Positions 1-64,000 of a stretch of 64,000 nucleotides of DNA are shown here, piece by piece. Origin of the DNA: Syntrophomonas sp. DTU019. Lineage in GTDB: Bacteria; Bacillota; Syntrophomonadia; Syntrophomonadales; Syntrophomonadaceae. The notes under the pieces were generated by a model that made no database searches, had not been told where the DNA came from, and saw only the letters and a program-made list of their open reading frames with translations. The stretch is from assembly GCA_913757435.1 (NCBI GenBank), contig CAJYDM010000001.1, positions 62,001-126,000 of the forward strand. The letters run 5' to 3'. The first letter of the stretch is position 1. Every line of letters begins with the position of its first letter. The translations under genes and the position numbers were made by a program.

Positions 1-816
1 CATGGGATTCCGTTTGTGAGGCATGGCTGAAGAGCCCTTCTGCCCTTTGCGAAATGGCTCTTCCACCTCCAGTATCTCGGTTCGTTGCAGATTTCTGATC
101 TCGGTGGCTATCTTCTCCACAGAAGCCCCTATTACCGCCAGGATGTTCATAAAATGGGCGTGGCGGTCGCGCTGGATTACCTGTGTGGATACCGGGCAAG
201 GCTTTAAACCCACGGCTGCGCAGACATATTCCTCCACCTGCGGGTCTATGTGGGCAAAATTGCCCATAGCACCTGAAATAGCCCCGTAGGCGATATCCTC
301 TTCGGCCTGCTCCAACCTGGCTGCGGCTCGCCCCAAGTCGGAGTACCACAGAGCCATTTTCAGGCCAAAGGTGCTGGGTTCTCCATGCACTCCATGACTG
401 CGTCCCATGTTCAAAGTATATTTGTATTTGACCGCCTGACTGGCTATCACCTGCCGCAGCCCCACCAGTTTGGTCCTGATGATAGCTGCCGCATCTCGCA
501 TCTGCATGGCTAGTCCGGTATCGAGAATATCTGAGGAGGTCATGCCAAGATGTATATATTTAGAGGGTTCGCCCACATGTTCAGCCACATTGGTGAGAAA
601 GGCGATAACGTCATGATGGACTTCAGCTTCGATCTGCTCGATGCGCGCGGGATCATAAGCGGCTCTGGCTTTAATGGCCGCAAGCGCCTCAGCCGGGATA
701 TTGCCCAGTCTGGCCTGGGCCTCACAGGCAGCGATCTCGATCTTCAGCCAATTCTGCAGTTTGTTTTCCTGTGACCAGATGCGGCCCATTTCAGGAAGGG
801 TATAGCGATCAATCAT
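1..816 (-). CDS. purB: Adenylosuccinate lyase, 3' part missing (window edge)
   Basis: Catalyses the two fumarate-releasing steps of purine synthesis, SAICAR to AICAR and adenylosuccinate to AMP. 272 codons are present and the frame is still open at base 1. The N-terminus reads MIDRYTLPEMGRIW, the usual PurB opening. The segments EAEVHHDVIAF and KYIHLGMTSSDILDTG match conserved regions of the fumarase/aspartase superfamily. The superfamily signature GSSAMPHKRNP, the flexible catalytic loop with the essential serine, lies at the left edge (bases about 3-36). The ATG at 816 lies 13 bases past the purE stop, so the two are one transcription unit under the upstream riboswitch. About 160 residues should lie outside the window. 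Confidence 0.97.
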   Translation of the reverse strand, partial: MIDRYTLPEMGRIWSQENKLQNWLKIEIAACEAQARLGNIPAEALAAIKARAAYDPARIEQIEAEVHHDVIAFLTNVAEHVGEPSKYIHLGMTSSDILDTGLAMQMRDAAAIIRTKLVGLRQVIASQAVKYKYTLNMGRSHGVHGEPSTFGLKMALWYSDLGRAAARLEQAEEDIAYGAISGAMGNFAHIDPQVEEYVCAAVGLKPCPVSTQVIQRDRHAHFMNILAVIGASVEKIATEIRNLQRTEILEVEEPFRKGQKGSSAMPHKRNPM

Positions 817-829
817 CTATTATATCTCC

Positions 830-1339
830 TCAGCCTTCAAGGTAGGCTTTAATTCCCAGCTGGTTGAGCTTACGGTCTTTGTTGAGTACTGCCTTCGCCA
901 TCTCACGGCGGTAGTCCTGCAGGGCCTGGCGCAATGCGGCGTTTTCCATAGCCAGCATCTGTACCGCCAATAAAGCCGCATTGGCACTGCCGTTGATGGC
1001 CACGGTAGCCACTGGAATGCCCCGAGGCATCTGCACGATAGCATAGAGGGCATCAACCCCTGCCAAAGCACCACTCTGGATCGGCACCCCAATAACCGGC
1101 AGAAGAGTTGAGGCCGCAATAACACCGGGCAGATGGGCAGCACCACCGGCTCCGGCGATTATGACTTCCAGGCCTCGATCGATGGCGGAATTAGCATAAC
1201 GGAAGGTTTCCTCAGGCAAACGGTGCGCCGAGCAAATGGTGATTTCATAATCAACCCCGAACTGACTAAGGATCTCGGCTGCATCTTTCATGATTGCCAG
1301 ATCAGAATCACTGCCCATAATTATTCCTACTTTAGGCAT
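830..1339 (-). CDS. purE: N5-carboxyaminoimidazole ribonucleotide mutase
   Basis: Class I PurE, 169 aa, moves the carboxylate of N5-CAIR to give CAIR in de novo purine synthesis. The start MPKVGIIMGSDSDL contains the phosphate-binding GSDSD motif. SAHRLPEET carries the catalytic histidine of the family, followed by AGAGGAAHLPGV and GVPIQSGALAG. The length is typical. An AAAGGAGG ribosome site sits just before the ATG at 1339. It heads the purE-purB operon and follows a ykkC-type riboswitch with a terminator hairpin, so it is expected to be controlled by transcription attenuation. No purK is visible in the window. Confidence 0.98.
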   Translation of the reverse strand: MPKVGIIMGSDSDLAIMKDAAEILSQFGVDYEITICSAHRLPEETFRYANSAIDRGLEVIIAGAGGAAHLPGVIAASTLLPVIGVPIQSGALAGVDALYAIVQMPRGIPVATVAINGSANAALLAVQMLAMENAALRQALQDYRREMAKAVLNKDRKLNQLGIKAYLEG

Positions 1340-1365
1340 TAAAAAGCCTCCTTTTCTGACAGCTT

Positions 1366-1423
1366 ATACAAAAAATAGAATACCCAGACGAACCGTTTCG
1401 TAACCGAAACCTGTCCGCCTGGG
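1366..1423 (-). terminator. Riboswitch expression platform: intrinsic terminator before purE
   Basis: On the minus strand CCCAGGCG (1416-1423) pairs with CGTCTGGG (1383-1390), one G-U pair included. An inner GTTTCG/CGAAAC stem lies within, and a U-rich stretch follows towards 1366. It lies between the aptamer and the purE ribosome site, as expected for a riboswitch that stops transcription in one ligand state. Confidence 0.8.
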
Positions 1424-1530
1424 CTTTTATCCCTATACGGTGTAGTGCCTTTAGCACCTGTACCACTCGGACCTGTCCATCCCTTTATGATGCGGAACCC
1501 TAGGCACACTTTCGCATTTTTTCGCCATAT
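1424..1530 (-). promoter_or_regulatory. ykkC-family riboswitch aptamer, probably PRPP class (subtype 2b)
   Basis: Read on the minus strand, this 5' leader holds the ykkC hallmarks in order: CCTAGGGTTCCG (complement of 1493-1504), GGTCCGAG (1466-1473), then GGGATAAAAGCCC next to the terminator. ykkC RNAs divide into guanidine-I, ppGpp and PRPP classes. PRPP-class members sit before purine synthesis genes, and here the downstream genes are purE and purB, so PRPP is the likely ligand. The family is read from the motifs; the ligand is inferred from gene context. Confidence 0.75.
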
Positions 1531-1544
1531 TTTATTACAATTTG

Positions 1545-1573
1545 ATATTAGCAGAGCTGGTTAATAGTGTCAA
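1545..1573 (-). promoter_or_regulatory. Sigma-A type promoter for the purE-purB riboswitch transcript
   Basis: Minus strand TTGACA (1568-1573), a 17-base spacer, then TAATAT (1545-1550). Transcription would start near 1538, just before the aptamer. Confidence 0.8.
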
Positions 1574-1614
1574 CCAACCCTTCCACTGGTTGGCTGCAAT
1601 TTTAACAGGCAGAC

Positions 1615-1806
1615 TCAGGCTGTAAAATCGCGGTTCACTTCTAACAAACGCTCCTTCAACTCCTGGATCTGCTGCTGCAGGAAAAAGGCTTCAGCTCCAA
1701 TCTCTTGACTGCTTTGTAGACGCAAAGCTTCGAAGTCGACTTCCTGTTCGATATCATTTAGTTGACTGACCAGACTATTCACCAGTTCCTTGATCAGGTC
1801 GTTCAT
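1615..1806 (-). CDS. Small hypothetical protein, predicted coiled coil
   Basis: 63 aa, no family recognised. It starts at the ATG at 1806 because GAGGGG sits at the right distance upstream; the frame is open further upstream but has no ribosome site there. The sequence is hydrophilic and Gln/Glu/Leu rich with heptad-like spacing (LVSQLNDIEQEV, FLQQQIQELKERLLEV), so a helical coiled coil is likely. It lies upstream of the pur promoter on the same strand. No function can be assigned. Confidence 0.5.
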   Translation of the reverse strand: MNDLIKELVNSLVSQLNDIEQEVDFEALRLQSSQEIGAEAFFLQQQIQELKERLLEVNRDFTA

Positions 1807-1902
1807 ATAAGCCCCTCTATTCTGCGGTTGATCAAACGCCATCTTATTGGTAGATTATTGCCTCTCAGGTTAAGGGGTTATACTAATGGAGCCGGATTAT
1901 TT

Positions 1903-2070
1903 TCAGGCAGAGTATGTGGTTGTGGTCATTCCCAACCGGAGGCTGACATGGTTATGGTACTCTATGATAAACGCTTGAAGCAGACCTTGAACGCAGACTT
2001 TGATAATTGCCCTGACTTCAGCAGGAATACTCGGGGGGTTAGGTTGAACTATAACCTTGGGAGTATCCAT
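1903..2070 (-). CDS. Possible small hypothetical protein
   Basis: 55 codons from an ATG at 2070. The sequence (PKVIVQPNPPSIPAEV, then an apparent amphipathic helix) looks protein-like, but the ribosome site is weak and no family is recognised. It is divergent from the LtaS-like gene and lies 96 bases upstream of the small coiled-coil gene. It could be chance. Confidence 0.3.
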   Translation of the reverse strand: MDTPKVIVQPNPPSIPAEVRAIIKVCVQGLLQAFIIEYHNHVSLRLGMTTTTYSA

Positions 2071-2137
2071 TAAATAGCATCCCGCTCTGTGGGAACAGAT
2101 AATCTTGATAATGCGCTCAACTAGAGGAGAATACACA

Positions 2138-4180
2138 GTGAATGCTGCTCTTTTGCTATTGTTTCCGTTGGTTACGGTATTTCTGACAGAAATACTCAGT
2201 CGTGGCGGTCTGAACCATATGCAAGTGTGGATAACTGAACATCATACCCAGTTCATCGTCAGCTATGCAATTGCATTTGGGCTGATTAATATCTTTTATA
2301 TACTGCCACGAAGATTCTATGGTGCGGTTGGCGTCGTTATCACAGCCTTATTATCTGTAGCCGCTTTTATCAGCCGTCAGAAGCTTCTTTTCAGAGGAGA
2401 ACCCCTGCTGCCCTGGGACTTCATAATCAGCAAAGAAGCATTGAATATCACCAAAAGCGCTTCCTTATTGGAGCTGATGCCAGCTGGATTATGGTTGGGG
2501 ATAAGTCTGCTGGCGGTGGTTGTCATCGCTGGGTTCCTGTTGTTGCCCAGAGAAAATTATCGTTTTGTTGATAAAGTCTCAACAGCTTTGCTCAGCTTGT
2601 TACTATTCGTAACCATAATTCAGTCTGCAACAACGGGAAAAGCATTTTCACTGAATGTAATCGATTGGAACCAGACAGCCCACTATGAAGAAAATGGTTT
2701 AATACTTGGCACTATACTTAATGCAAAGTGCCTCGGTCTTCAAGAGCCGGTATGCTATCAAGCAGAGACTATCGAGAGTATTTTAACGCAGTGCGCTCCT
2801 GCCTATAGTGTGGATCCAGACTTTACTCCCAATATTATTATTGTCATGAGTGAAGCATTTTGGGATCCCACAGTGCTTCAGGGCGTGGAATTCAGTGAAG
2901 ATCCGCTGCCCTATTTTCATTCCCTCAAGCAAAAGCATAGCAACGGTGTAATGCTTGTTCCAGTTTATGGAGGAGGCACCGCCAATACTGAATTTGAAAT
3001 CCTGACCGGATTCTCCACCCGTTTCCTTCCCCAGGGGATCGTTCCTTATGTTCAGTTTGTAAACAAACCGCTGGAAGCTCTGCCCGCAATTCTGACACGG
3101 CAGGGATACGAAGCTACTGCAATTCACACCTACAATGATTGGTTTTATCGTCGCAACATCGTATATCGGAATCTGGGCTTTGACAGATATATAAGTAAAA
3201 ACTCCTTTAACAATCCCGAATATAGCGGTTACTATATTCGGGATACCGAGCTATCTCAAAAAATACTTCAGGTTTTGCGCTGTACTTCCAAACCCGATTT
3301 TGTTTTTGCCGTGTCCATGCAGGCCCACGGCCCATATTCCAATGAAGAAAACCCTGAAGCAGTCATAAAAGTGGAAGGCAGGTTGAGGAACGCAGAAACC
3401 CGAAATATTCTCGAGAACTACACTAATATCATTCATGACGTTGATAAGTCTTTAAAACTGTTGATAGAAGAACTAAAACTCATTGATGAGCCTACCGTAG
3501 TGGTATTCTTGGGAGATCACTTACCAATGCTGGGAAATGAATTTGATGTTTATAGAGAGGCTGGTTACTTTGAAAATGAGGATAGTTATGCAGATTATCT
3601 GAACAAATACAGTGTCCCGATTTTAATTTGGGACAACTTCTCCACTGCCAGAGAGGACTTAAGATTGTCTTCCAACTTCCTGGGTTCTTACATATTGGCC
3701 CATACCATGAAAACAGGCAGCCCTTTGACTGATTTCGTGTGGACTTTACAGAACAAAGGCTGTAGTGTGATTGCAGCTCCTCAATATTTCTATCATGAGA
3801 GGATTAATGAAGAGGAGTTGACCCAATATGCACTGCTGCAATATGATTTCCTGGCGGGCAACGAATATGCCTATCTTTTCAATCCGTTTTACCGGCCCGG
3901 GGAAAACCTTCGTTTTGCTTTGGATCGTGGCCCAGTTGTTATAGACCAGGCATTATGGCCGGGGGATAATATGATTGAGGTAATAGGTATGGAATACTCC
4001 CATAATCATAAAGTATATGTCAATGACATCCCAGTTGACACCGATTTTGTCAATGACACCGTACTCAAAGCCACTCTTCCGGTCTCAGAATTGGATGATT
4101 TGGAAACCATCGCTGTTCAGGTTAAATTGATCGATAATATGAACAACATTATAGCCGAATCGAACCCATATTATATCTAG
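2138..4180 (+). CDS. LtaS-family membrane sulfatase-like phosphoglycerol transferase
   Basis: About 680 aa. Starts at GTG 2138, seven bases after AGAGGAGA; an upstream in-frame ATG lacks a ribosome site. Five or so hydrophobic segments fill residues 1-170, followed by an extracellular alkaline-phosphatase/sulfatase fold. PNIIIVMSEAFWD carries the metal-binding Glu. GGGTANTEFEILTG places a Thr near residue 281 where LtaS has its catalytic threonine. VVVFLGDHLPMLG carries the C-terminal Asp-His metal ligands. Known family members polymerise glycerol phosphate for lipoteichoic acid or modify surface glycans. The roughly 130 residues after the sulfatase core are not typical of LtaS, so the exact substrate is uncertain. 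Confidence 0.85.
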   Translation: MNAALLLLFPLVTVFLTEILSRGGLNHMQVWITEHHTQFIVSYAIAFGLINIFYILPRRFYGAVGVVITALLSVAAFISRQKLLFRGEPLLPWDFIISKEALNITKSASLLELMPAGLWLGISLLAVVVIAGFLLLPRENYRFVDKVSTALLSLLLFVTIIQSATTGKAFSLNVIDWNQTAHYEENGLILGTILNAKCLGLQEPVCYQAETIESILTQCAPAYSVDPDFTPNIIIVMSEAFWDPTVLQGVEFSEDPLPYFHSLKQKHSNGVMLVPVYGGGTANTEFEILTGFSTRFLPQGIVPYVQFVNKPLEALPAILTRQGYEATAIHTYNDWFYRRNIVYRNLGFDRYISKNSFNNPEYSGYYIRDTELSQKILQVLRCTSKPDFVFAVSMQAHGPYSNEENPEAVIKVEGRLRNAETRNILENYTNIIHDVDKSLKLLIEELKLIDEPTVVVFLGDHLPMLGNEFDVYREAGYFENEDSYADYLNKYSVPILIWDNFSTAREDLRLSSNFLGSYILAHTMKTGSPLTDFVWTLQNKGCSVIAAPQYFYHERINEEELTQYALLQYDFLAGNEYAYLFNPFYRPGENLRFALDRGPVVIDQALWPGDNMIEVIGMEYSHNHKVYVNDIPVDTDFVNDTVLKATLPVSELDDLETIAVQVKLIDNMNNIIAESNPYYI

Positions 4181-4253
4181 GTGCATCACCTTTTGTCTAG
4201 ATACTTCTGGATACTCATGACATTGCCAAGTGGTTTTCGCCCCCTTAATGCAC

Positions 4254-5075
4254 TTAACGAACCATCTCTTGTAAAGATTCCTTATTGGCCGAGGCATAGG
4301 TCAGCAGGCCGCCTTTATCGCGGCCGTCATACGGATAAGTGGCATAGCTCATCTCCAGAATACCGAAGGGATAGTCACCCCGGTGCTGGTTAAGGGTTTC
4401 GATCATCTTGCGCATGATTACTCTGGTTCCTGACTGATCCGAAAAGGGGCATAGAACCACCAATCGGTTTTCAGCCCCGATGAGTATATCGGTTTCCCTA
4501 AATAGCGGGCGCAAAGCATCGTAACAAAGATTCATCATTTCCTGAGGATCATACTGAGAATTACGGCTGGCCTCATCAGCGTCCAGAGAGAGCTGAATAA
4601 TGGAAAAAGGGTAATTGCCTCGCCTGGCCCGGGCGATTTCGAAGTTTATAAGCCGATTCATGTCCAATTGGATGGTGTCAGGATATTGAGGCTCGGATGG
4701 CACTGGAAAAAGGCTTAAGAGCCGCTTGACGCGCTGGCATAAAGCTTCTTCCTGAAGCGGTTTTAAATAATAGTCATCAATATCTTGCTTAAACAAACGC
4801 ATCACATCTTCAGAGCGCGGCGAGGCGGAAATCACCATGATGGGGATGCGGTATTGAGTTGCCCTTCGACGTATCTCCTGAATTATCGGGACCACCCGTT
4901 CGTCACCCAGACTATGGTCCAAAATATATAAGGACTGTTTTTCGACTTTAACCGCCATGTGGTGCAAATCTCTCCAGGACGCCACACAAATCAGCTGATA
5001 TCCCCGGTTTTTCAAAGCCTCACCAACCAACAGCCGGCTGGCTGAAGAGGGACTGACAACAATTATGTTCAACAT
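4254..5075 (-). CDS. Response-regulator-like protein with degenerate GGDEF domain
   Basis: 273 aa. The ATG at 5075 is chosen because AGGTGGG lies just before it; an earlier GTG is inside that ribosome site. Residues 1-120 form a receiver domain with the phospho-acceptor Asp in LYILDHSLGD, the switch Ser in VISASP and the Lys in YYLKPLQ. The acidic pair that binds magnesium in normal receivers is replaced by Ser-Pro (IIVVSPSSAS). The C-terminal half resembles a diguanylate cyclase fold, but the GGDEF site reads GAENR, so cyclase activity is unlikely. It probably acts by binding partners. No kinase gene is adjacent. Confidence 0.75.
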   Translation of the reverse strand: MLNIIVVSPSSASRLLVGEALKNRGYQLICVASWRDLHHMAVKVEKQSLYILDHSLGDERVVPIIQEIRRRATQYRIPIMVISASPRSEDVMRLFKQDIDDYYLKPLQEEALCQRVKRLLSLFPVPSEPQYPDTIQLDMNRLINFEIARARRGNYPFSIIQLSLDADEASRNSQYDPQEMMNLCYDALRPLFRETDILIGAENRLVVLCPFSDQSGTRVIMRKMIETLNQHRGDYPFGILEMSYATYPYDGRDKGGLLTYASANKESLQEMVR

Positions 5076-5305
5076 CTGACCCACCTCATCGTATGCTACT
5101 TCAATTATCGAGAGTTAAGCAGCAAACATTTATGATCAATTGGGAATTTCGACTCTTGCTATCAACAGGACTGAATTTTTGTATTTAATTGCTGCAGCCT
5201 TGCCATACTGTTCCAATAGGAGGAATAATCTGTATATAGCGGTGTAAACCATGTTAAAATGTATTCAACTGGTAAGCAAATTAAAATAAAGGAAGGTGAT
5301 TAGTA

Positions 5306-5680
5306 ATGTGGCAGGAGTTTAAGGATTTCGCCATGAAGGGAAATGTCCTCGACCTGGCGGTGGCGGTGATTATCGGAGGTGCTTTTGGCAAAATTGTAAC
5401 CTCACTGGTCAATGACCTGATCATGCCACTGGTTGGTCTGGTGATGGGCGGCCTGAATTTTTCCGAGCTGCACCTACAGATGGGCAGCGCAGTGGTAAAA
5501 TATGGAGCTTTTATTCAAAGTGTAGTGGACTTCCTGATCATCGCCTTCAGCATATTCTTGATTGTAAAAGCTGCCAACAGCCGCAAGAAAAAGGAAGCTC
5601 CGGCTCCCGAAGAAGCCCCTGTGCCCAGTGATGAAGTGCTGCTTTTGGCAGAAATCCGTGATCTCCTGAAATCCCGATAA
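5306..5680 (+). CDS. mscL: Large-conductance mechanosensitive channel
   Basis: 124 aa, typical MscL length, forming a pentameric membrane valve that opens on hypo-osmotic shock. The N-terminal amphipathic helix [20 protein letters not shown] and the first membrane helix with [20 protein letters not shown] are diagnostic. The second helix is [19 protein letters not shown], followed by a charged RKKKEAP linker and the cytoplasmic helix [22 protein letters not shown] precedes the ATG. It stands alone and is divergent from the receiver-domain gene. Confidence 0.98.
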
Positions 5681-5865
5681 GTTCTTAAGTGAGTTCAGTA
5701 ACAGGTTGAGCGAACCTCGTAATTATGTTCAGGGCATTTCTTTTTAGCCTATTAGTTTTATGCGCTGGTTTGCCACACTTGAATCTGGATAGATTAGATC
5801 CCCGGCATACAATCCGCTTATATGGAAAAACTAAATCATGTACATTTCAAAAGGAGGTAGGCCGG

Positions 5866-6051
5866 ATGAATCGAATCATTATCAGTGCCGCGATATCACA
5901 TATCCGAAATGCCAGAGAGGAGATTGAAAAGCTGCCCAATCACCGCATGGACGCACAGACCAGGACAGAGATCAATCAGGTTTGTCAGTCCCTGGAAGAC
6001 ACCATCAGCCGCTGCCAGGACCTGTTCAGCCCTTCTCATATGCAGGATTAA
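5866..6051 (+). CDS. Small conserved-in-window protein, paralogue of 39559-40017 genes
   Basis: 61 aa, ATG at 5866 with a perfect AAAGGAGG site. No named family is recognised. It shares a pattern with two small genes at 39559 and 39847: AAISHIRNAREEIEKLP, then a short linker, then VCQSLEDTISRCQDLF. The common plan is an N-terminal helix containing H-I/V-x2-A-x2-E/G-I, a linker, and a C-terminal helix with two to three Cys in a C-x6-8-C arrangement. It is probably a two-helix hairpin. Monocistronic after mscL. Confidence 0.75.
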   Translation: MNRIIISAAISHIRNAREEIEKLPNHRMDAQTRTEINQVCQSLEDTISRCQDLFSPSHMQD

Positions 6052-6170
6052 TCGTTTCAGCCCTGCAGTTGGAGCATTCGCTTCAGCTGCTTTTTTCTGT
6101 CTGGGTATACCTACACATTATGCCCCCCTTGTTGATCCGGGGCCTTACCGTCAAAAGCACTGGTCTGCCA

Positions 6171-6206
6171 GAAAAAATGATGTGGTCAGGATTCTGGCCA
6201 CATCAT
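6171..6206 (-). terminator. Intrinsic terminator of the DUF4397 gene
   Basis: Minus strand ATGATGTGG / CCACATCAT (6177-6185 with 6198-6206), followed by TTTTTT from 6177 down to 6172. Confidence 0.8.
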
Positions 6207-6230
6207 CAACCTCGGCAACTATATAAAACG

Positions 6231-6938
6231 CTATTTACCATATTTAAAAACGATTTTTATCCCTGACTTGACTGTAGGGGAAGGTTTTACCACACTAACA
6301 GCGGGAATATCTGTCGTATTAACTTCCTCTACCACCGGCAATTCATCTTGTACGGAGAGGATTTCCAGAGCCGGTTCTCCCTCCAGCAGCCCGACCGCAT
6401 AAACAGTATATCCTCTGCCACTTCTGAAGAGTAAATTGTCCCGGGCCACAATAAGGTCACTATTAACGCTGGGTCTCAGCTGTACGCTATAAGTATCCGG
6501 GGATATACTGGAATAATCAGTAACCTCTTTATATGCTACATCGGCAATCACCCTGCTGTCGTTCAGAAATAGATCCAGTTCAGGTGAGTCTGGAGAAAGG
6601 TTCGCTAACCGCACCCTCGCTTCATTAGGCCCGATATCTGCAAATGGCAGTAAAACTTGCAGTAATTGGGCATCTGTTATTTGTCCTATTAAAGCCAAGG
6701 TTATGGCTTCGCTGGGGGGGAAATCCACTTGCATGTCTAGAATGGGATCGGTTCTGTCACCAGCAGGAAAGACCTGTATTCTGTTGCTGCCTGGTCCTAT
6801 GGGTATATATCGGCTCACATTTTTATAGGCCAGGTTTCCTTCCAGCAATTCCTCATTAACAAAAACATCGACATCACCAGCGCCGGGCAGGGCATGCAAG
6901 GCCCTCACGAATGAGTTTATGGTGGGAATATGAATCAC
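6231..6938 (-). CDS. DUF4397 domain protein, two domain repeats, no signal peptide
   Basis: 235 aa. The DUF4397 pattern occurs twice: FVRALHALPGAGDVDVFVN with AYKNVSRYIPIGPGSNRIQV (residues 10-60), and ARVRLANLSPDSPELDLFLN with AYKEVTDYSSISPDTYSVQL (about 107-160). These are beta-sandwich modules usually found on secreted or surface proteins, but no signal or membrane segment is seen here. The start is uncertain: GTG at 6938 is almost touching the AAAAGGAT ribosome site, and no better-spaced ATG lies before the domain. A terminator follows the gene. Function unknown. Confidence 0.8.
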   Translation of the reverse strand: MIHIPTINSFVRALHALPGAGDVDVFVNEELLEGNLAYKNVSRYIPIGPGSNRIQVFPAGDRTDPILDMQVDFPPSEAITLALIGQITDAQLLQVLLPFADIGPNEARVRLANLSPDSPELDLFLNDSRVIADVAYKEVTDYSSISPDTYSVQLRPSVNSDLIVARDNLLFRSGRGYTVYAVGLLEGEPALEILSVQDELPVVEEVNTTDIPAVSVVKPSPTVKSGIKIVFKYGK

Positions 6939-7026
6939 ATCCTTTTAATTTGTTTGTTAAAAGGTATTCACAAAGGGCTGCAAACTTGCTTCAATGATCA
7001 AAAATATCAATTCCAAAGAAAAGGAC

Positions 7027-7045
7027 GGGGACGGTAACCGTCCCC
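7027..7045. repeat. Perfect GGGGACGGT palindrome after guaA
   Basis: GGGGACGGT-A-ACCGTCCCC is a perfect 9-bp inverted repeat 28 bases past the guaA stop. On the minus strand a T-rich tract follows (GTCCTTTTCTTTGG), so it may terminate hpt-guaA. It also resembles the REP-like GGGGAC palindromes dispersed in many Clostridia. Confidence 0.6.
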
Positions 7046-7072
7046 TCTGTGCCAATGTGCCTTGCTTTTAAT

Positions 7073-8605
7073 CTATTCCCACTCAATAGTCCCGGGAGGT
7101 TTGGAGGTGATGTCATAGGCCACCCGGTTAATGCCCTGCACCTCATTGACTATACGGCGGGACATGGTATCCAGGAGCTCATAGGGCAGCCGGGCCCACT
7201 CCGCGGTCATGGCGTCATCACTGACCACAGCGCGTATGATGATGGGATGGGCATAGGTGCGTTCATCGCCCATTACGCCTACACTGCGCACCGGCGGCAG
7301 GACTGCAAAAGCCTGCCATATCTCCCGGTCCAGGCCAGCCTTGCTGATCTCTTCGCGAACTATGGCATCAGCCTCTTTCAACATGGTCAGTTTGTCCTCA
7401 GTGATTTCCTCTAAGACCCTTACGCCCAATCCTGGCCCTGGAAAAGGCTGGCGCCACAGAATATGGCTGGGAATACCCAACTCTTCTCCTAAAAGGCGCA
7501 CCTCATCTTTGAATAGGGGGCGCAACGGTTCCAGCAGTTCGAAGTCCATATCTTCAGGTAGTCCCCCTACATTGTGATGGCTCTTGATGGTATCAGCGAT
7601 GTGGGTACCGCTCTCAATGACGTCGGGATAAATGGTGCCCTGCACCAGGTATTGTATATCACCCAGTTTGGCCTTTTCTTCTTCAAAAACCCTTATGAAC
7701 TCCTCGCCGATGATTTTGCGCTTCCTCTCAGGTTCGGTAACCCCGGACAGTCTTCTTAAGAACCTCTCCCGGGCATCAGCGAAAATCAAGTTCATGTGCA
7801 TCTGGCCTTTGAAGGTGTTTATAACTTGTTCAGGCTCATCTTTGCGCAGCAGTCCGTTGTCCACGAAAACACATACCAGTTGGTCCCCCACCGCCCGATG
7901 TACCAGGACTGCCGCCACGGAGGAATCAACCCCGCCGCTCAAAGCGCATAACACCTTTTTGGAACCCACTTTGGCCTTGATATCGGCCACACTCTCGGCG
8001 ATGAAGTCGCTCAATTTCCAATCCCCTTTTAAGCCGCACACTTCGTAAAGGAAATTACGCAGTATATCCAATCCATATGCGGTGTGCTTGACCTCAGGAT
8101 GAAACTGCACTCCATACAGTTTTTTATCCTTATGACACATAGCTGCTATCGGACAGTTGGAAGTTGCGGCGGTTTGCACAAATCCCTGCGGGAGTACATG
8201 TACTGCATCACCGTGGCTCATCCACACCTGCATGTCCTGCGGCACACCGGAAAACAACAGGTCATCTCGAGTCACTGTCAATTGAGCGCGGCCATATTCG
8301 CGGTGTTTCCCGCCCTTGACCACTCCCTCCAGGGCATGGGCCAACAGCTGCATACCGTAGCATATTCCCAAAACCGGAATATTCATCTCAAAAATACGAT
8401 GGTCACAGGCCGGGGCATTTTCCACATGAACACTAGCAGGTCCACCGGTGAGGATTATCCCTTGCGGGTTCTTCTCCACCACTTCCTCATAACTGATGTC
8501 ATAAGGAAATATCTCACAATAAACCGACAGCTCACGCACCCGGCGAGCTATGAGCTGACTGTATTGCCCGCCGAAATCCAATACCAGAACCATTTCTCTT
8601 TCCAT
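7073..8605 (-). CDS. guaA: GMP synthase (glutamine-hydrolysing)
   Basis: 510 aa, normal length, makes GMP from XMP, ATP and glutamine. The N-terminal class I glutamine amidotransferase has ILTGGPASV, the nucleophile Cys82 in GICYGMQLL and the His/Glu pair in FHPEV. The ATP pyrophosphatase domain has the P-loop-like [11 protein letters not shown]. The C-terminal dimerisation domain ends KPPGTIEWE, the typical GuaA ending. GGGGTG precedes the ATG. It starts 10 bases after the hpt stop, so hpt-guaA is a purine salvage and interconversion operon read from the promoter at 9182-9211. Confidence 0.99.
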
Positions 8606-8615
8606 TATTGCACCC

Positions 8616-9158
8616 CTATTTCTCGTATACCCAGGGCTTCAATATGCAAACCGCCGGGTAGTAACGGTAACGTTCAGCATAATCCAGTCCATAGCCTACC
8701 ACGAAGTGGTCCTCTACAGCATAACCCAGATAATCCGGGGTCACCGGCCCCTTGCGCCTTGAAGGCTTATCCAGGAAGCAGCACAGTTTGACACTTAAGG
8801 CACCTCGCTTTAATAGCAACTCTCTTATATACCCCAGGGTAAGTCCGGTATCTATAATGTCCTCAACCACCAGCACGTGCTTACCCTCTACAGAAGAATC
8901 CAAGTCTTTTAAAATGCGCACCTCACCGGAGGATTGACTGGAAGCGCCGTAACTGGAAACACTCATAAAATCGAGCTGCAGGTTGACCCCTTCTATCTTT
9001 CTTATCAGATCGGCCATAAATATGAAAGCACCCTTTAAAATCCCCAGAACCAGCAGGTCTTTACCAGCATAGTCTGCCGCGATCTGCCTGCCTAATTCGG
9101 CCACCCGAACCTCAATCTGGGCCTGGCTGTATAGTATCTCGACCTCATTTAAATTCAT
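8616..9158 (-). CDS. hpt: Hypoxanthine phosphoribosyltransferase
   Basis: 180 aa. Transfers the phosphoribosyl group of PRPP to hypoxanthine or guanine. The PRPP-binding loop [14 protein letters not shown] is intact. The region [20 protein letters not shown] and the C-terminal [19 protein letters not shown] match the HPRT family. An AAGGGGGGG site precedes the ATG. First gene of the hpt-guaA operon with a good promoter just upstream. Confidence 0.98.
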
Positions 9159-9181
9159 GCCTGTCCCCCCCTTATGAAAGG

Positions 9182-9211
9182 ATTATAGCAATTTTATCGA
9201 TATCGGTGCAA
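9182..9211 (-). promoter_or_regulatory. Promoter of hpt-guaA
   Basis: Minus strand TTGCAC (9206-9211), an 18-base spacer, then TATAAT (9182-9187), 24 bases before the hpt start. Confidence 0.7.
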
Positions 9212-9256
9212 TTTTGTAATCAGCGGCCAGCAAAAGATCTGCCAGAATCAGCCCCT

Positions 9257-9282
9257 AAAAAAAAGAGGGGCATGCGCCCCTC
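9257..9282 (-). terminator. Intrinsic terminator after the secreted LolA-like gene
   Basis: Minus strand GAGGGGC / GCCCCTC hairpin (9265-9282) followed by eight T (9257-9264). Confidence 0.9.
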
Positions 9283-9298
9283 AGTTGGACTTTGTAGG

Positions 9299-10000
9299 TT
9301 AGCTGCCGGTTGGCGGCTTAATTTCGATCTCACCGTTGTGGTCATAAAAATGGACTTGTAACTGCAAACTGGTATCAGCATTCTGTTGATTCTTAGCGGT
9401 AAGAGTCGCTTTTCTGATTAAATCCTGTTTGTAATCAACCCAGAACTGGTAGTCGAATTCCTTCCACATGGTTTCTAAAAGCTGACTTTCAACCGTGGGT
9501 TGACATTTGACCACCAGGCATTCCGCACCATCGATCTCTTCGAAACCGATCTTCTGTACTTCGCCGATGGACTTCAGTCTGAAGTTGGAAAGGGGATTAA
9601 GTTCCGATACCAGCAACTCCTCGCAATTGTTGGTGTCGCTGTCGATCACCAGCCATTTATTGGCAAAGGAATCGTAATTGTAGATGGTACGATTGAAATA
9701 ATAGATGTCTACCGGTGTGTTTACCATCTCCCCCTTTATATGAGTATTTCCGTCGGCCTTTTCGCCGTCGACCTGACTTATCACCTCCTCATTCTCATTA
9801 ACTGTAAAACCTGACTTCAAATTGAAGCGGTAGGTGTTTAAATTGGCCATATTATCACAGCCCGTCTGCAGTTCCTGTGACGGCACCAGTTTACTTTTTA
9901 CATAGCGATCATGTATGGTTTTCGCGGACAGCGCCCCTGCGGCGCTGATGATGAGTAGGATCGAGAGCAGGATGATCCAGAAGCGCTTGATATACCTCAC
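9299..10000 (-). CDS. Secreted or membrane-anchored protein, LolA/LppX-like fold suspected
   Basis: 233 aa. One N-terminal hydrophobic segment (FWIILLSILLIISAAGAL) serves as signal or anchor, with no lipobox Cys. The remainder alternates short beta-strand patterns: a start resembling 'NLNTYRFNLKSGF', a mid part VDIYYFNRTIYNYDS, and ECLVVKCQPTVESQLL. This is the layout of outer-membrane-lipoprotein-carrier-like proteins that Firmicutes export. It has its own strong terminator and is divergent from glnA. The fold assignment is inferred; function unknown. Confidence 0.65.
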   Translation of the reverse strand: MRYIKRFWIILLSILLIISAAGALSAKTIHDRYVKSKLVPSQELQTGCDNMANLNTYRFNLKSGFTVNENEEVISQVDGEKADGNTHIKGEMVNTPVDIYYFNRTIYNYDSFANKWLVIDSDTNNCEELLVSELNPLSNFRLKSIGEVQKIGFEEIDGAECLVVKCQPTVESQLLETMWKEFDYQFWVDYKQDLIRKATLTAKNQQNADTSLQLQVHFYDHNGEIEIKPPTGS

Positions 10001-10199
10001 CCCATTTTCTTAAAGCCTGTGATGAAGGCCTCACCAAACATAAGTAATATATTGTATTAAGCTGGAGTGGCATATATTACAGTCGGCGGCTTTTTCCTGA
10101 CTATCCGCTTTATCCGGCAATCCTGGTTCACCATGCAACTGGAAACATCTTCTTGCATTTTTTATACTGCATAAAGCCCTTTTATGAAACGCCGCTATC

Positions 10200-10208
10200 T
10201 GCTATAAT
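10200..10208 (+). promoter_or_regulatory. Extended -10 promoter element for glnA
   Basis: TG-C-TATAAT at 10200-10208, 35 bases before the glnA start. No good -35 hexamer lies 17 bases upstream, which fits an extended -10 promoter. Confidence 0.55.
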
Positions 10209-10243
10209 TTGCACGGTGATTATAAGCCAAAGGGGGCTAATGA

Positions 10244-11677
10244 GTGTTTAAGAATTACGCAGAGGTAATTAGTTACTGCCAGGAAAACGACATAAAGATG
10301 ATCGACTTCAAAATGATCGACCTGAATGGACGGTGGCGGCATCTGGGAATACCCACCGCTCGGTTCACCCCCGATACCTTAGTGCATGGGATCGGATTCG
10401 ACGGTTCCAATTACGGGTTCGCTCCAGTAGAAAATAGCGATATGGTCTTTATTCCCGACATCTCCACAGCAGTGTTTGACCCTTTCACCGAGGTGCACAC
10501 ACTGAGCATGATCGGAGATGTTTTTGTTATAGCCCAGCCGGACAACTACCGCTTTGACCAGGATCCCCGCGCCATAGCCTACAAAGCCGAGGAATTCATG
10601 GCTTCAACCGGTATTGCCGATGAAATGCGTATTGGTCCGGAATTTGAATTTTTCGTTTTTGACAACGTCACCTATGAGTGCAACCCCCAGCGGGTTGGAT
10701 TCAGCATAGATGCCGAACAGGCTATATGGAACAGCGGCGATCAGGAGTATGAGAACCTGGGCTACAAAGTTCCCCACAAAGGGGGGTATCACATCACTCC
10801 TCCACAGGATGTGCTCTATGACTTAAGGGCGCGCATGTGCCTGTTGATGGAAGCTAATAACATCCCAGTGAAATACCATCACCATGAGGTAGCCGGTCCC
10901 GGTCAGATCGAAATAGAAGTAGAATTCGGCGGCATGCGGGAAATGGCCGACAAGACCATGCTGGCCAAATATTTGATCAAAAACCTGGCCTTCCAGGAAG
11001 GCAAAACGGCCACCTTCATGCCCAAGCCGCTATTCGGTGAGGCAGGCAGCGGACTGCATGTGCACATGCATTTGTTCAAAAACGGCAAGCCCATTTTCTA
11101 CGATAAAAAGGGCTATTCAGGATTAAGCCAGGAAGCCCTGTATTTCATCGGCGGTCTGCTCAAACACGCTCCGGCAGTGTTGGCCTTGACCAATCCCAGC
11201 ACCAACTCTTATAAGCGTCTGGTGCCCGGTTACGAAGCCCCGGTGAGCATCTGTTTCGCCACTTCTAACCGCAGCGCGGTCATCCGCATTCCGGCATATG
11301 CCAAAACCCCTGAAAGCAAGCGTTTTGAATTCCGTTCCTCTGACGCCACCTGCAATCCCTATTTGGCCTACTCAGCCATTCTGATGGCAGGCATCGACGG
11401 CATCAGGAAAAAGATCGACCCCATCAAGGAAGGCTTTGGGCCTTATGATATGAACCTCTACAATTTGTCAATAGAAGAACAGGCCAAAATCAAGGGCTTA
11501 CCCAGAAGCCTCGACGAAGCCCTGGATGCCCTGGAACAAGATCATGCCTTTTTACTGGAAGGCGGGGTTTTCCCCCAACGTCTGCTCAATATTTGGATCG
11601 ACAACAAACGCAAAGAGGCCCGTCGAGTCAATGACATCCCCCATCCGCTGGAATTCGAGCTTTATTACGACCTGTAG
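10244..11677 (+). CDS. glnA: Glutamine synthetase type I
   Basis: 477 aa; forms glutamine from glutamate, ammonia and ATP as a dodecamer. GTG start with AAAGGGGG upstream. GFDGSNYGFAPVENSDM belongs to the N-terminal beta-grasp domain. MRIGPEFEFFVFD holds metal-ligand glutamates. GSGLHVHMHLF and the ATP-site segment of the C-terminal domain are present. NRSAVIRIPAYA and RFEFRSSDATCNPYLA complete the active site. The segment DMNLYNLSIEEQ retains a Tyr in the NLY context that is adenylylated in GSI-beta enzymes; no glnE or glnB lies nearby. It is single-gene, between its own promoter and terminator. Confidence 0.97.
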   Translation: MFKNYAEVISYCQENDIKMIDFKMIDLNGRWRHLGIPTARFTPDTLVHGIGFDGSNYGFAPVENSDMVFIPDISTAVFDPFTEVHTLSMIGDVFVIAQPDNYRFDQDPRAIAYKAEEFMASTGIADEMRIGPEFEFFVFDNVTYECNPQRVGFSIDAEQAIWNSGDQEYENLGYKVPHKGGYHITPPQDVLYDLRARMCLLMEANNIPVKYHHHEVAGPGQIEIEVEFGGMREMADKTMLAKYLIKNLAFQEGKTATFMPKPLFGEAGSGLHVHMHLFKNGKPIFYDKKGYSGLSQEALYFIGGLLKHAPAVLALTNPSTNSYKRLVPGYEAPVSICFATSNRSAVIRIPAYAKTPESKRFEFRSSDATCNPYLAYSAILMAGIDGIRKKIDPIKEGFGPYDMNLYNLSIEEQAKIKGLPRSLDEALDALEQDHAFLLEGGVFPQRLLNIWIDNKRKEARRVNDIPHPLEFELYYDL

Positions 11678-11712
11678 GGAGAACCCGAATGGGCAAACAT
11701 AATGTCATTTAA

Positions 11713-11745
11713 GGGAGGGATAAACCCTCCCTCTCCTTTTGTTTT
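11713..11745 (+). terminator. Intrinsic terminator of glnA
   Basis: GGGAGGG / CCCTCCC hairpin (11713-11719 with 11725-11731) followed by a pyrimidine- and T-rich tail. Confidence 0.85.
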
Positions 11746-11775
11746 CTATGACGCCAGAATAAATTGGAAAAAGTT

Positions 11776-11805
11776 TTGCTAGTTTACCTGGGATACGAAT
11801 ATAAT
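11776..11805 (+). promoter_or_regulatory. Promoter of the flavin reductase-like gene
   Basis: TTGCTA (11776-11781), an 18-base spacer and TATAAT (11800-11805), 30 bases before the gene. Confidence 0.65.
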
Positions 11806-11834
11806 TAAGCAAATGCTAGAAAGGGGATATATAA

Positions 11835-12344
11835 ATGCCGATAAGGTCAGAATATATCAATGATGTGGCTGATTTTCTCAAACAGCTTCCCCTGGGGGCT
11901 TTTTTGACGGTCAAGTCGGGCAACAAGATAAATACCATGACTATTGGCTGGGGATCCATCGGATTTATCTGGAGACGGCCGATGATGATGGTGATGGTCA
12001 GATACTCCCGCTTTACCCATGAGTTGATAAAAGATGCCACCGATTTTTCGGTCAGTGTTCCGCTAGATGGTCATCTCAAGAAAACCTTGGCCGAAGTAGG
12101 CAGCAAGTCGGGGCGGGACCTCAATAAGTTTGACGCCTTTGAAATCACCCCAGAAGCGGCCAGAAGCATCAACAGCCCGGTAATTGCCGACTGTGGCCTG
12201 ATCTACGAGTGTCGTATTCTATATAAACAACCTATGGAACCGGGGATTTTGGATGAGGTCTTGGAAGACAAATGGTACCACGATAAGGACTATCATGTGC
12301 TTTACTATGGTGAAATCGTAGCCAATTACAAAAACCGGGGTTGA
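11835..12344 (+). CDS. Flavin reductase-like (FMN-binding split barrel) protein
   Basis: 169 aa. The pattern GAFLTVKSGNKINTMTIGWGSIGFIWRRPMMM... is that of the DIM6/NTAB flavin reductase-like domain: the TxxxxxxN(T/S)MTIGW stretch binds FMN and a R-x-S/T-R-x-T motif (VRYSRFTHELI) follows. These proteins use NAD(P)H and FMN, or bind flavin as electron carriers; the true partner is unknown. ATG at 11835 with AAAGGGGAT upstream. It is monocistronic with its own promoter and terminator. Confidence 0.88.
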   Translation: MPIRSEYINDVADFLKQLPLGAFLTVKSGNKINTMTIGWGSIGFIWRRPMMMVMVRYSRFTHELIKDATDFSVSVPLDGHLKKTLAEVGSKSGRDLNKFDAFEITPEAARSINSPVIADCGLIYECRILYKQPMEPGILDEVLEDKWYHDKDYHVLYYGEIVANYKNRG

Positions 12345-12424
12345 TCGGCAGAGTATAATCAACCTGTATATACCTAGACATGCCATGATCACCTCAAAAC
12401 AATACGCCAATCGCAGAATGTGAA

Positions 12425-12453
12425 GCCAGGGCCGGTAAAGCCCTGGCTGTTTT
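12425..12453 (+). terminator. Intrinsic terminator after the flavin reductase-like gene
   Basis: GCCAGGGC / GCCCTGGC hairpin (12425-12432 with 12440-12447) followed by TGTTTTAA. Confidence 0.85.
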
Positions 12454-12519
12454 AATGGGTAAGAACAGGCTCAAGGACAGGACTTACTCTTCCTGATTAA
12501 TTCCTGGTTCAGGGATGGC

Positions 12520-12858
12520 TCAGATTTTTATCAGGTCTTTGTGCAGGAATACATTGCCGGGAAGGTTTTCGTTACCAGCCCGTCCTCCAATCCAGAAGTA
12601 CACCATAGCACTGTCGGTTCTAACCTGCACCTCGAAGTAGTTAAAATTGGTTATAAATTCTATATCATTCTGGGACTTGGGTGCTACGGTGAAGGTCTCA
12701 TCAAGCAGGACTGTCTTGGGTACAGGGTCCAGGTCATAAATAATAACCCGGACTTGGTGCTCCCTCTGACCGTTATTTAAGGCCAGCACGCGCACATTAT
12801 CACTGCCTTCGCTGACACTCACGGGGCCGGTAGTATAGCGGTTGTCTAGTATTGCCAT
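12520..12858 (-). CDS. Small beta-rich hypothetical protein
   Basis: 112 aa, ATG at 12858 after a strong AAGGAGGAGA site. Composition and alternation (VSVSEGSDNVRVLALNN, HQVRVIIYDLD, FEVQVRTDSAMVYFWIGG) suggest a single all-beta domain, without signal peptide or Cys. It resembles the cytoplasmic or spore-associated beta-sandwich proteins often seen in Clostridia, but I do not recognise a named family. Monocistronic; the DNA after its stop up to the flavin reductase terminator is converging. Confidence 0.75.
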   Translation of the reverse strand: MAILDNRYTTGPVSVSEGSDNVRVLALNNGQREHQVRVIIYDLDPVPKTVLLDETFTVAPKSQNDIEFITNFNYFEVQVRTDSAMVYFWIGGRAGNENLPGNVFLHKDLIKI

Positions 12859-12934
12859 GCTCTCTCCTCCTTGTTTGGATTCTATTTATTTGTATGCTCA
12901 CGGAGTATGCGTGGTTATCTTTTTAGCCACCAAA

Positions 12935-12959
12935 TAAAAAACTGCCGTTGATGCGGCAG
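12935..12959 (-). terminator. Intrinsic terminator of the LCP-family gene
   Basis: Minus strand CTGCCG / CGGCAG hairpin (12942-12947 with 12954-12959) followed by TTTTTTATT. Confidence 0.85.
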
Positions 12960-13009
12960 CTTAATCTAATCTGATACCAGCTTGCTGGCTGCTAATCTTC
13001 ACCCAGCCG

Positions 13010-14293
13010 TCAAACAGCCGGTATAACCGGTGCGCTTTCTGTAGGGTCGGCATCCCGATCAGGCTCGGGGGCTGATTCCACAGGTGGTTGAGGAGTGGTA
13101 TCACCCGGGTTTTTATTGGGATCAGTCGGGTCTTCCTGGTCAGAATCGTTTTCCTCCCCATCCTCGGTTTTTGTACCCGGTTCAACTTCATCGGGTTCTG
13201 GTTCGTCATTATCCTGGGTATCCTGCGTCTCTCCATCCTGCTCCGTGGTTTCTTCTTCTGCCGGGTCAATCACCTCAGGCTGGCCGGCTTGTTCAAGTTC
13301 CTCTAATGCCTCCGGGGTTTTCTCCACTGGAGGGGCTTCCCCTTCAGCCGGTTTAACTTTGGGCAATTGCGCCACCCAATTGGGAGGGTCTTTAATAACC
13401 TCAAAGGTCTCCCCGGCAAAGAGGGCGGTTATGATGCGTGGAGTGATTTTTTCATCGGCATGCCAGTAACTTGCCCCGGATGAGGCCTCCGTATATGAAT
13501 AGCCCGGCAGCGTCTGGGTGATCACATTGCCGGAATGGAATTTCTGAGCTAGACTGGCCAGAGCAGTTACTTCCTTAGCAGGCAGGTTGGTTTTTACCTG
13601 TGCCATCAATTGAGGTACTAATTCCGGCAGCTTGAAGATATTCTTGGTGGTGAACATCTCGGCGACCAGCGCTTTGATGAATTTCTGCTGCCTTGCGGTA
13701 CGGCCAATATCTGCTGTAGGCCCACCCCGGTACCTCACATAGCGCAGAGCATCGGCTCCATTGAGCACCTGCGGCCCTTTGCTCAGATTGATATTCAGGG
13801 TTGGGTTGGGGTCATAGTGACGCATATCGGTCTCAACATTGATATGAACGCCGCCCAATTCATCAATTATCTTAGAAAACCCCTGGAAATTAGTCAGTAC
13901 ATAATAATCCACCGGCGTGTTAAGCAGATTACCCACAGCTTTACAAGCAGCTTCTGGTCCTTTGAGGGCATTGACACTGTTGATCTTGTCGTAGCGGCCT
14001 TTGCTAATCTCGATGCGGGTATCTCGTGGAATCCATAACAAAACCGCTTTGTTGCTCTGCTTGTCGATACTGGCCAGGATCATAGTGTCGCTTCTGGCAT
14101 TGGTCTGTGGCGACCTGGCATCGATACCCATAAAGAGGATATTCACCTGCCCACCACCCAGCCATCCGATTTCGGGCACATGGCTGAGCACTCCCAATTT
14201 TCCTCCCAACAGCGAACCGATGACGAAAAAGGCCAAATATACCCCTACCAGAACTGCTGCCAGGCTTATTCTATGCCGATTGATCTTTTTCAT
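13010..14293 (-). CDS. LytR-CpsA-Psr (LCP) family cell-wall glycopolymer ligase
   Basis: 427 aa. One N-terminal membrane helix (ISLAAVLVGVYLAFFVIGSL) anchors an extracellular LCP domain: NILFMGIDARSPQTNARSDTMILASID, the arginines of LLWIPRDTRIEI, and ADALRYVRYRG with the conserved R-x2-D/G-I-G-R (GPTADIGRTARQQ). The family transfers wall teichoic acid or other undecaprenyl-linked polymers to peptidoglycan. Residues from about 311 to the end form a 117-residue acidic, Pro/Glu/Asp/Thr-rich tail with no fold expected. ATG at 14293. Terminator directly after. It lies between hflX and the small beta-rich gene. Confidence 0.92.
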   Translation of the reverse strand: MKKINRHRISLAAVLVGVYLAFFVIGSLLGGKLGVLSHVPEIGWLGGGQVNILFMGIDARSPQTNARSDTMILASIDKQSNKAVLLWIPRDTRIEISKGRYDKINSVNALKGPEAACKAVGNLLNTPVDYYVLTNFQGFSKIIDELGGVHINVETDMRHYDPNPTLNINLSKGPQVLNGADALRYVRYRGGPTADIGRTARQQKFIKALVAEMFTTKNIFKLPELVPQLMAQVKTNLPAKEVTALASLAQKFHSGNVITQTLPGYSYTEASSGASYWHADEKITPRIITALFAGETFEVIKDPPNWVAQLPKVKPAEGEAPPVEKTPEALEELEQAGQPEVIDPAEEETTEQDGETQDTQDNDEPEPDEVEPGTKTEDGEENDSDQEDPTDPNKNPGDTTPQPPVESAPEPDRDADPTESAPVIPAV

Positions 14294-14369
14294 GATTCCT
14301 ATGTACGCCTCTTTTCGGGACTAATCTCCAAGTCCTCAGAACCCGGACTTCAACAAAGTAAACCTCTGT

Positions 14370-15590
14370 TCAGCTCCCTAGGTCTATCTGCCTCTCAGTT
14401 GGTGGCGACCCTTCAGGCCATAAAGCCGCTTCAACGAACGAGAGCAGCTCAGTGATCCCCTGCCCGGTCAGCGCGGAGATCCGCGGTACAGACCCATGCC
14501 AGTCTATGTCGCTGGTCTTGTCTATTTTGTTGAACACCATATAGACCTGCTCCGGGCTGGCGCCCAACTGTTCCAAAACCTGATTGACAACCTCCACCTT
14601 ATCAAGGTATGCTTCATCGGAAACATCGATGACATGTAAAATAATGTTCGCTGCAATGGCCTCTTCCAGGGTGGAACGGAAAGCGGCGATTAGATGCGGA
14701 GGCAAGTCCTGGACGAACCCTACCGTATCACTGATCAAGGCCTCGTGTCCACCGGAAAATTTGATCTTGCGGGTGGTGGTATCAAGCGTCTGAAATAGGC
14801 GCTGATCGGCTTCGGCCTGATTCTGCCCGCTGCTGTGGGCTTTCTGGCAGAGTGCGTTAAACAGACTGGACTTACCGGCGTTGGTGTAACCGACTAAAGA
14901 TATGGTCTTCAAGCCCCGCCGCAGGCGCTGTTTGCGGTGCAAATCACGGGTATTCTCTAGTTTAGCTAACTGGCGTTTTATATCGTTGATGCGCCGCCTA
15001 AGGTAGCGGCGGTCCAATTCCAGTTTCTGTTCGCCAAGGCCCCTGGTCCCGATGCCGGCGCCGGTGCGGCTGAGCAACTGGCCTTTGCCTACCAGGCGGG
15101 GCAGCTGGTATTCCAGAGCCGCTAGTTCTACTTGTAATTTGCCTTCCAGGGAATGGGCCCGGGTAGTGAATATATCCAGAATCAGCATAGTGCGGTCAAT
15201 GACCTTAATCGGGAGTTGTTCTTCCAGAGAACGCAGTTGGCCGGGGGATAGTTCCCGGTCGAAAATCACCAAATCGGCATGGCTTTCTTCCACCAGATAC
15301 AGCAACTCGGTAATCTTGCCCTTTCCAATGTAGGTGCGATGATCGGGTCTCTCCCGGACCTGCACCAGGGTTGCTGTTACCATGCCCCCAGCCGCTTCAG
15401 CCAGAGCAGCCAATTCTTTCATATAGCTGTCAAAATCCTCCATGTTGCTGCGGCTGCTTCTTATCCCCACCAGAACTACCCTCTGGATTGGCTCGATTTC
15501 CTTAACTATTAGCTTCGCCTCCGATATTATAAAGCTCTTCCAAAGTCTCCTGGGCGTCTGTCCAATCCTGATAAGATGCCAGGAGTTCAC
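14370..15590 (-). CDS. hflX: Ribosome-associated GTPase HflX
   Basis: Up to 406 aa. The N-terminal HflX domain includes [27 protein letters not shown] and the glycine-rich [19 protein letters not shown]. The G domain has G1 [10 protein letters not shown]3 DTVGF and G4 NKID. HflX splits stalled ribosomes, often after heat stress. The far N-terminal 25-30 residues overlap the end of the ABC-F gene and have no ribosome site (GTG at 15590), so the real start is likely near 15513. There GGAGG is followed eight bases later by ATA in frame; no ATG/GTG/TTG is suitably placed. Translational coupling to the ABC-F gene is likely. Confidence 0.93.
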
Positions 15591-17427
15591 TCTGGGTTAT
15601 TTCGAGTTCATCAATGTACCGCGCCGCTTCGGCCTGGTTCTGATAAATCTCTGGATCAGCCAGGATCGCAGACAGTTCCTGTTGACGCTGTTCCAGGTTT
15701 TCTATAGCCTCTTCCAGCGATTGTAGGCGGCGCTCTAATCTTCGTTTATCGCGCTCATATTCTTTTTGTTGTATACGAAATTGCTGTTGTGAGCTTACAT
15801 CTGCAGCCACACCCAGGTCTGTTTTAGGTCCTGGTGCCAATATCTTCTCCCGATAGTAACTATAATTGCCGGGATAGTCAACCAGTGTTGCTGTATCGAA
15901 TACCAGGGTGCGGCAGGCCACCTGATCAATGAAATAGCGGTCATGGCTGACCACCACAATAGTTCCCTCATATGCTGCCAGCATTTCCTCCAGGGCTTCC
16001 CGTCCAGAAATATCGAGGTGATTGGTGGGCTCGTCCAAAAGCAACAGATTGGCGCCGGAACATATCAGTTTTAATATTGCCAGGCGGCTCTTTTCTCCCC
16101 CACTCAACTTTCCTACTTTCTGATCCACGGTGTCGCCGTAAAAGTGCATCATCGCCAGCATGTTGCGCGATTGCTGCACATTGAGCCGGCACTCATAGAT
16201 CATCTCTTCCAGCAAGGTGTGCTCCGGATTCAAGTCCTCCTGCCCCTGCGAAAAATAGCCCGCCTTCACCCCGCTGCCCAGTTTCACCGTGCCCGCATCT
16301 GCCGGGACCTGGGAAGTGATGATTTTCAACAGGGTGGTTTTTCCACAGCCGTTAGGGCCTAACAAGGCCACTCTCTCCCCACGCCTGATGAGCAGATTGA
16401 GCCCGCTGAAGAGCGCCCGGTCATCATAACTTTTACTGACCTCATGTAATTCAATCACTATTTCGCCGCTGTTGTGGCTGGTTTTTAGGGTCCAGCCTCT
16501 TGGTCCGGGTTCTTGCCCCGGCTTCGCTACGCGTTCCAGGCGGCTGAGCTGCGACTGCCGCCCTCGGGCTTGGCGAGCCTTGATGCCGCTTCGATAGCGT
16601 TCAATATACGCCTCGGTCTGGCGGATGTGCTCTTGTTGCTTTTCATAAGCCTTGAGTTGCGCCTGGTCTTGGGCCGCAGACTTGATCACATAATCAGAAT
16701 AATTGCCATCGAAACTGCGCAGCTGATGTTGGCGCAGTTCGAATATACGCTTTACCACTCGGTCCAGAAATCGCCGGTCATGGGACACCACCAAGACCGT
16801 GCCGGAATAGTCCTCCAGGTAATCCTCCAACCATTCCACCGCTTTTATGTCCAGATGGTTGGTGGGCTCATCTAAGAGCAATATGCTTGGCCTGCCCGCA
16901 AGCAGCCGGGCCATATCCAGCCTGGTCTTCTGGCCCCCGCTGAGAGAGCCTAGACGCAGTTCGTACTGGCAAGGGTCAATGCCCAGCCCGGCCAGGATGC
17001 GCCTGGCCATGGTCTCACAGGCATAGCCGTTACGGTCGTGGTATTCATCCTGCAAAAGGCTGTATTTCTTGAGCAAGAGGTCCACATCACCACTGCCCGA
17101 ACTCAATTCCTGCTCCAGTTGGGCCAGACGCTGGCGGATGTCCAGCAGGTCGCTAAAGCTGCCCATCATGGCTTCCCATAAGGTCTCCTCAGGGTCGCGT
17201 TGGGGAAGTTGCTCCAAAAGGCCCAGCCCCTGATGCTTACCAAGAGTAACAGAGCCTCGCTCTGCTTCCAGCTGTCCGCTCAGGCATTTTAACAGGGTAG
17301 TCTTGCCGCTGCCATTTACACCCACCAGGCCTGCTTTATCGCCTTCCTGCAGAATCATATTGATATTGTCCAGTATAAGGCGTCCCCCCAGGGATTTGCT
17401 TATCCCCGCCGCCTGTAAAACTATCAT
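15502..17427 (-). CDS. ABC-F family ATPase (ribosome-associated)
   Basis: 641 aa from ATG 17427, chosen because AGGTGA lies just upstream; the open frame before it lacks a ribosome site. Two ATP-binding cassettes without membrane segments: Walker [10 protein letters not shown] and GPNGCGKTT, signatures [15 protein letters not shown] and [15 protein letters not shown], Walker [14 protein letters not shown] twice. The linker between them is helical and charged. The C-terminus has a coiled coil (about 550-620) as in the Uup/YdiF-type subgroup. ABC-F proteins bind the ribosomal E site; which subgroup and whether it gives antibiotic protection is not decidable. It shares an operon with hflX. Confidence 0.93.
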
Positions 17428-17568
17428 AAAATCACCTGACCATTTTTTCCTATACAAATATAACATGATAAAGTCACCGGGTCATCTTCTGCCAACCGGC
17501 TTTTATCATTGGTTAAACCTGAAGGGGAGAGAACATAATAATCCCAATAGACCTATGGAGGTGGGATT

Positions 17569-19794
17569 ATGCAGTCTTGGCATGGATTTGTAGGGGGCTG
17601 GTGGCAAAAAGAGATTGAGGTGCGGGATTTTATTCAGAAGAACTACCGACCTTACCAGGGCGATGCTTCCTTTTTGGAGGGTCCCAGCGAGAGGACCCGC
17701 ACATTGTGGAGCCACTGCCAGCGCTTGACCCGGGAGGAATACCAGCGCGGCGGGGTCTTTGACATAGACGTCCAGACCCCCATTACTATTAACAGTCATA
17801 AACCAGGCTACATCGACCGCGAGGCGGAGGTGATAGTGGGCCTGCAGACCGACCAGGCTCTAAAAAGGGCTATTCAGGTGTATGGAGGACTGCGGACCAG
17901 CATCAAGGCTTGTGAAGCCTATGGATATCATTTCAATCCGGAGATGTCGGATTTTTTTACCCATTATCTACGCACCCATAATGAAGGAGTGTTTTCCGCC
18001 TACACCTCCCAAATGCGTCTGGCCAGAAAGGTGGGCATTATTACCGGTCTTCCAGATGCTTATGGGCGCGGCCGTATTATTGGCGACTACCGCCGAGTGC
18101 CGCTCTATGGTGTAGAGCGCTTGATCGCCGCCAAGCAACACGATCTGCGCCGTTTAAGCAATGCCCTGGATATTGGCAGTATTGGCAGACGCGAAGAATT
18201 GTTTGACCAGATTCAAGCCCTTAAGGAAATGCAAGCCATGGCCTACGATTATGGTTATGATATTTCAGGTCCTGCGGGAACTGCCCAGGAAGCAGTGCAA
18301 TGGCTATACTTTGCCTATCTGGCTGCGGTCAAGGAACAGAATGGTGCCGCAATGAGCCTGGGACGCATTTCCACCTTCCTGGATATCTACCTGCAACGTG
18401 ACCTGGAACGGGGGCTGATTGACGAGCAACTAGCCCAGGAGTTGATCGACCAGTTGGTTATCAAACTGCGCCTGATACGCCATTTGCGTACCCCCGAATA
18501 CAATCAGCTGTTTGCCGGGGACCCCAACTGGATTACCGAAGCCCTGGGGGGCTGTGATGTAAACGGACGCCCGCTGGTTACCCGCACCAGTTACCGCATG
18601 CTGCAGACCTTATACAACCTGGGTCCCAGCCCGGAACCGAACCTGACCATACTGTGGTCGCACCTCTTGCCCCGCCCTTTTCTGGAATTCTGTGCTCAAG
18701 TCTCTATAGACACCAGCGCCCTGCAGTATGAGAATGACGACCTGATGCGGCCCCTCTATGGCGACGATTATGGCATCGCTTGCTGCGTTTCGGCCATGGC
18801 TATGGGTAAACAGACTCAGTTTTTCGGGGCTCGCTGTAATCTGGCCAAACTGCTGCTCTACGCCATCAACGGCGGCCGGGATGAGCTGAGTGGAGAACAG
18901 GTGGGAGTGGAGATGGAGGTCTACCCCGGAGAGATACTGGTATTCGATGAGGTGATGCGGCGCTTTACGATACAGATGCAATGGCTGGCAGAATTATATG
19001 TGCAGACCATGAACACCATTCATTACATGCATGACCGCTATTCCTACGAACGGGTGCAGATGGCCCTGCACGACAGCCGGGTGCACTATTTCATGTCCTT
19101 TGGCATTGCCGGCCTATCAGTAGTAGCTGACTCCCTCAGCGCTATACGCCATGCCCGGGTAAGGCCTGTAAGAGGCCCTTCGGGTCTCATCATAGATTTT
19201 GTGATTGAAGGTGATTATCCGAAGTTCGGGAACGATGACGACCGGGTTGACAGTATTGCTGTCGATGTGGTCAGAAATTTTACCGGGTATCTGAAACAAT
19301 ACCCCACTTACCGCCAGGCTGAACACACCCTTTCCATACTCACCATCACCTCCAATGTCATGTATGGAAAACATACCGGTTCCACTCCTGATGGGCGGAA
19401 AAAAGGAGAGCCATTGGCCCCAGGGGCCAACCCGCTGCACGGGCGGGAGGAACGCGGTGCCGTGGCAGCATGCAATTCAGTGGCAAAACTGCCCTATGAA
19501 GACGCCAGAGACGGTATATCCTTCACCTTTTCCATAGTACCTTCGGCTCTGGGGCGCGTCGGCCAGGAACAAATCAACAACCTTTTGGCACTTTTACAGG
19601 GTTACTTTGGCCAAGGAGGGCATCACATGAATGTTAATGTAGTGCGGGTGGAGACCCTCAAGGAGGCCATGGATCATCCAGAACGGTATCCCGACCTTAC
19701 CATCCGCGTCTCCGGGTATGCGGTACATTTTATAAAACTGACCCGCGAACAGCAGGAAGAGATCATCACTCGAACCTTTTACGGACGTATGTAA
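17569..19794 (+). CDS. pflB: Formate C-acetyltransferase (pyruvate formate-lyase)
   Basis: 741 aa glycyl radical enzyme, converts pyruvate and CoA to acetyl-CoA and formate. The adjacent active-site cysteines Cys405-Cys406 in [11 protein letters not shown] are specific to true PFL rather than dehydratase relatives. The radical Gly716 lies in RVSGYAVHF. Length and the C-terminus (TFYGRM) are typical. The ATG follows GGAGGTGGG. The activase gene pflA follows after 30 bases. Expected to work only without oxygen; formate production fits a fermentative or syntrophic anaerobe. Confidence 0.97.
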
Positions 19795-19824
19795 AGATCC
19801 AGGTTACTTTTGAGGAGAGCTATT

Positions 19825-20565
19825 ATGCGTGGCCGTATTCATTCCATAGATTCCTTTTCCACCCTGGACGGTCCGGGCATTCGCATGGTGGTCTTCCTGC
19901 AGGGCTGTAATCTGCGCTGTAAATACTGTCAAAACCCGGATACCTGGGATGCCCATTCCCAACCGGCTCTGTCCTGTTCAGTCGAGGAAGTGATGACCTT
20001 GCTGCGCAGGGGTATGGGTTATTACGCAGCCTCTGGCGGGGGCTTGACCTTTTCCGGGGGAGAACCCCTTCTGCAGCACTGCTTTGTGCGGGAAATGTTC
20101 CAGCGCTGTCATCACGAAGGAATCCACACCGCCCTGGATACCTCCCTTTATGTGCCTCCTGACCGGGTAAAGGATGTGCTTCCCTTCACTGACCTGTTCC
20201 TGGCGGACATCAAGCATATCGACAGCAGACAAAGCCAATTATTGACCGGACAGCATAATACTCTGAACCTTTCCAACCTCCGGGCTGTCGACGCCGCCGG
20301 CGCAAACCTATGGATCCGCTATGTAGTAGTTCCAGGCTACACCGATGCTGCCGAGGATATAAAGGCCCTGGCCAATTTCCTGGCCACCCTCAACAACCTG
20401 AGCAGGATTGAGCTGCTGGCCTATCATACCCTGGGAGTACACAAATGGGAACTCTTGAACCTGAAATATCATTTGGAATCGGTGCAGCCTCCTGAGCTTG
20501 AGGAAATGGTGCGCCTGCAGGAGATGGTGGCGGCCATTACTGGCAAACCGGTTTTCGTCTCTTAA
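19825..20565 (+). CDS. pflA: Pyruvate formate-lyase-activating enzyme (radical SAM)
   Basis: 246 aa. Generates the glycyl radical on PflB using S-adenosylmethionine and a [4Fe-4S] cluster. The cluster motif is C28-x3-C32-x2-C35 in QGCNLRCKYCQNP; the SAM-binding GGE motif is in LTFSGGEPLLQ. DSFSTLDGPGIRMVVFLQG is the usual activase N-terminus. ATG 19825 is chosen because GAGGAGAG precedes it; an in-frame upstream ATG-equivalent would lie in the intergenic stretch. Co-transcribed with pflB. Confidence 0.97.
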   Translation: MRGRIHSIDSFSTLDGPGIRMVVFLQGCNLRCKYCQNPDTWDAHSQPALSCSVEEVMTLLRRGMGYYAASGGGLTFSGGEPLLQHCFVREMFQRCHHEGIHTALDTSLYVPPDRVKDVLPFTDLFLADIKHIDSRQSQLLTGQHNTLNLSNLRAVDAAGANLWIRYVVVPGYTDAAEDIKALANFLATLNNLSRIELLAYHTLGVHKWELLNLKYHLESVQPPELEEMVRLQEMVAAITGKPVFVS

Positions 20566-20714
20566 CAAATCTGGCTAAAATGCTGAATGGCTCACCAAAT
20601 AATAGCGCGTCAATACGGTTAGGTACATCTAATGAGCATCCTTACGGTTTTGGCTTCAAATAGGTATTATTTAACCGTTTTCTTCGCAGGCTATGGTTGA
20701 AAGGAGGTATGGGG

Positions 20715-20834
20715 ATGGCTAAAAAGGGCAAATCGGATAAAACCATCGATCAAGGCAACTTCACCTCATCCCACGGTGAAAACGTAATGCCGTCTGATAA
20801 TAAGAAAGCATCCAAGAAATCAAAAAAATCCTAA
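20715..20834 (+). CDS. Tiny Lys/Ser-rich protein
   Basis: 39 codons from ATG 20715, which follows AAAGGAGGT at a good distance. The peptide is MAKKGKSDKTIDQGNF... and ends KKASKKSKKS; 12 of 39 residues are Lys. No family recognised; the charge suggests a nucleic-acid-binding or spore-type small protein. It lies 149 bases after pflA and 120 bases before an intrinsic terminator, so it may be the last gene of that transcript or have its own promoter. Confidence 0.6.
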   Translation: MAKKGKSDKTIDQGNFTSSHGENVMPSDNKKASKKSKKS

Positions 20835-20836
20835 CC

Positions 20837-20893
20837 GGGGACGGAGTTGTTGACAACATTTTGTCAGGGGGACAGAGTTGTTGACAACATTTG
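20837..20893 (+). repeat. Tandem copies of a GAGTTGTTGACAACATT repeat
   Basis: The unit GGGACGGAGTTGTTGACAAC (ending ATTTT) at 20837-20862 is repeated with one change (GGACAGAG) at 20868-20893. Each unit has an imperfect GTTGT-TGACAAC palindrome. Such GGGGACAG..GACAAC strings are often REP-like dispersed units in Clostridia; here only the pair is seen. Confidence 0.6.
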
Positions 20894-20956
20894 GCGCTGA
20901 GACTCGTTGTTACTGAGACGGTTGTTATTAACAAGAGAAGAGATTAAAGGGCAATG

Positions 20957-20986
20957 CAGCCGGGCCAAAGGGTCTGGCTGTTTTTT
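20957..20986 (+). terminator. Intrinsic terminator
   Basis: CAGCC...GGCTG stem (20957-20961 with 20976-20980, extended inward by GGGCC/GGGTCT) followed by six T (20981-20986). Confidence 0.85.
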
Positions 20987-21087
20987 ACCTTTAACCCGGG
21001 ATCTGCTATGGAAAGGAACCCTTGTATATTGCGGATCAGACCTTTATAATATGAATGGTGCAGCAAGGCTCAGGCACATTATCATCT

Positions 21088-21163
21088 GGGGGCGTGGCTC
21101 AGCTGGGAGAGCACCTCGTTCGCAACGAGGGGGTCAGGGGTTCGAATCCCCTCGTCTCCACCA
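21088..21163 (+). tRNA. tRNA-Ala (anticodon CGC)
   Basis: 76 bases, CCA encoded. The acceptor GGGGGCG pairs with CGTCTCC and includes the G3-U70 wobble, the alanine identity element. The D arm is GCTCAGCTGGGAGAGC. The anticodon arm CCTCG-TTCGCAA-CGAGG reads CGC. The T arm GGGG-TTCGAAT-CCCC is standard. Confidence 0.97.
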
Positions 21164-21179
21164 AAATGATAAGTAAAAC

Positions 21180-21213
21180 GGGGTTGTTGATATTAATCAA
21201 CAACCCCATTTAA
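21180..21213 (+). terminator. Terminator after tRNA-Ala
   Basis: GGGGTTGTTGAT / ATCAACAACCCC, 12 bp perfect stem (21180-21191 with 21196-21207) followed by ATTTAA. The T run is short. Confidence 0.7.
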
Positions 21214-21356
21214 CTCGTCCGGCTTAATGTGCGGTCATGGCCGGGCCTATCGCGCTTTCAGTCGCAAAAGTGCTGTCAGTACAAATCTACGACGGGGTAA
21301 AAGTGGTCTCAATAATCATTAAAAAATCGTATTGGCTGACCTAGATGGGTTTGTAA

Positions 21357-21812
21357 CTATCGGACTCTTCCCAGGATTTTACTGTACTCCTGTTTATCAA
21401 CGGATTTTTGTTTGCAGGTGCTGCAATAATAATCAGGATTATTATCGGTGAGTCTTCGGATCTTTTTATGTTCTTCTACACAATACTTGCAGTACAGTTC
21501 AGTCGGACCCATCTCAGGATCGTAATACGCAAAACCTCGATATATCTGTAAGCCGTTGGCAGCGGCTACGTCCAGATCCGCTAGTTTCAATTGGTCTATT
21601 TCCATTTTTAGGTTCTTATTTTTGTATACCAACAAGCTTATAGCAAGCAGTGACAACAATAAAACTAGAGCTAGGTTATAACTGCTAACTTTCAAACCGA
21701 TTAAATATAGCTTAACGGGTGGAATCAGTATTAAAAGCAATCCAATTATTGGTAGTATTACTTTGGAATCCCAAACAGGAAGCCATATACGTTCCCTAAT
21801 GAACTCTTTCAT
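21357..21812 (-). CDS. Membrane protein with C-terminal zinc ribbon
   Basis: 151 aa from ATG 21812, chosen because AGGTGATC lies just upstream. Two hydrophobic helices (VILPIIGLLLILIPPVKLYL and YNLALVLLLSLLAISLLVY) are followed by a charged helix (KNLKMEIDQLKL) and a C-terminal C-x2-C ... C-x2-C zinc-ribbon pattern (YCKYC, YYCSTCKQ). No named family is recognised. It stands alone. It may sense or recruit a cytoplasmic partner at the membrane, but that is a guess. Confidence 0.7.
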   Translation of the reverse strand: MKEFIRERIWLPVWDSKVILPIIGLLLILIPPVKLYLIGLKVSSYNLALVLLLSLLAISLLVYKNKNLKMEIDQLKLADLDVAAANGLQIYRGFAYYDPEMGPTELYCKYCVEEHKKIRRLTDNNPDYYCSTCKQKSVDKQEYSKILGRVR

Positions 21813-22002
21813 AATGATCACCTCATAAACCTGGTTCACTTCCTACCTTTAACTGCTCGCAACTGTTACCAGTATATGGACTTATTTCCTTTTATTATTT
21901 TAATACGAAGTTATATTCTTGCCAATTTCCATCTAACATTTTTAGCGAAAAAGCCAAATACTGGTAGTATTTGTACTGACTCATTACAGGCCGTAGTTCT
22001 TT

Positions 22003-22227
22003 ATCATGCTTATGAGTTTGGCTTTCACCATCTTTTCACCTATCAGTTCCCTGAAGCGCATTGATTTGGTTCTGCCCTGGGCTGCGCAGTTTTTCCATTT
22101 CTTCCGCTGTTTTTAATTGACTCTCCAGGAGGTCGGTGTAGAAATTTTCGAACCTGGCCAACTTGGTGATAGCCTCTCCGATTCTCTGGACTACTGTTCC
22201 CAAGAAAAATTGGGAAACCCACCTCAT
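22003..22227 (-). pseudogene. Degraded copy of the phage-like gene at 25969-26247
   Basis: Bases 22003-22180 align with 25988-26164 at high nucleotide identity; both are on the minus strand. This copy has one extra G (CTGGGC versus TTGGC near 22080), which shifts the frame. The reading frame EAITKLARFENFYTDLLESQ is followed by the wrong frame, while RFRELIGEKMVKA continues in another. The 5' part (before about 22180) is unrelated to the intact copy. It is therefore a broken paralogue. Confidence 0.75.
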
Positions 22228-22363
22228 GCCCTCTCATCATCATGATCAAACAGCCAGCGGTGTCTCCATTCTTTACCTTATTTTGTATACAATTGTGAGT
22301 AAATGGACTTATAATATTATGGTAAAATACTTTTAGGTTAACAGTTGAAAGGGAGGTAGAACT

Positions 22364-23350
22364 ATGAAACGAATGGGTAAGCTCTTATTGGTTTTGTGTC
22401 TGGTTGTTTCATTAATGGCGATGGGCCTGACGGGGTGTACACAAACTAAAAGCCCTGCTGACCAGCCAGCTGCCGAAAAGAAATTCATTAACATTGCGAC
22501 GGGCGGCACCGCTGGAACTTACTATCCCCTGGGTGGAGCTATGGCGGAAATTCTTAACCAGAATATCCCTGGTGTGAATGCTACCGCACAATCTACCGGT
22601 GCGTCTGCTGCCAATATAAATATGCTGGCCGGCGGTAGTGTTGACCTGGCTTTGGTGCAAAATGATGTAGCCTATTACGCGATTAACGGAATCGAATTGT
22701 TTAAAGATAAGAAGGTGGAAGGCCTGCAGGCAATTTCCACGTTGTATCCGGAAACCTGCCAGATTATTGCTTTGACCAAGTCAGGCATCAAAAGCGTAGC
22801 CGATTTTAAGGGCAAGAAGATAGCAGTTGGAGCTGCTGGCAGCGGCGTTGAAGCCAATACCCGCCAGATTTTGGCTGCTCATGGTCTTACATATGACGAC
22901 ATCAATGCTCAGTATTTATCCTTCGCCGAAGCGGCCAATGGGTTGAAAGATGGCAACATTGATGCTGCTTTTGTAACTGCAGGTCATCCCACTGCTGCCA
23001 TTCAGGACCTTGCCGCCCAGCATGAAATCACCTTGATCCCCATATCCGATGAAATCGCCGACAAATTAATTGCTCAATATCCTTACTATACTAAAGTTAC
23101 TATCCCGGCCGACACCTATTCCAGCCAGAAGGCAGATACTCAGGCATTGGCCGTTAAAGCTATGTTGATCGTCTCTAGCAAAATGGACGAAGAAACTGCA
23201 TATAACATTACCAAGTCGATTTATTCGAATTTGGATAAACTGGCAGCCACTCATACGGTCGGTAAGCTGATAACTGTCGAATCGGCTAGTGATGGCCTGT
23301 CAATACCTGTTCATCCGGGTGCAGCCAAATTCTTTAATGAAAAAAAATAG
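22364..23350 (+). CDS. TRAP transporter solute receptor, TAXI family
   Basis: 328 aa lipoprotein. Signal peptide with lipobox LTGC (Cys25) and a short linker. The mature part starts INIATGGTAGTYYPLGGAMAEIL, which is the TAXI family's first strand and loop, then AQSTGASAANINMLAGGSVDLALVQNDVA. TAXI receptors capture carboxylates or related small anions for uptake driven by an ion gradient. First gene of a three-gene operon; GAAAGGGAGGT precedes the ATG. The substrate cannot be read from sequence. Confidence 0.93.
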   Translation: MKRMGKLLLVLCLVVSLMAMGLTGCTQTKSPADQPAAEKKFINIATGGTAGTYYPLGGAMAEILNQNIPGVNATAQSTGASAANINMLAGGSVDLALVQNDVAYYAINGIELFKDKKVEGLQAISTLYPETCQIIALTKSGIKSVADFKGKKIAVGAAGSGVEANTRQILAAHGLTYDDINAQYLSFAEAANGLKDGNIDAAFVTAGHPTAAIQDLAAQHEITLIPISDEIADKLIAQYPYYTKVTIPADTYSSQKADTQALAVKAMLIVSSKMDEETAYNITKSIYSNLDKLAATHTVGKLITVESASDGLSIPVHPGAAKFFNEKK

Positions 23351-23364
23351 GTAGTTGATATCTG

Positions 23365-23883
23365 TTGAGTCCTTTTACCAAATCCCGGAGAAATGCGCTG
23401 ATATGGATTATGATACTGGGTTTGGGAGCGGGCCTGTTCTGGCCCCTCCCCACACTGGTTATACGCCAACCTGATTCCGACCATCAGTTGCTGATCCCAC
23501 TGCTGCAGAATAAAGGATTTTCCCTCTATTTTCTACACTCGGTACAGAAAACCCCGGTGCGGGAAAACTACATTCTTGCACCGGGGAATAAACTGCGCCT
23601 GATATCTACTGACTATCAGTCATACGGCGTAGGTTTGCCTTTTCTGCCCGAGGAGGGAGTCTTGATAAACGATGATGGGATATTCCGATTGACAGGAATA
23701 AATCGTCTATATGACAAGATCGATATGGGGTTTATGCCCCTGGCTGATCATGCCTTGCTTTATGGAAGTAAGCGTTATGAGTTCGACCGATACTTTGATG
23801 AGGGTTCCCTGCTACAGATAACCGTAAAGGGTTATTCCCCTTTTTTATTGCTATGGCGGATGCTTGAAGGAGGAAGAGTGTGA
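23365..23883 (+). CDS. DUF1850 protein of the TAXI-TRAP operon
   Basis: 172 aa. One N-terminal membrane segment (ALIWIMILGLGAGLFW), then a beta-rich region with FSLYFLHSVQKTPVRENY and TDYQSYGVGLPFLPEEG, hallmarks of DUF1850. This family occurs almost only between TAXI receptors and fused TRAP permeases, so it is presumed to be an accessory subunit. The start is TTG 23365 with a poor ribosome site; coupling to the receptor gene 14 bases upstream may suffice. It overlaps the permease by four bases (GTGA). Confidence 0.88.
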   Translation: MSPFTKSRRNALIWIMILGLGAGLFWPLPTLVIRQPDSDHQLLIPLLQNKGFSLYFLHSVQKTPVRENYILAPGNKLRLISTDYQSYGVGLPFLPEEGVLINDDGIFRLTGINRLYDKIDMGFMPLADHALLYGSKRYEFDRYFDEGSLLQITVKGYSPFLLLWRMLEGGRV

Positions 23884-25853
23884 AAGAACAGGAACACCGT
23901 CCCGAACATCATAGTGTAAACCTTAAAGAGTTTATGGCTCAGTATGATCGTGAGTCAGATTATGTGCGCTATAAAGGAGTTAGTAGATGGGTGGTGGCTG
24001 TCATTGCCATCTGCTTTTCCCTTTTTCAGCTTTACACCGCCACTTTTGGTGTCTTTGATGCGCATATTCAACGGGCGGTGCACCTATCATTCGCGATGGC
24101 CCTGGTCTTTCTCCTTTTTCCATTACGAAAATCCTGGTCCGGCGATGGTATTCACCCGGTGGACGCTGTCATAGCCCTTATTGCGGTAGCCATGCCTTTA
24201 TATGTGGTCATCTTTTACAAAGATTTGGTGATGAGGGCCGCTTTATCCACGCCTCTGGATACCTTGATAGGGGCTATCGGGGTCTTGCTGGTGCTTGAAG
24301 CCGCCCGCAGAGTGGTGGGTTGGCCTATTGTGATCGTAGCTCTGGTGTTTCTCGCCTATGCCTTTGCAGGGCCAAATATTCCGGGTGCTTTCGCCCACCG
24401 CGGGGTTTCATTAACAATGCTGGTAGGCCACCTATACTACACCACCGAAGGGGTTTTTGGCATTCCCCTGGGGGTTTCAGCTACCTTCATTTTTTTGTTT
24501 ATCCTATTCGGTGCGTATTTAGAGAAATCAGGTCTGGGAAAGCTGTTCATCGATCTGGCCAACTCAATTGCCGGTTGGGCTTCAGGTGGCCCGGCCAAAG
24601 TAGCAGTGATATCCAGTGGTCTGATGGGCACCATCTCGGGTAGCTCAGTAGCCAATGTAGCTGGCACCGGCAGCTTCACCATCCCTATGATGAAAAAACT
24701 CGGCTATCGGCCCGAATTCGCCGGCGCGGTCGAAGCCGCAGCTTCAACCGGTGGCCAGTTAATGCCTCCTATAATGGGTGCGGCTGCTTTTTTGATGGCA
24801 GAGTTTGTAGGCGTTCCCTATATAAGTGTTGCCAAAGCAGCTGCTATCCCCGCGTTGCTTTATTTTACCGGCGTCATGCTGTGCGTGCATCTGGAAGCTA
24901 AAAAGACGGGCTTAAGGGGCCTATCTGTTGAGGAGCTCCCCAAAGTAGGCGCTATACTGAAAGAAAAAGGCCACTTAATGCTGCCCTTAATAGTTATCAT
25001 ATATTTGCTGGTTTCCGGCTACACTCCTATGCGAGCGGCGCTATGGGCAATTGTATTGACCGTGCTAGCTTCCCTCTTGCGCTCTTCCACCCGCATGTCG
25101 CTTAAGGATATTGTCAAAGGACTGGAAGACGGTGCCAGGTCAGCTCTGGGGGTGATTATCGCCTGTGCCACTGCCGGCATTATTATCGGTGTAGTGACCA
25201 AGACCGGACTGGGGCTCAAACTGGGTTCGGTGCTCATTCAACTGGCCGGAGGCAAACTGCTCCCCACTATGATGTTCACCATGATAACATCAATAATCCT
25301 GGGTATGGGAGTACCGACCACCGCCAATTATGTCATAACCTCAACCATAGCAGCCCCAACCATCATTCAATTAGGGGTTCCGGTATTGGCAGCGCATATG
25401 TTTGTCTTTTATTTCGGTATCATCGCAGATGTGACGCCCCCGGTCGCATTGGCCGCTTTCGCGGGATCAGGAATAGCCAACAGTGATCCGTTGAAAACCG
25501 GGGTGCAGGCATCCAAACTCGCCATAGCTGCATTCCTGATTCCTTACATCTTTGTACTTTCACCTGCTTTGCTGATGATCAATACCACGGTGGCGCAGGT
25601 ACTACTTATTATTACTACTTCCACGATTGGAATGATCGGTGTGGCCGCAGCCGTTTCCAACTATTTTATGATTAAAACCAGCTGGCTGGAACGCCTCTTA
25701 TTTCTTATAGGAGGCCTTATGATGATAGACCCCAATCACCTGACCGATTTGTTGGGTGTAGGCATATTGGCAACCGCCATCATAATCCAGTTCATCCGCA
25801 AGCGGTCGTCGACCCCATCAGAGCGTGATGGCTATGAGCAGGATACGGCCTAG
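23880..25853 (+). CDS. TRAP transporter fused permease (4TM/12TM)
   Basis: 657 aa, highly hydrophobic, uniting the small DctQ-like and large DctM-like permease parts as usual in TAXI systems. GTISGSSVANVAGTGSFTIP and STGGQLMPPIMGAAAFLMAEF are the conserved DctM-type ion-binding regions, repeated in inverted-topology form at GMGVPTTANYVITSTIAAP and FGIIADVTPPVALAAFAGSGIA. The GTG start overlaps the DUF1850 stop and has GGAGGAAGA upstream. Works with the receptor and DUF1850 protein for solute uptake. Confidence 0.95.
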   Translation: MKEQEHRPEHHSVNLKEFMAQYDRESDYVRYKGVSRWVVAVIAICFSLFQLYTATFGVFDAHIQRAVHLSFAMALVFLLFPLRKSWSGDGIHPVDAVIALIAVAMPLYVVIFYKDLVMRAALSTPLDTLIGAIGVLLVLEAARRVVGWPIVIVALVFLAYAFAGPNIPGAFAHRGVSLTMLVGHLYYTTEGVFGIPLGVSATFIFLFILFGAYLEKSGLGKLFIDLANSIAGWASGGPAKVAVISSGLMGTISGSSVANVAGTGSFTIPMMKKLGYRPEFAGAVEAAASTGGQLMPPIMGAAAFLMAEFVGVPYISVAKAAAIPALLYFTGVMLCVHLEAKKTGLRGLSVEELPKVGAILKEKGHLMLPLIVIIYLLVSGYTPMRAALWAIVLTVLASLLRSSTRMSLKDIVKGLEDGARSALGVIIACATAGIIIGVVTKTGLGLKLGSVLIQLAGGKLLPTMMFTMITSIILGMGVPTTANYVITSTIAAPTIIQLGVPVLAAHMFVFYFGIIADVTPPVALAAFAGSGIANSDPLKTGVQASKLAIAAFLIPYIFVLSPALLMINTTVAQVLLIITTSTIGMIGVAAAVSNYFMIKTSWLERLLFLIGGLMMIDPNHLTDLLGVGILATAIIIQFIRKRSSTPSERDGYEQDTA

Positions 25854-25968
25854 TAATATTTTGTAAGCAGGAAAAGTTGTGGTAGGCCCAATCATCAGCT
25901 TTTTATCCCATAGTGAGGGTTTTATCAGCAGGGTGGCTGTATGCCATCGATCGAATCTCATGCCATTG

Positions 25969-26247
25969 CTATAGACCATAAGTCTTAATCATGCTTATGA
26001 GGTTGGCCTTCACCATCTTTTCACCCATCAGTTCCCTGAAGCGCACTGATTTGGTTTTTCCTTGGCCGCGCAGTTTTTCCATTTCTTCCGGTATTTTTAT
26101 TTGACTCTCCAGAAGCTCGGTGTAGAAATTTTCAAACCTGGCCAACCTGGTGATAGCCTCGCCGAAATATCCGTTGATGCCATGCTGAATGTTGGTATCA
26201 TCCACAACATAAGACCCATCATCTATTACTCTGGTCAACCTATCCAA
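25969..26247 (-). CDS. Small phage-type protein of unknown function
   Basis: 92 aa: begins MDRLTRVIDDGSYVV, with GEAITRLARFENFYTELLESQ and KMVKANLISMIKTYGL. The plan resembles short proteins encoded in Clostridia prophages and conjugative elements (a 'DxxNRLxxxE' type N-terminus then a coiled helix). A GAAATGATTTGGATAGG stretch gives a poor ribosome site, so expression is uncertain. A frameshifted copy lies at 22003-22227, on the other side of the TRAP operon. Confidence 0.6.
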   Translation of the reverse strand: MDRLTRVIDDGSYVVDDTNIQHGINGYFGEAITRLARFENFYTELLESQIKIPEEMEKLRGQGKTKSVRFRELMGEKMVKANLISMIKTYGL

Positions 26248-26612
26248 ATCATTTCACCCCCTATTTATCAACCGTTAGACTCCACAAGCCATCTAAAACT
26301 CAATTTCATCCAGGAATTTACCCACCTCTTAGGGGTATCTGGCTTTATCCTTCTTTTCCTGACTTCCGGTCTTTTTTACAGCTGGGATTAAAGACTCTAG
26401 TGCCCTGGCGGTTTCCAATTCTGTCCCCCCGGTAAACTTGAATCTGTGCGAGAAGGTCATGCCAACCGCATAATACTTTATTATAGCACAGCGGTTTTTC
26501 CCGGTTCTCTTGAGCCTGAGTGATCATGAAGTGTTTTTCCCGGTTATGGGTGTCAAATATAAAGTGAACTCAATACCTATATTCCAGGGGAACAACAAAT
26601 CAAGGGGGGTTT
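26248..26612. other. Intergenic, no gene recognised
   Basis: Short frames exist on both strands but lack ribosome sites or protein-like composition. The right part carries the leader of the next gene, with CAAGGGGGG as its ribosome site near 26602. Confidence 0.5.
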
Positions 26613-27257
26613 ATGTTGGATACCATTGCTTTTTTTCAACTGGCTACCGGGGCATGCTGGTCATTAACATATTTGCTCATCATATACCGGGGGTTTCAGG
26701 ATAAATCCTATGGAATGCCCATGGCAGCCCTATGCGCCAATCTATCCTGGGAGTTTATCTTCTCCTTTGTATATCCCCACGGAGGATTGCAGGGCACCAT
26801 TGATAAGGTATGGCTGGCTCTTGATGCGGTCATTTTAATTCAATACATCTTATATGGAAAAGGTGAATTCACCCGAAGACTGCCAATCAAGTACTTTTAT
26901 CCTGTTCTTTTGCTGACTTTATGCCTTTGCACAGCCATAATAATGGCTTCTGTGCCCGAATTCAGCGACCCCCAGGGCAAATATGCGGCATTCTCCCAGA
27001 ACCTGATGATGTCGGTGTTATTTATATCCATGCTGCTCAGTCGTGGCAACAGCCGGGGGCAGTCTTGCGGTATCGCTTTCTTCAAGATGATCGGCAGTCT
27101 TATTTCCGCAGTGGGCTTTTATATGTATTTCCGCTCCGACCTCATAACCATAATCACTGCAGCCACGCTGCTGTTCGACCTGATTTATCTGGTTATGATA
27201 ACCCGGCAGCGGAGGGTAGAGGTATGCTTCAAACCCAGTATAAATACTCCAGGTTAA
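26613..27257 (+). CDS. Polytopic membrane protein resembling Pyr4/PaxB terpene cyclases
   Basis: 214 aa with about seven hydrophobic segments. The motif ALCANLSWEFIFSFVYP (residues 39-55) matches the 'N-x2-WE' segment of fungal membrane-bound terpene cyclases, where the Glu is a catalytic acid; here it is Glu47. A second acid, Asp189 in LLFDLIYLV, sits in the last helix where Pyr4 also needs an Asp. KVWLALDAVILIQYIL fits the third helix. If correct it would cyclise an isoprenoid; no prenyltransferase or epoxidase gene is close. The family is suggested from motifs only. GGGGGG precedes the ATG; it is monocistronic. Confidence 0.55.
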   Translation: MLDTIAFFQLATGACWSLTYLLIIYRGFQDKSYGMPMAALCANLSWEFIFSFVYPHGGLQGTIDKVWLALDAVILIQYILYGKGEFTRRLPIKYFYPVLLLTLCLCTAIIMASVPEFSDPQGKYAAFSQNLMMSVLFISMLLSRGNSRGQSCGIAFFKMIGSLISAVGFYMYFRSDLITIITAATLLFDLIYLVMITRQRRVEVCFKPSINTPG

Positions 27258-27422
27258 AGTTGATGAATTGTGAGCTGACGATTTGCCATTGTTAAAGGGG
27301 GCCATTGGAGAATAATCCATGCCCCTTTTCAATGCTATCGAACTAGTCATGCAATAATGCCCGAATATTTAGGCGAAAGAAGCCAATGAATTGTGTGATC
27401 ATTTTAATCGGTTTATTATACT

Positions 27423-28718
27423 TTATATATTTTGAAAAATAATGTTGCCGGCTTCCTCCAGTTTGCTGCTGGAAAAAGGGTACTGGTCGATATTCTTAGT
27501 CGGAAATACCTTCATTAGGAGTTCTTTGAGCAGCTTAATGGCCTGCCGAGCGTCCTCGTGGTTTACTGACCTCATTCCGTGGTTGTTTATGGTATAATTG
27601 CGCTTTTTAGCCAAGCTGTTTAATTTATCTTCCAGCCCGGGGGATAATCTTTTTTTCCCGAATTTATGTTCGTATAATTCAGCAATTTCATATAGATTTA
27701 GGTTTCCACGGTTCCGTTTGAGTGCTCTAAAAACCCAATCGACACCCCTTTGATCCTCCAGCTTCCTATTTGGCTGGATTTTCAGCTCTTCTCTGGCTAT
27801 ATAGTACCAGCACCCTTCATAAATCCTTTTAAAACGGCTCAAACACTCTATGTATTGACCCATTTCGAAACGGCGGCAGGCATTATGATACAAATCGCAA
27901 AGGTTCTCAAAACCTTCTTTATCGTCAAACTGAATGATTTGCTCTACAATTACCCGTTGTTCCTTCACTATCGCCAACAAGGCAATTATGCGCAATCTTT
28001 GCAAGTTTTTTTCCACTTTATATAGCGATTCCAACGCCCGTTCATGTTGATAGAGATCTATATAATGATACGCGGAGAGAAGGTCGCTGTATATTTCAGC
28101 CAGTTTGGAGCGTTCCAATTTGCGTGTACTTAAAGCTATATTAGTCATTTCATCGGCGGCGCTGGAGAAATAGTACTTAGAGTAGAATATCTTGCTCCGA
28201 TTAATCTGGTTCTCCTCCTCGATAAATTGAACATCGATTTCTCGAACTCGCTCCTGACCGGCTTGTACATAATGGGGGTCACGAGCCTGGTAAAGGCGGG
28301 CATTTATACGCTGACTGCTCACCAGGAGCAAAAAGGAAGCCTGGATTTGTGGGGTCGCCGAAGAAATCCCTATGTAATAGTCGGGCTGTGATTGGCTGTA
28401 ATAGTTTTTAATCTCATTGATTTTAGGAATTAACTGGGTCAATATGTCATGATGATCGGTAGGGTCGCTTAGATCTAAAGGCACTTTTCTCACCGCTATC
28501 TTAGGCAGCATTTTTTTGAGCTCAGCCTCTATGGCGTCGCAACGGTCTTCAGTATAACTAAGTTGGTCGTTGAGTTGTTTGCGTGTCGGGAACATTATAA
28601 GGATATCTGGCTTTATCTCCTGGGCGACAGTAAGTAATGGACCCAATGAGCTTTCTTGGGTGTTCGGGTCAATAGCAAACGCATCACGGTTGCCAACCCC
28701 ACTGAGCATAATCTTCAT
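27423..28718 (-). CDS. csm6: CARF-HEPN ribonuclease, Csm6-like
   Basis: 431 aa from ATG 28718, taken because GGGGGAGG precedes it. The N-terminus (MKIMLSGVGNRDAF) and YYIGISSATPQIQASFLLL form a CARF domain that binds cyclic oligoadenylate. The rest is helical and ends in a HEPN domain with an R-x6-H motif, Arg373 to His380 (KKRNYTINNHG). In type III systems such proteins are non-specific RNases switched on by the Cas10 cyclase. It lies 30 bases after cas2 in the same direction. It could equally be called Csx1-type or Cas02710-like; the symbol is by role. Confidence 0.75.
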   Translation of the reverse strand: MKIMLSGVGNRDAFAIDPNTQESSLGPLLTVAQEIKPDILIMFPTRKQLNDQLSYTEDRCDAIEAELKKMLPKIAVRKVPLDLSDPTDHHDILTQLIPKINEIKNYYSQSQPDYYIGISSATPQIQASFLLLVSSQRINARLYQARDPHYVQAGQERVREIDVQFIEEENQINRSKIFYSKYYFSSAADEMTNIALSTRKLERSKLAEIYSDLLSAYHYIDLYQHERALESLYKVEKNLQRLRIIALLAIVKEQRVIVEQIIQFDDKEGFENLCDLYHNACRRFEMGQYIECLSRFKRIYEGCWYYIAREELKIQPNRKLEDQRGVDWVFRALKRNRGNLNLYEIAELYEHKFGKKRLSPGLEDKLNSLAKKRNYTINNHGMRSVNHEDARQAIKLLKELLMKVFPTKNIDQYPFSSSKLEEAGNIIFQNI

Positions 28719-28748
28719 TGTAACCTCCCCCTTTGCCAACCGTAACAT

Positions 28749-29078
28749 TTAAATAATCACAACTTCTTCTTCCTCAACCAGTTCTACAGTTCCCCAGGCC
28801 TTAATATCAGCGTTACTGGTAAGTTTGTATACCCTAATCTGATCCTCAGCACTTATTAGTGAAGGTATCCCTTTGACCAGCTTTTCATATTTAGCTGCGG
28901 TTAGGATGCACTCAAAGGCGGACTTTTGCACCCGCACTCCAAAACCCTTTAAGTATTTAGCAAATGCACCCCGACGGCGGTTGTCAACAATATCATAGAT
29001 TACTACCACCAAGTATTTTCGCCTCTCTTCTGCAATGAATTCATCGAAAATAAAAATTCGAGTGCTCTTCTCCATCAC
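28749..29078 (-). CDS. cas2: CRISPR-associated endonuclease Cas2
   Basis: 109 aa, part of the Cas1-Cas2 spacer integrase. The core KYLVVVIYDIVDNRRRGAFAKYL and GVRVQKSAFECIL match the Cas2 ferredoxin-like fold, with the Asp in VIYDIVD. About 20 extra residues (MMEKSTRIFIFDEF...) precede the usual first strand; an internal start would be possible but no ATG lies there. It overlaps cas1 by four bases. Confidence 0.95.
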   Translation of the reverse strand: MMEKSTRIFIFDEFIAEERRKYLVVVIYDIVDNRRRGAFAKYLKGFGVRVQKSAFECILTAAKYEKLVKGIPSLISAEDQIRVYKLTSNADIKAWGTVELVEEEEVVII

Positions 29079-30085
29079 CTTATCACCACCGGTTGATAAA
29101 TAGAGGGATCTCCATCCTCAATGGCGCGGGCTAACCGCTGACATTGCATTTCTATTCCTCTGCGAAAGCTCACGGGGTAATCAACATAGTTAATATACTG
29201 GGAACGGGTGCGTACCTTTTTTTCGTATTCAGCTATAAAGGTCTTTGAAGCGCTCGCGTTCAAGTACACCCCACCCTCTGGTTGAACCTTTTCAAAATCA
29301 GTGCGCTTGATTATCCCCTTACTGGTAACGTACAATGCCAATGAATCAGCTAGAACCGCACGCCACTCTTCCATTAAATCTGAACACAATGCTGGATGAC
29401 CTTTGCGAATACTATGTAAATAACTAGCATAAGGGCTTAGACCACGGTTGACTGCTGCTGTGTAAACATCGTACATCAACAGGGTATATGCGAAGCTTAA
29501 GAGCGAATTAAAGGGGTCCCGGGGAGGTTGCCTGCTTCGGCCGTTAAAGGCAAATTCTTGATCAACCAAAAGGCCCAGGGCTTGATAATAATTACGAGCG
29601 GCCAGACCTTCATGCCCCATAAGTACATTTATACTCGTATCCTGTTCTATGATCGGCAGGAGCCTTGAAATTGCCTCGATATTGCTTTGCACCGGTGCTG
29701 CCTGCCTATTGCGCTGATAGCGCCGCAAAATGGTAATCTGATTCTTAACTTTTGCCAGTACAATCTTCTTAGATAATTCTAAACAGAAAGTCTCATCCTC
29801 ACCACAAGCAAACTGTCTTCGCTGCCGGTGAATATCCACACCACGAGTGGATTCAAGTCGACCAAAGAATTTACCCTTGCTTGATAACCAGGTAAGATTG
29901 ATATCTCTTTCTAAGAATTGCCTGACGCTGCTAGTGCTCAGGGTGGCGTCACCGAAAATAACAATATTTTCTACTCCTTCAATTGGCAACGTCCGCTTGA
30001 TGTTCTCTTTCTCACTCTCTATTACAACACAGTTATTCTGTACGCCGATTTTAGCTCCCCTTTCATAAACATAAATGAAACTCAT
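29075..30085 (-). CDS. cas1: CRISPR-associated endonuclease Cas1
   Basis: 336 aa, full-length integrase subunit. Key residues: Glu in MGHEGLAARNYYQAL, His in YASYLHSIRKGHPAL, and the acidic cluster in CSDLMEEWRAVLAD. It begins MSFIYVYERGAKIGVQNN, typical of the class. It starts 21 bases from the array's trailer end and reads away from it, with cas2 overlapping its end. New spacers would be added at the other (right) end if the leader assignment is right. Confidence 0.98.
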   Translation of the reverse strand: MSFIYVYERGAKIGVQNNCVVIESEKENIKRTLPIEGVENIVIFGDATLSTSSVRQFLERDINLTWLSSKGKFFGRLESTRGVDIHRQRRQFACGEDETFCLELSKKIVLAKVKNQITILRRYQRNRQAAPVQSNIEAISRLLPIIEQDTSINVLMGHEGLAARNYYQALGLLVDQEFAFNGRSRQPPRDPFNSLLSFAYTLLMYDVYTAAVNRGLSPYASYLHSIRKGHPALCSDLMEEWRAVLADSLALYVTSKGIIKRTDFEKVQPEGGVYLNASASKTFIAEYEKKVRTRSQYINYVDYPVSFRRGIEMQCQRLARAIEDGDPSIYQPVVIR

Positions 30086-30106
30086 AAAACCCCTCCTTTT
30101 ATTAAG

Positions 30107-32560
30107 AGCTCCGTCCCCGTAAAGGGGTCTTTATCTGTCAATGGGCCAGAATGTCCCAGGAAGCACTGGCTAAAAAACTGTTTCCGTCCCCGTGAAGGGG
30201 TCTTTATCTGTCAATATGTTTTACCCTCATTTGTCACTGATTTTGGACAGCAACGGGTTTCCGTCCCCGTAAAGGGGTCTTTATCTGTCAATTTTGGATT
30301 GACAAGTCCCTTACGGGCTAGTTTCCGGATTCTTTCCGTCCCCGTAAAGGGGTCTTTATCTGTCAATGCTACCGAAACTGTGGCCCTGTCTGGATTCCAC
30401 TTCCGTTTCCGTCCCCGTAAAGGGGTCTTTATCTGTCAATCTAGGATGCACTAAACCTAACCTGAAACGCATTTAAAGTTTCCGTCCCCGTAAAGGGGTC
30501 TTTATCTGTCAATGGATGTCGTCCTTAGTGCTACGCATGTTTCGAAGATCCCGTTTCCACACCCGTAAAGGGGTCTTTATCTGTCAATAGGATATAAAAA
30601 TGGCATTAACAACACTAAAGAAGTACGTTTCCGTCCCCGTAAAGGGGTCTTTATCTGTCAATCCGGTGAACGAAGTTCTGGATGCCATCCAGGACTGGAA
30701 GGTTTCCGTCCCCGTAAAGGGGTCTTTATCTGTCAATTAGATGTGAAGTGTGCTATACAACGGGATTTAAGGATGGTTTCCGTCCCCGTAAAGGGGTCTT
30801 TATCTGTCAATACGCCGTTTTCACGGTGATGCCAAACCTAAGTTCTGGTTTCCGTCCCCGTAAAGGGGTCTTTATCTGTCAATTTGCCTACATGGCAGCA
30901 GGAGTGGTGGTGTTGACAGTTTCCGTCCCCGTAAAGGGGTCTTTATCTGTCAATATGCCACAAAGGTCCTGGAACAGAGAAGGCAGGAAACAGGTTTCCG
31001 TCCCCGTAAAGGGGTCTTTATCTGTCAATGGTTTGTGGGAATGCCATTGAGGCATATACCATGACCGTTTCCGTCCCCGTAAAGGGGTCTTTATCTGTCA
31101 ATAATCACGCCGCTCGCCAAGTGTGCGACTTGAGCCTTAGAGCGTTTCCGTCCCCGTAAAGGGGTCTTTATCTGTCAATAGACTGCGGCAAAGAGTTTAA
31201 GGGAGAAGATTGTTTTACTTTCCGTCCCCGTAAAGGGGTCTTTATCTGTCAATGGGTTAGCCTAATGACGATACACCGCCTCGAGAACAGCTTTCCGTCC
31301 CCGTAAAGGGGTCTTTATCTGTCAATTCGGATCATAAACCCCTCAGTTATGCCCCGGAAGAATTGCTTTCCGTCCCCGTAAAGGGGTCTTTATCTGTCAA
31401 TTATTTGTTTTACCTTTTATTATTGGATTTTCCATTGACTTTCCGTCCCCGTAAAGGGGTCTTTATCTGTCAATAATTGGAGATGAGATTCACAAAGCGG
31501 CAGGTCATTGATTTCTTTCCGTCCCCGTAAAGGGGTCTTTATCTGTCAATATGACAGAGTCCACACGATAGTTTTTCAGGACGGGTCCTTTCCGTCCCCG
31601 TAAAGGGGTCTTTATCTGTCAATTATGGAAGCCCTGCCACATTATATAACTGCACGGAAAACTTTCCGTCCCCGTAAAGGGGTCTTTATCTGTCAATCTG
31701 TTATTGGAACTATCATGTTCCAAGTGGATTGCCTTTCCGTCCCCGTAAAGGGGTCTTTATCTGTCAATAGGAATAGACTACTGAGAAATGTTTTACAGCT
31801 TGCACTTTCCGTCCCCGTAAAGGGGTCTTTATCTGTCAATGCGACGAACCAAATCCGAATAACTGCCTTTGCGGCTTTCCGTCCCCGTAAAGGGGTCTTT
31901 ATCTGTCAATACCATGAGAAATTTGGATATAGATTTTTTTTAAGCTTTCCGTCCCCGTAAAGGGGTCTTTATCTGTCAATTGATTTTGACGCATGTGGGA
32001 CCGGATATCAGGGCATCTTTCCGTCCCCGTAAAGGGGTCTTTATCTGTCAATACAAGTGCGGGACGGTGTACGACCCGATAGAAACTTTCCGTCCCCGTA
32101 AAGGGGTCTTTATCTGTCAATACAATTATTACATTCAATGCCTGCATTACCTTTTGGCTTTCCGTCCCCGTAAAGGGGTCTTTATCTGTCAATTGGTATC
32201 CGCTCGGAGTATATCAGCCGCATAGAGCGGAACTTTCCGTCCCCGTAAAGGGGTCTTTATCTGTCAATGCGCAGGTAGAAGCGGTCATGCAGGAGCGGTA
32301 CTGCCTTTCCGTCCCCGTAAAGGGGTCTTTATCTGTCAATCTTTCCGGGCATTGGCTCAGTGCCCGGGCGGGAGGATTCTTTCCGTCCCCGTAAAGGGGT
32401 CTTTATCTGTCAATTAGATGTCCACCATCGCACATATGCAAACAGAGGCCGGCTTTCCGTCCCCGTAAAGGGGTCTTTATCTGTCAATAGATTTACGAAA
32501 AAACAGATCATTGATTTGGCAAAACTTTCCGTCCCCGTAAAGGGGTCTTTATCTGTCAAT
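30107..32560 (-). CRISPR. CRISPR array, 34 repeats of 36 bp, 33 spacers
   Basis: Plus strand repeats begin with TTTCCGTCCCC preceded by G or C, contain the palindrome CCCCGTAAAGGGG, and end TTTATCTGTCAAT; the spacers are 33-41 bp and all differ. Repeats start at 30107, 30180, 30257, 30332, 30405, 30478, 30553, 30627, 30702, 30776 and so on to 32525. The 30107 copy is degenerate at its left end, 30180 has one change, and 30553 has three (CCACACCC). The degenerate end marks the trailer, so the transcript runs leftward from the cas6 side. In that direction the repeat ends GGACGGAAAC or GGACGGAAAG, giving a type III-like 8-base crRNA handle. Confidence 0.97.
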
Positions 32561-32693
32561 CCTGCCAGCTGAAAGCCGCAATATGCTTGGGCTCAAAAAT
32601 GGTTCTGCGGCGCTCGCCACGAAATTTCCAGTTACTTACATTGAAGCCCTGTGAACTCATCAAGCCGAATGGGTTTTTATCGTTTTTCTCCAT
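32556..32693 (-). CDS. Possible 45-aa ORF in the CRISPR leader
   Basis: ATG at 32693, 13 bases after GGAGG, a poor spacing. It encodes MEKNDKNPFGLMSSQGFNV then SNWKFRGERRRTIFEPK. The final codon GAT spans the repeat boundary and the stop TGA lies inside the first repeat. The composition is protein-like, but the ORF may be leader DNA or the 5' remnant of a truncated gene. Confidence 0.3.
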   Translation of the reverse strand: MEKNDKNPFGLMSSQGFNVSNWKFRGERRRTIFEPKHIAAFSWQD

Positions 32694-32725
32694 TATGCTC
32701 TAATTACCTCCACGCGGCGCTAAAA
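32561..32725 (-). promoter_or_regulatory. Putative CRISPR leader
   Basis: 165 bases between the cas6 stop and the first repeat. It lies next to the homogeneous, leader-proximal end of the array; promoter elements are not obvious. The 45-aa ORF fills most of it. Confidence 0.5.
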
Positions 32726-33496
32726 TCAAGCTTGTTGGTCGGGCAAGCGCGGCTGAATCTGCCTGACAATTACTCCACCCATACCCAGGGCTGTCTTAAT
32801 GCCCACGCCGCTGTATTCGGCAAAAGAAAGTAGAGCCCCAGCCAGTCTGGCCAGCTGCTCAGGACCGTTGATCACCAGGGTTATACGGCCCATATATCCC
32901 GTTATCTTGGTGTTTTCCAGATAGTATACAGCAGTACGCAGAGAGTAACGAACTATACGCAAGTGAGCGGCCACCTGCTCCATGGCTTGGGGATCATCCA
33001 ACGTAACATCCTGCATAAACGCGCTATAGCGCTTACTTAAGCTGTTGATAATAAGCCCCGGGGTGGGGAACAACACATAGCTGCCATCCTGTTTATGAGT
33101 ACAGGGGGTCAGGAATTCGATTTCGTAACGGCGGCATGGGACATCTGCTGTGAAATGCCTGGCAAAAAACTCCGGCACGCTCAGACTGCTGCGATTAACG
33201 CTGACGACTTCAAGGGTCAGCCCCTTTTGCTCCAGCTGAATGCTGTCTAGCGGCATGATGGACCTCACTATGTGACCGGCTATCAACCCATCCCATAACC
33301 CAATGGTCCAGGTGAGCTGTTGTTCAGATTCAGAAGTCACAAATTGGGAAAAGGGCCGCAACTGACCCTGGTGAAGCAAGTCCGCTACTCCATCCGGCAG
33401 GGCTTTGAACAGAAAACCATGAAAAAGCGACCCCCAATTGTAATTGGCTTTGTTTTCCCCACTATATCTGCACTGTAAAACAATCTTTTGTAGCAT
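32726..33496 (-). CDS. cas6: CRISPR pre-crRNA endoribonuclease Cas6
   Basis: 256 aa. Two ferredoxin-like folds; the C-terminal glycine-rich loop GVGIKTALGMGGV is characteristic. His26 in WGSLFHGFLF is a plausible catalytic residue. It cuts the pre-crRNA at the base of the repeat hairpin for the Csm complex. ATG at 33496 follows AGGGGAGA. It is the last cas gene before the array and follows csm5 after 26 bases. Confidence 0.93.
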   Translation of the reverse strand: MLQKIVLQCRYSGENKANYNWGSLFHGFLFKALPDGVADLLHQGQLRPFSQFVTSESEQQLTWTIGLWDGLIAGHIVRSIMPLDSIQLEQKGLTLEVVSVNRSSLSVPEFFARHFTADVPCRRYEIEFLTPCTHKQDGSYVLFPTPGLIINSLSKRYSAFMQDVTLDDPQAMEQVAAHLRIVRYSLRTAVYYLENTKITGYMGRITLVINGPEQLARLAGALLSFAEYSGVGIKTALGMGGVIVRQIQPRLPDQQA

Positions 33497-33522
33497 GATT
33501 TCTCCCCTTATGCCTCATCAAA

Positions 33523-34656
33523 TCACTGCCATAACAACTCGCATCTGCCCATAGGGTAATACTCCTCCCTGAATACCGTGGTCTTTAATGTGTGCGGCGA
33601 TACTTTGTAGCGGTTGACATCACTATTGTGGTTGTGTCCCGGGAAATGCTTGACCATTATCTTGCTTACTATGCGCAAGGCCCGCTCCCTGTCAGGGAAC
33701 AGGTTGTAGGTTACGGTTTTGGAAACATAGCCTGCTCCGCCACCCAGGATAACATCCACTCCTTGCCGGGCTGCTGTGTCCGCATCCTCTGGCAATTCCG
33801 CAAAGTACTGCTCAAACCTGGCGTAATGCTGTTCGGCGAAATAATGCAAGGCTTTTTCGATTGTGTCGGCATCCATCCCTACCTGGGCCAGCATCGGCAA
33901 ATCCAGGGTCATTTCCAGACAGGCCTGGCTACTGGGCATCAAGCATTCCCTGAATATCGGTATGGGACTTACGGTTCCATCAGGCTTACGGTCGTATTTA
34001 CCGACCAGTGTCAGGTTATCATAGCTCAGGGGCCTACTGTCACTGATGCGTATGGCCTGCATGAGATCATTGACGGCATTGTTGATTTGTTGCCCCTGCC
34101 GGTCTCTTCTGTTAAGGCGATAGAAAATCCTCCGCTCCAGTCTGTCGCTTTCCCGGGACAGGTACCTGCGCGGTGCTACCGCACTATCGGCCTTTTCAAC
34201 CATGCTCCGGTCACGTTCCCAATCGCCTTGCTGCAATAACCAGGCAGCTAAAGCGGTGCGGATGGCGCCTTTCAGGCTGGAACCGGGGATGTAGGGCTTT
34301 CCTTCCGGGTCTTTGACAAAGATCAAGACTTCACGGAAGTTGCCGGCCCGTACGGCTTCACCCGCATCGATGCTATACTGCACAAAATGACAATAATCAT
34401 CCGCAGTTACCCGTCGGTCTGCCAAAAAGGCCTGAAGATCATTAAGCCGGGGGTTGGCCAAGAAGTTTTCATAGGCCGACAGCAGGGAACGTTTTTTCAA
34501 AAAGGATACCAGACGGGGCAGATCAGGAAAATGAATCTGCCGATTTTGGACGTCAAATATGTACTCTTTTTTATTGAGTCGCTCACCCGAGCCGATAAAT
34601 ACCGGCGATAAGGCGCGCAATACAAGGCTTACCCTTTCCAGGTGGCCGTATTTCAT
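33523..34656 (-). CDS. csm5: Type III-A effector subunit Csm5
   Basis: 377 aa RAMP protein that caps the Csm backbone at the crRNA 3' end. The glycine-rich loop motif KPYIPGSSLKGAIRTALAAWLL and the N-terminal LSPVFIGSGERL pattern are typical. It overlaps the end of csm4 by four bases. Together with Csm2 and Csm3 it sets crRNA length. Confidence 0.95.
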   Translation of the reverse strand: MKYGHLERVSLVLRALSPVFIGSGERLNKKEYIFDVQNRQIHFPDLPRLVSFLKKRSLLSAYENFLANPRLNDLQAFLADRRVTADDYCHFVQYSIDAGEAVRAGNFREVLIFVKDPEGKPYIPGSSLKGAIRTALAAWLLQQGDWERDRSMVEKADSAVAPRRYLSRESDRLERRIFYRLNRRDRQGQQINNAVNDLMQAIRISDSRPLSYDNLTLVGKYDRKPDGTVSPIPIFRECLMPSSQACLEMTLDLPMLAQVGMDADTIEKALHYFAEQHYARFEQYFAELPEDADTAARQGVDVILGGGAGYVSKTVTYNLFPDRERALRIVSKIMVKHFPGHNHNSDVNRYKVSPHTLKTTVFREEYYPMGRCELLWQ

Positions 34657-35594
34657 AAATTCACCCCCACAAATAGAGTGCTGCTGTTGCGGTAAATGGG
34701 ATGACTGCCGTTATCAGACAAGTCGTGCATCTTCCCCCGAAAACGCCTGCGCAGGCAGGAGCCTGGCCCCAGCATGTAAATGGTTTTTTTCTTTAATTGC
34801 CCGCTGGCATATCCTTCAGAGTGGATAAAGCCTCCCCGCCTAATCAGGGTAAACCAGCTGTCCTGAAGGGTCTCCTCCAGTTCAGCTTCAATGGGCAAAC
34901 CCGTTCCCAGCATCATTTGATATTCAGCCTCGCGGTCATTGAGCAATTCCATCATCAGGGCGGGAACGCTGTCCTGCTTAAGCTCGAATTTGCCCCATCC
35001 TGAGGTTTTCTTTCCGCCAATGCCGGAGAGGCCCAGGCTGTTCAGGGCCGAAGTCAGGGTTTTCAGGGCATTTTCATCTTCATAGCCAACTACTATATAT
35101 AAACCGCATCCTGGGGCAAATCTCCACGAAGCCACGTGGTAAGGCAGAGGAGGGTCATTGCCTTTTATAGCCACCCTGGTGCTGGTGGAAAGCTGGCCGA
35201 AATCGTATTTGAGTTTTTCCATCTCTATAGCCGGCTGGTTAAGATTGTCCAGGTAACTCCGAAACTGCGACAGGGGAATAAAATCCAGGCTTTTCAGAGC
35301 TTTTTTTAGCCCTGCATCGCCTTCGCGCTTTTTATGGCCTGTAAACAGGATTGGTTTGGGGAGAAACAGTTCCTCAGCGGAGAATGGCAGAGCATTGGAA
35401 ATAACCAAACTACCGTTGGAAAAGCTTTCTACCAACTGTGTCATCCGCCGGTCATGGGCAGTTTCACAGCACAAAGCTGAAAATATGGTGTCGGCATGAA
35501 TTGTCATCTGGCCATCATCCAAAGAGGCTCCTCCGGAATCCCGGCCTATATGCAAAGCAGTGGTGAAGTTAAGCCTGTAAAGAGAATACTCCAT
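34653..35594 (-). CDS. csm4: Type III-A effector subunit Csm4
   Basis: 313 aa Cas5-like RAMP that holds the crRNA 5' handle and contacts Cas10. The N-terminus LYRLNFTTALHIGRDSGG and IHADTIFSALCCE match Csm4; GLSGIGGKKTSGWGKFEL is the C-terminal glycine-rich loop. It overlaps csm3 by 26 bases and csm5 by four, suggesting coupled translation. Confidence 0.95.
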   Translation of the reverse strand: MEYSLYRLNFTTALHIGRDSGGASLDDGQMTIHADTIFSALCCETAHDRRMTQLVESFSNGSLVISNALPFSAEELFLPKPILFTGHKKREGDAGLKKALKSLDFIPLSQFRSYLDNLNQPAIEMEKLKYDFGQLSTSTRVAIKGNDPPLPYHVASWRFAPGCGLYIVVGYEDENALKTLTSALNSLGLSGIGGKKTSGWGKFELKQDSVPALMMELLNDREAEYQMMLGTGLPIEAELEETLQDSWFTLIRRGGFIHSEGYASGQLKKKTIYMLGPGSCLRRRFRGKMHDLSDNGSHPIYRNSSTLFVGVNL

Positions 35595-36264
35595 ATTCCT
35601 CCACTTCCTTTAACATATTCTGCAGCAAATCCAGTTCTAACGGACAGGAACCATCTTTGAGCAGCACTTCAAAGTTGGTGAAGCCAACCCGGCCATAGCC
35701 CCGCGAGCCGTGTCCGCCCAAATAGTCCATGGACAATAGTTTTAAGCCCTGGGCGATATTAGTAAAATCCTCTATAATGTCATCGGCCTCTTCCATATCG
35801 TAAACCATGTTGACGGCAAACACTGAGCCTCTTACCACCCGCTCTATCTGGCGCGGATTGGCAACCCCAGTCAGCCTCACGATGGTGTTCTCGAACTTAA
35901 CCTCGGTAAGCCCGCCCCGGTTCTTCATAGCAGCGGCATTAATCAGGAAAGAATCGGCAAACTGCAAGCGGGCTGCCTTGGGATTCTCCCTTCGTCCCTT
36001 GTCACCAGCCGAACCGAACAACCGTTTCAACACTGGCGGATCATTAGCGCATTCCTGGGTTATGTAATGGTTTTTGAAAGACTTGGCGAGCAGGGTGCGC
36101 ATTTTCCCCTTGAGGCTGGAGCCAGGCAGCATGGGTTCTCCGGTCAAAGCGTCCCGTATCACCGGGCTGTCCACAGCACCTATTGATGAAAAAGCGGAAG
36201 AACCACCGATATGCATACCGGTAAGAACAGTCATATGGCATTTGATCCATAGTTTACCGTACAT
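35569..36264 (-). CDS. csm3: Type III-A effector subunit Csm3 (target RNA nuclease)
   Basis: 231 aa Cas7-like backbone protein, present in several copies per complex, that cuts bound target RNA every six bases. The catalytic Asp32 is seen in GAVDSPVIRDALTGEP. The glycine-rich loop MLPGSSLKGKMRTLLA and GGHGSRGYGRVGF are characteristic. AAGGGGG precedes the ATG. Gap to csm2 is 14 bases. Confidence 0.97.
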   Translation of the reverse strand: MYGKLWIKCHMTVLTGMHIGGSSAFSSIGAVDSPVIRDALTGEPMLPGSSLKGKMRTLLAKSFKNHYITQECANDPPVLKRLFGSAGDKGRRENPKAARLQFADSFLINAAAMKNRGGLTEVKFENTIVRLTGVANPRQIERVVRGSVFAVNMVYDMEEADDIIEDFTNIAQGLKLLSMDYLGGHGSRGYGRVGFTNFEVLLKDGSCPLELDLLQNMLKEVEEYGVFSLQA

Positions 36265-36278
36265 CTATAAATACCCCC

Positions 36279-36758
36279 TTAAGATTCTTTGCCACCGTAG
36301 AAACGATGGTAGGCTACCAACGCTTCCATATAGCGGGCAAAATCTATGAATTTTTTCCGGCTGTCGCCAATGTCACTCAGTAGTTCCAGTAATCCTGCCT
36401 TTTTCACAAAGGGCTTGACCACCTTCGGCTCACGGCCGCATTCGTAAGCCAACCGCACTTTTAGGTATTCTATTCTGCTTTGTATCTGTTCATCTAAAAC
36501 ATCTTCCGGTTCGGCCCGGACATCGTTGTAGATCTCACTGACCATGGACAGGATATTCCTTATCTTGCTGGTGGTGAAGTTCTGGAAATCACGCCCCATC
36601 TGGTTCTTTAAATCCTTTATGACCTGTTCCGCTTGGTCAGCGTAGTTTTTCTGCAGCACAAACTTATCAACAGCCTGTGCCGCTGTGTTCTGGGTTTGTT
36701 GCTTTGTAGAAGACTTGAACCCTGCTTTCTCGAAAGCGCTTTTAATATCGTTAGGCAT
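36279..36758 (-). CDS. csm2: Type III-A small subunit Csm2
   Basis: 159 aa helical protein that lines the Csm filament beside the target RNA. Recognised by size, by the position between cas10 and csm3, and by FTTSKIRNILSMVSEIYND and RLAYECGREPKVVKPF. The first 40 residues are Gln/Thr/Lys rich and may be disordered. Its ATG overlaps cas10 by eight bases and has AGGAGGT upstream. Confidence 0.92.
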   Translation of the reverse strand: MPNDIKSAFEKAGFKSSTKQQTQNTAAQAVDKFVLQKNYADQAEQVIKDLKNQMGRDFQNFTTSKIRNILSMVSEIYNDVRAEPEDVLDEQIQSRIEYLKVRLAYECGREPKVVKPFVKKAGLLELLSDIGDSRKKFIDFARYMEALVAYHRFYGGKES

Positions 36759-39225
36759 GTCGGTTTACCTCCTTTTCGCGATTGTAATATGAATACAATA
36801 TGATGGCGGTTATTAATTGTCTCCGGTCTTCTTCTAATAAAGCCCAGTTGTAAATGCTCTGAGTGAAGGCGGCATATTTTTGCTTCACCTCAGGTTTGGC
36901 ATTCTTGTCCGGTTCATGCCGGGCTAACAGATAGGCCAGCCGTGCAATGTTGATTCCGGATTGGTGTGATTGGCGCAGCAGCTCCAGGATGTTATACAGG
37001 AAACTGTTGCCATAGGCATCACTTCCGCTGAACAAGTAATCTATCAGGGCATACTTTTCACCCATAACCCGGTTTTCAAATGTATCCCAATCATAGGTAT
37101 GATAGGCCTTTAACTGCAGTTCAGCCTTGTCCCTCTGGAACTCTATATCAAAGTCAGGGTGGGGCTGCTTTGGCATCCATTCCATACCCAGCAGCGAAAT
37201 GGAATTTTTGACCCCGCCGGCATACTGATTGGCTTTGGCCTGGGCTTCTAGTTGGGCGGTTTCAGCCGCCATCCGGGCAATGGGGTAACCGGGCTCGAAT
37301 ATGGCCATACCGGCTGACAGGGTCAGGGAATTTCCGGTATATCGCGCAAAGGCTCGGCGGATATCAATAGCTGCGGAGAGGACTTGGTTCCAAGCCCCGA
37401 CCAGGAAAAGGTCATCCCCGCCGGAGTAAACCACCACAATGTGGCGTTTCCCTGGTGAGGCTAACCGGCCAGGCTCACCAGGGGCCAGGATGCCATTAAG
37501 ATAGTATTTGTAAAATATGGATAAACTGCGTGAAAGTGTGGCAGTACGGGACAAGGTCAGGTAACGGTATTTATTTTCAGCCTCATTTTCCCTGATGAAG
37601 CCGCTGACAAAAGCAGTACCCAGGTCGTCGACATCAGCACGGAGCACCCCAATCCTCTCTATACCGTGTGAGGCATCAGCCAGTTCTTCAAAGGTCTGCA
37701 AATCACCCTCTGGACTTGTAGTGGCATAATCCCCCAGCCATATCTTGGCAGCCAAAGAGAAACCGGTGTGAAAAGTGTTTTTGCTGTATATGCGCACTAC
37801 CCTTTCCGGGCTCCCCTTCAACATCTGTTTGACTTCATCAGCCGTGCGAGCATAGAAGAAGTGCTTTTCCCCCTGCCCGGAGAAAAGCGGCAAAGCTACC
37901 CCGCCCAGTTCCTGATTGGCGACCACAAACACCGCATCGGGTTTAATAAGCATGCGGGATATATCCTCAAAGGCTGCGCAGGCCTGGCAGATAACACCCC
38001 CATTCCGTTCCACCAGTTGGCTGGATACACCACAGACCCGGCATTCACGCCCTGCTTTGTCCGGGAAATTGTGGTTTAATTCCATGATTTCACTAGCGGT
38101 ATAACGGCGTAATTTGCCTGCCGAGATTTGCGAAGATACACTGCGGAAAATGTTCAGATAATCTTCCGGGTCTCCAGTCTTGCTCATAAGTTCATTGGCG
38201 GAGCATTCCTGCATTCCATAAGCAACAAACAGCCTGGTTCCATAGAGCTTGAGCAAATTTTTGTTCAGGTTTCTTATTACTGCTGCTGCCCTTTCCCGGG
38301 CTTCAACAGTGTTTGGCAGCAGTATGTAGGCATGACCGCCGCCAGTATAGATAAGATTGGTGCGGTAAAGGGTGCAGCTCGATAGAATCTCGTCTGCCAG
38401 GTTTTCTAACAGCAATTCCAGATAGAATGACCTTGACCGAAGTCCCTTTAAGGCGCCCTTGGATGAAATGGTGTAGATGAAGGGCTGCACCCCGGAAATA
38501 TCGCAAGAGAACAGGCAAAAGGCCTTCTCCTGATAAAAGCCGTGACGCTTTTCAAAAAGTTCAAGACGATAATCATCTCGACCCAGACTGGTCATATATA
38601 ACACTATACATGCCGCCAGGGCGGCTGTAATTTTGGAGTGGTCAAAAAGCGAAATATCAGATACCTCTCCTAAATTGGTGGAAGAAGGCACATAGGACAA
38701 GTAAGCTTCTGTTAATTCCAGCAAAGAATTAACATATTCCCCTTTGTATTCAACAGCTCTCAGTCCCTCTGCCAAACCGAAAATTATCTTATTGTAATAT
38801 GAAGCTAAATCGTGTTTTTCGAAATCTGAAGGGTAGTTTATCTTCTCATCAAGAGTGGTCAAAGCATGGACAGCTTTTGCGTTGGAATCGTTCAAGAGGT
38901 TGTATATTGACTCCAGAGGTCTGTTCTTATCAAATCCCCCGAGAGCCTCTCCTTCTATATCCCTGCGGTCAACGCCTGAAGCGATGTTGTCGGCCAAATA
39001 TACAATGTATGCCAGGCTACCTTTTTCAATTTGGGCCTTTTCAATGTCCTGGTGATGATGATAGCGGATGCTGTTCAGAATGGCCGGATTATCAATATAC
39101 TCCTTCACCCAGTCATGGCCGGATATGCTGTGGGCGCGGCCATCCACATTTGCTCCCCTATGCAGGACTTTGCCAATATCATGCAAAAGGCCGGCCATCG
39201 TTACACTTTTGACTTTTTCATACAA
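36751..39225 (-). CDS. cas10: Type III-A large subunit Cas10/Csm1
   Basis: 824 aa; TTG start after GGGGGGAG. N-terminal HD nuclease: His15-Asp16 in AGLLHDIGKVLHRG, and GHDW downstream. The first palm domain is followed by a zinc finger (C395-x2-C398, C413-x2-C416). The second palm domain has DVDDLGTAF and the GGDD motif at residues 602-605 (VVYSGGDDLFLVG). Intact HD and GGDD imply target-RNA-activated DNase and cyclic oligoadenylate synthesis, the signal for the CARF-HEPN protein at 27423. It starts the csm operon. Confidence 0.97.
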   Translation of the reverse strand: MYEKVKSVTMAGLLHDIGKVLHRGANVDGRAHSISGHDWVKEYIDNPAILNSIRYHHHQDIEKAQIEKGSLAYIVYLADNIASGVDRRDIEGEALGGFDKNRPLESIYNLLNDSNAKAVHALTTLDEKINYPSDFEKHDLASYYNKIIFGLAEGLRAVEYKGEYVNSLLELTEAYLSYVPSSTNLGEVSDISLFDHSKITAALAACIVLYMTSLGRDDYRLELFEKRHGFYQEKAFCLFSCDISGVQPFIYTISSKGALKGLRSRSFYLELLLENLADEILSSCTLYRTNLIYTGGGHAYILLPNTVEARERAAAVIRNLNKNLLKLYGTRLFVAYGMQECSANELMSKTGDPEDYLNIFRSVSSQISAGKLRRYTASEIMELNHNFPDKAGRECRVCGVSSQLVERNGGVICQACAAFEDISRMLIKPDAVFVVANQELGGVALPLFSGQGEKHFFYARTADEVKQMLKGSPERVVRIYSKNTFHTGFSLAAKIWLGDYATTSPEGDLQTFEELADASHGIERIGVLRADVDDLGTAFVSGFIRENEAENKYRYLTLSRTATLSRSLSIFYKYYLNGILAPGEPGRLASPGKRHIVVVYSGGDDLFLVGAWNQVLSAAIDIRRAFARYTGNSLTLSAGMAIFEPGYPIARMAAETAQLEAQAKANQYAGGVKNSISLLGMEWMPKQPHPDFDIEFQRDKAELQLKAYHTYDWDTFENRVMGEKYALIDYLFSGSDAYGNSFLYNILELLRQSHQSGINIARLAYLLARHEPDKNAKPEVKQKYAAFTQSIYNWALLEEDRRQLITAIILYSYYNREKEVNRHA

Positions 39226-39558
39226 ATACTCTCCCCCCTAATTAACATTTCGCCCTTTCCTATATATTCCGTGTTATACCAACATTTTCCTCCCGTTAAC
39301 GATAGAATCTTACATAATTGACATGCTTTTTGATTATTAATCATCTGCAAGACATTACCGTGTCACTTAACAAATCCTCATGGATTTTTGCCACGAAAAG
39401 CGACAACGGGCTTGGCCCGTTGTCTGTCCTTTCTTATTCAATTGGGGAGTTTAGCGCTCTTCACCCAGGAAGCATACAGCCAGGAGTTAGGTCAGGGCAT
39501 AGACATAATAGCAATGCACATACTACAGGTGTCGATTTGGTCTAAAGGAGGTATTGAA
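39226..39558. other. Gap between the cas operon and the small paralogues
   Basis: No gene recognised. It should contain the divergent promoters of cas10 and the small-protein genes; no consensus pair stands out on either strand. A 9-bp hairpin lies at 39402-39424. Confidence 0.5.
39402..39424. other. Perfect 9-bp hairpin GACAACGGG / CCCGTTGTC
   Basis: Stem 39402-39410 with 39416-39424, loop CTTGG. A T-rich tail (TGTCCTTTCTTATT) follows on the plus strand, so it could terminate plus transcription or end a small RNA, though no gene lies upstream on that strand. Confidence 0.5.
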
Positions 39559-39759
39559 TTGGACGAGAGAAGAGTTATTGCTTCAGCCATAGTACACATA
39601 AAAGACGCCAAGAGCGGAATCGCAGGGATTGCGCAAGAAGACTTAACCTCGGAAGCAAAGCAAGCTCTCAATATAGCTTACCAATCACTGGACCAATGCC
39701 TCAAACACTGCCAGGCCATCTTCGGCCCGGCTACTGTGGAGGCGGAACGAAGGTTGTAG
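39559..39759 (+). CDS. Small protein, paralogue of 5866 and 39847 genes
   Basis: 66 aa. TTG start at 39559, chosen because AAAGGAGGT sits just upstream; the long upstream frame has no such site. The core IASAIVHIKDAKSGIAGIA then AYQSLDQCLKHCQAIFG matches the helix-linker-helix plan of the 5866 and 39847 genes. Two Cys in QCLKHC. Eighty-seven bases separate it from the next paralogue, in the same direction. Function unknown. Confidence 0.72.
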   Translation: MDERRVIASAIVHIKDAKSGIAGIAQEDLTSEAKQALNIAYQSLDQCLKHCQAIFGPATVEAERRL

Positions 39760-39846
39760 GAATTCAGCAGGGTTGTTTGCCAACCCATTCTGGTGATCGG
39801 GCCGAGCATGAGAGCATCTATACAATACTTCTGGAGGTGAAGCAGC

Positions 39847-40017
39847 TTGAATGACAAAGCAGTACAATCGGTAATGGACCATGTTGATCAAGCCATCAGG
39901 GAAATCAAGAAACTGCCCCGGAGCGGGATGAGCAACAAATCCCTGGCTGAAATGGATATGGCCTGTGAATTGCTCAATGACTGTCTAATTCAGTGCAGAA
40001 AAGCATTACAAACGTGA
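39847..40017 (+). CDS. Small protein, paralogue of 5866 and 39559 genes
   Basis: 56 aa, TTG start at 39847 after GGAGGTGAA. MDHVDQAIREIKKLPRSGMS is followed by MACELLNDCLIQCRKAL with three Cys. The core is closest to the 5866 protein in the EIxKLP stretch. It is too short for standard gene calls. Likely co-transcribed with the 39559 gene. Confidence 0.7.
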   Translation: MNDKAVQSVMDHVDQAIREIKKLPRSGMSNKSLAEMDMACELLNDCLIQCRKALQT

Positions 40018-40150
40018 AGTAGAGGGCCAGGTGGATGGCGATTCGGCACGTCTGCCTCTAGCGAGTATGAAATGGCGGTCAGGGGTGGTTTTTAGAGCAT
40101 TTGGCAATGTCTAAAACCATCCCGCCGGCCACTCATTATCATAAAGAGGT

Positions 40151-40750
40151 TTAGAAATCTCGGGCTAGATTTTCGGCCTCTTTCATAGCGTTTGCCATAA
40201 TCGCCTCCACATCCTGACCTATGACGTCGAGGTTGTTGGCGGCAATGGTTTTATAATCGGATATTCCCAGGAACCCCAGAATGGTCCTCAAATATCGGTC
40301 CGCCATTTCGAAGGAAGCCATAGGCTCCCTGCCATAATCCCCTCCCCGGGTGGTGACGTTTACCGCTTTCTTTCCGGTGCACAACCCTACCGGTCCCCTG
40401 GCAGTGTACTCAAATGTAATCCCGGCTACACTTATATAATCGATATACGCCTTGAGGATAGCTGGAACCCCCAGATTCCAAAGCGGTTCGGCGAATACAT
40501 ATTTGTCTGCCTCCTTAAACTGAAAAGCATATTTCAGTATGGGATGGCTGCGGTCTTCACACTCCTTGCCGTGCATCTCCATAATCTCCGGGGTCAGAAA
40601 ACCAATCCCTTCGTGATATAGATCCAAAGTAACCACTTCATCCTGGGGGTGGGTTTCACGATAAACATTGATAAACCGGTCTGAAATGCGGTAGGTCCTG
40701 GATTTGTCTGCTGGCTTGGCATTGGCTTTAATGTATAGAAGTCTGCTCAA
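40151..40750 (-). CDS. azoR: FMN-dependent NADH:azo/quinone oxidoreductase
   Basis: 199 aa flavodoxin-fold protein. MSRLLYIKANAKPADKSRT is the FMN-phosphate loop at the N-terminus; FAEPLWNLGVPAILKAYIDYI and NVTTRGGDYG match AzoR. These two-electron NADH oxidoreductases reduce quinones and azo compounds. Start at 40750 with AGAAAGAAGGGAT upstream. Monocistronic; its end faces the small paralogues. Confidence 0.9.
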   Translation of the reverse strand: MSRLLYIKANAKPADKSRTYRISDRFINVYRETHPQDEVVTLDLYHEGIGFLTPEIMEMHGKECEDRSHPILKYAFQFKEADKYVFAEPLWNLGVPAILKAYIDYISVAGITFEYTARGPVGLCTGKKAVNVTTRGGDYGREPMASFEMADRYLRTILGFLGISDYKTIAANNLDVIGQDVEAIMANAMKEAENLARDF

Positions 40751-40883
40751 TTTATCCCTTCTTTCTGCTGAAATAAATTCTATTGATTATGATTCGCCTC
40801 TTGCGTTACGATCATTCCACATCTATTAGTGAGAATCCAAGGCTGCTGTTTTGACTTCAACCCGGCTACGCTGCTTTGCCAGG

Positions 40884-40892
40884 TGGTATAAT
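40884..40892 (+). promoter_or_regulatory. Extended -10 promoter of the radical SAM/Lgt-like operon
   Basis: TG-G-TATAAT at 40884-40892, no good -35. It lies inside the frame that is open before 40920, so it supports the TTG start at 40920. Confidence 0.6.
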
Positions 40893-40919
40893 GGAAAAAA
40901 CCGGTCGAGGTACACTGCA

Positions 40920-42320
40920 TTGAAGTCAGAGCACCCATCTTCCCCATCATTAAGGGATTATACTTTTTTCGAAAGCACCACCAGCATCTGCCCGCAATGT
41001 ATGAACACCGTTGCCGCCAAGGTGGTTGTTCGTAACGGGCAGGTGTTTCTCCTGAAATACTGTGCTCATCATGGCGAGCAATGGGAGTTGCTGGAGGAGA
41101 GCGCTGAATATCATCTGCGCAAGAGGCTCTACGATAAGCCAGGTACTAAAATGAAGGTTCACACCACAGTCAGCCGGGGCTGCCCTTTCGACTGCGGAAT
41201 CTGCCCGCAGCACGATCAGCACGCCTGCATCGGCTTAATAGAGATTACCAATAGCTGTGACCTGCGCTGCCCGTTATGTTATGCCGGGGCTGGCGAGGGT
41301 GAACATTTGACCTTGACTACCATCGAGCGGATGATGGATTTCTTTTTGGATTCTGAGGGCGGCCAGGCCGAAATCCTGCAGATCAGCGGGGGTGAGCCCA
41401 CCCTGCACCCGCAGATTATTGATATTATCCGTCTGGCTAAATCCAAACCATTTAAATACGTGATGCTCAATACCAATGGTCTGCGCCTGGCAGAGGATAA
41501 GGCTTTCGTGGAGGCGTTGCAGGAATTCAGGGGCGGCTTCGAGGTTTATCTGCAATTCGACGGCTTTAAAGAACAGACTTATCTCCAACTAAGGGGGCGT
41601 AATCTGCTGGAATGTAAGCGGCAAGCTCTGGAAAATCTGGCTTTTGCCAAGATACCCTCAACCCTGGTCTCAACCGTCAGTGGAGGGATAAATGAGGAGG
41701 AAGTCGGCAAGATATTCTTGTTTGGCCTTAAGCAGCCGTATGTGCGGGGGATTAATTTTCAGCCGGAGGGTTTTTTCGGACGCATCCCGGATATAGGCAA
41801 GAGGAAGCGGGTGACCCTCTCCGGGGTCTTGCAGCGACTGGAACAGCAGAGCAGCGGCATGTTGAAAATTAGTGATTTCATCCCCCTGCCCTGCAACGTA
41901 GAGCGCGTAGCCATCACCTTCCTGTACCGTTCCCAGCAGGGCGGCTTTCTTCCCATCACCCGCGATGCCCGCATCCAGGACTATCTGCACCTGATCGACA
42001 ACACCTTCGCCTTCACCATTGAAGACGCGCTTAAGAATGCCGGCCGGAGTATTACGGATATCAAAGCCAGCCTGGATTGCTGCAAATTCATCAGCGATTT
42101 TCGTCACATCATACCTTTCAATTTTTTCGCCAAATCCAAACAGAGAAAGATGGAATACATTGATGAAAATACCTTTCGTTTAAGTGTGACCTCTTTTATC
42201 GACAGATACGATTTTGATATAAAATCAATGCAGAAAGAATGCGTCCATGTGATCACCCCGGATTTACGCAAAATACCTTTTTCTGCCTATAATATGATAC
42301 ATAGGGGTGACAAAACATGA
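40920..42320 (+). CDS. Tetraether-synthase-like (Tes/MJ0619 family) radical SAM protein
   Basis: 466 aa from TTG 40920, preceded by CGAGGT and the promoter at 40884. Three cysteine groups: a rubredoxin-like ICPQC...KYCAHHG (residues about 24-55), a second GCPFDCGICPQH, and the radical SAM site C-x3-C-x2-C in NSCDLRCPLCYAGAGEGE. LQISGGEPTLHP holds the SAM-binding GGE. This order is that of the archaeal enzyme that joins two lipid tails (Tes/GDGT-MAS) and of related proteins once named pterin methyltransferases. It is the first gene of a five-gene operon of membrane proteins, so lipid modification is likely. Substrate is inferred. Confidence 0.85.
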   Translation: MKSEHPSSPSLRDYTFFESTTSICPQCMNTVAAKVVVRNGQVFLLKYCAHHGEQWELLEESAEYHLRKRLYDKPGTKMKVHTTVSRGCPFDCGICPQHDQHACIGLIEITNSCDLRCPLCYAGAGEGEHLTLTTIERMMDFFLDSEGGQAEILQISGGEPTLHPQIIDIIRLAKSKPFKYVMLNTNGLRLAEDKAFVEALQEFRGGFEVYLQFDGFKEQTYLQLRGRNLLECKRQALENLAFAKIPSTLVSTVSGGINEEEVGKIFLFGLKQPYVRGINFQPEGFFGRIPDIGKRKRVTLSGVLQRLEQQSSGMLKISDFIPLPCNVERVAITFLYRSQQGGFLPITRDARIQDYLHLIDNTFAFTIEDALKNAGRSITDIKASLDCCKFISDFRHIIPFNFFAKSKQRKMEYIDENTFRLSVTSFIDRYDFDIKSMQKECVHVITPDLRKIPFSAYNMIHRGDKT

Positions 42321-42955
42321 GGGGGTTTCCGCCGGAATTTTCTCTGGAGCTAGTCATATCCCTGGTGATTTGTTTATGTGTGGTGTTGATATTTACAGCG
42401 GTGATTGTTGATTTTGCGCTTTTCTCCAGGCGTGAAAGAGTGCGCCGGGAAAAGCGCTCCTTAGTGGACACAGCCACTATGACGCTTTTTTTCCTCTTTT
42501 TCTATGCCATCCTGCAGAGCGGGAAGGGTTACCTCCCGACAGCACCCGGCTGGGGCAAAATGGCCTTCATGATTATAGGAACCTTGCTGGTAGTTGTCGG
42601 CTGTCTGGTCAATCTGGCCGGGCGGCGTAACCTGGGGGGCAACTGGGCCAATCATATCAAGATCTACGAAGATCACTGCCTGGTGACCAGCGGGATGTAT
42701 AAACTGGTCAGGCACCCCTTGTACGCTTCTATTATAATGATGTTTTACGGCGCCTCTGTGGCTTATGTCAATGTTCTAGCTCTGGCTGCGGTGACGCTCA
42801 TATTCGTTCCCTTTATGATTTACCGGGCCCGGCAGGAGGAGGCCCTGCTGCGCGAACAATTCCCGGATTACCGACAATACCAGTTACGGACCGGTATGTT
42901 TTTTCCTAAATTCGGAAAAAGGAGGATAAATCATGAAAGAATACCACCCGGTTGA
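42317..42955 (+). CDS. ICMT/PEMT-type integral membrane methyltransferase
   Basis: 212 aa with about five hydrophobic segments. GGNWANHIKIYEDHCLVTSG, then MYKLVRHPLYASIIMMFYG, and the C-terminal RARQEEALLREQFPDYRQY are the conserved SAM-binding and active-site region of isoprenylcysteine carboxyl methyltransferase and phospholipid methyltransferase relatives. Bacterial members methylate lipids or other membrane substrates. Overlaps the radical SAM gene by four bases (ATGA) and the next gene by 23. Confidence 0.9.
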   Translation: MRGFPPEFSLELVISLVICLCVVLIFTAVIVDFALFSRRERVRREKRSLVDTATMTLFFLFFYAILQSGKGYLPTAPGWGKMAFMIIGTLLVVVGCLVNLAGRRNLGGNWANHIKIYEDHCLVTSGMYKLVRHPLYASIIMMFYGASVAYVNVLALAAVTLIFVPFMIYRARQEEALLREQFPDYRQYQLRTGMFFPKFGKRRINHERIPPG

Positions 42956-43430
42956 GGTCCCCTCGGCTGCGTTTGCCTTCTGTAAATACAGCCTGGCTTT
43001 GCTGCTGTGGGCGGCCTGGATCCTGCACATCAAAGAACTGGTGGGTGTGGTTTTGCTGATCTTGCTTCTATCGGCCTGGTTGGGAGTAGAGCGAGCCCCT
43101 CTGGTTCTGCTGTACAGCCATACTATCAACCGCCTCCTACCTTCAAAACTGGAGCTGTTAGATGGAAACGCGGTGCGCTTCGCACATCTGGCTGGTTCAT
43201 TCCTAAATGCGACTGCTCTGATATCTCTCTATTTTATCAATCCACAGGTGGGATGGGCTATAACCGGGCTGACCGCCATTCTAAAAACCTCAGGGGCGCT
43301 GGGATTCTGCGGAGGAATAAAACTGTATGAATGTCTGAACAGCCCCAACGGGAAATGTTGCCGCTTTGGCAGGCAATTGAAAAACCTGCAGTGTGACCCG
43401 CGGTCCGGCAAAGGGGGCAATACACTATAG
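42933..43430 (+). CDS. DUF4395 integral membrane protein
   Basis: 165 aa with three to four hydrophobic helices. The start MKEYHPVEVPSAAFAFCKYSL, AHLAGSFLNATALISLYF, and GAAF-like glycine stretch with the C-terminal GFCGGIKLYECLN match DUF4395, which often holds a C-x-G-C-type cysteine pattern near the end. A strong AAAAGGAGG lies before the ATG. Part of the operon; 23 bases before the Lgt-like gene. Role unknown. Confidence 0.8.
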   Translation: MKEYHPVEVPSAAFAFCKYSLALLLWAAWILHIKELVGVVLLILLLSAWLGVERAPLVLLYSHTINRLLPSKLELLDGNAVRFAHLAGSFLNATALISLYFINPQVGWAITGLTAILKTSGALGFCGGIKLYECLNSPNGKCCRFGRQLKNLQCDPRSGKGGNTL

Positions 43431-43453
43431 GCAGCGATTGGGGAATTAGGCCG

Positions 43454-44194
43454 GTGTTGTTCCAAATCAACGGTTTCCCGGTTGATACTTACCCAGTTAT
43501 GATAATGGTGGCACTTTTAACCGGGATACTGCTCTACCGGCATCAGCTCCGGCAAGACCGGATACAGGGCTGGGAAGCGTTTTATATCGCAGTATTGGCC
43601 TTATCAGGAGGCATACTGGGAGCAAAACTGCCTATAATCATCATGCACTGGCAGGAGCTCAACTCTGCTCCTCTGTCCTGGGCCACGATCTTGTCAGGAC
43701 GCACCATAGTTGGAGGACTACTAGGCGGTTTTGCAGCCACCTGGGGCGGCAAGAAACTATTAGGCATTGAGGGGCGTCTGGGCAATCAAATTGCCATTCC
43801 TGTGGCGGTCGGCATGGCAGTGGGCAGAATCGGCTGTTTTCTGCGGGGCTGCTGTTATGGAGAGGCCACCACACTACCCTGGGGAGTGGATTTCGGAGAT
43901 CATATAAGGCGGCATCCTACTCAGGTCTATGAGATAGTTTTCGATATCATCCTGGCTGGTTTCTTAATTTGGAAGAAACGGTACGGGGTGGTACAGACGG
44001 GTGAATTGTTCAGGATCTTCCTAAACAGCTACCTGAGCTTTCGTTTTATGCTGGAGTTTATCCGGGTAGAACCGCTGGGCGCACTGGGTCTGACCGCTTT
44101 TCAATGGCTGTGCCTGGTGTCCTTGCTGTATATGAATCGAAGTTTTATCTGGCAGCTTATTAATTGGAGGAGGAGCAAATCATATGAACTATGA
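43454..44194 (+). CDS. Lgt-family (prolipoprotein diacylglyceryl transferase-like) protein, altered active site
   Basis: 246 aa, about seven membrane helices. It keeps the family layout: INGFPVDTYPVMIMVALL (N-terminus), GGLLGGFAATWGGKKL, GRIGCFLRGCCYGE, and RFMLEFIRVEP. In true Lgt the third region is GRxGNFxNxE; here Asn and Glu are replaced by Cys residues, and the His before GGL is Val. So the usual transfer of diacylglycerol to a lipobox Cys is doubtful. The start is GTG 43454 (a TTG follows at 43457) with a weak ribosome site. It overlaps the next gene by 11 bases. Confidence 0.85.
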   Translation: MLFQINGFPVDTYPVMIMVALLTGILLYRHQLRQDRIQGWEAFYIAVLALSGGILGAKLPIIIMHWQELNSAPLSWATILSGRTIVGGLLGGFAATWGGKKLLGIEGRLGNQIAIPVAVGMAVGRIGCFLRGCCYGEATTLPWGVDFGDHIRRHPTQVYEIVFDIILAGFLIWKKRYGVVQTGELFRIFLNSYLSFRFMLEFIRVEPLGALGLTAFQWLCLVSLLYMNRSFIWQLINWRRSKSYEL

Positions 44195-44633
44195 GAACAA
44201 CCCCGGAGATGATGATAAGCTTAAAGGCGCCCGTAATGGGACGCCTCCGGATGCCGATCAGAGCAACCCGGAAGAGCCTGGCCCCAACTCGGAAGGGACA
44301 GAGATTCCAAATTCGAACGGGACAGAGACTGGAGATTATTCCTCTGCAGACGCACCACCCCGACGCAAGACTGCTGTGGAGGTAGCGTCCGGCCTGGGTA
44401 TAGCTGCGCTGGTATACGCCCTCTTGTGGGCGGCTTTCGCTTCACAGGTGGGCATCATCATTGTTGTGCTCAGCCTGGCCCTCTTGGGAGGAGGCGTGGT
44501 ATGGAGCGTTAAGCTGATGAGGAGCGGCCGCACCGCCATGGGGGTGACCATGCTGGCGGCTTTTGCCCTCCCGCTCTTGGCCCTTTTGACCGTAGGCGCC
44601 TGCGTCTTGCTGTTTATACCTTTTTCGGGCTAG
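44184..44633 (+). CDS. Small membrane protein with disordered N-terminus
   Basis: 149 aa. The first 65 residues are Pro/Asp/Glu/Asn/Thr-rich and presumably disordered. Two membrane helices follow (ASGLGIAALVYALLWAAF, then two hydrophobic stretches to the C-terminus). No family recognised. ATG overlaps the Lgt-like gene by 11 bases and GGAGGAGG lies upstream. Last gene of the operon; it faces the adenine deaminase gene. Confidence 0.7.
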   Translation: MNYENNPGDDDKLKGARNGTPPDADQSNPEEPGPNSEGTEIPNSNGTETGDYSSADAPPRRKTAVEVASGLGIAALVYALLWAAFASQVGIIIVVLSLALLGGGVVWSVKLMRSGRTAMGVTMLAAFALPLLALLTVGACVLLFIPFSG

Positions 44634-44641
44634 GATATACT

Positions 44642-46453
44642 CTACCATGACCTACTGCTTATGAACTGAGAGCCGCGTAATACCTGATGGGTCTTGACTT
44701 CGGTGATACCGTCCCTGGTAAGCCGTATGCTGGGCAGATGAGTCGATGACAGAAATCTCAGGGTATAGAAAGGTTCATGGTGGGGATAGCCAGCTGCTAC
44801 CAACACCCGTTCTATCTGCTCACTGGCCTCGATAACATGGGGCATAGAGCCGGGGTTCATGCTGCCTCCCAGAGGCAAGGCGAGTTCTGCAGCAATATTC
44901 CCCTTCTGGACGACTACTATGCCTCCGCCCAGCTCATGTATGCGCCGCAACGCTAACCGCATAGCGTCGGTATCCTGCCCCACAACTACCAGATCTGATG
45001 ATGCGGTATTGGAAGCGGCGATACCATCCAGTTCCCTGGCAAATCTAAAGATGATACCATGAGTGACTGACCGATAATCGCGGCTGATCAAGGTTGCGTA
45101 ACAGAGACCCTGACCTTTTTCAACGTGCAATTTTCCGTTTGCGGGTCTGATCTCCTGGCCCAGCTTATAATTGCGCTGCCTGGTGATAACCGGGTCAATC
45201 AACTCCATTACCGGGAAAATGGCTTCCCCGCTGAACAAAGGCTGCAACGGCACGTCCTCCATACACACCGAAGGTTTTGACAAGGGTTTAACCCCCAGTC
45301 CATTCCAGTCCAGATGCACCAGGGGGTATTGCCTGTCTACATTCAAGCCTTTCCTTTCCACCACCAGTTTGCCATCTGCCCAGACCATTGTCGGAGTCGG
45401 CTCATTCAGGCTGTTTAACACCAGTATATCTGCAATCCGTCCGGGAGCTAAACCGCCGATTTCATTATCCAGCCCCAGGTAAACCGCAGGGTTTCTGGTC
45501 ACCAGTTGATAGGCAGTGATGGGATTAACCCCCTGCTCCAGGGCAATCTTGATCAAGCGGTCAGTGAAGCCATGCTTCAAAAAGGAAGGCTTGGGAGCAT
45601 CAGTAGTCATCATTATTCTTTCCCAGGCCAGATGCTTGTGTTTCAGCAGTCCTTTCAATAAGTCAACCAGGTCCGGACGAAGCGACGAATTGCGCAAGGT
45701 GGCGTACATCCCCATACGCAAACGCAAGAGGACATCATCTGCATTGATCGATTCGTGGCAAGCCGTCACCCCCGCTGCTGCCAGGGGATTAAGGGTTCTG
45801 AGCGAGGCCCCGGGAGCGTGACCTTCGGCTCTTTTCCCCAAAGATAAGGCCTCCAAGAGCCATTCTTGCATGTTCTTATGGCCTGTGATCAAGGATGGCC
45901 AGTCTGTAAGTTCCCCTACCTGCACAAATCCTCCATGCCTAATCAACTGGCTCACTGCTTCCCTGGTAAAGCGCGCTGAATGCTCGGGGCTGAAAGTCTG
46001 CGGATCCAAACGGGCGCTCCACAACATTTTATGGGGATGATGCTCAAGGATGTTCTCCACCATGGATATAATCTTATCGGGGGACATAAGGTTCATGAAC
46101 AGGAGGTCGTCATTGACTGAACAGGTGGTCCCCCGGCTCAACACCTCATCAGCAAAGGCCAGCGGATGGTGCATGGTGAAGGGATGGGCGTGTGGTTCTA
46201 TGTAGCCCGGCACCAGTACCCGGCCTTCAAGGTCGATCACTGTGGTGGATGCTCCCTGCATCGCGTCGGATGGGCCAATATATGCGATCCTCTGCCCTTT
46301 TATAGCCAGATTGGCTTCCAGCAGCTCACCGTTGTATACATCCAGGATGTATCCCCCGGTGAAATAATAGTCCGCCGGTTCCAGTCCTCTAGAGACCGCA
46401 ATGACGCTTCTCATTATATCGATATTCCAAGGTCTCAGTCTTCCTCTGGTCAT
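44642..46453 (-). CDS. ade: Adenine deaminase family amidohydrolase
   Basis: 603 aa. Hydrolyses adenine to hypoxanthine and ammonia in purine salvage, if it is true Ade. LVPGYIEPHAHPFT contains the HxH metal site, and MTTDAPKP carries a metal-binding Asp. The C-terminal IVVVQKGNIAAELALPLGG is typical of adenine deaminases. Start at 46453 after GGGGGGCAAAA; a second ATG lies 13 codons on. It faces the Lgt-like operon with only 8 bases between the stops. Confidence 0.88.
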   Translation of the reverse strand: MTRGRLRPWNIDIMRSVIAVSRGLEPADYYFTGGYILDVYNGELLEANLAIKGQRIAYIGPSDAMQGASTTVIDLEGRVLVPGYIEPHAHPFTMHHPLAFADEVLSRGTTCSVNDDLLFMNLMSPDKIISMVENILEHHPHKMLWSARLDPQTFSPEHSARFTREAVSQLIRHGGFVQVGELTDWPSLITGHKNMQEWLLEALSLGKRAEGHAPGASLRTLNPLAAAGVTACHESINADDVLLRLRMGMYATLRNSSLRPDLVDLLKGLLKHKHLAWERIMMTTDAPKPSFLKHGFTDRLIKIALEQGVNPITAYQLVTRNPAVYLGLDNEIGGLAPGRIADILVLNSLNEPTPTMVWADGKLVVERKGLNVDRQYPLVHLDWNGLGVKPLSKPSVCMEDVPLQPLFSGEAIFPVMELIDPVITRQRNYKLGQEIRPANGKLHVEKGQGLCYATLISRDYRSVTHGIIFRFARELDGIAASNTASSDLVVVGQDTDAMRLALRRIHELGGGIVVVQKGNIAAELALPLGGSMNPGSMPHVIEASEQIERVLVAAGYPHHEPFYTLRFLSSTHLPSIRLTRDGITEVKTHQVLRGSQFISSRSW

Positions 46454-46813
46454 TTAAGTTTTGCCCCCCCGGTCTTCGCAAAGAAAGCTGCGTCGTTTTA
46501 GGTATCAGCTTCAAACTATTGCTCATTTTACCATATTTGACCGCCATAGGACCGCTGACTGCTGGCGGCACGGGTAAAGGTGCACTGTTATACAGGAGGC
46601 AATGATTATGATGCTATAGATTCAGAGCGTTTGTAAAGTGCCCCGCGGATATCTGGGGCTGACTTTATAATTCATTTAAGATGTTAAAGATTTGGCTAAT
46701 TCGTTATGCGAAAACGGCCTGCAAGCAGGACGGCCTTGATTGATACGGTCTTGTCCATGCTGCAGGCCGATTAAGAGTGATCGGTGCGTATAGGATAGGG
46801 TTCTATTTACTGT
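46454..46813. other. Gap between adenine deaminase and FAD/Rieske genes
   Basis: No gene seen. A hairpin at 46711-46735 (CCTGC-TT-GCAGG inner stem) is followed by TTTT on the minus strand and may end the FAD/Rieske transcript. The left part should contain the promoter for the adenine deaminase gene. Confidence 0.4.
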
Positions 46814-48346
46814 TTATTCAAAGATACGGGCTTCGACCGCATTGGAACATTGTTCAGCAGCGTGCAAAATATTGAAAGCTGGTCCTTCTACAACCTCACC
46901 GGTGTAACTGAACCTGGAGCCATGGCATGGACAGTCCCAGGTCCTTTCGGCATCGTTCCAGTTAAGCTCGCAGCCCAAATGTGTGCAGGTAATATCAACA
47001 ATATGCAGCTCACCTTTATCATCGCGGAAAGCGCCATACTTTTCTCCGTTTATTTGAATAGCCTTGCCTTCCCCATTGGAAAGCTCAACACCTTCAGGGA
47101 GCCGGGCAATTTTCCCTGCCACCAGGTTCCTGGCCACATTAAGGTTCAGCCCCACAAAGGTTTTCACCGAGGTCAGGTTAAACCTGGAGGGATTGTAAAC
47201 CGGCGCCCAGGGACTATCCCCTCTGACTATCAAATCGTTTAAAACCATGGCAGATGCGGTTCCGTTGGAAATGCCCCACTTATCAAACCCGGTTGCAACG
47301 TATATATTGGCGCTTTTAGGGGTGAGATGGCCTACATAAGGAATGCCATCCAGGGTTTGATAATCCTGAGTCGACCAGCGGTAGAGCACATCTTTAACCT
47401 CAAAGTTTTCGTGCGCAAAATCTAAGAGGTTTTCATAATGGGTGTTAAGATTGGTTCCCTCCCCGGTAGGATGGCTTTCCCCGGCTATCAGGATCAGTTC
47501 CCCGTCTTCATATGGTTGGGAGCGAAGTGAACGGGAGGGGCTTTCCGCGCTGATAAACATTCCTTCCGGGAAGGCCTCCTGGGCCTTTATGGCGATTATA
47601 TAAGCGCGCTGCGGGTCCAGTTTGCTAAAGTACATACCCCCTCCATCGAAAAAGGGGAAGTGTGAAGCAATTATGATTTTATCTGCCGTGACCTTTTGGC
47701 CCTGGCGGGTGAGTACTGCCAGGGGATTCTCATCAATTCCCACTGCAGTGGTTTTTTCCAGAATGTAACTGCCCTGGTCTGGAATCTGTCGGGCCAGACT
47801 TTGCAGATATTTCAGAGGATGGAATTGGGCTTGATTATCAAACCTCAGCGCCGCCCGTACAGAAAAAGGCAAGGGGCTGTTGTCCATATAGCTGGCCTTA
47901 ATACCCAGACTGCAGGCCGCCTGGGCCTCGTCCTCCAGATCTTTTAAATACTGTTCAGATTGGGTGAATACATAAGCTGGACGCCAGGAAAAATCGCAAT
48001 CAATATTGTTTTCGGCAGCAGTGCTGGCAATCAAGTGAATGGCGCTCTCATTGGCATCGGCGTATTGCTGGGCCAGTTCCTGCCCCACCTGTTGTTTCAG
48101 CCTGGCGTATATCAAGTGATGCTGTGAGGTTATTTTGGCAGTAGTATGTCCGGTCGTTCCTTGCAGAATTCGATCCGCTTCAATGATTGCCACCTTTACG
48201 CCTTGTTTTTTCAACAGGTACGCAGCGGTAATGCCAACGATACCACCGCCGACTATGGCCACATCCACCTTTAGATCTTGTTGTATTTCCGGATAACCAG
48301 TGGACGGAGTAGAAGTCATCCAGAACGAGCTTGGTCTATCTTCCAT
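46814..48346 (-). CDS. FAD-dependent oxidoreductase with C-terminal Rieske [2Fe-2S] domain
   Basis: 510 aa. DAO/GlcD-type N-terminal part: VDVAIVGGGIVGITAAYLL (FAD GxGxxG) followed by the acid IIEADR. TTGHTTAKITSQHH and the substrate-domain patterns of glycine-oxidase-like enzymes follow. The C-terminal Rieske domain has C-x-H (CTHLGC) and C-x2-H (CPCHGSRF) ligands. This fusion occurs in anaerobes and Bacillales; electrons could pass from flavin to the cluster. AAGAGGTAA precedes the ATG. The physiological partner is unknown. Confidence 0.9.
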   Translation of the reverse strand: MEDRPSSFWMTSTPSTGYPEIQQDLKVDVAIVGGGIVGITAAYLLKKQGVKVAIIEADRILQGTTGHTTAKITSQHHLIYARLKQQVGQELAQQYADANESAIHLIASTAAENNIDCDFSWRPAYVFTQSEQYLKDLEDEAQAACSLGIKASYMDNSPLPFSVRAALRFDNQAQFHPLKYLQSLARQIPDQGSYILEKTTAVGIDENPLAVLTRQGQKVTADKIIIASHFPFFDGGGMYFSKLDPQRAYIIAIKAQEAFPEGMFISAESPSRSLRSQPYEDGELILIAGESHPTGEGTNLNTHYENLLDFAHENFEVKDVLYRWSTQDYQTLDGIPYVGHLTPKSANIYVATGFDKWGISNGTASAMVLNDLIVRGDSPWAPVYNPSRFNLTSVKTFVGLNLNVARNLVAGKIARLPEGVELSNGEGKAIQINGEKYGAFRDDKGELHIVDITCTHLGCELNWNDAERTWDCPCHGSRFSYTGEVVEGPAFNILHAAEQCSNAVEARIFE

Positions 48347-48760
48347 AACAAATTACCTCTTACTGATTTTTTAATGCTATTAGCTTGCTTCAATTGGGGG
48401 CGTTTATACCCACGATTATGCTTATATGCAGGTACAATGGAGTACGGAAGCGCGGGAACGTTTTTTTCTTCAACCCCAAGGAAGCAAGACTTCCATGAAC
48501 CGTCAGTTTAAAAACGTGCATAAAGATTCTATAATAATGTGTTTGGATGCTGTCTCCCAAGCCGGATGATATGTGTAGGCGGTCGTGCGTAGATCAATTC
48601 TTTACTGGTGGCATACCCCGGAAGCAAACCCGGTTGCAGAACCCAGGGCAAGAATTCAGCCTGATGATATTTCTACCAGCCAAGAATTGTAGAATTGGCC
48701 TGCAGAAAAAACCAGAAGCCACCCCCCCAGGAGTGGCCTCTTGAGTATTCTTGCATACGT
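48347..48760. other. Gap, with terminator of the secreted Met-rich gene
   Basis: Only short frames without ribosome sites. Minus strand GCCAC...GTGGC hairpin at 48717-48736 followed by TTTTTT (48705-48710) is the intrinsic terminator of the gene at 48761. The rest of the gap is the leader of the FAD/Rieske gene; no clear promoter. Confidence 0.6.
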
Positions 48761-50065
48761 TTATTGGGCGGGCTGATCAGGCATCTCAGCGGCCATTTCC
48801 GCCATAACCTCTGCCATAGACCTGGCATCGCTAACATCAGGCACTTCAAACTCCACGCCATAGTCGTAAAGCTGGTAATCGGCCTGCTGTTTAATGTTCA
48901 TTTGCATCGACATGGCTTCGGTACCGGCCTCTTCATTGGCGGGCACATCCAATGTCATATCCATGTTCATATCCATATCCATGGAGATGGCAAGATAGGT
49001 TTCATAGTCGAAAACCATGCTATAGCTGATATCAGCTTTGAGGCTCTTCATCATCTGATTTATCATTGCCGTGATCTCGGTGCCATTAGCTGCTGCACCG
49101 CCAGTTGTGAACAACCCGGTGTTTTCTAATATGTCGTTGAGGTATTCGCCCAAAGATTCTTCATCCATGGCAACGCCAATAACTCCATAGTTTTTGCCGT
49201 CAATCACCTTATCTTCCTCATAGGCTATGACTGCGCCGAACTCTTTCATCTGCATGATTGATTGAACCGGATCCTGACTGCCATACTGCTCCATCAACTG
49301 GTTAAGATCCAGGCCTTCCATTTCCATCTTCACCCAGCCATCGTAACCAGGCATGGTCATGAACATACCTTCATCATTCATAACCACTTCGCTCTTGAGG
49401 GCCTCGGGGGGAATGGCTTCATCTGTTCCAGTTAGGTTTTCCACTTTCATTTCAGTAGTAACATAGGCCAGCAAAGGTTTTTCCTGAATAGAGCCTGAAA
49501 CCTGTCCGGACATATCAATGTTTTGGGTCTGCCCGTCAGCAGTCATTTGCATTTGCATAGTAGTGTCAGCCTTCATCTTATACCTGCCCTGGCTGGTCAT
49601 GGCCTGGGTTATTTTGCTAAGGGTCTGCTCAGCGGTCAGGCCATTTTTCAGAACCGGAGAGGTGACGGTAATTTCATAGGTGCTGGCATCCCATCCCACT
49701 TTGGCCCCTAGGTTTTCCAGCACGAAGCGCAACGGAACCACAACTTGTTCTTGGTCTGTCTGGGCTGCAAAAGGCATAACCGCCGCCTGGCCATTTACCA
49801 GCGCTTGACGGCTTCCCAATTGCATGGATATAACCTGGTCATTCATGGTGATAGCTATGTTATCACCATCCACCTTAGTCGTAACCGGCATCGCCTGTTC
49901 AACGAAACTTAAAGGCACCACTGTATTGCCCTCATAAACCGCAAAATATCCGTCATAAACCTGTCCATTCGCTTTAATCACGAACGTCGACGAAGCTGCC
50001 GCCGGGGCTACTGCCATAGCCAACAATAGTACTGTCAGAATCAAAACCAATGTCTTTCGCATCAC
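48761..50065 (-). CDS. Secreted protein: copper-amine-oxidase-like N-domain plus LolA-like C-domain
   Basis: 434 aa. Signal peptide MMRKTLVLILTVLLLAMA...AAAS. Residues about 30-145 are two copper amine oxidase N-terminal-like repeats (ending VVPLRFVLENLGAKVGWD). The remainder is a DUF6612/LolA-like region with many Met: MTADGQTQNIDM, then a Met/Asp alternation (SMDMDMNMDMTLDV), then a Met-rich tail. In Firmicutes such proteins are exported and bind unknown ligands. It has a strong AAAGGAGG site and its own terminator. Metal binding is possible but not shown. Confidence 0.8.
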   Translation of the reverse strand: MMRKTLVLILTVLLLAMAVAPAAASSTFVIKANGQVYDGYFAVYEGNTVVPLSFVEQAMPVTTKVDGDNIAITMNDQVISMQLGSRQALVNGQAAVMPFAAQTDQEQVVVPLRFVLENLGAKVGWDASTYEITVTSPVLKNGLTAEQTLSKITQAMTSQGRYKMKADTTMQMQMTADGQTQNIDMSGQVSGSIQEKPLLAYVTTEMKVENLTGTDEAIPPEALKSEVVMNDEGMFMTMPGYDGWVKMEMEGLDLNQLMEQYGSQDPVQSIMQMKEFGAVIAYEEDKVIDGKNYGVIGVAMDEESLGEYLNDILENTGLFTTGGAAANGTEITAMINQMMKSLKADISYSMVFDYETYLAISMDMDMNMDMTLDVPANEEAGTEAMSMQMNIKQQADYQLYDYGVEFEVPDVSDARSMAEVMAEMAAEMPDQPAQ

Positions 50066-50195
50066 AAAACCTCCTTTTGTCTAAACACCTTCTAAGCACA
50101 AAAAAACAATCTATTAGTTATGACGTTTATCTTCTAGATTTCTTTCCGTTTTTCCCCCTAAGATTTTAGGTTTTTATGGTCAACAGCCATTGGGC

Positions 50196-50250
50196 GAAAA
50201 AGACAAAGGGGCAAAGGGGATGATTTACTGTCCCCTTTGCCCTTTTGTCT
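50196..50250 (-). terminator. Terminator of the nuo operon: 20-bp inverted repeat
   Basis: Minus strand arms 50231-50250 and 50201-50220 pair over 20 bases with one G-U; loop of 10. TTTTTC follows. Lies just after nuoN. Confidence 0.85.
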
Positions 50251-50253
50251 ATG

Positions 50254-51675
50254 CTAATACAACACCTGTATCGCGATTTCAGCAAATTGTGATAGCGGCT
50301 GAGGATAGATGCCGATGATCAGAGTCCCAACCAGACATACCAAAAGCGCCACACGGGCCATGGCTGGCACCGGCACGGACTGTTCGCTGCTCTTGCCGAT
50401 ATACATGAGCCTTGAAACATTGAGGTAGTAATATACTGAAACCATGCTCATAATGAGCCCTATGAAGGCCAGCCACAGGTAACCTGACTGTATGGCTCCT
50501 GAAAACAGGTAGAACTTACCGGCAAACCCGGCCATAGGAGGTATGCCTGCCAGGGAGAGCATGCAAATGGTCATGATCGCAGCCAGCATCGGGGCTCGTT
50601 TGGCCAGACCGCTGAAAGCGTCAAAATCTGAGCTGCCGCTCTGCGTCTCCACCAGGGTGGCTACTGCAAAAGCTCCTATATTAGAGAACACATAAAGCAT
50701 GGCATAGAACAACACTCCCTTGAATCCATAGACATTGGAAGCTGCCAGCCCAACCAGGATATACCCGGCCTGGGCTATGCTGGAATAAGCTAACAGTCTC
50801 TTGACGTTTCTCTGCGCCAGCGCAATAAGATTTCCCGTTATGATTGTCACCGCAGCCAGTATGGCCAGGAGCATGGTCCAGTTATAATGTGCCGCCGGCA
50901 GGGCTGTCACCAGAATGCGCAGTAAGGCTGCAAAAGCGGCTGCTTTGGAACCAACCGCCAGGTAAGCCGTCACCGGGGTCGGTGCTCCCTGGTAAATGTC
51001 CGGAGCCCACATATGGAACGGCACCAATGCTATCTTGAAGGCGAAGCCCGCGATCAACAGGATTATGCCTGCGATCAATACTGGCTGGGTCACAACCTGA
51101 GCTTGCAACGTCTGGTAAACCACAGCAAATACGGTGGATCCGCTGGAAGCGTATATCAAGCTTATGCCAAAGAGCATTACTGCCGATGACAAGGCTCCCA
51201 GAATGAGGTATTTTAACCCCGCTTCGGCGGAGCGCCCGTCATCCAAGAGATAAGCGCTGAGGATATAGAAGCTGATAGTCATCAATTCCATTCCGACATA
51301 AAGGGTTATCAAATCCCCCGAGGAGGCCATTATTATCATCCCCAAGGTGGCGAACAGCATTAGGCTGTACCATTCACTCTGCCGTTCGCTAAAAAGATGC
51401 AGGTAATTGCCCGCCATGGCAAAGATTATTAAGGCGGCGCTTAAGAATAGCACCCGGAAAAAGTGGCTGTAGGCGTCAATTCCATAAACACCTTGAAAAA
51501 ACTCGGCCTCATATCCAAACTGCCAAAAGACTACCACAAGTATGCCCAGCGTTCCGATCATAGCCACCGCTCCGGTAACCTTTTTACCTCTCTGGGGCAG
51601 AATCAAGCCCAGGGCCAGGACTACAATCCCCAGGACCGTCAACAACATTTCCGGGGCCAGCAATAAATAACCCAT
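50254..51675 (-). CDS. nuoN: Complex I membrane subunit NuoN
   Basis: 473 aa antiporter-like proton-pumping subunit. ATG 51675 (MGYLLLAPEMLLTVLGIV) is chosen because GGAGGGAGC precedes it; the longer upstream frame is inside nuoM. About 14 hydrophobic helices; the Lys and Glu regions of the family (e.g. YSSIAQAGYILVG and AFKIALVPFHMWAPDIYQGAP) are present. The ATG shares the base with the nuoM stop. Last gene of the operon. Confidence 0.97.
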   Translation of the reverse strand: MGYLLLAPEMLLTVLGIVVLALGLILPQRGKKVTGAVAMIGTLGILVVVFWQFGYEAEFFQGVYGIDAYSHFFRVLFLSAALIIFAMAGNYLHLFSERQSEWYSLMLFATLGMIIMASSGDLITLYVGMELMTISFYILSAYLLDDGRSAEAGLKYLILGALSSAVMLFGISLIYASSGSTVFAVVYQTLQAQVVTQPVLIAGIILLIAGFAFKIALVPFHMWAPDIYQGAPTPVTAYLAVGSKAAAFAALLRILVTALPAAHYNWTMLLAILAAVTIITGNLIALAQRNVKRLLAYSSIAQAGYILVGLAASNVYGFKGVLFYAMLYVFSNIGAFAVATLVETQSGSSDFDAFSGLAKRAPMLAAIMTICMLSLAGIPPMAGFAGKFYLFSGAIQSGYLWLAFIGLIMSMVSVYYYLNVSRLMYIGKSSEQSVPVPAMARVALLVCLVGTLIIGIYPQPLSQFAEIAIQVLY

Positions 51676-53183
51676 TATAAGCTCCCTCCCACCTGTATGA
51701 GATTGGTTGAGGCCAGAAGTTGTCCCATTCCTCCGTTGATAAGATCCATAACGGTGAAGGGCAGGACCCCTCCAATGATAATAGCCAACCCCAACACGAT
51801 CAGAGGCACCATCTCTACCCCGCGCAAATCCTGAAGGTGATCCCATTCAGCTTTACGCGGACCGAACAATACATCACCCAGGGTGCGCAGAATATATACA
51901 GCGGTGAGCACTATGCCTGATACCGCAATCACTGTCAATACCCGGTACTCATTAAACGCTCCCACAAATATGGTGAACTCGCCCACAAAATTAACCAGCC
52001 CGGGAAGGCCTAAAGAAGCTAGCCCGGCCAGCATCAAACCGAAAGCCAATCGGGGCATCTGATGGGCCAAGCCGCCGAAATCAGCTACATTGCGAGTATG
52101 GCTCTTATGGTACAGATTACCGATCATGGCAAAGAACAGTGCAGACATAACTCCATGGGCGAACATCATCATCACCGCACCGTTTAAGCTGATTAAATTC
52201 AAGGCGGCGATTCCTATCAAGACATAACCCATATGACTGACTGAGGAATATCCCACGATGTATTTCAGGTCCTTTTGATTCAAGGTCACGAAAGCCGCAT
52301 ACACCACATTGGCGATAGCCAAAACCGCTATTACCGGGGCCACGAGCTTCGCCCCGGCTGGCAATATGAAGATACCAATGCGAATCAAGCCATAGCCTCC
52401 GATTTTCTTTAACACCCCGGCATGTATCATGCTGACTGCGGTAGGGGCTCCGGCATAACCATCCGGTGACCAGGCGTGGAACGGAAACATGGACAACAGA
52501 GTGCCAAAGCCCAGGGCCATCAACACGAAAACCAGGACCTGGAACTCCACCGGATACTGCACAGTTGCCAGGGTGGCGATATCCATGCTGGGGTAGCCCA
52601 GCATAGCCTGAGCTTTCACGAATAAAGCGATCAGACCGACCAGCAGAAAGGCGCTGCCGATCAATAGATAAATAGTCAGCTTCATGCCGGCGTATTCCTT
52701 AGTCACCCGTTTGGAAGACCCGAAAACGATTACCAGAATATAAATCGGCACTACTACCACTTCATAGAACAGGAAGAATATGAACAAGTCGGTAGCCAAA
52801 AAAGTACCCATGACTCCGGCGATCAACAGCAGCAACAGGCTGAAAAACTCCTGCACCCTCTCTTCAGTGTGCCAGCTGGCATAAACCGCACTGAAACCGA
52901 TCAGGTTGGTCAACAGCAATAGCGGAATACTGATACCGTCAACCCCCAGTGCAAAGTTCACCCCCAGGTCACCCACCCAGGGCACTGACTCCACAAATTG
53001 CATCCCCTTGACGCTATGATCGTAACCGAAGAAGACCACCAGCGACAGGATCAGACTGATAAAAGTGCTTATGGCAGCGATGTATCTGATCAGCTTTTCG
53101 TTATTCCGGGGGGTCAACATTATCAGGACCGCTCCCAGCAGAGGGGCCATGAGGGTTACGGTTAGAATATGAAATGATTGCAT
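51675..53183 (-). CDS. nuoM: Complex I membrane subunit NuoM
   Basis: 502 aa antiporter-like subunit. ATG 53183 follows GGAGGTGG; an upstream GTG lies inside that site. Key segments SMFPFHAWSPDGYAGAPTAVSM (proton-channel Lys/His region) and YSSVSHMGYVLIG are typical. About 14 membrane helices. Confidence 0.97.
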   Translation of the reverse strand: MQSFHILTVTLMAPLLGAVLIMLTPRNNEKLIRYIAAISTFISLILSLVVFFGYDHSVKGMQFVESVPWVGDLGVNFALGVDGISIPLLLLTNLIGFSAVYASWHTEERVQEFFSLLLLLIAGVMGTFLATDLFIFFLFYEVVVVPIYILVIVFGSSKRVTKEYAGMKLTIYLLIGSAFLLVGLIALFVKAQAMLGYPSMDIATLATVQYPVEFQVLVFVLMALGFGTLLSMFPFHAWSPDGYAGAPTAVSMIHAGVLKKIGGYGLIRIGIFILPAGAKLVAPVIAVLAIANVVYAAFVTLNQKDLKYIVGYSSVSHMGYVLIGIAALNLISLNGAVMMMFAHGVMSALFFAMIGNLYHKSHTRNVADFGGLAHQMPRLAFGLMLAGLASLGLPGLVNFVGEFTIFVGAFNEYRVLTVIAVSGIVLTAVYILRTLGDVLFGPRKAEWDHLQDLRGVEMVPLIVLGLAIIIGGVLPFTVMDLINGGMGQLLASTNLIQVGGSL

Positions 53184-53195
53184 AACTGCCACCTC

Positions 53196-55073
53196 CTAAG
53201 CCAACACCGTATAGTATACGGCCAATACAGCGCCCACTAGAATTACCAACACACCGCCGAACAGGTAGAGCGCATAGGTCTGTACCTGGCCATTCTCGGT
53301 ATAGCTGAGCTGTTTTCCTGACCAGCCAGTAAAATAAGCCAACCCATTGACCAGTCCATTGACGATCTTCAGGTCCACCCACTCCAGAACCCTGGCGCTG
53401 CCATCGATAAACACCGCCACCAGCCGGGCATATAACTCATCAATATAGTACTTGTGATACAAAATCTCGTAAACAGATGCAAACCTCTGTTTCAGTTCCA
53501 GATGGGAAATGACCTCTTTCTGGTATATCAGCCAGGCCAAGAATATCCCGCCTGCAGCTAAGAGCGATGAGACCACCATTATAGCGATATTCATTTCATG
53601 GTGCGCTGCTCCCGGCGCATTGATATATTTTCCGAATACATTCCCCAACAACGGGGAGCCTACAAATCCGGCCACAACAGACAAGAGCGCCAGTATTAAC
53701 AACGGCCAGGTCATCACTGGCGGCGACTCATGGGCATGGCTTCCTTTGGTACCAGAGCCGAAAAAGGCCACGAAGATGAGCCTGAACATATAGAAAGCGG
53801 TCATAAATGCTACCAGTGAACCTAAACCATACAAGAACAGGTGGCCGCGGGAAAACGCCCCCAAAAGGATCTCATCCTTGCTCCAGAAGCCTGACAAAGG
53901 CGGAATCCCTGCCAGAGCCAGGGCTCCGATCACAAAAGTCCAAGTGGTTACAGGCATCTTTGCTGACAAACGTCCCATCTTCCAGATATCCTGCTCACCG
54001 TGCATAGCATGGATAACGCTGCCAGCTCCCAAAAACAACAGGCTTTTAAAAAAGGCATGGGTCATGAGATGGAACATCCCCGCAGTCATGGCCCCGATAC
54101 CCATGGCCATTACCATATAGCCCAACTGGCTAAGCGTCGAATAAGCCAGGATGCGTTTGATATCGATCTGCACCAGGGCAATAGAAGCTGCAAACAAAGC
54201 CGTGAATCCGCCTACCACGGCGATTAAATACATAGCCTGAGGCACCGCACTGAATATAAAGAAGGCCCGGGCTAAAAGATATACACCGGCTGCCACCATG
54301 GTGGCGGCATGGATCAGAGCGCTCACCGGAGTAGGGCCCTCCATGGCATCCGGCAGCCAGACATGCAGCGGGAATTGGGCTGATTTGCCGACCGGGCCTG
54401 CAAACAGCAGCAGAGCGATGGGCAGTAATACTGCCAGGTTATGATAATCCGTCAGGCGCATGGCCAGATGCTGATAGTCCAGATTGCCGAACAATACCGC
54501 CAGAGCGAGGATGCCTAAAAGGAACCCGAAGTCCCCCACCCGGTTGGTTATGAACGCCTTTTTGGCTGCTTCTTTGGCAGAATCGCGCCCAAACCAGAAG
54601 CCTATCAAGAGGTAGGAGCACAGGCCCACCAGTTCCCAAAATACGAATACCTGGCCGAAGTTGCTGGATAAAACCAGACCCAGCATGGAACCGGCAAAGA
54701 TGCTGTGGTAGGCGAAATAGCTGGATAATCCAGGGTCACCTTCCATGTATCCCAAAGAATAGATCTGCACCAGCAAGGCTACTATGGTAACCACTAAGAG
54801 CATTACTGCACTTAAGGGATCTATTAAAATACCCATATCCACTCGCAGTCCGGGCATCTCCAACCAGCGCACCGCTGCCGTAAAAACCTGGCCGGGTGCG
54901 GCAGTGAATACCTGTATGGCAATCAGTATCGACCAAAGAGTAGATAAGGCCATGGCCAGGATGGAGGTATATGCCGCAGCCTTAGGCCAGCGATGCAAGA
55001 ACAGGCCGATGGCTGCAAAAGCCGCAAACGGCAGTGCTACTATTATCCATGAACCTGAAAAAAGGTCAAACAT
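53196..55073 (-). CDS. nuoL: Complex I membrane subunit NuoL
   Basis: 625 aa, the largest antiporter-like subunit, with the long lateral helix expected near the C-terminus (residues about 530-570). AGPVGKSAQFPLHVWLPDAMEGPTPVSAL is the core proton-channel motif. 15-16 membrane helices. GAGGTAAG precedes the ATG. 12 bases separate it from nuoM. Confidence 0.97.
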   Translation of the reverse strand: MFDLFSGSWIIVALPFAAFAAIGLFLHRWPKAAAYTSILAMALSTLWSILIAIQVFTAAPGQVFTAAVRWLEMPGLRVDMGILIDPLSAVMLLVVTIVALLVQIYSLGYMEGDPGLSSYFAYHSIFAGSMLGLVLSSNFGQVFVFWELVGLCSYLLIGFWFGRDSAKEAAKKAFITNRVGDFGFLLGILALAVLFGNLDYQHLAMRLTDYHNLAVLLPIALLLFAGPVGKSAQFPLHVWLPDAMEGPTPVSALIHAATMVAAGVYLLARAFFIFSAVPQAMYLIAVVGGFTALFAASIALVQIDIKRILAYSTLSQLGYMVMAMGIGAMTAGMFHLMTHAFFKSLLFLGAGSVIHAMHGEQDIWKMGRLSAKMPVTTWTFVIGALALAGIPPLSGFWSKDEILLGAFSRGHLFLYGLGSLVAFMTAFYMFRLIFVAFFGSGTKGSHAHESPPVMTWPLLILALLSVVAGFVGSPLLGNVFGKYINAPGAAHHEMNIAIMVVSSLLAAGGIFLAWLIYQKEVISHLELKQRFASVYEILYHKYYIDELYARLVAVFIDGSARVLEWVDLKIVNGLVNGLAYFTGWSGKQLSYTENGQVQTYALYLFGGVLVILVGAVLAVYYTVLA

Positions 55074-55088
55074 TACTTACCTCACCCC

Positions 55089-55397
55089 TCACCATTTCAT
55101 AAGATTGAAATCATTCAGATTTGTTGAGCTGGCATGCCGGTAAATGGATAGGATTAATGCCAATCCTACCGCAACCTCAGCTGCAGCTACGACGATGACA
55201 AATATGGCAAACAACTGCCCGATAGCTTGATCAGGCCGGATAAAGTGATTGACCGCCACAAAATTGATGTTGGCCGCGTTCAGCATTAACTCCACCGACA
55301 TCAAGACCGCTATGGCATTGCGCTTGGATAAAACCCCATAAATACCGATGCCAAATAAGCAAGTGCCGAGTATCAAATAATGATTAAGACCGATCAT
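55089..55397 (-). CDS. nuoK: Complex I membrane subunit NuoK
   Basis: 102 aa, three membrane helices, with the conserved Glu residues (AVLMSVELMLNAANINFV and AAAEVAVGLALILSIYR) required for proton translocation. Overlaps nuoJ by four bases. Confidence 0.97.
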   Translation of the reverse strand: MIGLNHYLILGTCLFGIGIYGVLSKRNAIAVLMSVELMLNAANINFVAVNHFIRPDQAIGQLFAIFVIVVAAAEVAVGLALILSIYRHASSTNLNDFNLMKW

Positions 55398-55912
55398 GAT
55401 TGCTTAGCTCCTCTCGCCAGTATAATGGCGCCCACTACCGACACCAGCAGCAGTACCGCAGCCGCTTCAAAGGCAATCACATAATTGCCCATGAACAACT
55501 GGGCCAGCATGCCTACTGCGTCTTCAACCGTCTTGCCCTTTATCTGTGGAAGTTCACTGAACCATATAGCCAGAGACAGAGACAAGGTTAAGAGCGCTGC
55601 AATGTAGGCCCCGGCCAGATGTGTTCCCAGACTTGTGTTGAAGAGATTGGTCCGCGCCGGTTCACTGTGCATAACCAGCATAATGGCGAATATGATCAAA
55701 ACTGATATTGCTCCGGCATAGACCAGTATCTGCACCAAACCCAGGAATCCTGCTCCCAGGTTGAAGAACAATGCCGCCACACCCAGGAAAGTCAGGATCA
55801 ATGCCAGGGCACTGTGCACTATATTGCGGCTTAGCACCATCCCCAGAGCGGAGAGCAGAGTGAACCCCGCGACAGCCACAAACACAAGGTCATTGATGAT
55901 CATGCCGCTCAT
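55394..55912 (-). CDS. nuoJ: Complex I membrane subunit NuoJ
   Basis: 172 aa, five helices. LGLVQILVYAGAISVLIIFAIML is the family signature with the flexible pi-bulge helix. The ATG has GGAGGGAAAA upstream and overlaps nuoI by four bases. Confidence 0.96.
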   Translation of the reverse strand: MSGMIINDLVFVAVAGFTLLSALGMVLSRNIVHSALALILTFLGVAALFFNLGAGFLGLVQILVYAGAISVLIIFAIMLVMHSEPARTNLFNTSLGTHLAGAYIAALLTLSLSLAIWFSELPQIKGKTVEDAVGMLAQLFMGNYVIAFEAAAVLLLVSVVGAIILARGAKQS

Positions 55913-56628
55913 TGTTTTCCCTCCTCGGACTTGGCTTTATCACGTTTTTCCTTGGCTACAAAAGCTGTGGCCACCTTACGGGCCTTATCCTTATCATCAA
56001 TCATTAGTGCCGCCATTTTATCCTGCTTCTTTTCGTCTCCTTGCAAGATGATCAGGAGCAGGCTGGCATCTTCCTCAGAATCCACGAATTTAGCCAACAC
56101 CTTACTATTGCCTTTGGATATGGCCCCCTTCATAGCTTGAACCTGCTTGAGGCGCTTAGCTTCAGCTTCAGTGTCAACTTGATCTGCCAGGGCTTCAGGG
56201 GGTATGATTACAGCTTCAGATTCCCCGTCTGCAACCGGTGTGCCAGGCGCTGGGGTGTATATCCTTTTTATGGCGCCGCGCTCAGCGGTGGACAGTTCGA
56301 AATGGTGCGTAAAATAAAGGGTATTGGTAGGACAGGCTTCCACGCACAAGTTGCAGAACATACAATACTGCAAGTCTATGGTATAGCTGACCAGTTGTTT
56401 CTTCTTAGACCCGGGCATGGCTGCACTTTCTAAGCTGAGCACATTGTTGGGGCAGGCCTTGATGCACATTCCGCATACTATACAGTCTTTGGGATCAAAT
56501 TCCAGACAGCCGCGGTAGCGCTCCTGCAAATAAGGCATTACCTCAGGGTACTGTACGGTTATATTCTTTTCTTTGCCATGCTTAAAGGTGATCCCCAGGC
56601 CTTTCAGTAATCCCTTGCCGATCATCAA
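55909..56628 (-). CDS. nuoI: Complex I peripheral iron-sulfur subunit NuoI, extended C-terminus
   Basis: 239 aa. Two [4Fe-4S] motifs: CIVCGMCIKACPNNVLSLE and CMFCNLCVEACPTNTLYF, clusters N6a and N6b. About 80 residues beyond the second cluster are unusual for NuoI: highly charged and Lys/Ala-rich (EAEAKRLKQVQAMKGAISKG, then a Lys/Glu tail). The ATG overlaps nothing; one base separates it from nuoH. Confidence 0.95.
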   Translation of the reverse strand: MMIGKGLLKGLGITFKHGKEKNITVQYPEVMPYLQERYRGCLEFDPKDCIVCGMCIKACPNNVLSLESAAMPGSKKKQLVSYTIDLQYCMFCNLCVEACPTNTLYFTHHFELSTAERGAIKRIYTPAPGTPVADGESEAVIIPPEALADQVDTEAEAKRLKQVQAMKGAISKGNSKVLAKFVDSEEDASLLLIILQGDEKKQDKMAALMIDDKDKARKVATAFVAKEKRDKAKSEEGKQ

Positions 56629-56629
56629 A

Positions 56630-57667
56630 TCACCATCCCATCCAGCGGAATAATTCTATCCCGGCACCGGTCACCAGAATATTGGCCAGACTGACCGGGA
56701 TAAGCACTTTCCAGCTAAAAGACAATAAATGATCCATGCGGATGCGGGGAAAAGTCCACTTCGTCCACATAAATACCAGCATTATCAAATAGGTTTTTAT
56801 TATTATCCACAACCATGAGGGCAGCCAAGGACCATGCCCGCCGCCTAAGAAAAGCGTGGCTGCCAGGACTGAAACCGCCACCAGATTGGTATACTCCGCC
56901 AGGAAGAACAAAGCCCAGCGCATCCCGGTGTATTCGGTATAAGCACCTGCAGTAAGTTCCTGTTCAGCCTCCGGCATGTCGAAAGGCCCGCGGTTCAACT
57001 CCGCAGTAGCTGCGATGAAATAGATTATAAAGGCTACCGGTTGCAAAATAATAAACCACACCCGGTTCTGTGCCGTCACGATGTCTGTCAGATTCAATGA
57101 ACCTGCAATCATCACCACCCCTAAGAGTGAAAAAACCAGGGGGATCTCGTAGCTGATCATCTGCGCCACTGAGCGCATCGCTCCCAGCAGCGACCATTTG
57201 TTATTCGACCCCCAGCCTGCCATCAGCAAACATATAGTTGACAAGGAAGCTAGAGAAATAAAATAAAACAACCCTACATTAAGGTCGACCACCGCCATAT
57301 TATTGCCCAAGGGCAGGACAGCATAGAGCATGACCGACACTATGATAAAGAACATGGGTGCAGTTTTAAAAATCAGCTTGTCCGCCCGAGCAGGAACGAT
57401 GTCTTCTTTCGTAAGCAGTTTCAAAGTATCGGCGATGGTCTGAAAGGCTCCAAAAGGCCCCAGCCGGTTAGGTCCAATACGCTCCTGTATAAATCCCGAT
57501 ACTTTCCTCTCCATCCATACCAGAACGATAGTGTTGACAGTAATTATTAAGACTATTATCGTCCATTGCAGTATGGTGATGATCAGGTCGGCCCAAGGCT
57601 GCGCCAGGCCCATTCCGACCATCCAGGAGGTGAGAAATTCTTCAATATTGATAAAAATTGTCTCCAT
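56630..57667 (-). CDS. nuoH: Complex I membrane subunit NuoH
   Basis: 345 aa, eight helices; forms the quinone chamber. WMERKVSGFIQERIGPNRLGPFG is the family signature; RGPFDMPEAEQELTAGAYTEY holds the acidic loop. AGAGGAGAG precedes the ATG. Confidence 0.98.
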   Translation of the reverse strand: METIFINIEEFLTSWMVGMGLAQPWADLIITILQWTIIVLIITVNTIVLVWMERKVSGFIQERIGPNRLGPFGAFQTIADTLKLLTKEDIVPARADKLIFKTAPMFFIIVSVMLYAVLPLGNNMAVVDLNVGLFYFISLASLSTICLLMAGWGSNNKWSLLGAMRSVAQMISYEIPLVFSLLGVVMIAGSLNLTDIVTAQNRVWFIILQPVAFIIYFIAATAELNRGPFDMPEAEQELTAGAYTEYTGMRWALFFLAEYTNLVAVSVLAATLFLGGGHGPWLPSWLWIIIKTYLIMLVFMWTKWTFPRIRMDHLLSFSWKVLIPVSLANILVTGAGIELFRWMGW

Positions 57668-57692
57668 TTACTTTAACTCTCCTCTTTAACGG

Positions 57693-58793
57693 TTAACGGT
57701 CGGATTCACCCAGAACCGGATCCAAGGTGGCGATATTAGTTATGATGTCCTGCAGTTTGCCGCCACGTGATACCAGAGGCAATGCCATCAGGTTTACGAA
57801 AGATGGGGCCCGTACATGGACCCGATGGGGTTTGTCAGTGCCATTGCTGACGATATGGTATCCCAGTTCACCCTTGGAGGACTCTATACGGTGGTATACC
57901 TCCCGGCCGGCCTGAGGCTTGATTATCCGAGGTACTTTGGCCTGGTAATCCCCTGTGGGCATATCCCGCAAGGCCTGGGCAATTATACGCCCTGATTGTT
58001 CGATTTCTTTAATCCTTACGATATATCTGTCCCAGGAATCACCGGACCCTCCTACCGGGATATCAAATTCGAAACGGTCATAAATACCGTAAGGATCTTC
58101 ACGGCGTATATCATAAGCTACCCCGCAAGCCCGCAGGTTGGGCCCGGTTACTCCGTAGGCAATGGCTTCATCAGCAGACAACACCCCTACCCCTTGGCAG
58201 CGCGCCTGCAGAATCTCGTTGCCACTGAGCAAGCCGTGATATTCCGAAACCATGGCTGGCAAATCCTTTAAGAAGCTCTCTACCGCCGGGTAGAAACTAT
58301 CGGGAAGGTCATGGCTGACTCCGCCGATACGCATATATGATGCGATCAGACGCTGCCCGCTGCTCATCTCAAACATATCCAGGATACGCTCCCGATCCCG
58401 GTAGCAGTAGATCATCCCGGTAGTGGCGCCCAGATCGATGGCCAAACTGCCAGCAAATATCAGGTGGGAGGCGATACGGGACAACTCCGCAACGATGACC
58501 CTGATATACTCAGCCCGCTCTGGAACAGTTATCCCCAGCAATTTTTCCACTGCCTGCACATAGCCCAGAGTGGGCAGATGAGAAGCCAGATAGTCAAGAC
58601 GCGAAGTATACGGAACGAACTGCGCATAGGTGCGGCTTTCAGCTATCTTTTCCACCGAACGATGCACATAGCCGAGATGTACGATCACATCTAGCACGTC
58701 TTCCCCATCCATAATGGTTTCCGCCCTCAGTCCCCCATGTGCGCTAGGGTGCTGGGGGCCAATATTGATAGTGTACGGTTCGGTTTTGATCAT
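57693..58793 (-). CDS. nuoD: Complex I hydrogenase-like subunit NuoD
   Basis: 366 aa, close to standard. Begins with NIGPQHPSAHGGLRAETIMDGE, the quinone-binding loop with the His-Pro-Ser-x-His motif. Not fused to NuoC, unlike Escherichia coli. Overlaps nuoC by four bases. Confidence 0.98.
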   Translation of the reverse strand: MIKTEPYTINIGPQHPSAHGGLRAETIMDGEDVLDVIVHLGYVHRSVEKIAESRTYAQFVPYTSRLDYLASHLPTLGYVQAVEKLLGITVPERAEYIRVIVAELSRIASHLIFAGSLAIDLGATTGMIYCYRDRERILDMFEMSSGQRLIASYMRIGGVSHDLPDSFYPAVESFLKDLPAMVSEYHGLLSGNEILQARCQGVGVLSADEAIAYGVTGPNLRACGVAYDIRREDPYGIYDRFEFDIPVGGSGDSWDRYIVRIKEIEQSGRIIAQALRDMPTGDYQAKVPRIIKPQAGREVYHRIESSKGELGYHIVSNGTDKPHRVHVRAPSFVNLMALPLVSRGGKLQDIITNIATLDPVLGESDR

Positions 58794-59263
58794 TGTCCGG
58801 CCTCCTTTCCGAAATCCTTGCGCAGGGGATGACCGACAAAATCATCCGGCAGCAGTATGCGAACCAGATTGGGGTGACCGCTGAAACTGATTCCCATCAA
58901 ATCATAGGCCTCCCGCTCCTGCCAATCAGCGCTGGGAAAAACTGAGATCAGGGATGGGACCTGAGGCATGTCACGAGGCACTCGTACCTTGACAGCAATT
59001 TTCCTGCCATTGTCGGGAATAGCATAAAGGTGGTAGACCAGTTCAAATACATGTTCATAATCGACTGCACTCAGATTAGCCAGGTAATTCATGCCCCATT
59101 CATTGAGGAGGCCTTGCATAACCGCAACAAGCCGGGCTGCGTTGACTTTTAGATAGACAAAATACTCATCCTGGCTGATCTCCTCGATGTCGGCTGATCC
59201 CTGCAGAGCTGCTAAAAACTCCGCAAGCGGTTCAGCAGCGAGGGAATTATCATGTGGTGCCAT
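58790..59263 (-). CDS. nuoC: Complex I subunit NuoC
   Basis: 157 aa. REAYDLMGISFSGHPNLVRILLPDDFVGHPLRKDF is the NuoC signature (only the first part quoted: REAYDLMGISFSGHP). GGGGTGAG precedes the ATG; it begins directly after the nuoB stop. Confidence 0.97.
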   Translation of the reverse strand: MAPHDNSLAAEPLAEFLAALQGSADIEEISQDEYFVYLKVNAARLVAVMQGLLNEWGMNYLANLSAVDYEHVFELVYHLYAIPDNGRKIAVKVRVPRDMPQVPSLISVFPSADWQEREAYDLMGISFSGHPNLVRILLPDDFVGHPLRKDFGKEAGQ

Positions 59264-59767
59264 TTAATACTCACCCCGCTCCACTTTCTTTTTTAGTTCC
59301 AGGAGGCCATGGAACAAAGCCTCGGGCCGCGGAGGACAGCCAGGCACATACATGTCCACCTTGAAAAGGGCTTCAGCCCCGGGGAGGATGCTGTAACCAT
59401 CCCTGAAGGGACCGCCGCTGGTGGCACAGTTACCCATAGCTAGAACCCATTTGGGAGACGGCATCTGCTCATAAACCCTTTTTACCACCGGGGCCATCTT
59501 AAGGGTTATAGGCCCGGCTACTATCAACAGGTCGGCCTGACGGGGAGAAGCTCGAAACACTTCGTACCCGTAACGGGCGATATCAAAACGGGCCGCACCT
59601 GAGGCCATCATTTCTATCGGACAGCAATTGCATCCGTAGGATAACGGCCAGAATGACCGTGCCCGGCCCCAATTCCATATTTTTTCCAGAGTTGTTACAA
59701 TAATATTGTGTTTCTCCATCTGCTCAATATCGGAAGCCATATCAGCTGATCCGTTCTTTAATACCAC
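59264..59767 (-). CDS. nuoB: Complex I iron-sulfur subunit NuoB (cluster N2)
   Basis: 167 aa from GTG 59767, overlapping the nuoA end by 10 bases; the upstream frame is inside nuoA and a later ATG at 59740 is weaker. The N2 ligands appear as CNCC (Cys48-Cys49 pair), GNCATSGG and [10 protein letters not shown]. The cluster hands electrons to quinone. Confidence 0.96.
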
Positions 59768-60114
59768 TTCAAAGCACCTTCTTTCCAGGCATACCATAGA
59801 CCCACTACCAGGATGGCAATGAAGATGATCATCTCCACAAAGGCAAACAGCCCAAGGCTTTGGAATTTTGCCGCCCACGGATAAAGAAAGATAGTCTCCA
59901 CGTCAAAGGCCAGAAATACCAGAGCATAAATGAAGTAGTTGATCTTAAAGCGCATTTGGCTCGGTCCCTGTGTATCGACTCCACACTCATAGGGGAGCAA
60001 CTTCTCCTCACTTGGTTCGGGCTTGGCCCTGAACAGCCAAGCGGCTATCATGGCCGCAATCGGGAAAACCAGAGTTAAGATCAGGAAAACACCGATGGTG
60101 GCGTGTTCTGACAT
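59758..60114 (-). CDS. nuoA: Complex I membrane subunit NuoA
   Basis: 118 aa, three helices. [16 protein letters not shown] is the Cys-containing loop of the family. ATG 60114 chosen because AGGAGG precedes it at 10 bases; a TTG lies 9 bases before. First gene of the nuo operon, which has 11 genes (ABCDHIJKLMN) and no EFG. Confidence 0.97.
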
Positions 60115-60468
60115 TGTATTCAATCCTCCTCACCTGACGATCTGCCCAGCTATACTATTAAGACCCTAAACCAGCTGGCCTTTATAAAACCAGCTGATCC
60201 TTATTAGTATGGGCAATAGTTAACCGATTCTTAACATCCCAGGCTATGTTGTTGCCTCAATCAGCAAATAAGTGCAATTATGCATAGATTTTTATCCTAG
60301 ATAATACCTCAACAGAGGCTAACGCTTGTAAAAATAGAAATAGATCCCGAGTAGGTGACAATGATCTTGCTCAGCTACTGGTACCTGGAGTATATAATGC
60401 AAACTTAGTGCCAAATTCCGCGAACGCCAATCTTAGCCTGGTCCGAATTAATGCCTGCCCCTAAGTCT

Positions 60469-60568
60469 AAATTTGACCCCATACCCGCAAAATCGGGATA
60501 ATATGCGATAGCCTGTACAACGGCTAAGGTGAAAAAATGTTCATCCCATGACAATTGGGGTCATATTT
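60469..60568. repeat. Inverted repeat AAATTTGACCCCA with an inner hairpin
   Basis: Arms 60469-60481 (AAATTTGACCCCA) and 60556-60568 (TGGGGTCATATTT) match at 12 of 13 positions. A CCCG/CGGG hairpin (60484-60497) lies inside. Such structures occur as REP-like or small non-autonomous elements. Confidence 0.5.
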
Positions 60569-60780
60569 TACACATCTGCCACAGTATAATTTTACCTGCA
60601 AGCGTCACTTTACTGAGTAATATTTGTACACTAATTGTACACTTTTGCACACCTCTGAGACACCGCCATGTCTTCAATAAGTCTCGCGAATCACCGTACG
60701 CCAGGGCTGGAAACTGAACCGGGGCTTCATCGAACAGATAGTAGTTCTGGGTAGGACAGGGTAGTTCGAAAAAGGTGGGA

Positions 60781-60810
60781 GAAAAATCACGGGCTGCTTT
60801 TATGCAGCCC
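60781..60810 (-). terminator. Terminator of pdxS
   Basis: Minus strand GGGCTGC / GCAGCCC (60791-60797 with 60804-60810) followed by GTGATTTTTC. The opposite strand also ends in ATTT, so bidirectional activity is possible. Confidence 0.7.
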
Positions 60811-60893
60811 ATTTAGCATATTCAGACAGTACCGGCGAACCGTAAACTATCGGTGAGTTAGGAATGCTTTTCCACTACCCCATATTGGCCATT

Positions 60894-61766
60894 CTACCAT
60901 CCCCGCTGCGCGTACTGGTCCTGGAGTTTATCGATTTCCAGTCCCACCATGGCTTCACCCAGGCCTGCCGACACCTCAGCCAACACCACCGGATCATTGT
61001 AATAAGCCGTGGCCCTGACTATGGCCTGCGCCCTCCGGGCGGGATCCTCTGATTTAAAGATGCCCGAGCCGACGAATACGCCGTCACAGCCCAACTGCAT
61101 CATCAAGGCTGCATCTGCGGGAGTGGCAATTCCTCCGGCGGCGAAGTTGACCACCGGCAGTTTTTTGTTTTCGGCCACATATTCCACCAGCTCGAATGGA
61201 GACCCAGTCTCTTTAGCAAAGGTCATGCGTTCCTCGCTGGGAAGCATTTGCACGGTTCTGATTTCAGCCATAATCTGGCGCATATGCCGCACTGCCTCCA
61301 CCACATTACCAGTTCCGGCTTCGCCTTTGGTACGAATCATGGATGCACCTTCACCGATGCGCCGCAGGGCTTCGCCCAAATTTCTGGCTCCGCATACAAA
61401 CGGAATTTTAAAGCTGCGCTTATCGATGTGAAACATATCATCAGCCGGAGTTAATACTTCACTTTCATCTATATAGTCGATGCCAAGGGCCTCCAATATC
61501 TGCGCCTCTACAAAATGTCCTATCCTGACCTTAGCCATAACTGGAATACTAACCGCCGCTTTGATCTGCTTTATCATAGTCGGGTCTGACATACGGGCCA
61601 CACCACCCTGTTTGCGGATATCGGCAGGGACTCTTTCCAAAGCCATGACCGCTACCGCCCCTGCGTTCTCAGCGATCAGGGCCTGCTCAACATTGGTCAC
61701 ATCCATGATGACCCCGCCTTTTAACACCTGGGCCAGGTTCTTGTTGAAATTATGACTTACCTCCAT
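60894..61766 (-). CDS. pdxS: Pyridoxal 5'-phosphate synthase subunit PdxS
   Basis: 290 aa from ATG 61766 after GGGAGG; the frame is open further upstream but across the divergent promoter region. A TIM barrel that makes PLP from ribose 5-phosphate, glyceraldehyde 3-phosphate and ammonia. Diagnostic: [22 protein letters not shown] (Asp and neighbouring region), [12 protein letters not shown] with the catalytic Lys, and SGIFKSEDP. PdxS usually works with the glutaminase PdxT, which is often adjacent, but no pdxT is visible in the window. Confidence 0.97.
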
Positions 61767-61811
61767 TTTGGCGCCTCCCTTGTATGCTCTGAATAATTTT
61801 GTTAAGCTTAA

Positions 61812-61823
61812 TGTACCGATACA
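61812..61823. promoter_or_regulatory. Operator-like palindrome TGTACCGATACA
   Basis: TGTA-CCGA-TACA, between pdxS and the MocR gene, probably bound by the MocR regulator. Its minus-strand neighbours are the region just before pdxS. Confidence 0.55.
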
Positions 61824-61856
61824 ATTTATTGACTTTCCATGACAGTATTTGCCGTA

Positions 61857-61869
61857 ATGTAATACATTA
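61857..61869. promoter_or_regulatory. Operator-like palindrome AATGTA-A-TACATT
   Basis: Perfect 6-bp arms with one central base, the same TGTA...TACA theme. Confidence 0.5.
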
Positions 61870-61910
61870 TTGCACACACCCCATTTGGTGTCAACGAGGT
61901 GGCCCATAGT

Positions 61911-63392
61911 ATGCAGGATACATATGTATCGATACATTTACAACGAATTCATCCACTGCCCCTCTACCAGCAGCTTTATCAGCAGCTTAAAGAAGCTATA
62001 CAGTCAGGGCGCTTGGCCAGCGGGAGCAAAATGTGCCCCATCCGCCGTCTGGCCGAACACCTGGGGGTGAATACGGTTACGGTGGTTCAGGCATATCGTG
62101 CCCTGGAGCGTGACGGTCTGGTGTCTTCGCAGGTGGGCAGGGGAACCTTCGTATGTGCACCCACTGAAATTACGGGCGCCTCTTCCTGGCCGGACAGCAC
62201 AGTGCAGAGAATGGAGATACAGGCAGACAGCTGGCAGGTTCCGGTGTCTCCACAGGCCATCAATTTTGCTACTCTGACCCCGGCGGCAGAATTATTCCCC
62301 GTAGATGATTTTCAATCCATTATCAACCAGGTATTGGACCGGGACCGTGGTCAGGCCTTTGGTTATCAGGAAAGCCAGGGCTATTACCCCCTGCGCTGCA
62401 GTGTGGCTGAATACCTGGCCCAAAGGGGCATCATCTGTGATGCCGAGAGTATACAGGTGATCTCTGGGGCGCAACAGGGCATAGACATTATTGCCCGTTC
62501 GCTGCTCTCTGGCGGAGACCGGGTAATGACCGAAAGCCCCACTTATACCGGAGCCCTGGCTTCCTTCCGTGCCCTGGGCGCCCACGTTATCGCGGTTCCT
62601 CTTCAGTCTGACGGCATCGATATTGATGCTCTGAAGCATCGATTAAAGCTACACCAACCCAAATTGTTGTACGTTATGACCAATTATCAAAACCCGACCG
62701 GCATCTGTTACAGCGTGGCCAAGCAGCAAGCCCTCCTGGAAATATGCCGACAAGAAGGGGTGGTGTTGATAGAAGACGATTCTTTCACCGAATTGGCTTA
62801 TGACGGCTCCGAGCGGCGGGCCATTAAGGAATGGGATGAAGACAACCGGGTGATTTATATAAAGAGCTTCTCCAAAATACTCATGCCTGGTTTGCGGTTG
62901 GCTTTTATGCTGGCCCCACAACATTTACAGCTACGCTTGATGGCTGCCAAGCACATCGCAGATATATCCACTTCCGGTTTGTTGCAGCGCGCTTTTGACC
63001 TGTATCTGCGCCAGAGGTTGTGGAAAGGCCATTTGGAATATATGCAAAAATGCTACCGCGATCGCTACCAACAGACCATTCGGGCTATGCAGATCAGCTT
63101 TCCTCCTCAGGCTGACTTCTCCGCTCCAGGGGGAGGACTCTGTATCTGGGTAAAAGGCCATCCCGAGCTATCCACTGACCGGCTTTATCAATCCTGCCTG
63201 GCAAATGGCGTGGTGATCGCTCCAGGAAGCCATTTTTTCCCTGACAAACGCGACAGCAACTTCTTCCGGCTCAGTTTTGCGGCCCTGTCGGAGGATACTA
63301 TAAGCCAGGGCATTCCCATAATAGCGCGGCAATTGCAGCTGCTGGATAATTCCAGCCCTAAGACTCGCAGGCGATTCAGCCCCTTGCTGTAA
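61911..63392 (+). CDS. pdxR: MocR/GntR-family PLP-dependent regulator, PdxR-like
   Basis: 493 aa from ATG 61911 (CGAGGTGG upstream; an in-frame GTG lies earlier inside that site). GntR winged helix: [20 protein letters not shown], then [21 protein letters not shown]. The large domain is an aminotransferase fold with the PLP lysine in [17 protein letters not shown] and [10 protein letters not shown]. PdxR proteins sense PLP and control pdxS; divergence from pdxS and the shared operators support this. Whether it activates or represses is unknown. Confidence 0.9.
61925..61936. promoter_or_regulatory. Operator-like palindrome TGTATCGATACA inside the regulator start
   Basis: Perfect 12-base palindrome TGTATCGATACA lying in codons 5-9 of the regulator gene; same theme as 61812-61823. 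Confidence 0.55.
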
Positions 63393-63483
63393 GCAAAGCG
63401 CAGGTTAAGCTCGAAGATTAACATCGCTGCTTGTGCAGGAATACAATACGATATAAAGCCTGAAACGAGTAGGATGATGTGTA

Positions 63484-63810
63484 ATGAGCAACAAAAAAGT
63501 CTTTGAAAATGTCAGCCGTAAGCGTTTTGCTGCCATGAAGGCTATTATGCATCGCCGGGTAAGTGCTTACGCCCGGCAAAACGGCTATGAAATCCAACGC
63601 TGGGTGGTTCCCGAGGCTGCAGAATCAGTGTGGCATATCACCCTGGCCAGCAAGAAAGGTCACAAGCCGAAACTGGATTTCGTGGCCCGAGTCAAACACG
63701 ATTCTGCCGCCAATCGCCTTTCCCTGATACTGATACGGAAACCCTGGTTTATCACCCCGGATAAGGCACTGGCTCAGGTCAATAGCGTTTACAGAGCTAC
63801 ACGTTACTAA
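63484..63810 (+). CDS. Hypothetical basic protein
   Basis: 108 aa, rich in Arg/Lys. Alternating hydrophobic pattern (SVWHITLASKKGHKPKLDFVARV, NRLSLILIRKPWF) suggests a small alpha/beta domain. ATG after GATGATGTGTA, a poor ribosome site. No family recognised. It is downstream of pdxR and faces a deaminase gene. Confidence 0.6.
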   Translation: MSNKKVFENVSRKRFAAMKAIMHRRVSAYARQNGYEIQRWVVPEAAESVWHITLASKKGHKPKLDFVARVKHDSAANRLSLILIRKPWFITPDKALAQVNSVYRATRY

Positions 63811-63825
63811 TTTTCGTTAAGGTCT

Positions 63826-64000
63826 TCACTCATGATAACTGGGATGCCCTTCAGGTACTATCCCCCAGGAAGAGCCGTCCGCACTGCGGCAGATCACCTT
63901 ATAAATGCCCGCATTGAGGATTATCCTTTTGCATAAAAAGCAGGGCTCTGCATCCAGCACGGCCCCGCTTTTCACATCATACCCGGCCAGGTATAGAGTC
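63826..64000 (-). CDS. Deoxycytidylate deaminase-like protein, C-terminal part (right edge)
   Basis: 58 codons visible, open at base 64000. TLYLAGYDVKSGAVLDAEPCFLCKRIILNAGI carries the second zinc motif of cytidine/dCMP deaminases, P-C-x2-C (DAEPCFLCKR). It ends SSWGIVPEGHPSYHE. Stop TGA at 63826-63828. The upstream (zinc-binding HAE) part lies outside the window. The C-terminal GxxxExHPS may place it in the ComEB-like group. Confidence 0.8.
   Translation of the reverse strand, partial: TLYLAGYDVKSGAVLDAEPCFLCKRIILNAGIYKVICRSADGSSWGIVPEGHPSYHE

Follow-up and report, generated by a model that had tools for sequence, protein, structure and literature searches.

In the window, which is the whole analysed stretch of 64,000 nucleotides, five tightly packed genes on the forward strand encode a radical SAM protein (rSAM), an ICMT/PEMT-type methyltransferase, a DUF4395 protein, an Lgt-family protein and a small membrane protein (Table 1). 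Neighbouring genes overlap by 4, 23 and 11 bases and the single gap is 23 bases long, in line with the initial annotation, which described the five as overlapping or within 24 bases on one strand. The same gene order is found in three phyla, Bacillota, Bacteroidota and Acidobacteriota, in a total of 14 genomes; this rules out a chance arrangement and settles the doubt, raised in that annotation, whether the neighbours co-occur elsewhere. Less certain is the single extended -10 promoter proposed for the genes: the motif can be read upstream of the operon, but it is not listed in a consensus promoter scan, in which sites were no more frequent than in shuffled sequences.

Table 1. Coordinates of the genes, sites and motifs of the five-gene locus.
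Feature	Position	Strand	Remarks
Extended -10-like motif TGGTATAAT	40884..40892	+	Upstream of operon; read in sequence; weak
Tes-superfamily radical SAM protein (rSAM)	40920..42320	+	466 aa, TTG start; Pfam, NCBIfam, 7TOL/7TOM matches
Rubredoxin-type site C24/C27/C48/H51	40989..41072	+	Aligned to Tes C9/C12/C33/H36
N-terminal auxiliary [4Fe-4S] site C88/C92/C95/H98	41181..41213	+	Aligned to Tes C73/C77/C80 and histidine
Radical SAM motif C113-X3-C117-X2-C120	41256..41279	+	Pfam, alignment
Altered C-terminal region (equivalent of Tes C338/M439/C455/C470)	41892..42284	+	Alignment
ICMT/PEMT-type membrane methyltransferase	42317..42955	+	212 aa; PF04140, PF04191; 4a2n, 5v7p
DUF4395 membrane protein	42933..43430	+	165 aa; Pfam
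Lgt-family (PF01790) paralogue	43454..44194	+	246 aa, GTG start
Lgt signature region VGRIGCFLRGCCYG	43820..43861	+	E. coli R143 kept; N146, E151 replaced by Cys
Small membrane protein	44184..44633	+	149 aa; homologues at related loci
Conserved tail cysteine C140, G-x-C motif past last helix	44601..44603	+	Homologue comparison; proposed modification site

Pfam recognises Radical_SAM and Zn_ribbon_HMPTM in the rSAM. Its top NCBIfam score is that of TrsS (NF045646), 348 bits against a cut-off of 490, and the Tes model (NF045702) gives 299.6 bits against 450, both cut-offs being missed. The protein is homologous to the Tes structure 7TOL over the full length (E 8e-70), and its predicted structure (pLDDT 81.6) has the whole-chain Tes fold (TM-score 0.83 to 7TOM/7TOL), whereas peptide maturases match the core alone in the fold search. 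The three cysteine groups seen earlier in the order known for Tes are all present (CX2C...CX2H, CX3CX2CX2H and CX3CX2C), and the protein belongs to the Tes superfamily and not to an unrelated family, as the initial annotation had allowed for. That annotation overlooked that a fourth Tes metal site, the C-terminal one, is altered. The ligands of this [4Fe-4S] cluster in Tes are Met439 and cysteines, with C338, C455 and C470 inferred from conservation. By alignment, M439, C455 and C470 correspond to T424, E440 and S455 in the window protein and C338 to V/R; C325, C387 and C441 are present and invariant in alignment A3. Tes binds lipid and traps its lipid radical on the C-terminal cluster (PMC9433317). 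The alignments show the rSAM to be a Tes superfamily member with predicted retention of the SAM cluster and two surface metal sites, and without the inferred ligand set of the coupling cluster. A search of PADLOC defence families returned a partial radical-SAM-core match to pVip and no whole-protein match; a Viperin-type defence system was rejected, as the core alone was matched.

In the tree, the rSAM belongs to a clade of 53 rSAMs (support 1.0), and the TrsS-like sequences form a separate group. Within this clade the equivalents of Tes Cys455 and Cys470 are always changed, Cys338 mostly and Met439 chiefly in the five-gene branch, whereas archaeal Tes and other bacterial branches retain the inferred [Fe4S4]C ligands. 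An Lgt-like gene adjoins nearly every clade rSAM with adequate flanks. Two-gene versions in Bacteroidota and Acidobacteriota have no DUF4395 gene, and a plasmid search with DUF4395 gave no matches. The pair of rSAM and Lgt-like protein is a module much wider than the five-gene operon. Its core appears to consist of these two proteins and a small Cys-tail protein, the methyltransferase and DUF4395 marking the five-gene version. Loss of the ligands and partnership with Lgt are not strictly coupled, since the Lgt-linked rSAMs of actinomycetes and G250 retain the ligands. Neither the wider module nor the small fifth gene as a core part had been recognised in the initial annotation.

The Lgt-like protein passes the PF01790 cut-off (123.7 bits vs. 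24.9) and fails that of the NCBIfam lgt equivalog TIGR00544 (63.1 bits vs. 118.9). Lgt acts on cysteine at the outer membrane face, and its R143 and R239 are essential (PMC4728403, PMC8689077). Equivalents of E. coli R143, R239 and E243 are kept and those of H103, N146 and E151 replaced, so the changed active-site residues reported earlier are real. They were dropped as proof of a new function because the genome's other Lgt copy carries the same replacements, together with the same GCCYG motif. Since H103, N146 and E151 are needed in E. coli Lgt, the window protein could also be a lipid-binding non-enzyme.

The fifth protein matches no family in Pfam or NCBIfam. It has a hydrophilic N-terminal part followed by hydrophobic helices, and its C-terminal end reads ...LLTVGAC-VLLFIPFSG. 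It belongs to a kind of small membrane protein in which a basic loop precedes the last helix and a cysteine lies at most 15 residues from the C-terminus; such proteins adjoin 39 of the 52 clade loci and 5 of the 72 controls, as counted without requiring a [GAST]xC pattern at the cysteine (Fisher p about 1e-15, not an independent-sample value, as the sequences are related). In a hand-collected set (n = 52) the loop before the last helix holds 162 K/R and 26 D/E, as in lipoprotein signal peptides. At position -2 from the tail cysteine glycine dominates, the window protein (VGAC) included, and T or I is frequent at -1; the order of elements and the charge pattern match Lgt substrates. From the positive-inside rule we infer that the tail cysteine would lie on the outer side of the membrane, the side at which Lgt acts. 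The proteins are divergent, share one motif and often overlap the rSAM stop codon, and the tandem divergent copies at several loci fit a substrate role. Seven clade loci with an Lgt-like gene showed no Cys-tail protein; each of them comes from the Acidobacteriota sample.

As for the two remaining proteins, the methyltransferase matches PF04140 (ICMT), PF04191 (PEMT) and the structures 4a2n (E 4e-13) and 5v7p, has an RHPLY motif and stays below the cut-off of the ICMT equivalog NF040696 (83.2 bits vs. 160). In the DUF4395 protein C17, C126, C134, C142 and C143 are invariant in alignment A5. The best hit when its fold was searched had an E-value of 1.9, and in the literature searched just two papers mention DUF4395.

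Modification of lipids, or of lipid-anchored molecules, is the reading that we favour. This much of the initial interpretation stands on account of the Tes superfamily placement and the recurring neighbours; its suggestion of membrane-spanning lipids made by Tes chemistry does not fit the changed coupling-cluster ligands. We tentatively propose, as the likeliest of the schemes considered though still short of probable, that the Lgt-like enzyme puts a lipid on the tail cysteine and that the rSAM alters a lipid chain without C-C coupling of the Tes type. The Lgt-like enzyme would move a lipid, probably diacylglyceryl from phosphatidylglycerol, onto the small protein, and the rSAM would take hydrogen from a chain of either lipid, donor or attached, changing this chain without joining two. 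The five-gene version would add to this a methyl group, supplied by the ICMT-type methyltransferase, with the DUF4395 protein and its cysteines as a possible accessory.

This lipid-protein scheme is supported by the Tes fold and the lipid-binding homology, by the well-supported clade in which C455 and C470 are gone and an Lgt-like gene adjoins almost always, by the enrichment of Cys-tail proteins and by their basic loop of lipoprotein type, given that Lgt acts at the outer face. Further support comes from the second Lgt match found elsewhere in the genomes searched as a whole, from the donor-lipid arginines kept in the Lgt-like protein, and from actinomycete plasmids, where the order is Lgt - small - small - rSAM. 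It is weakened by the prevailing G-x-C, which differs from the lipobox [LVI][ASTVI][GAS]C, by the replaced Lgt residues, by the seven Acidobacteriota-sample loci and by the ligand-retaining, Lgt-linked rSAMs of actinomycetes and G250. Also counting against it, the rSAM is predicted to be cytoplasmic and the tail cysteine outside, so a shared substrate would have to cross or span the membrane.

Three other readings are each unlikely. The rSAM might join two fatty-acyl tails into membrane-spanning lipids, as a bacterial synthase of brGDGT type, with the neighbours adjusting head groups. Tes homology and fold speak for this, and bacterial Tes homologues have been proposed, without confirmation, as brGDGT synthases (PMC8941075, PMC11868695). 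We find it improbable, because the inferred ligands of the very cluster on which Tes holds its lipid radical (PMC9433317) are changed throughout the clade and kept outside it, the rSAM scores under the Tes cut-off, and the Lgt-like and Cys-tail partners are left unexplained. There is likewise little probability of a membrane thiol or metal-cofactor system, in which the rSAM would serve a redox or metal relay built from cysteines of the small protein, of DUF4395 and of the GCCYG motif in the Lgt-like protein: the invariant DUF4395 cysteines, the conserved tail cysteine and the lack of H103/N146/E151 would suit it, but no cytochrome, CcdA or thioredoxin partner was seen in the five-gene loci, R143/R239/E243 are kept, the two-gene versions do without DUF4395, and the genome's other Lgt shares GCCYG. 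Maturation of RiPP type would make the small protein a peptide substrate modified by the rSAM, for instance at or near the tail cysteine, with the Lgt-like protein as scaffold or finishing enzyme. It is favoured by the small size and divergence of these proteins around one common motif, by their frequent overlap with the stop codon of the rSAM gene and by the tandem copies; the whole-length Tes fold, of which peptide maturases match just the core, and a tail cysteine predicted on the face opposite the soluble rSAM make it a poor candidate. Finally, soluble chemistry of pterin or TrsS type, with incidental membrane neighbours, is disfavoured by gene context and tree and is very improbable: TrsS gives the best NCBIfam score, but one below its cut-off, the tree splits the groups, the membrane neighbours recur in three phyla, and TrsS-like loci carry XdhC, xanthine-dehydrogenase, CoA ligase, C-GCAxxG-C-C and NTP-transferase genes (named by eye from sequences), whereas the window rSAM and the five-gene loci show no XdhC/CoA ligase/C-GCAxxG-C-C neighbourhood.

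In an operon that distantly related bacteria have in common, a Tes relative is combined with an Lgt-type enzyme and a small membrane protein whose conserved cysteine lies near the C-terminus; this combination points to an undescribed system that alters lipids or attaches lipids to proteins, and no paper linking Lgt, radical SAM and tail-Cys proteins was found in the literature search. Bacterial 'Tes homologues' serve as candidate markers of brGDGT producers (PMC8941075, PMC11868695); counting this large branch as a synthase of membrane-spanning lipids is doubtful, because the inferred coupling-cluster ligands are absent and the partner set is different and conserved. A bolder and, as a whole, rather doubtful version of the lipid-protein scheme would see here an undescribed lipidation system: an Lgt paralogue lipidating a cysteine in the C-terminal tails of small, dedicated membrane proteins, a Tes-derived rSAM free of the coupling cluster rewriting a lipid chain, and the five-gene methyltransferase finishing the product, much as CaaX processing does at C-termini but under anaerobic conditions. 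Should the proposed chemistry hold, the branch would represent a novel route, spread over several phyla, by which membrane proteins are modified with lipids, and the small Cys-tail proteins offer a direct handle for testing it.

Among known systems, the archaeal tetraether lipid synthase Tes/GDGT-MAS (MJ0619) shares with the window rSAM full-length homology, fold and the rubredoxin-type, N-terminal auxiliary and SAM cluster motifs. The window protein differs in the replacement of C338, M439, C455, C470 and Tyr459, in a missing segment of about 20 residues, and in its Lgt-like and small Cys-tail neighbours. The TrsS radical SAM (seleno)protein, the top-scoring family, has a common domain plan; TrsS-like loci, in contrast, keep the [Fe4S4]C ligands and sit in molybdenum-hydroxylase/XdhC clusters, and TrsS is a separate bacterial branch of the Tes superfamily, not the group of the window rSAM. 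Prolipoprotein diacylglyceryl transferase (Lgt) resembles the window paralogue in PF01790 (E 1e-35) and the three kept residues, whereas the paralogue has the three replaced ones, is an extra copy beside an rSAM and would have its acceptor cysteine at a C-terminal tail. Isoprenylcysteine carboxyl methyltransferase (ICMT) is likened to the methyltransferase by domains, structure match and motif; the window enzyme differs in scoring under the equivalog cut-off and has no known prenylated substrate. Lipoprotein signal peptides, the lipobox substrates of Lgt, share with the small protein a basic segment, a hydrophobic helix, a small residue and a cysteine predicted on the outer face, while the small protein carries this cysteine C-terminally, mostly in G-x-C instead of [ASTVI][GAS]C, with at most 15 residues beyond it.

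All five genes described in the initial annotation, encoding a radical SAM protein (rSAM), an ICMT/PEMT-type methyltransferase, a DUF4395 protein, an Lgt-like protein and a small membrane protein, are present; three of the junctions between them are overlaps (4, 23 and 11 bases) and the remaining one is a gap of 23 bases. Domain searches bore out their domain assignments, the fifth protein having no family match in Pfam or NCBIfam. The proposed likeness of the rSAM to tetraether lipid synthase (Tes) held for sequence and fold, as phmmer matched it to 7TOL across the full length and its AlphaFold model (pLDDT 81.6) had a TM-score of 0.83 to 7TOM/7TOL, but not at the NCBIfam cut-off for Tes (299.6 bits, with 450 needed). 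Genome search revealed one rSAM gene of this family and one DUF4395 gene in the window genome. Since the Tes-like rSAM is absent from all the remaining genomes sampled in this genus (three, two of them <90% complete), the five genes look like an accessory operon. Among its closest relatives by family, two bear Syntrophomonas names, putting the window within or close to that group.

Co-occurrence of the neighbours elsewhere, suggested earlier as a check, was indeed found, the five-gene order being conserved across 14 genomes, window included. A scan of genome contigs revealed orthologues (50-73% identity) in Syntrophomonas, four Clostridium strains, three other Firmicutes MAGs, Mangrovibacterium marinum (Bacteroidota) and an Acidobacteria MAG, and four further genomes came from genome surveys, three in the Bacteroidota sample and one in the Acidobacteriota sample. 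Where contigs are sufficiently long, the order of all five genes is kept and the flanks are unrelated. The rSAM copy of Clostridium lacusfryxellense looks inactivated, judging from an in-frame TAA.

Features and their coordinates
Feature	Location	Strand	Observation
Five-gene operon	window 40920-44633	+	
Cas10/Csm1 gene (type III CRISPR)	window 36751-39225	-	just upstream of operon, opposite strand
Adenine-deaminase-like amidohydrolase, then FAD oxidoreductase with Rieske domain	window 44642-48346	-	downstream of operon
Other Lgt of window genome (L097)	G000:C1:166063-166785		without H103, N146, E151; has YGAF and GCFLRGCCYG
C. lacusfryxellense rSAM gene	L045:4953-6317		TAA between 'GCP' and 'DCG'; operon otherwise complete
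Lgt-like, rSAM and small Cys-tail protein, Persicobacter psychrovividus plasmid pPP1 (L083)	922250-939596		~2 kb from large polyketide/PUFA-synthase-like gene
Tandem small membrane proteins after Lgt-like gene	L046:5431-7357; L047:11203-12993		several end ...ATCVASL or similar

According to PMC9433317, the C-terminal [4Fe-4S] cluster of Tes, with its labile Met439, adjoins the lipid tails and forms an S-C intermediate allowing C-C coupling. We infer C338, C455 and C470 to be its Cys ligands because these C-terminal cysteines are conserved across aligned Tes sequences. In the aligned five-gene members all three and Met439 are replaced (except in L034, whose contig stops short of the last position), the window rSAM having E440 at the C455 position and S455 at the C470 position; C325 and C441 are kept, C387 in most, and a remodelled metal site may stand in place of the cluster. 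A FastTree tree built from 124 sequences places the five-gene group (15 tips, support 1.0) inside a 53-tip clade (support 1.0) drawn from Bacillota, Bacteroidota and Acidobacteriota samples; deep branch order outside it has low support (0.26 and lower). Clade members are without C455 and C470, C338 is gone in most and retained in some, and many members with the two-gene version (rSAM and Lgt-like, without methyltransferase and DUF4395) retain Met439.

Nearly all clade members adjoin Lgt-like genes, the exceptions being loci L033 and L034 (incomplete contigs), L150, L187 and L204, and the only sampled rSAM outside the clade with such a neighbour in the survey (L137) keeps the ligands. Ligand-keeping rSAMs near Lgt-like genes also occur in Nonomuraea and on the plasmids pS2b of Mycobacterium avium and pJCM12687 of M. 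branderi, looked at apart from the main survey, and the Lgt partnership is thus wider than the ligand loss. Both plasmids (L213, L214) have the order Lgt-like, two small Cys-tail proteins, rSAM, the rSAMs missing the N-terminal auxiliary cluster motif and keeping the C-terminal cluster ligands. As far as sampled, the methyltransferase and DUF4395 are confined to the five-gene branch. In another branch (L050, L051, L140, L212, L217, L218; Chloroflexi, Acidobacteriota and haloarchaeal plasmids) a Tes-like rSAM is followed by a class I methyltransferase, and all three Cys ligands are present in the bacterial loci checked.

Short proteins directly beside clade rSAM or Lgt genes contain between two and four hydrophobic helices, the last of them preceded by a basic loop, and carry a Cys close to the C-terminus. 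With no motif around the Cys demanded, 39 of the 52 clade loci had one within 300 bases, against 5 of the 72 rSAM loci outside the clade (Fisher p 1e-15, a value that sequence relatedness inflates); the 13 misses include L046 and L047, which carry such proteins lost at the filter, and two incomplete contigs. Glycine stands at -2 from the Cys in 29/45 of this motif-free, unbiased count, the hand-collected list being biased at -2 through partial selection on the motif. Outside the motif the proteins diverge greatly, and several loci hold at least two copies. In 52 loops of the hand-collected list K/R outnumber D/E (162 vs 26), and this positive charge before the last helix implies a predicted outward-facing tail Cys.

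The operon Lgt-like protein is an extra copy, because a search of nine whole genomes gave at least one other PF01790 match in every one (ten records with one plasmid; in genome G107 a fragment only). It retains the equivalents of E. coli R143, R239 and E243, and H103, N146 and E151 are replaced (residue roles from PMC4728403, PMC8689077), as they also are in the second, presumably housekeeping Lgt of the window genome (L097) and in Lgt from outside the operon in genome G033. The CAN_L098 row in this comparison is the G107 operon copy, not a canonical Lgt.

The rSAM is tied genetically to the Lgt-like and small proteins, the chemical link being putative. Lgt-type transfer to the outward Cys would account for both partner genes jointly, and the rSAM substrate would be a lipid chain, as Tes homology implies. 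Tail-to-tail bond formation is disfavoured by the absence of the ligands assigned to the coupling cluster; candidate reactions on the chain are desaturation, hydrogen return by a Cys, and sulfur addition.

A search of mainly open-access literature found no paper describing a module of Lgt, radical SAM and tail-Cys proteins, an absence that does not prove novelty. Bacterial Tes homologues have been put forward, without proof, as brGDGT enzymes (PMC8941075, PMC11868695). PMC13188914 includes TrsS among selenoprotein families, and the window rSAM, at 348 bits, falls below the 490 needed for TrsS in NCBIfam.
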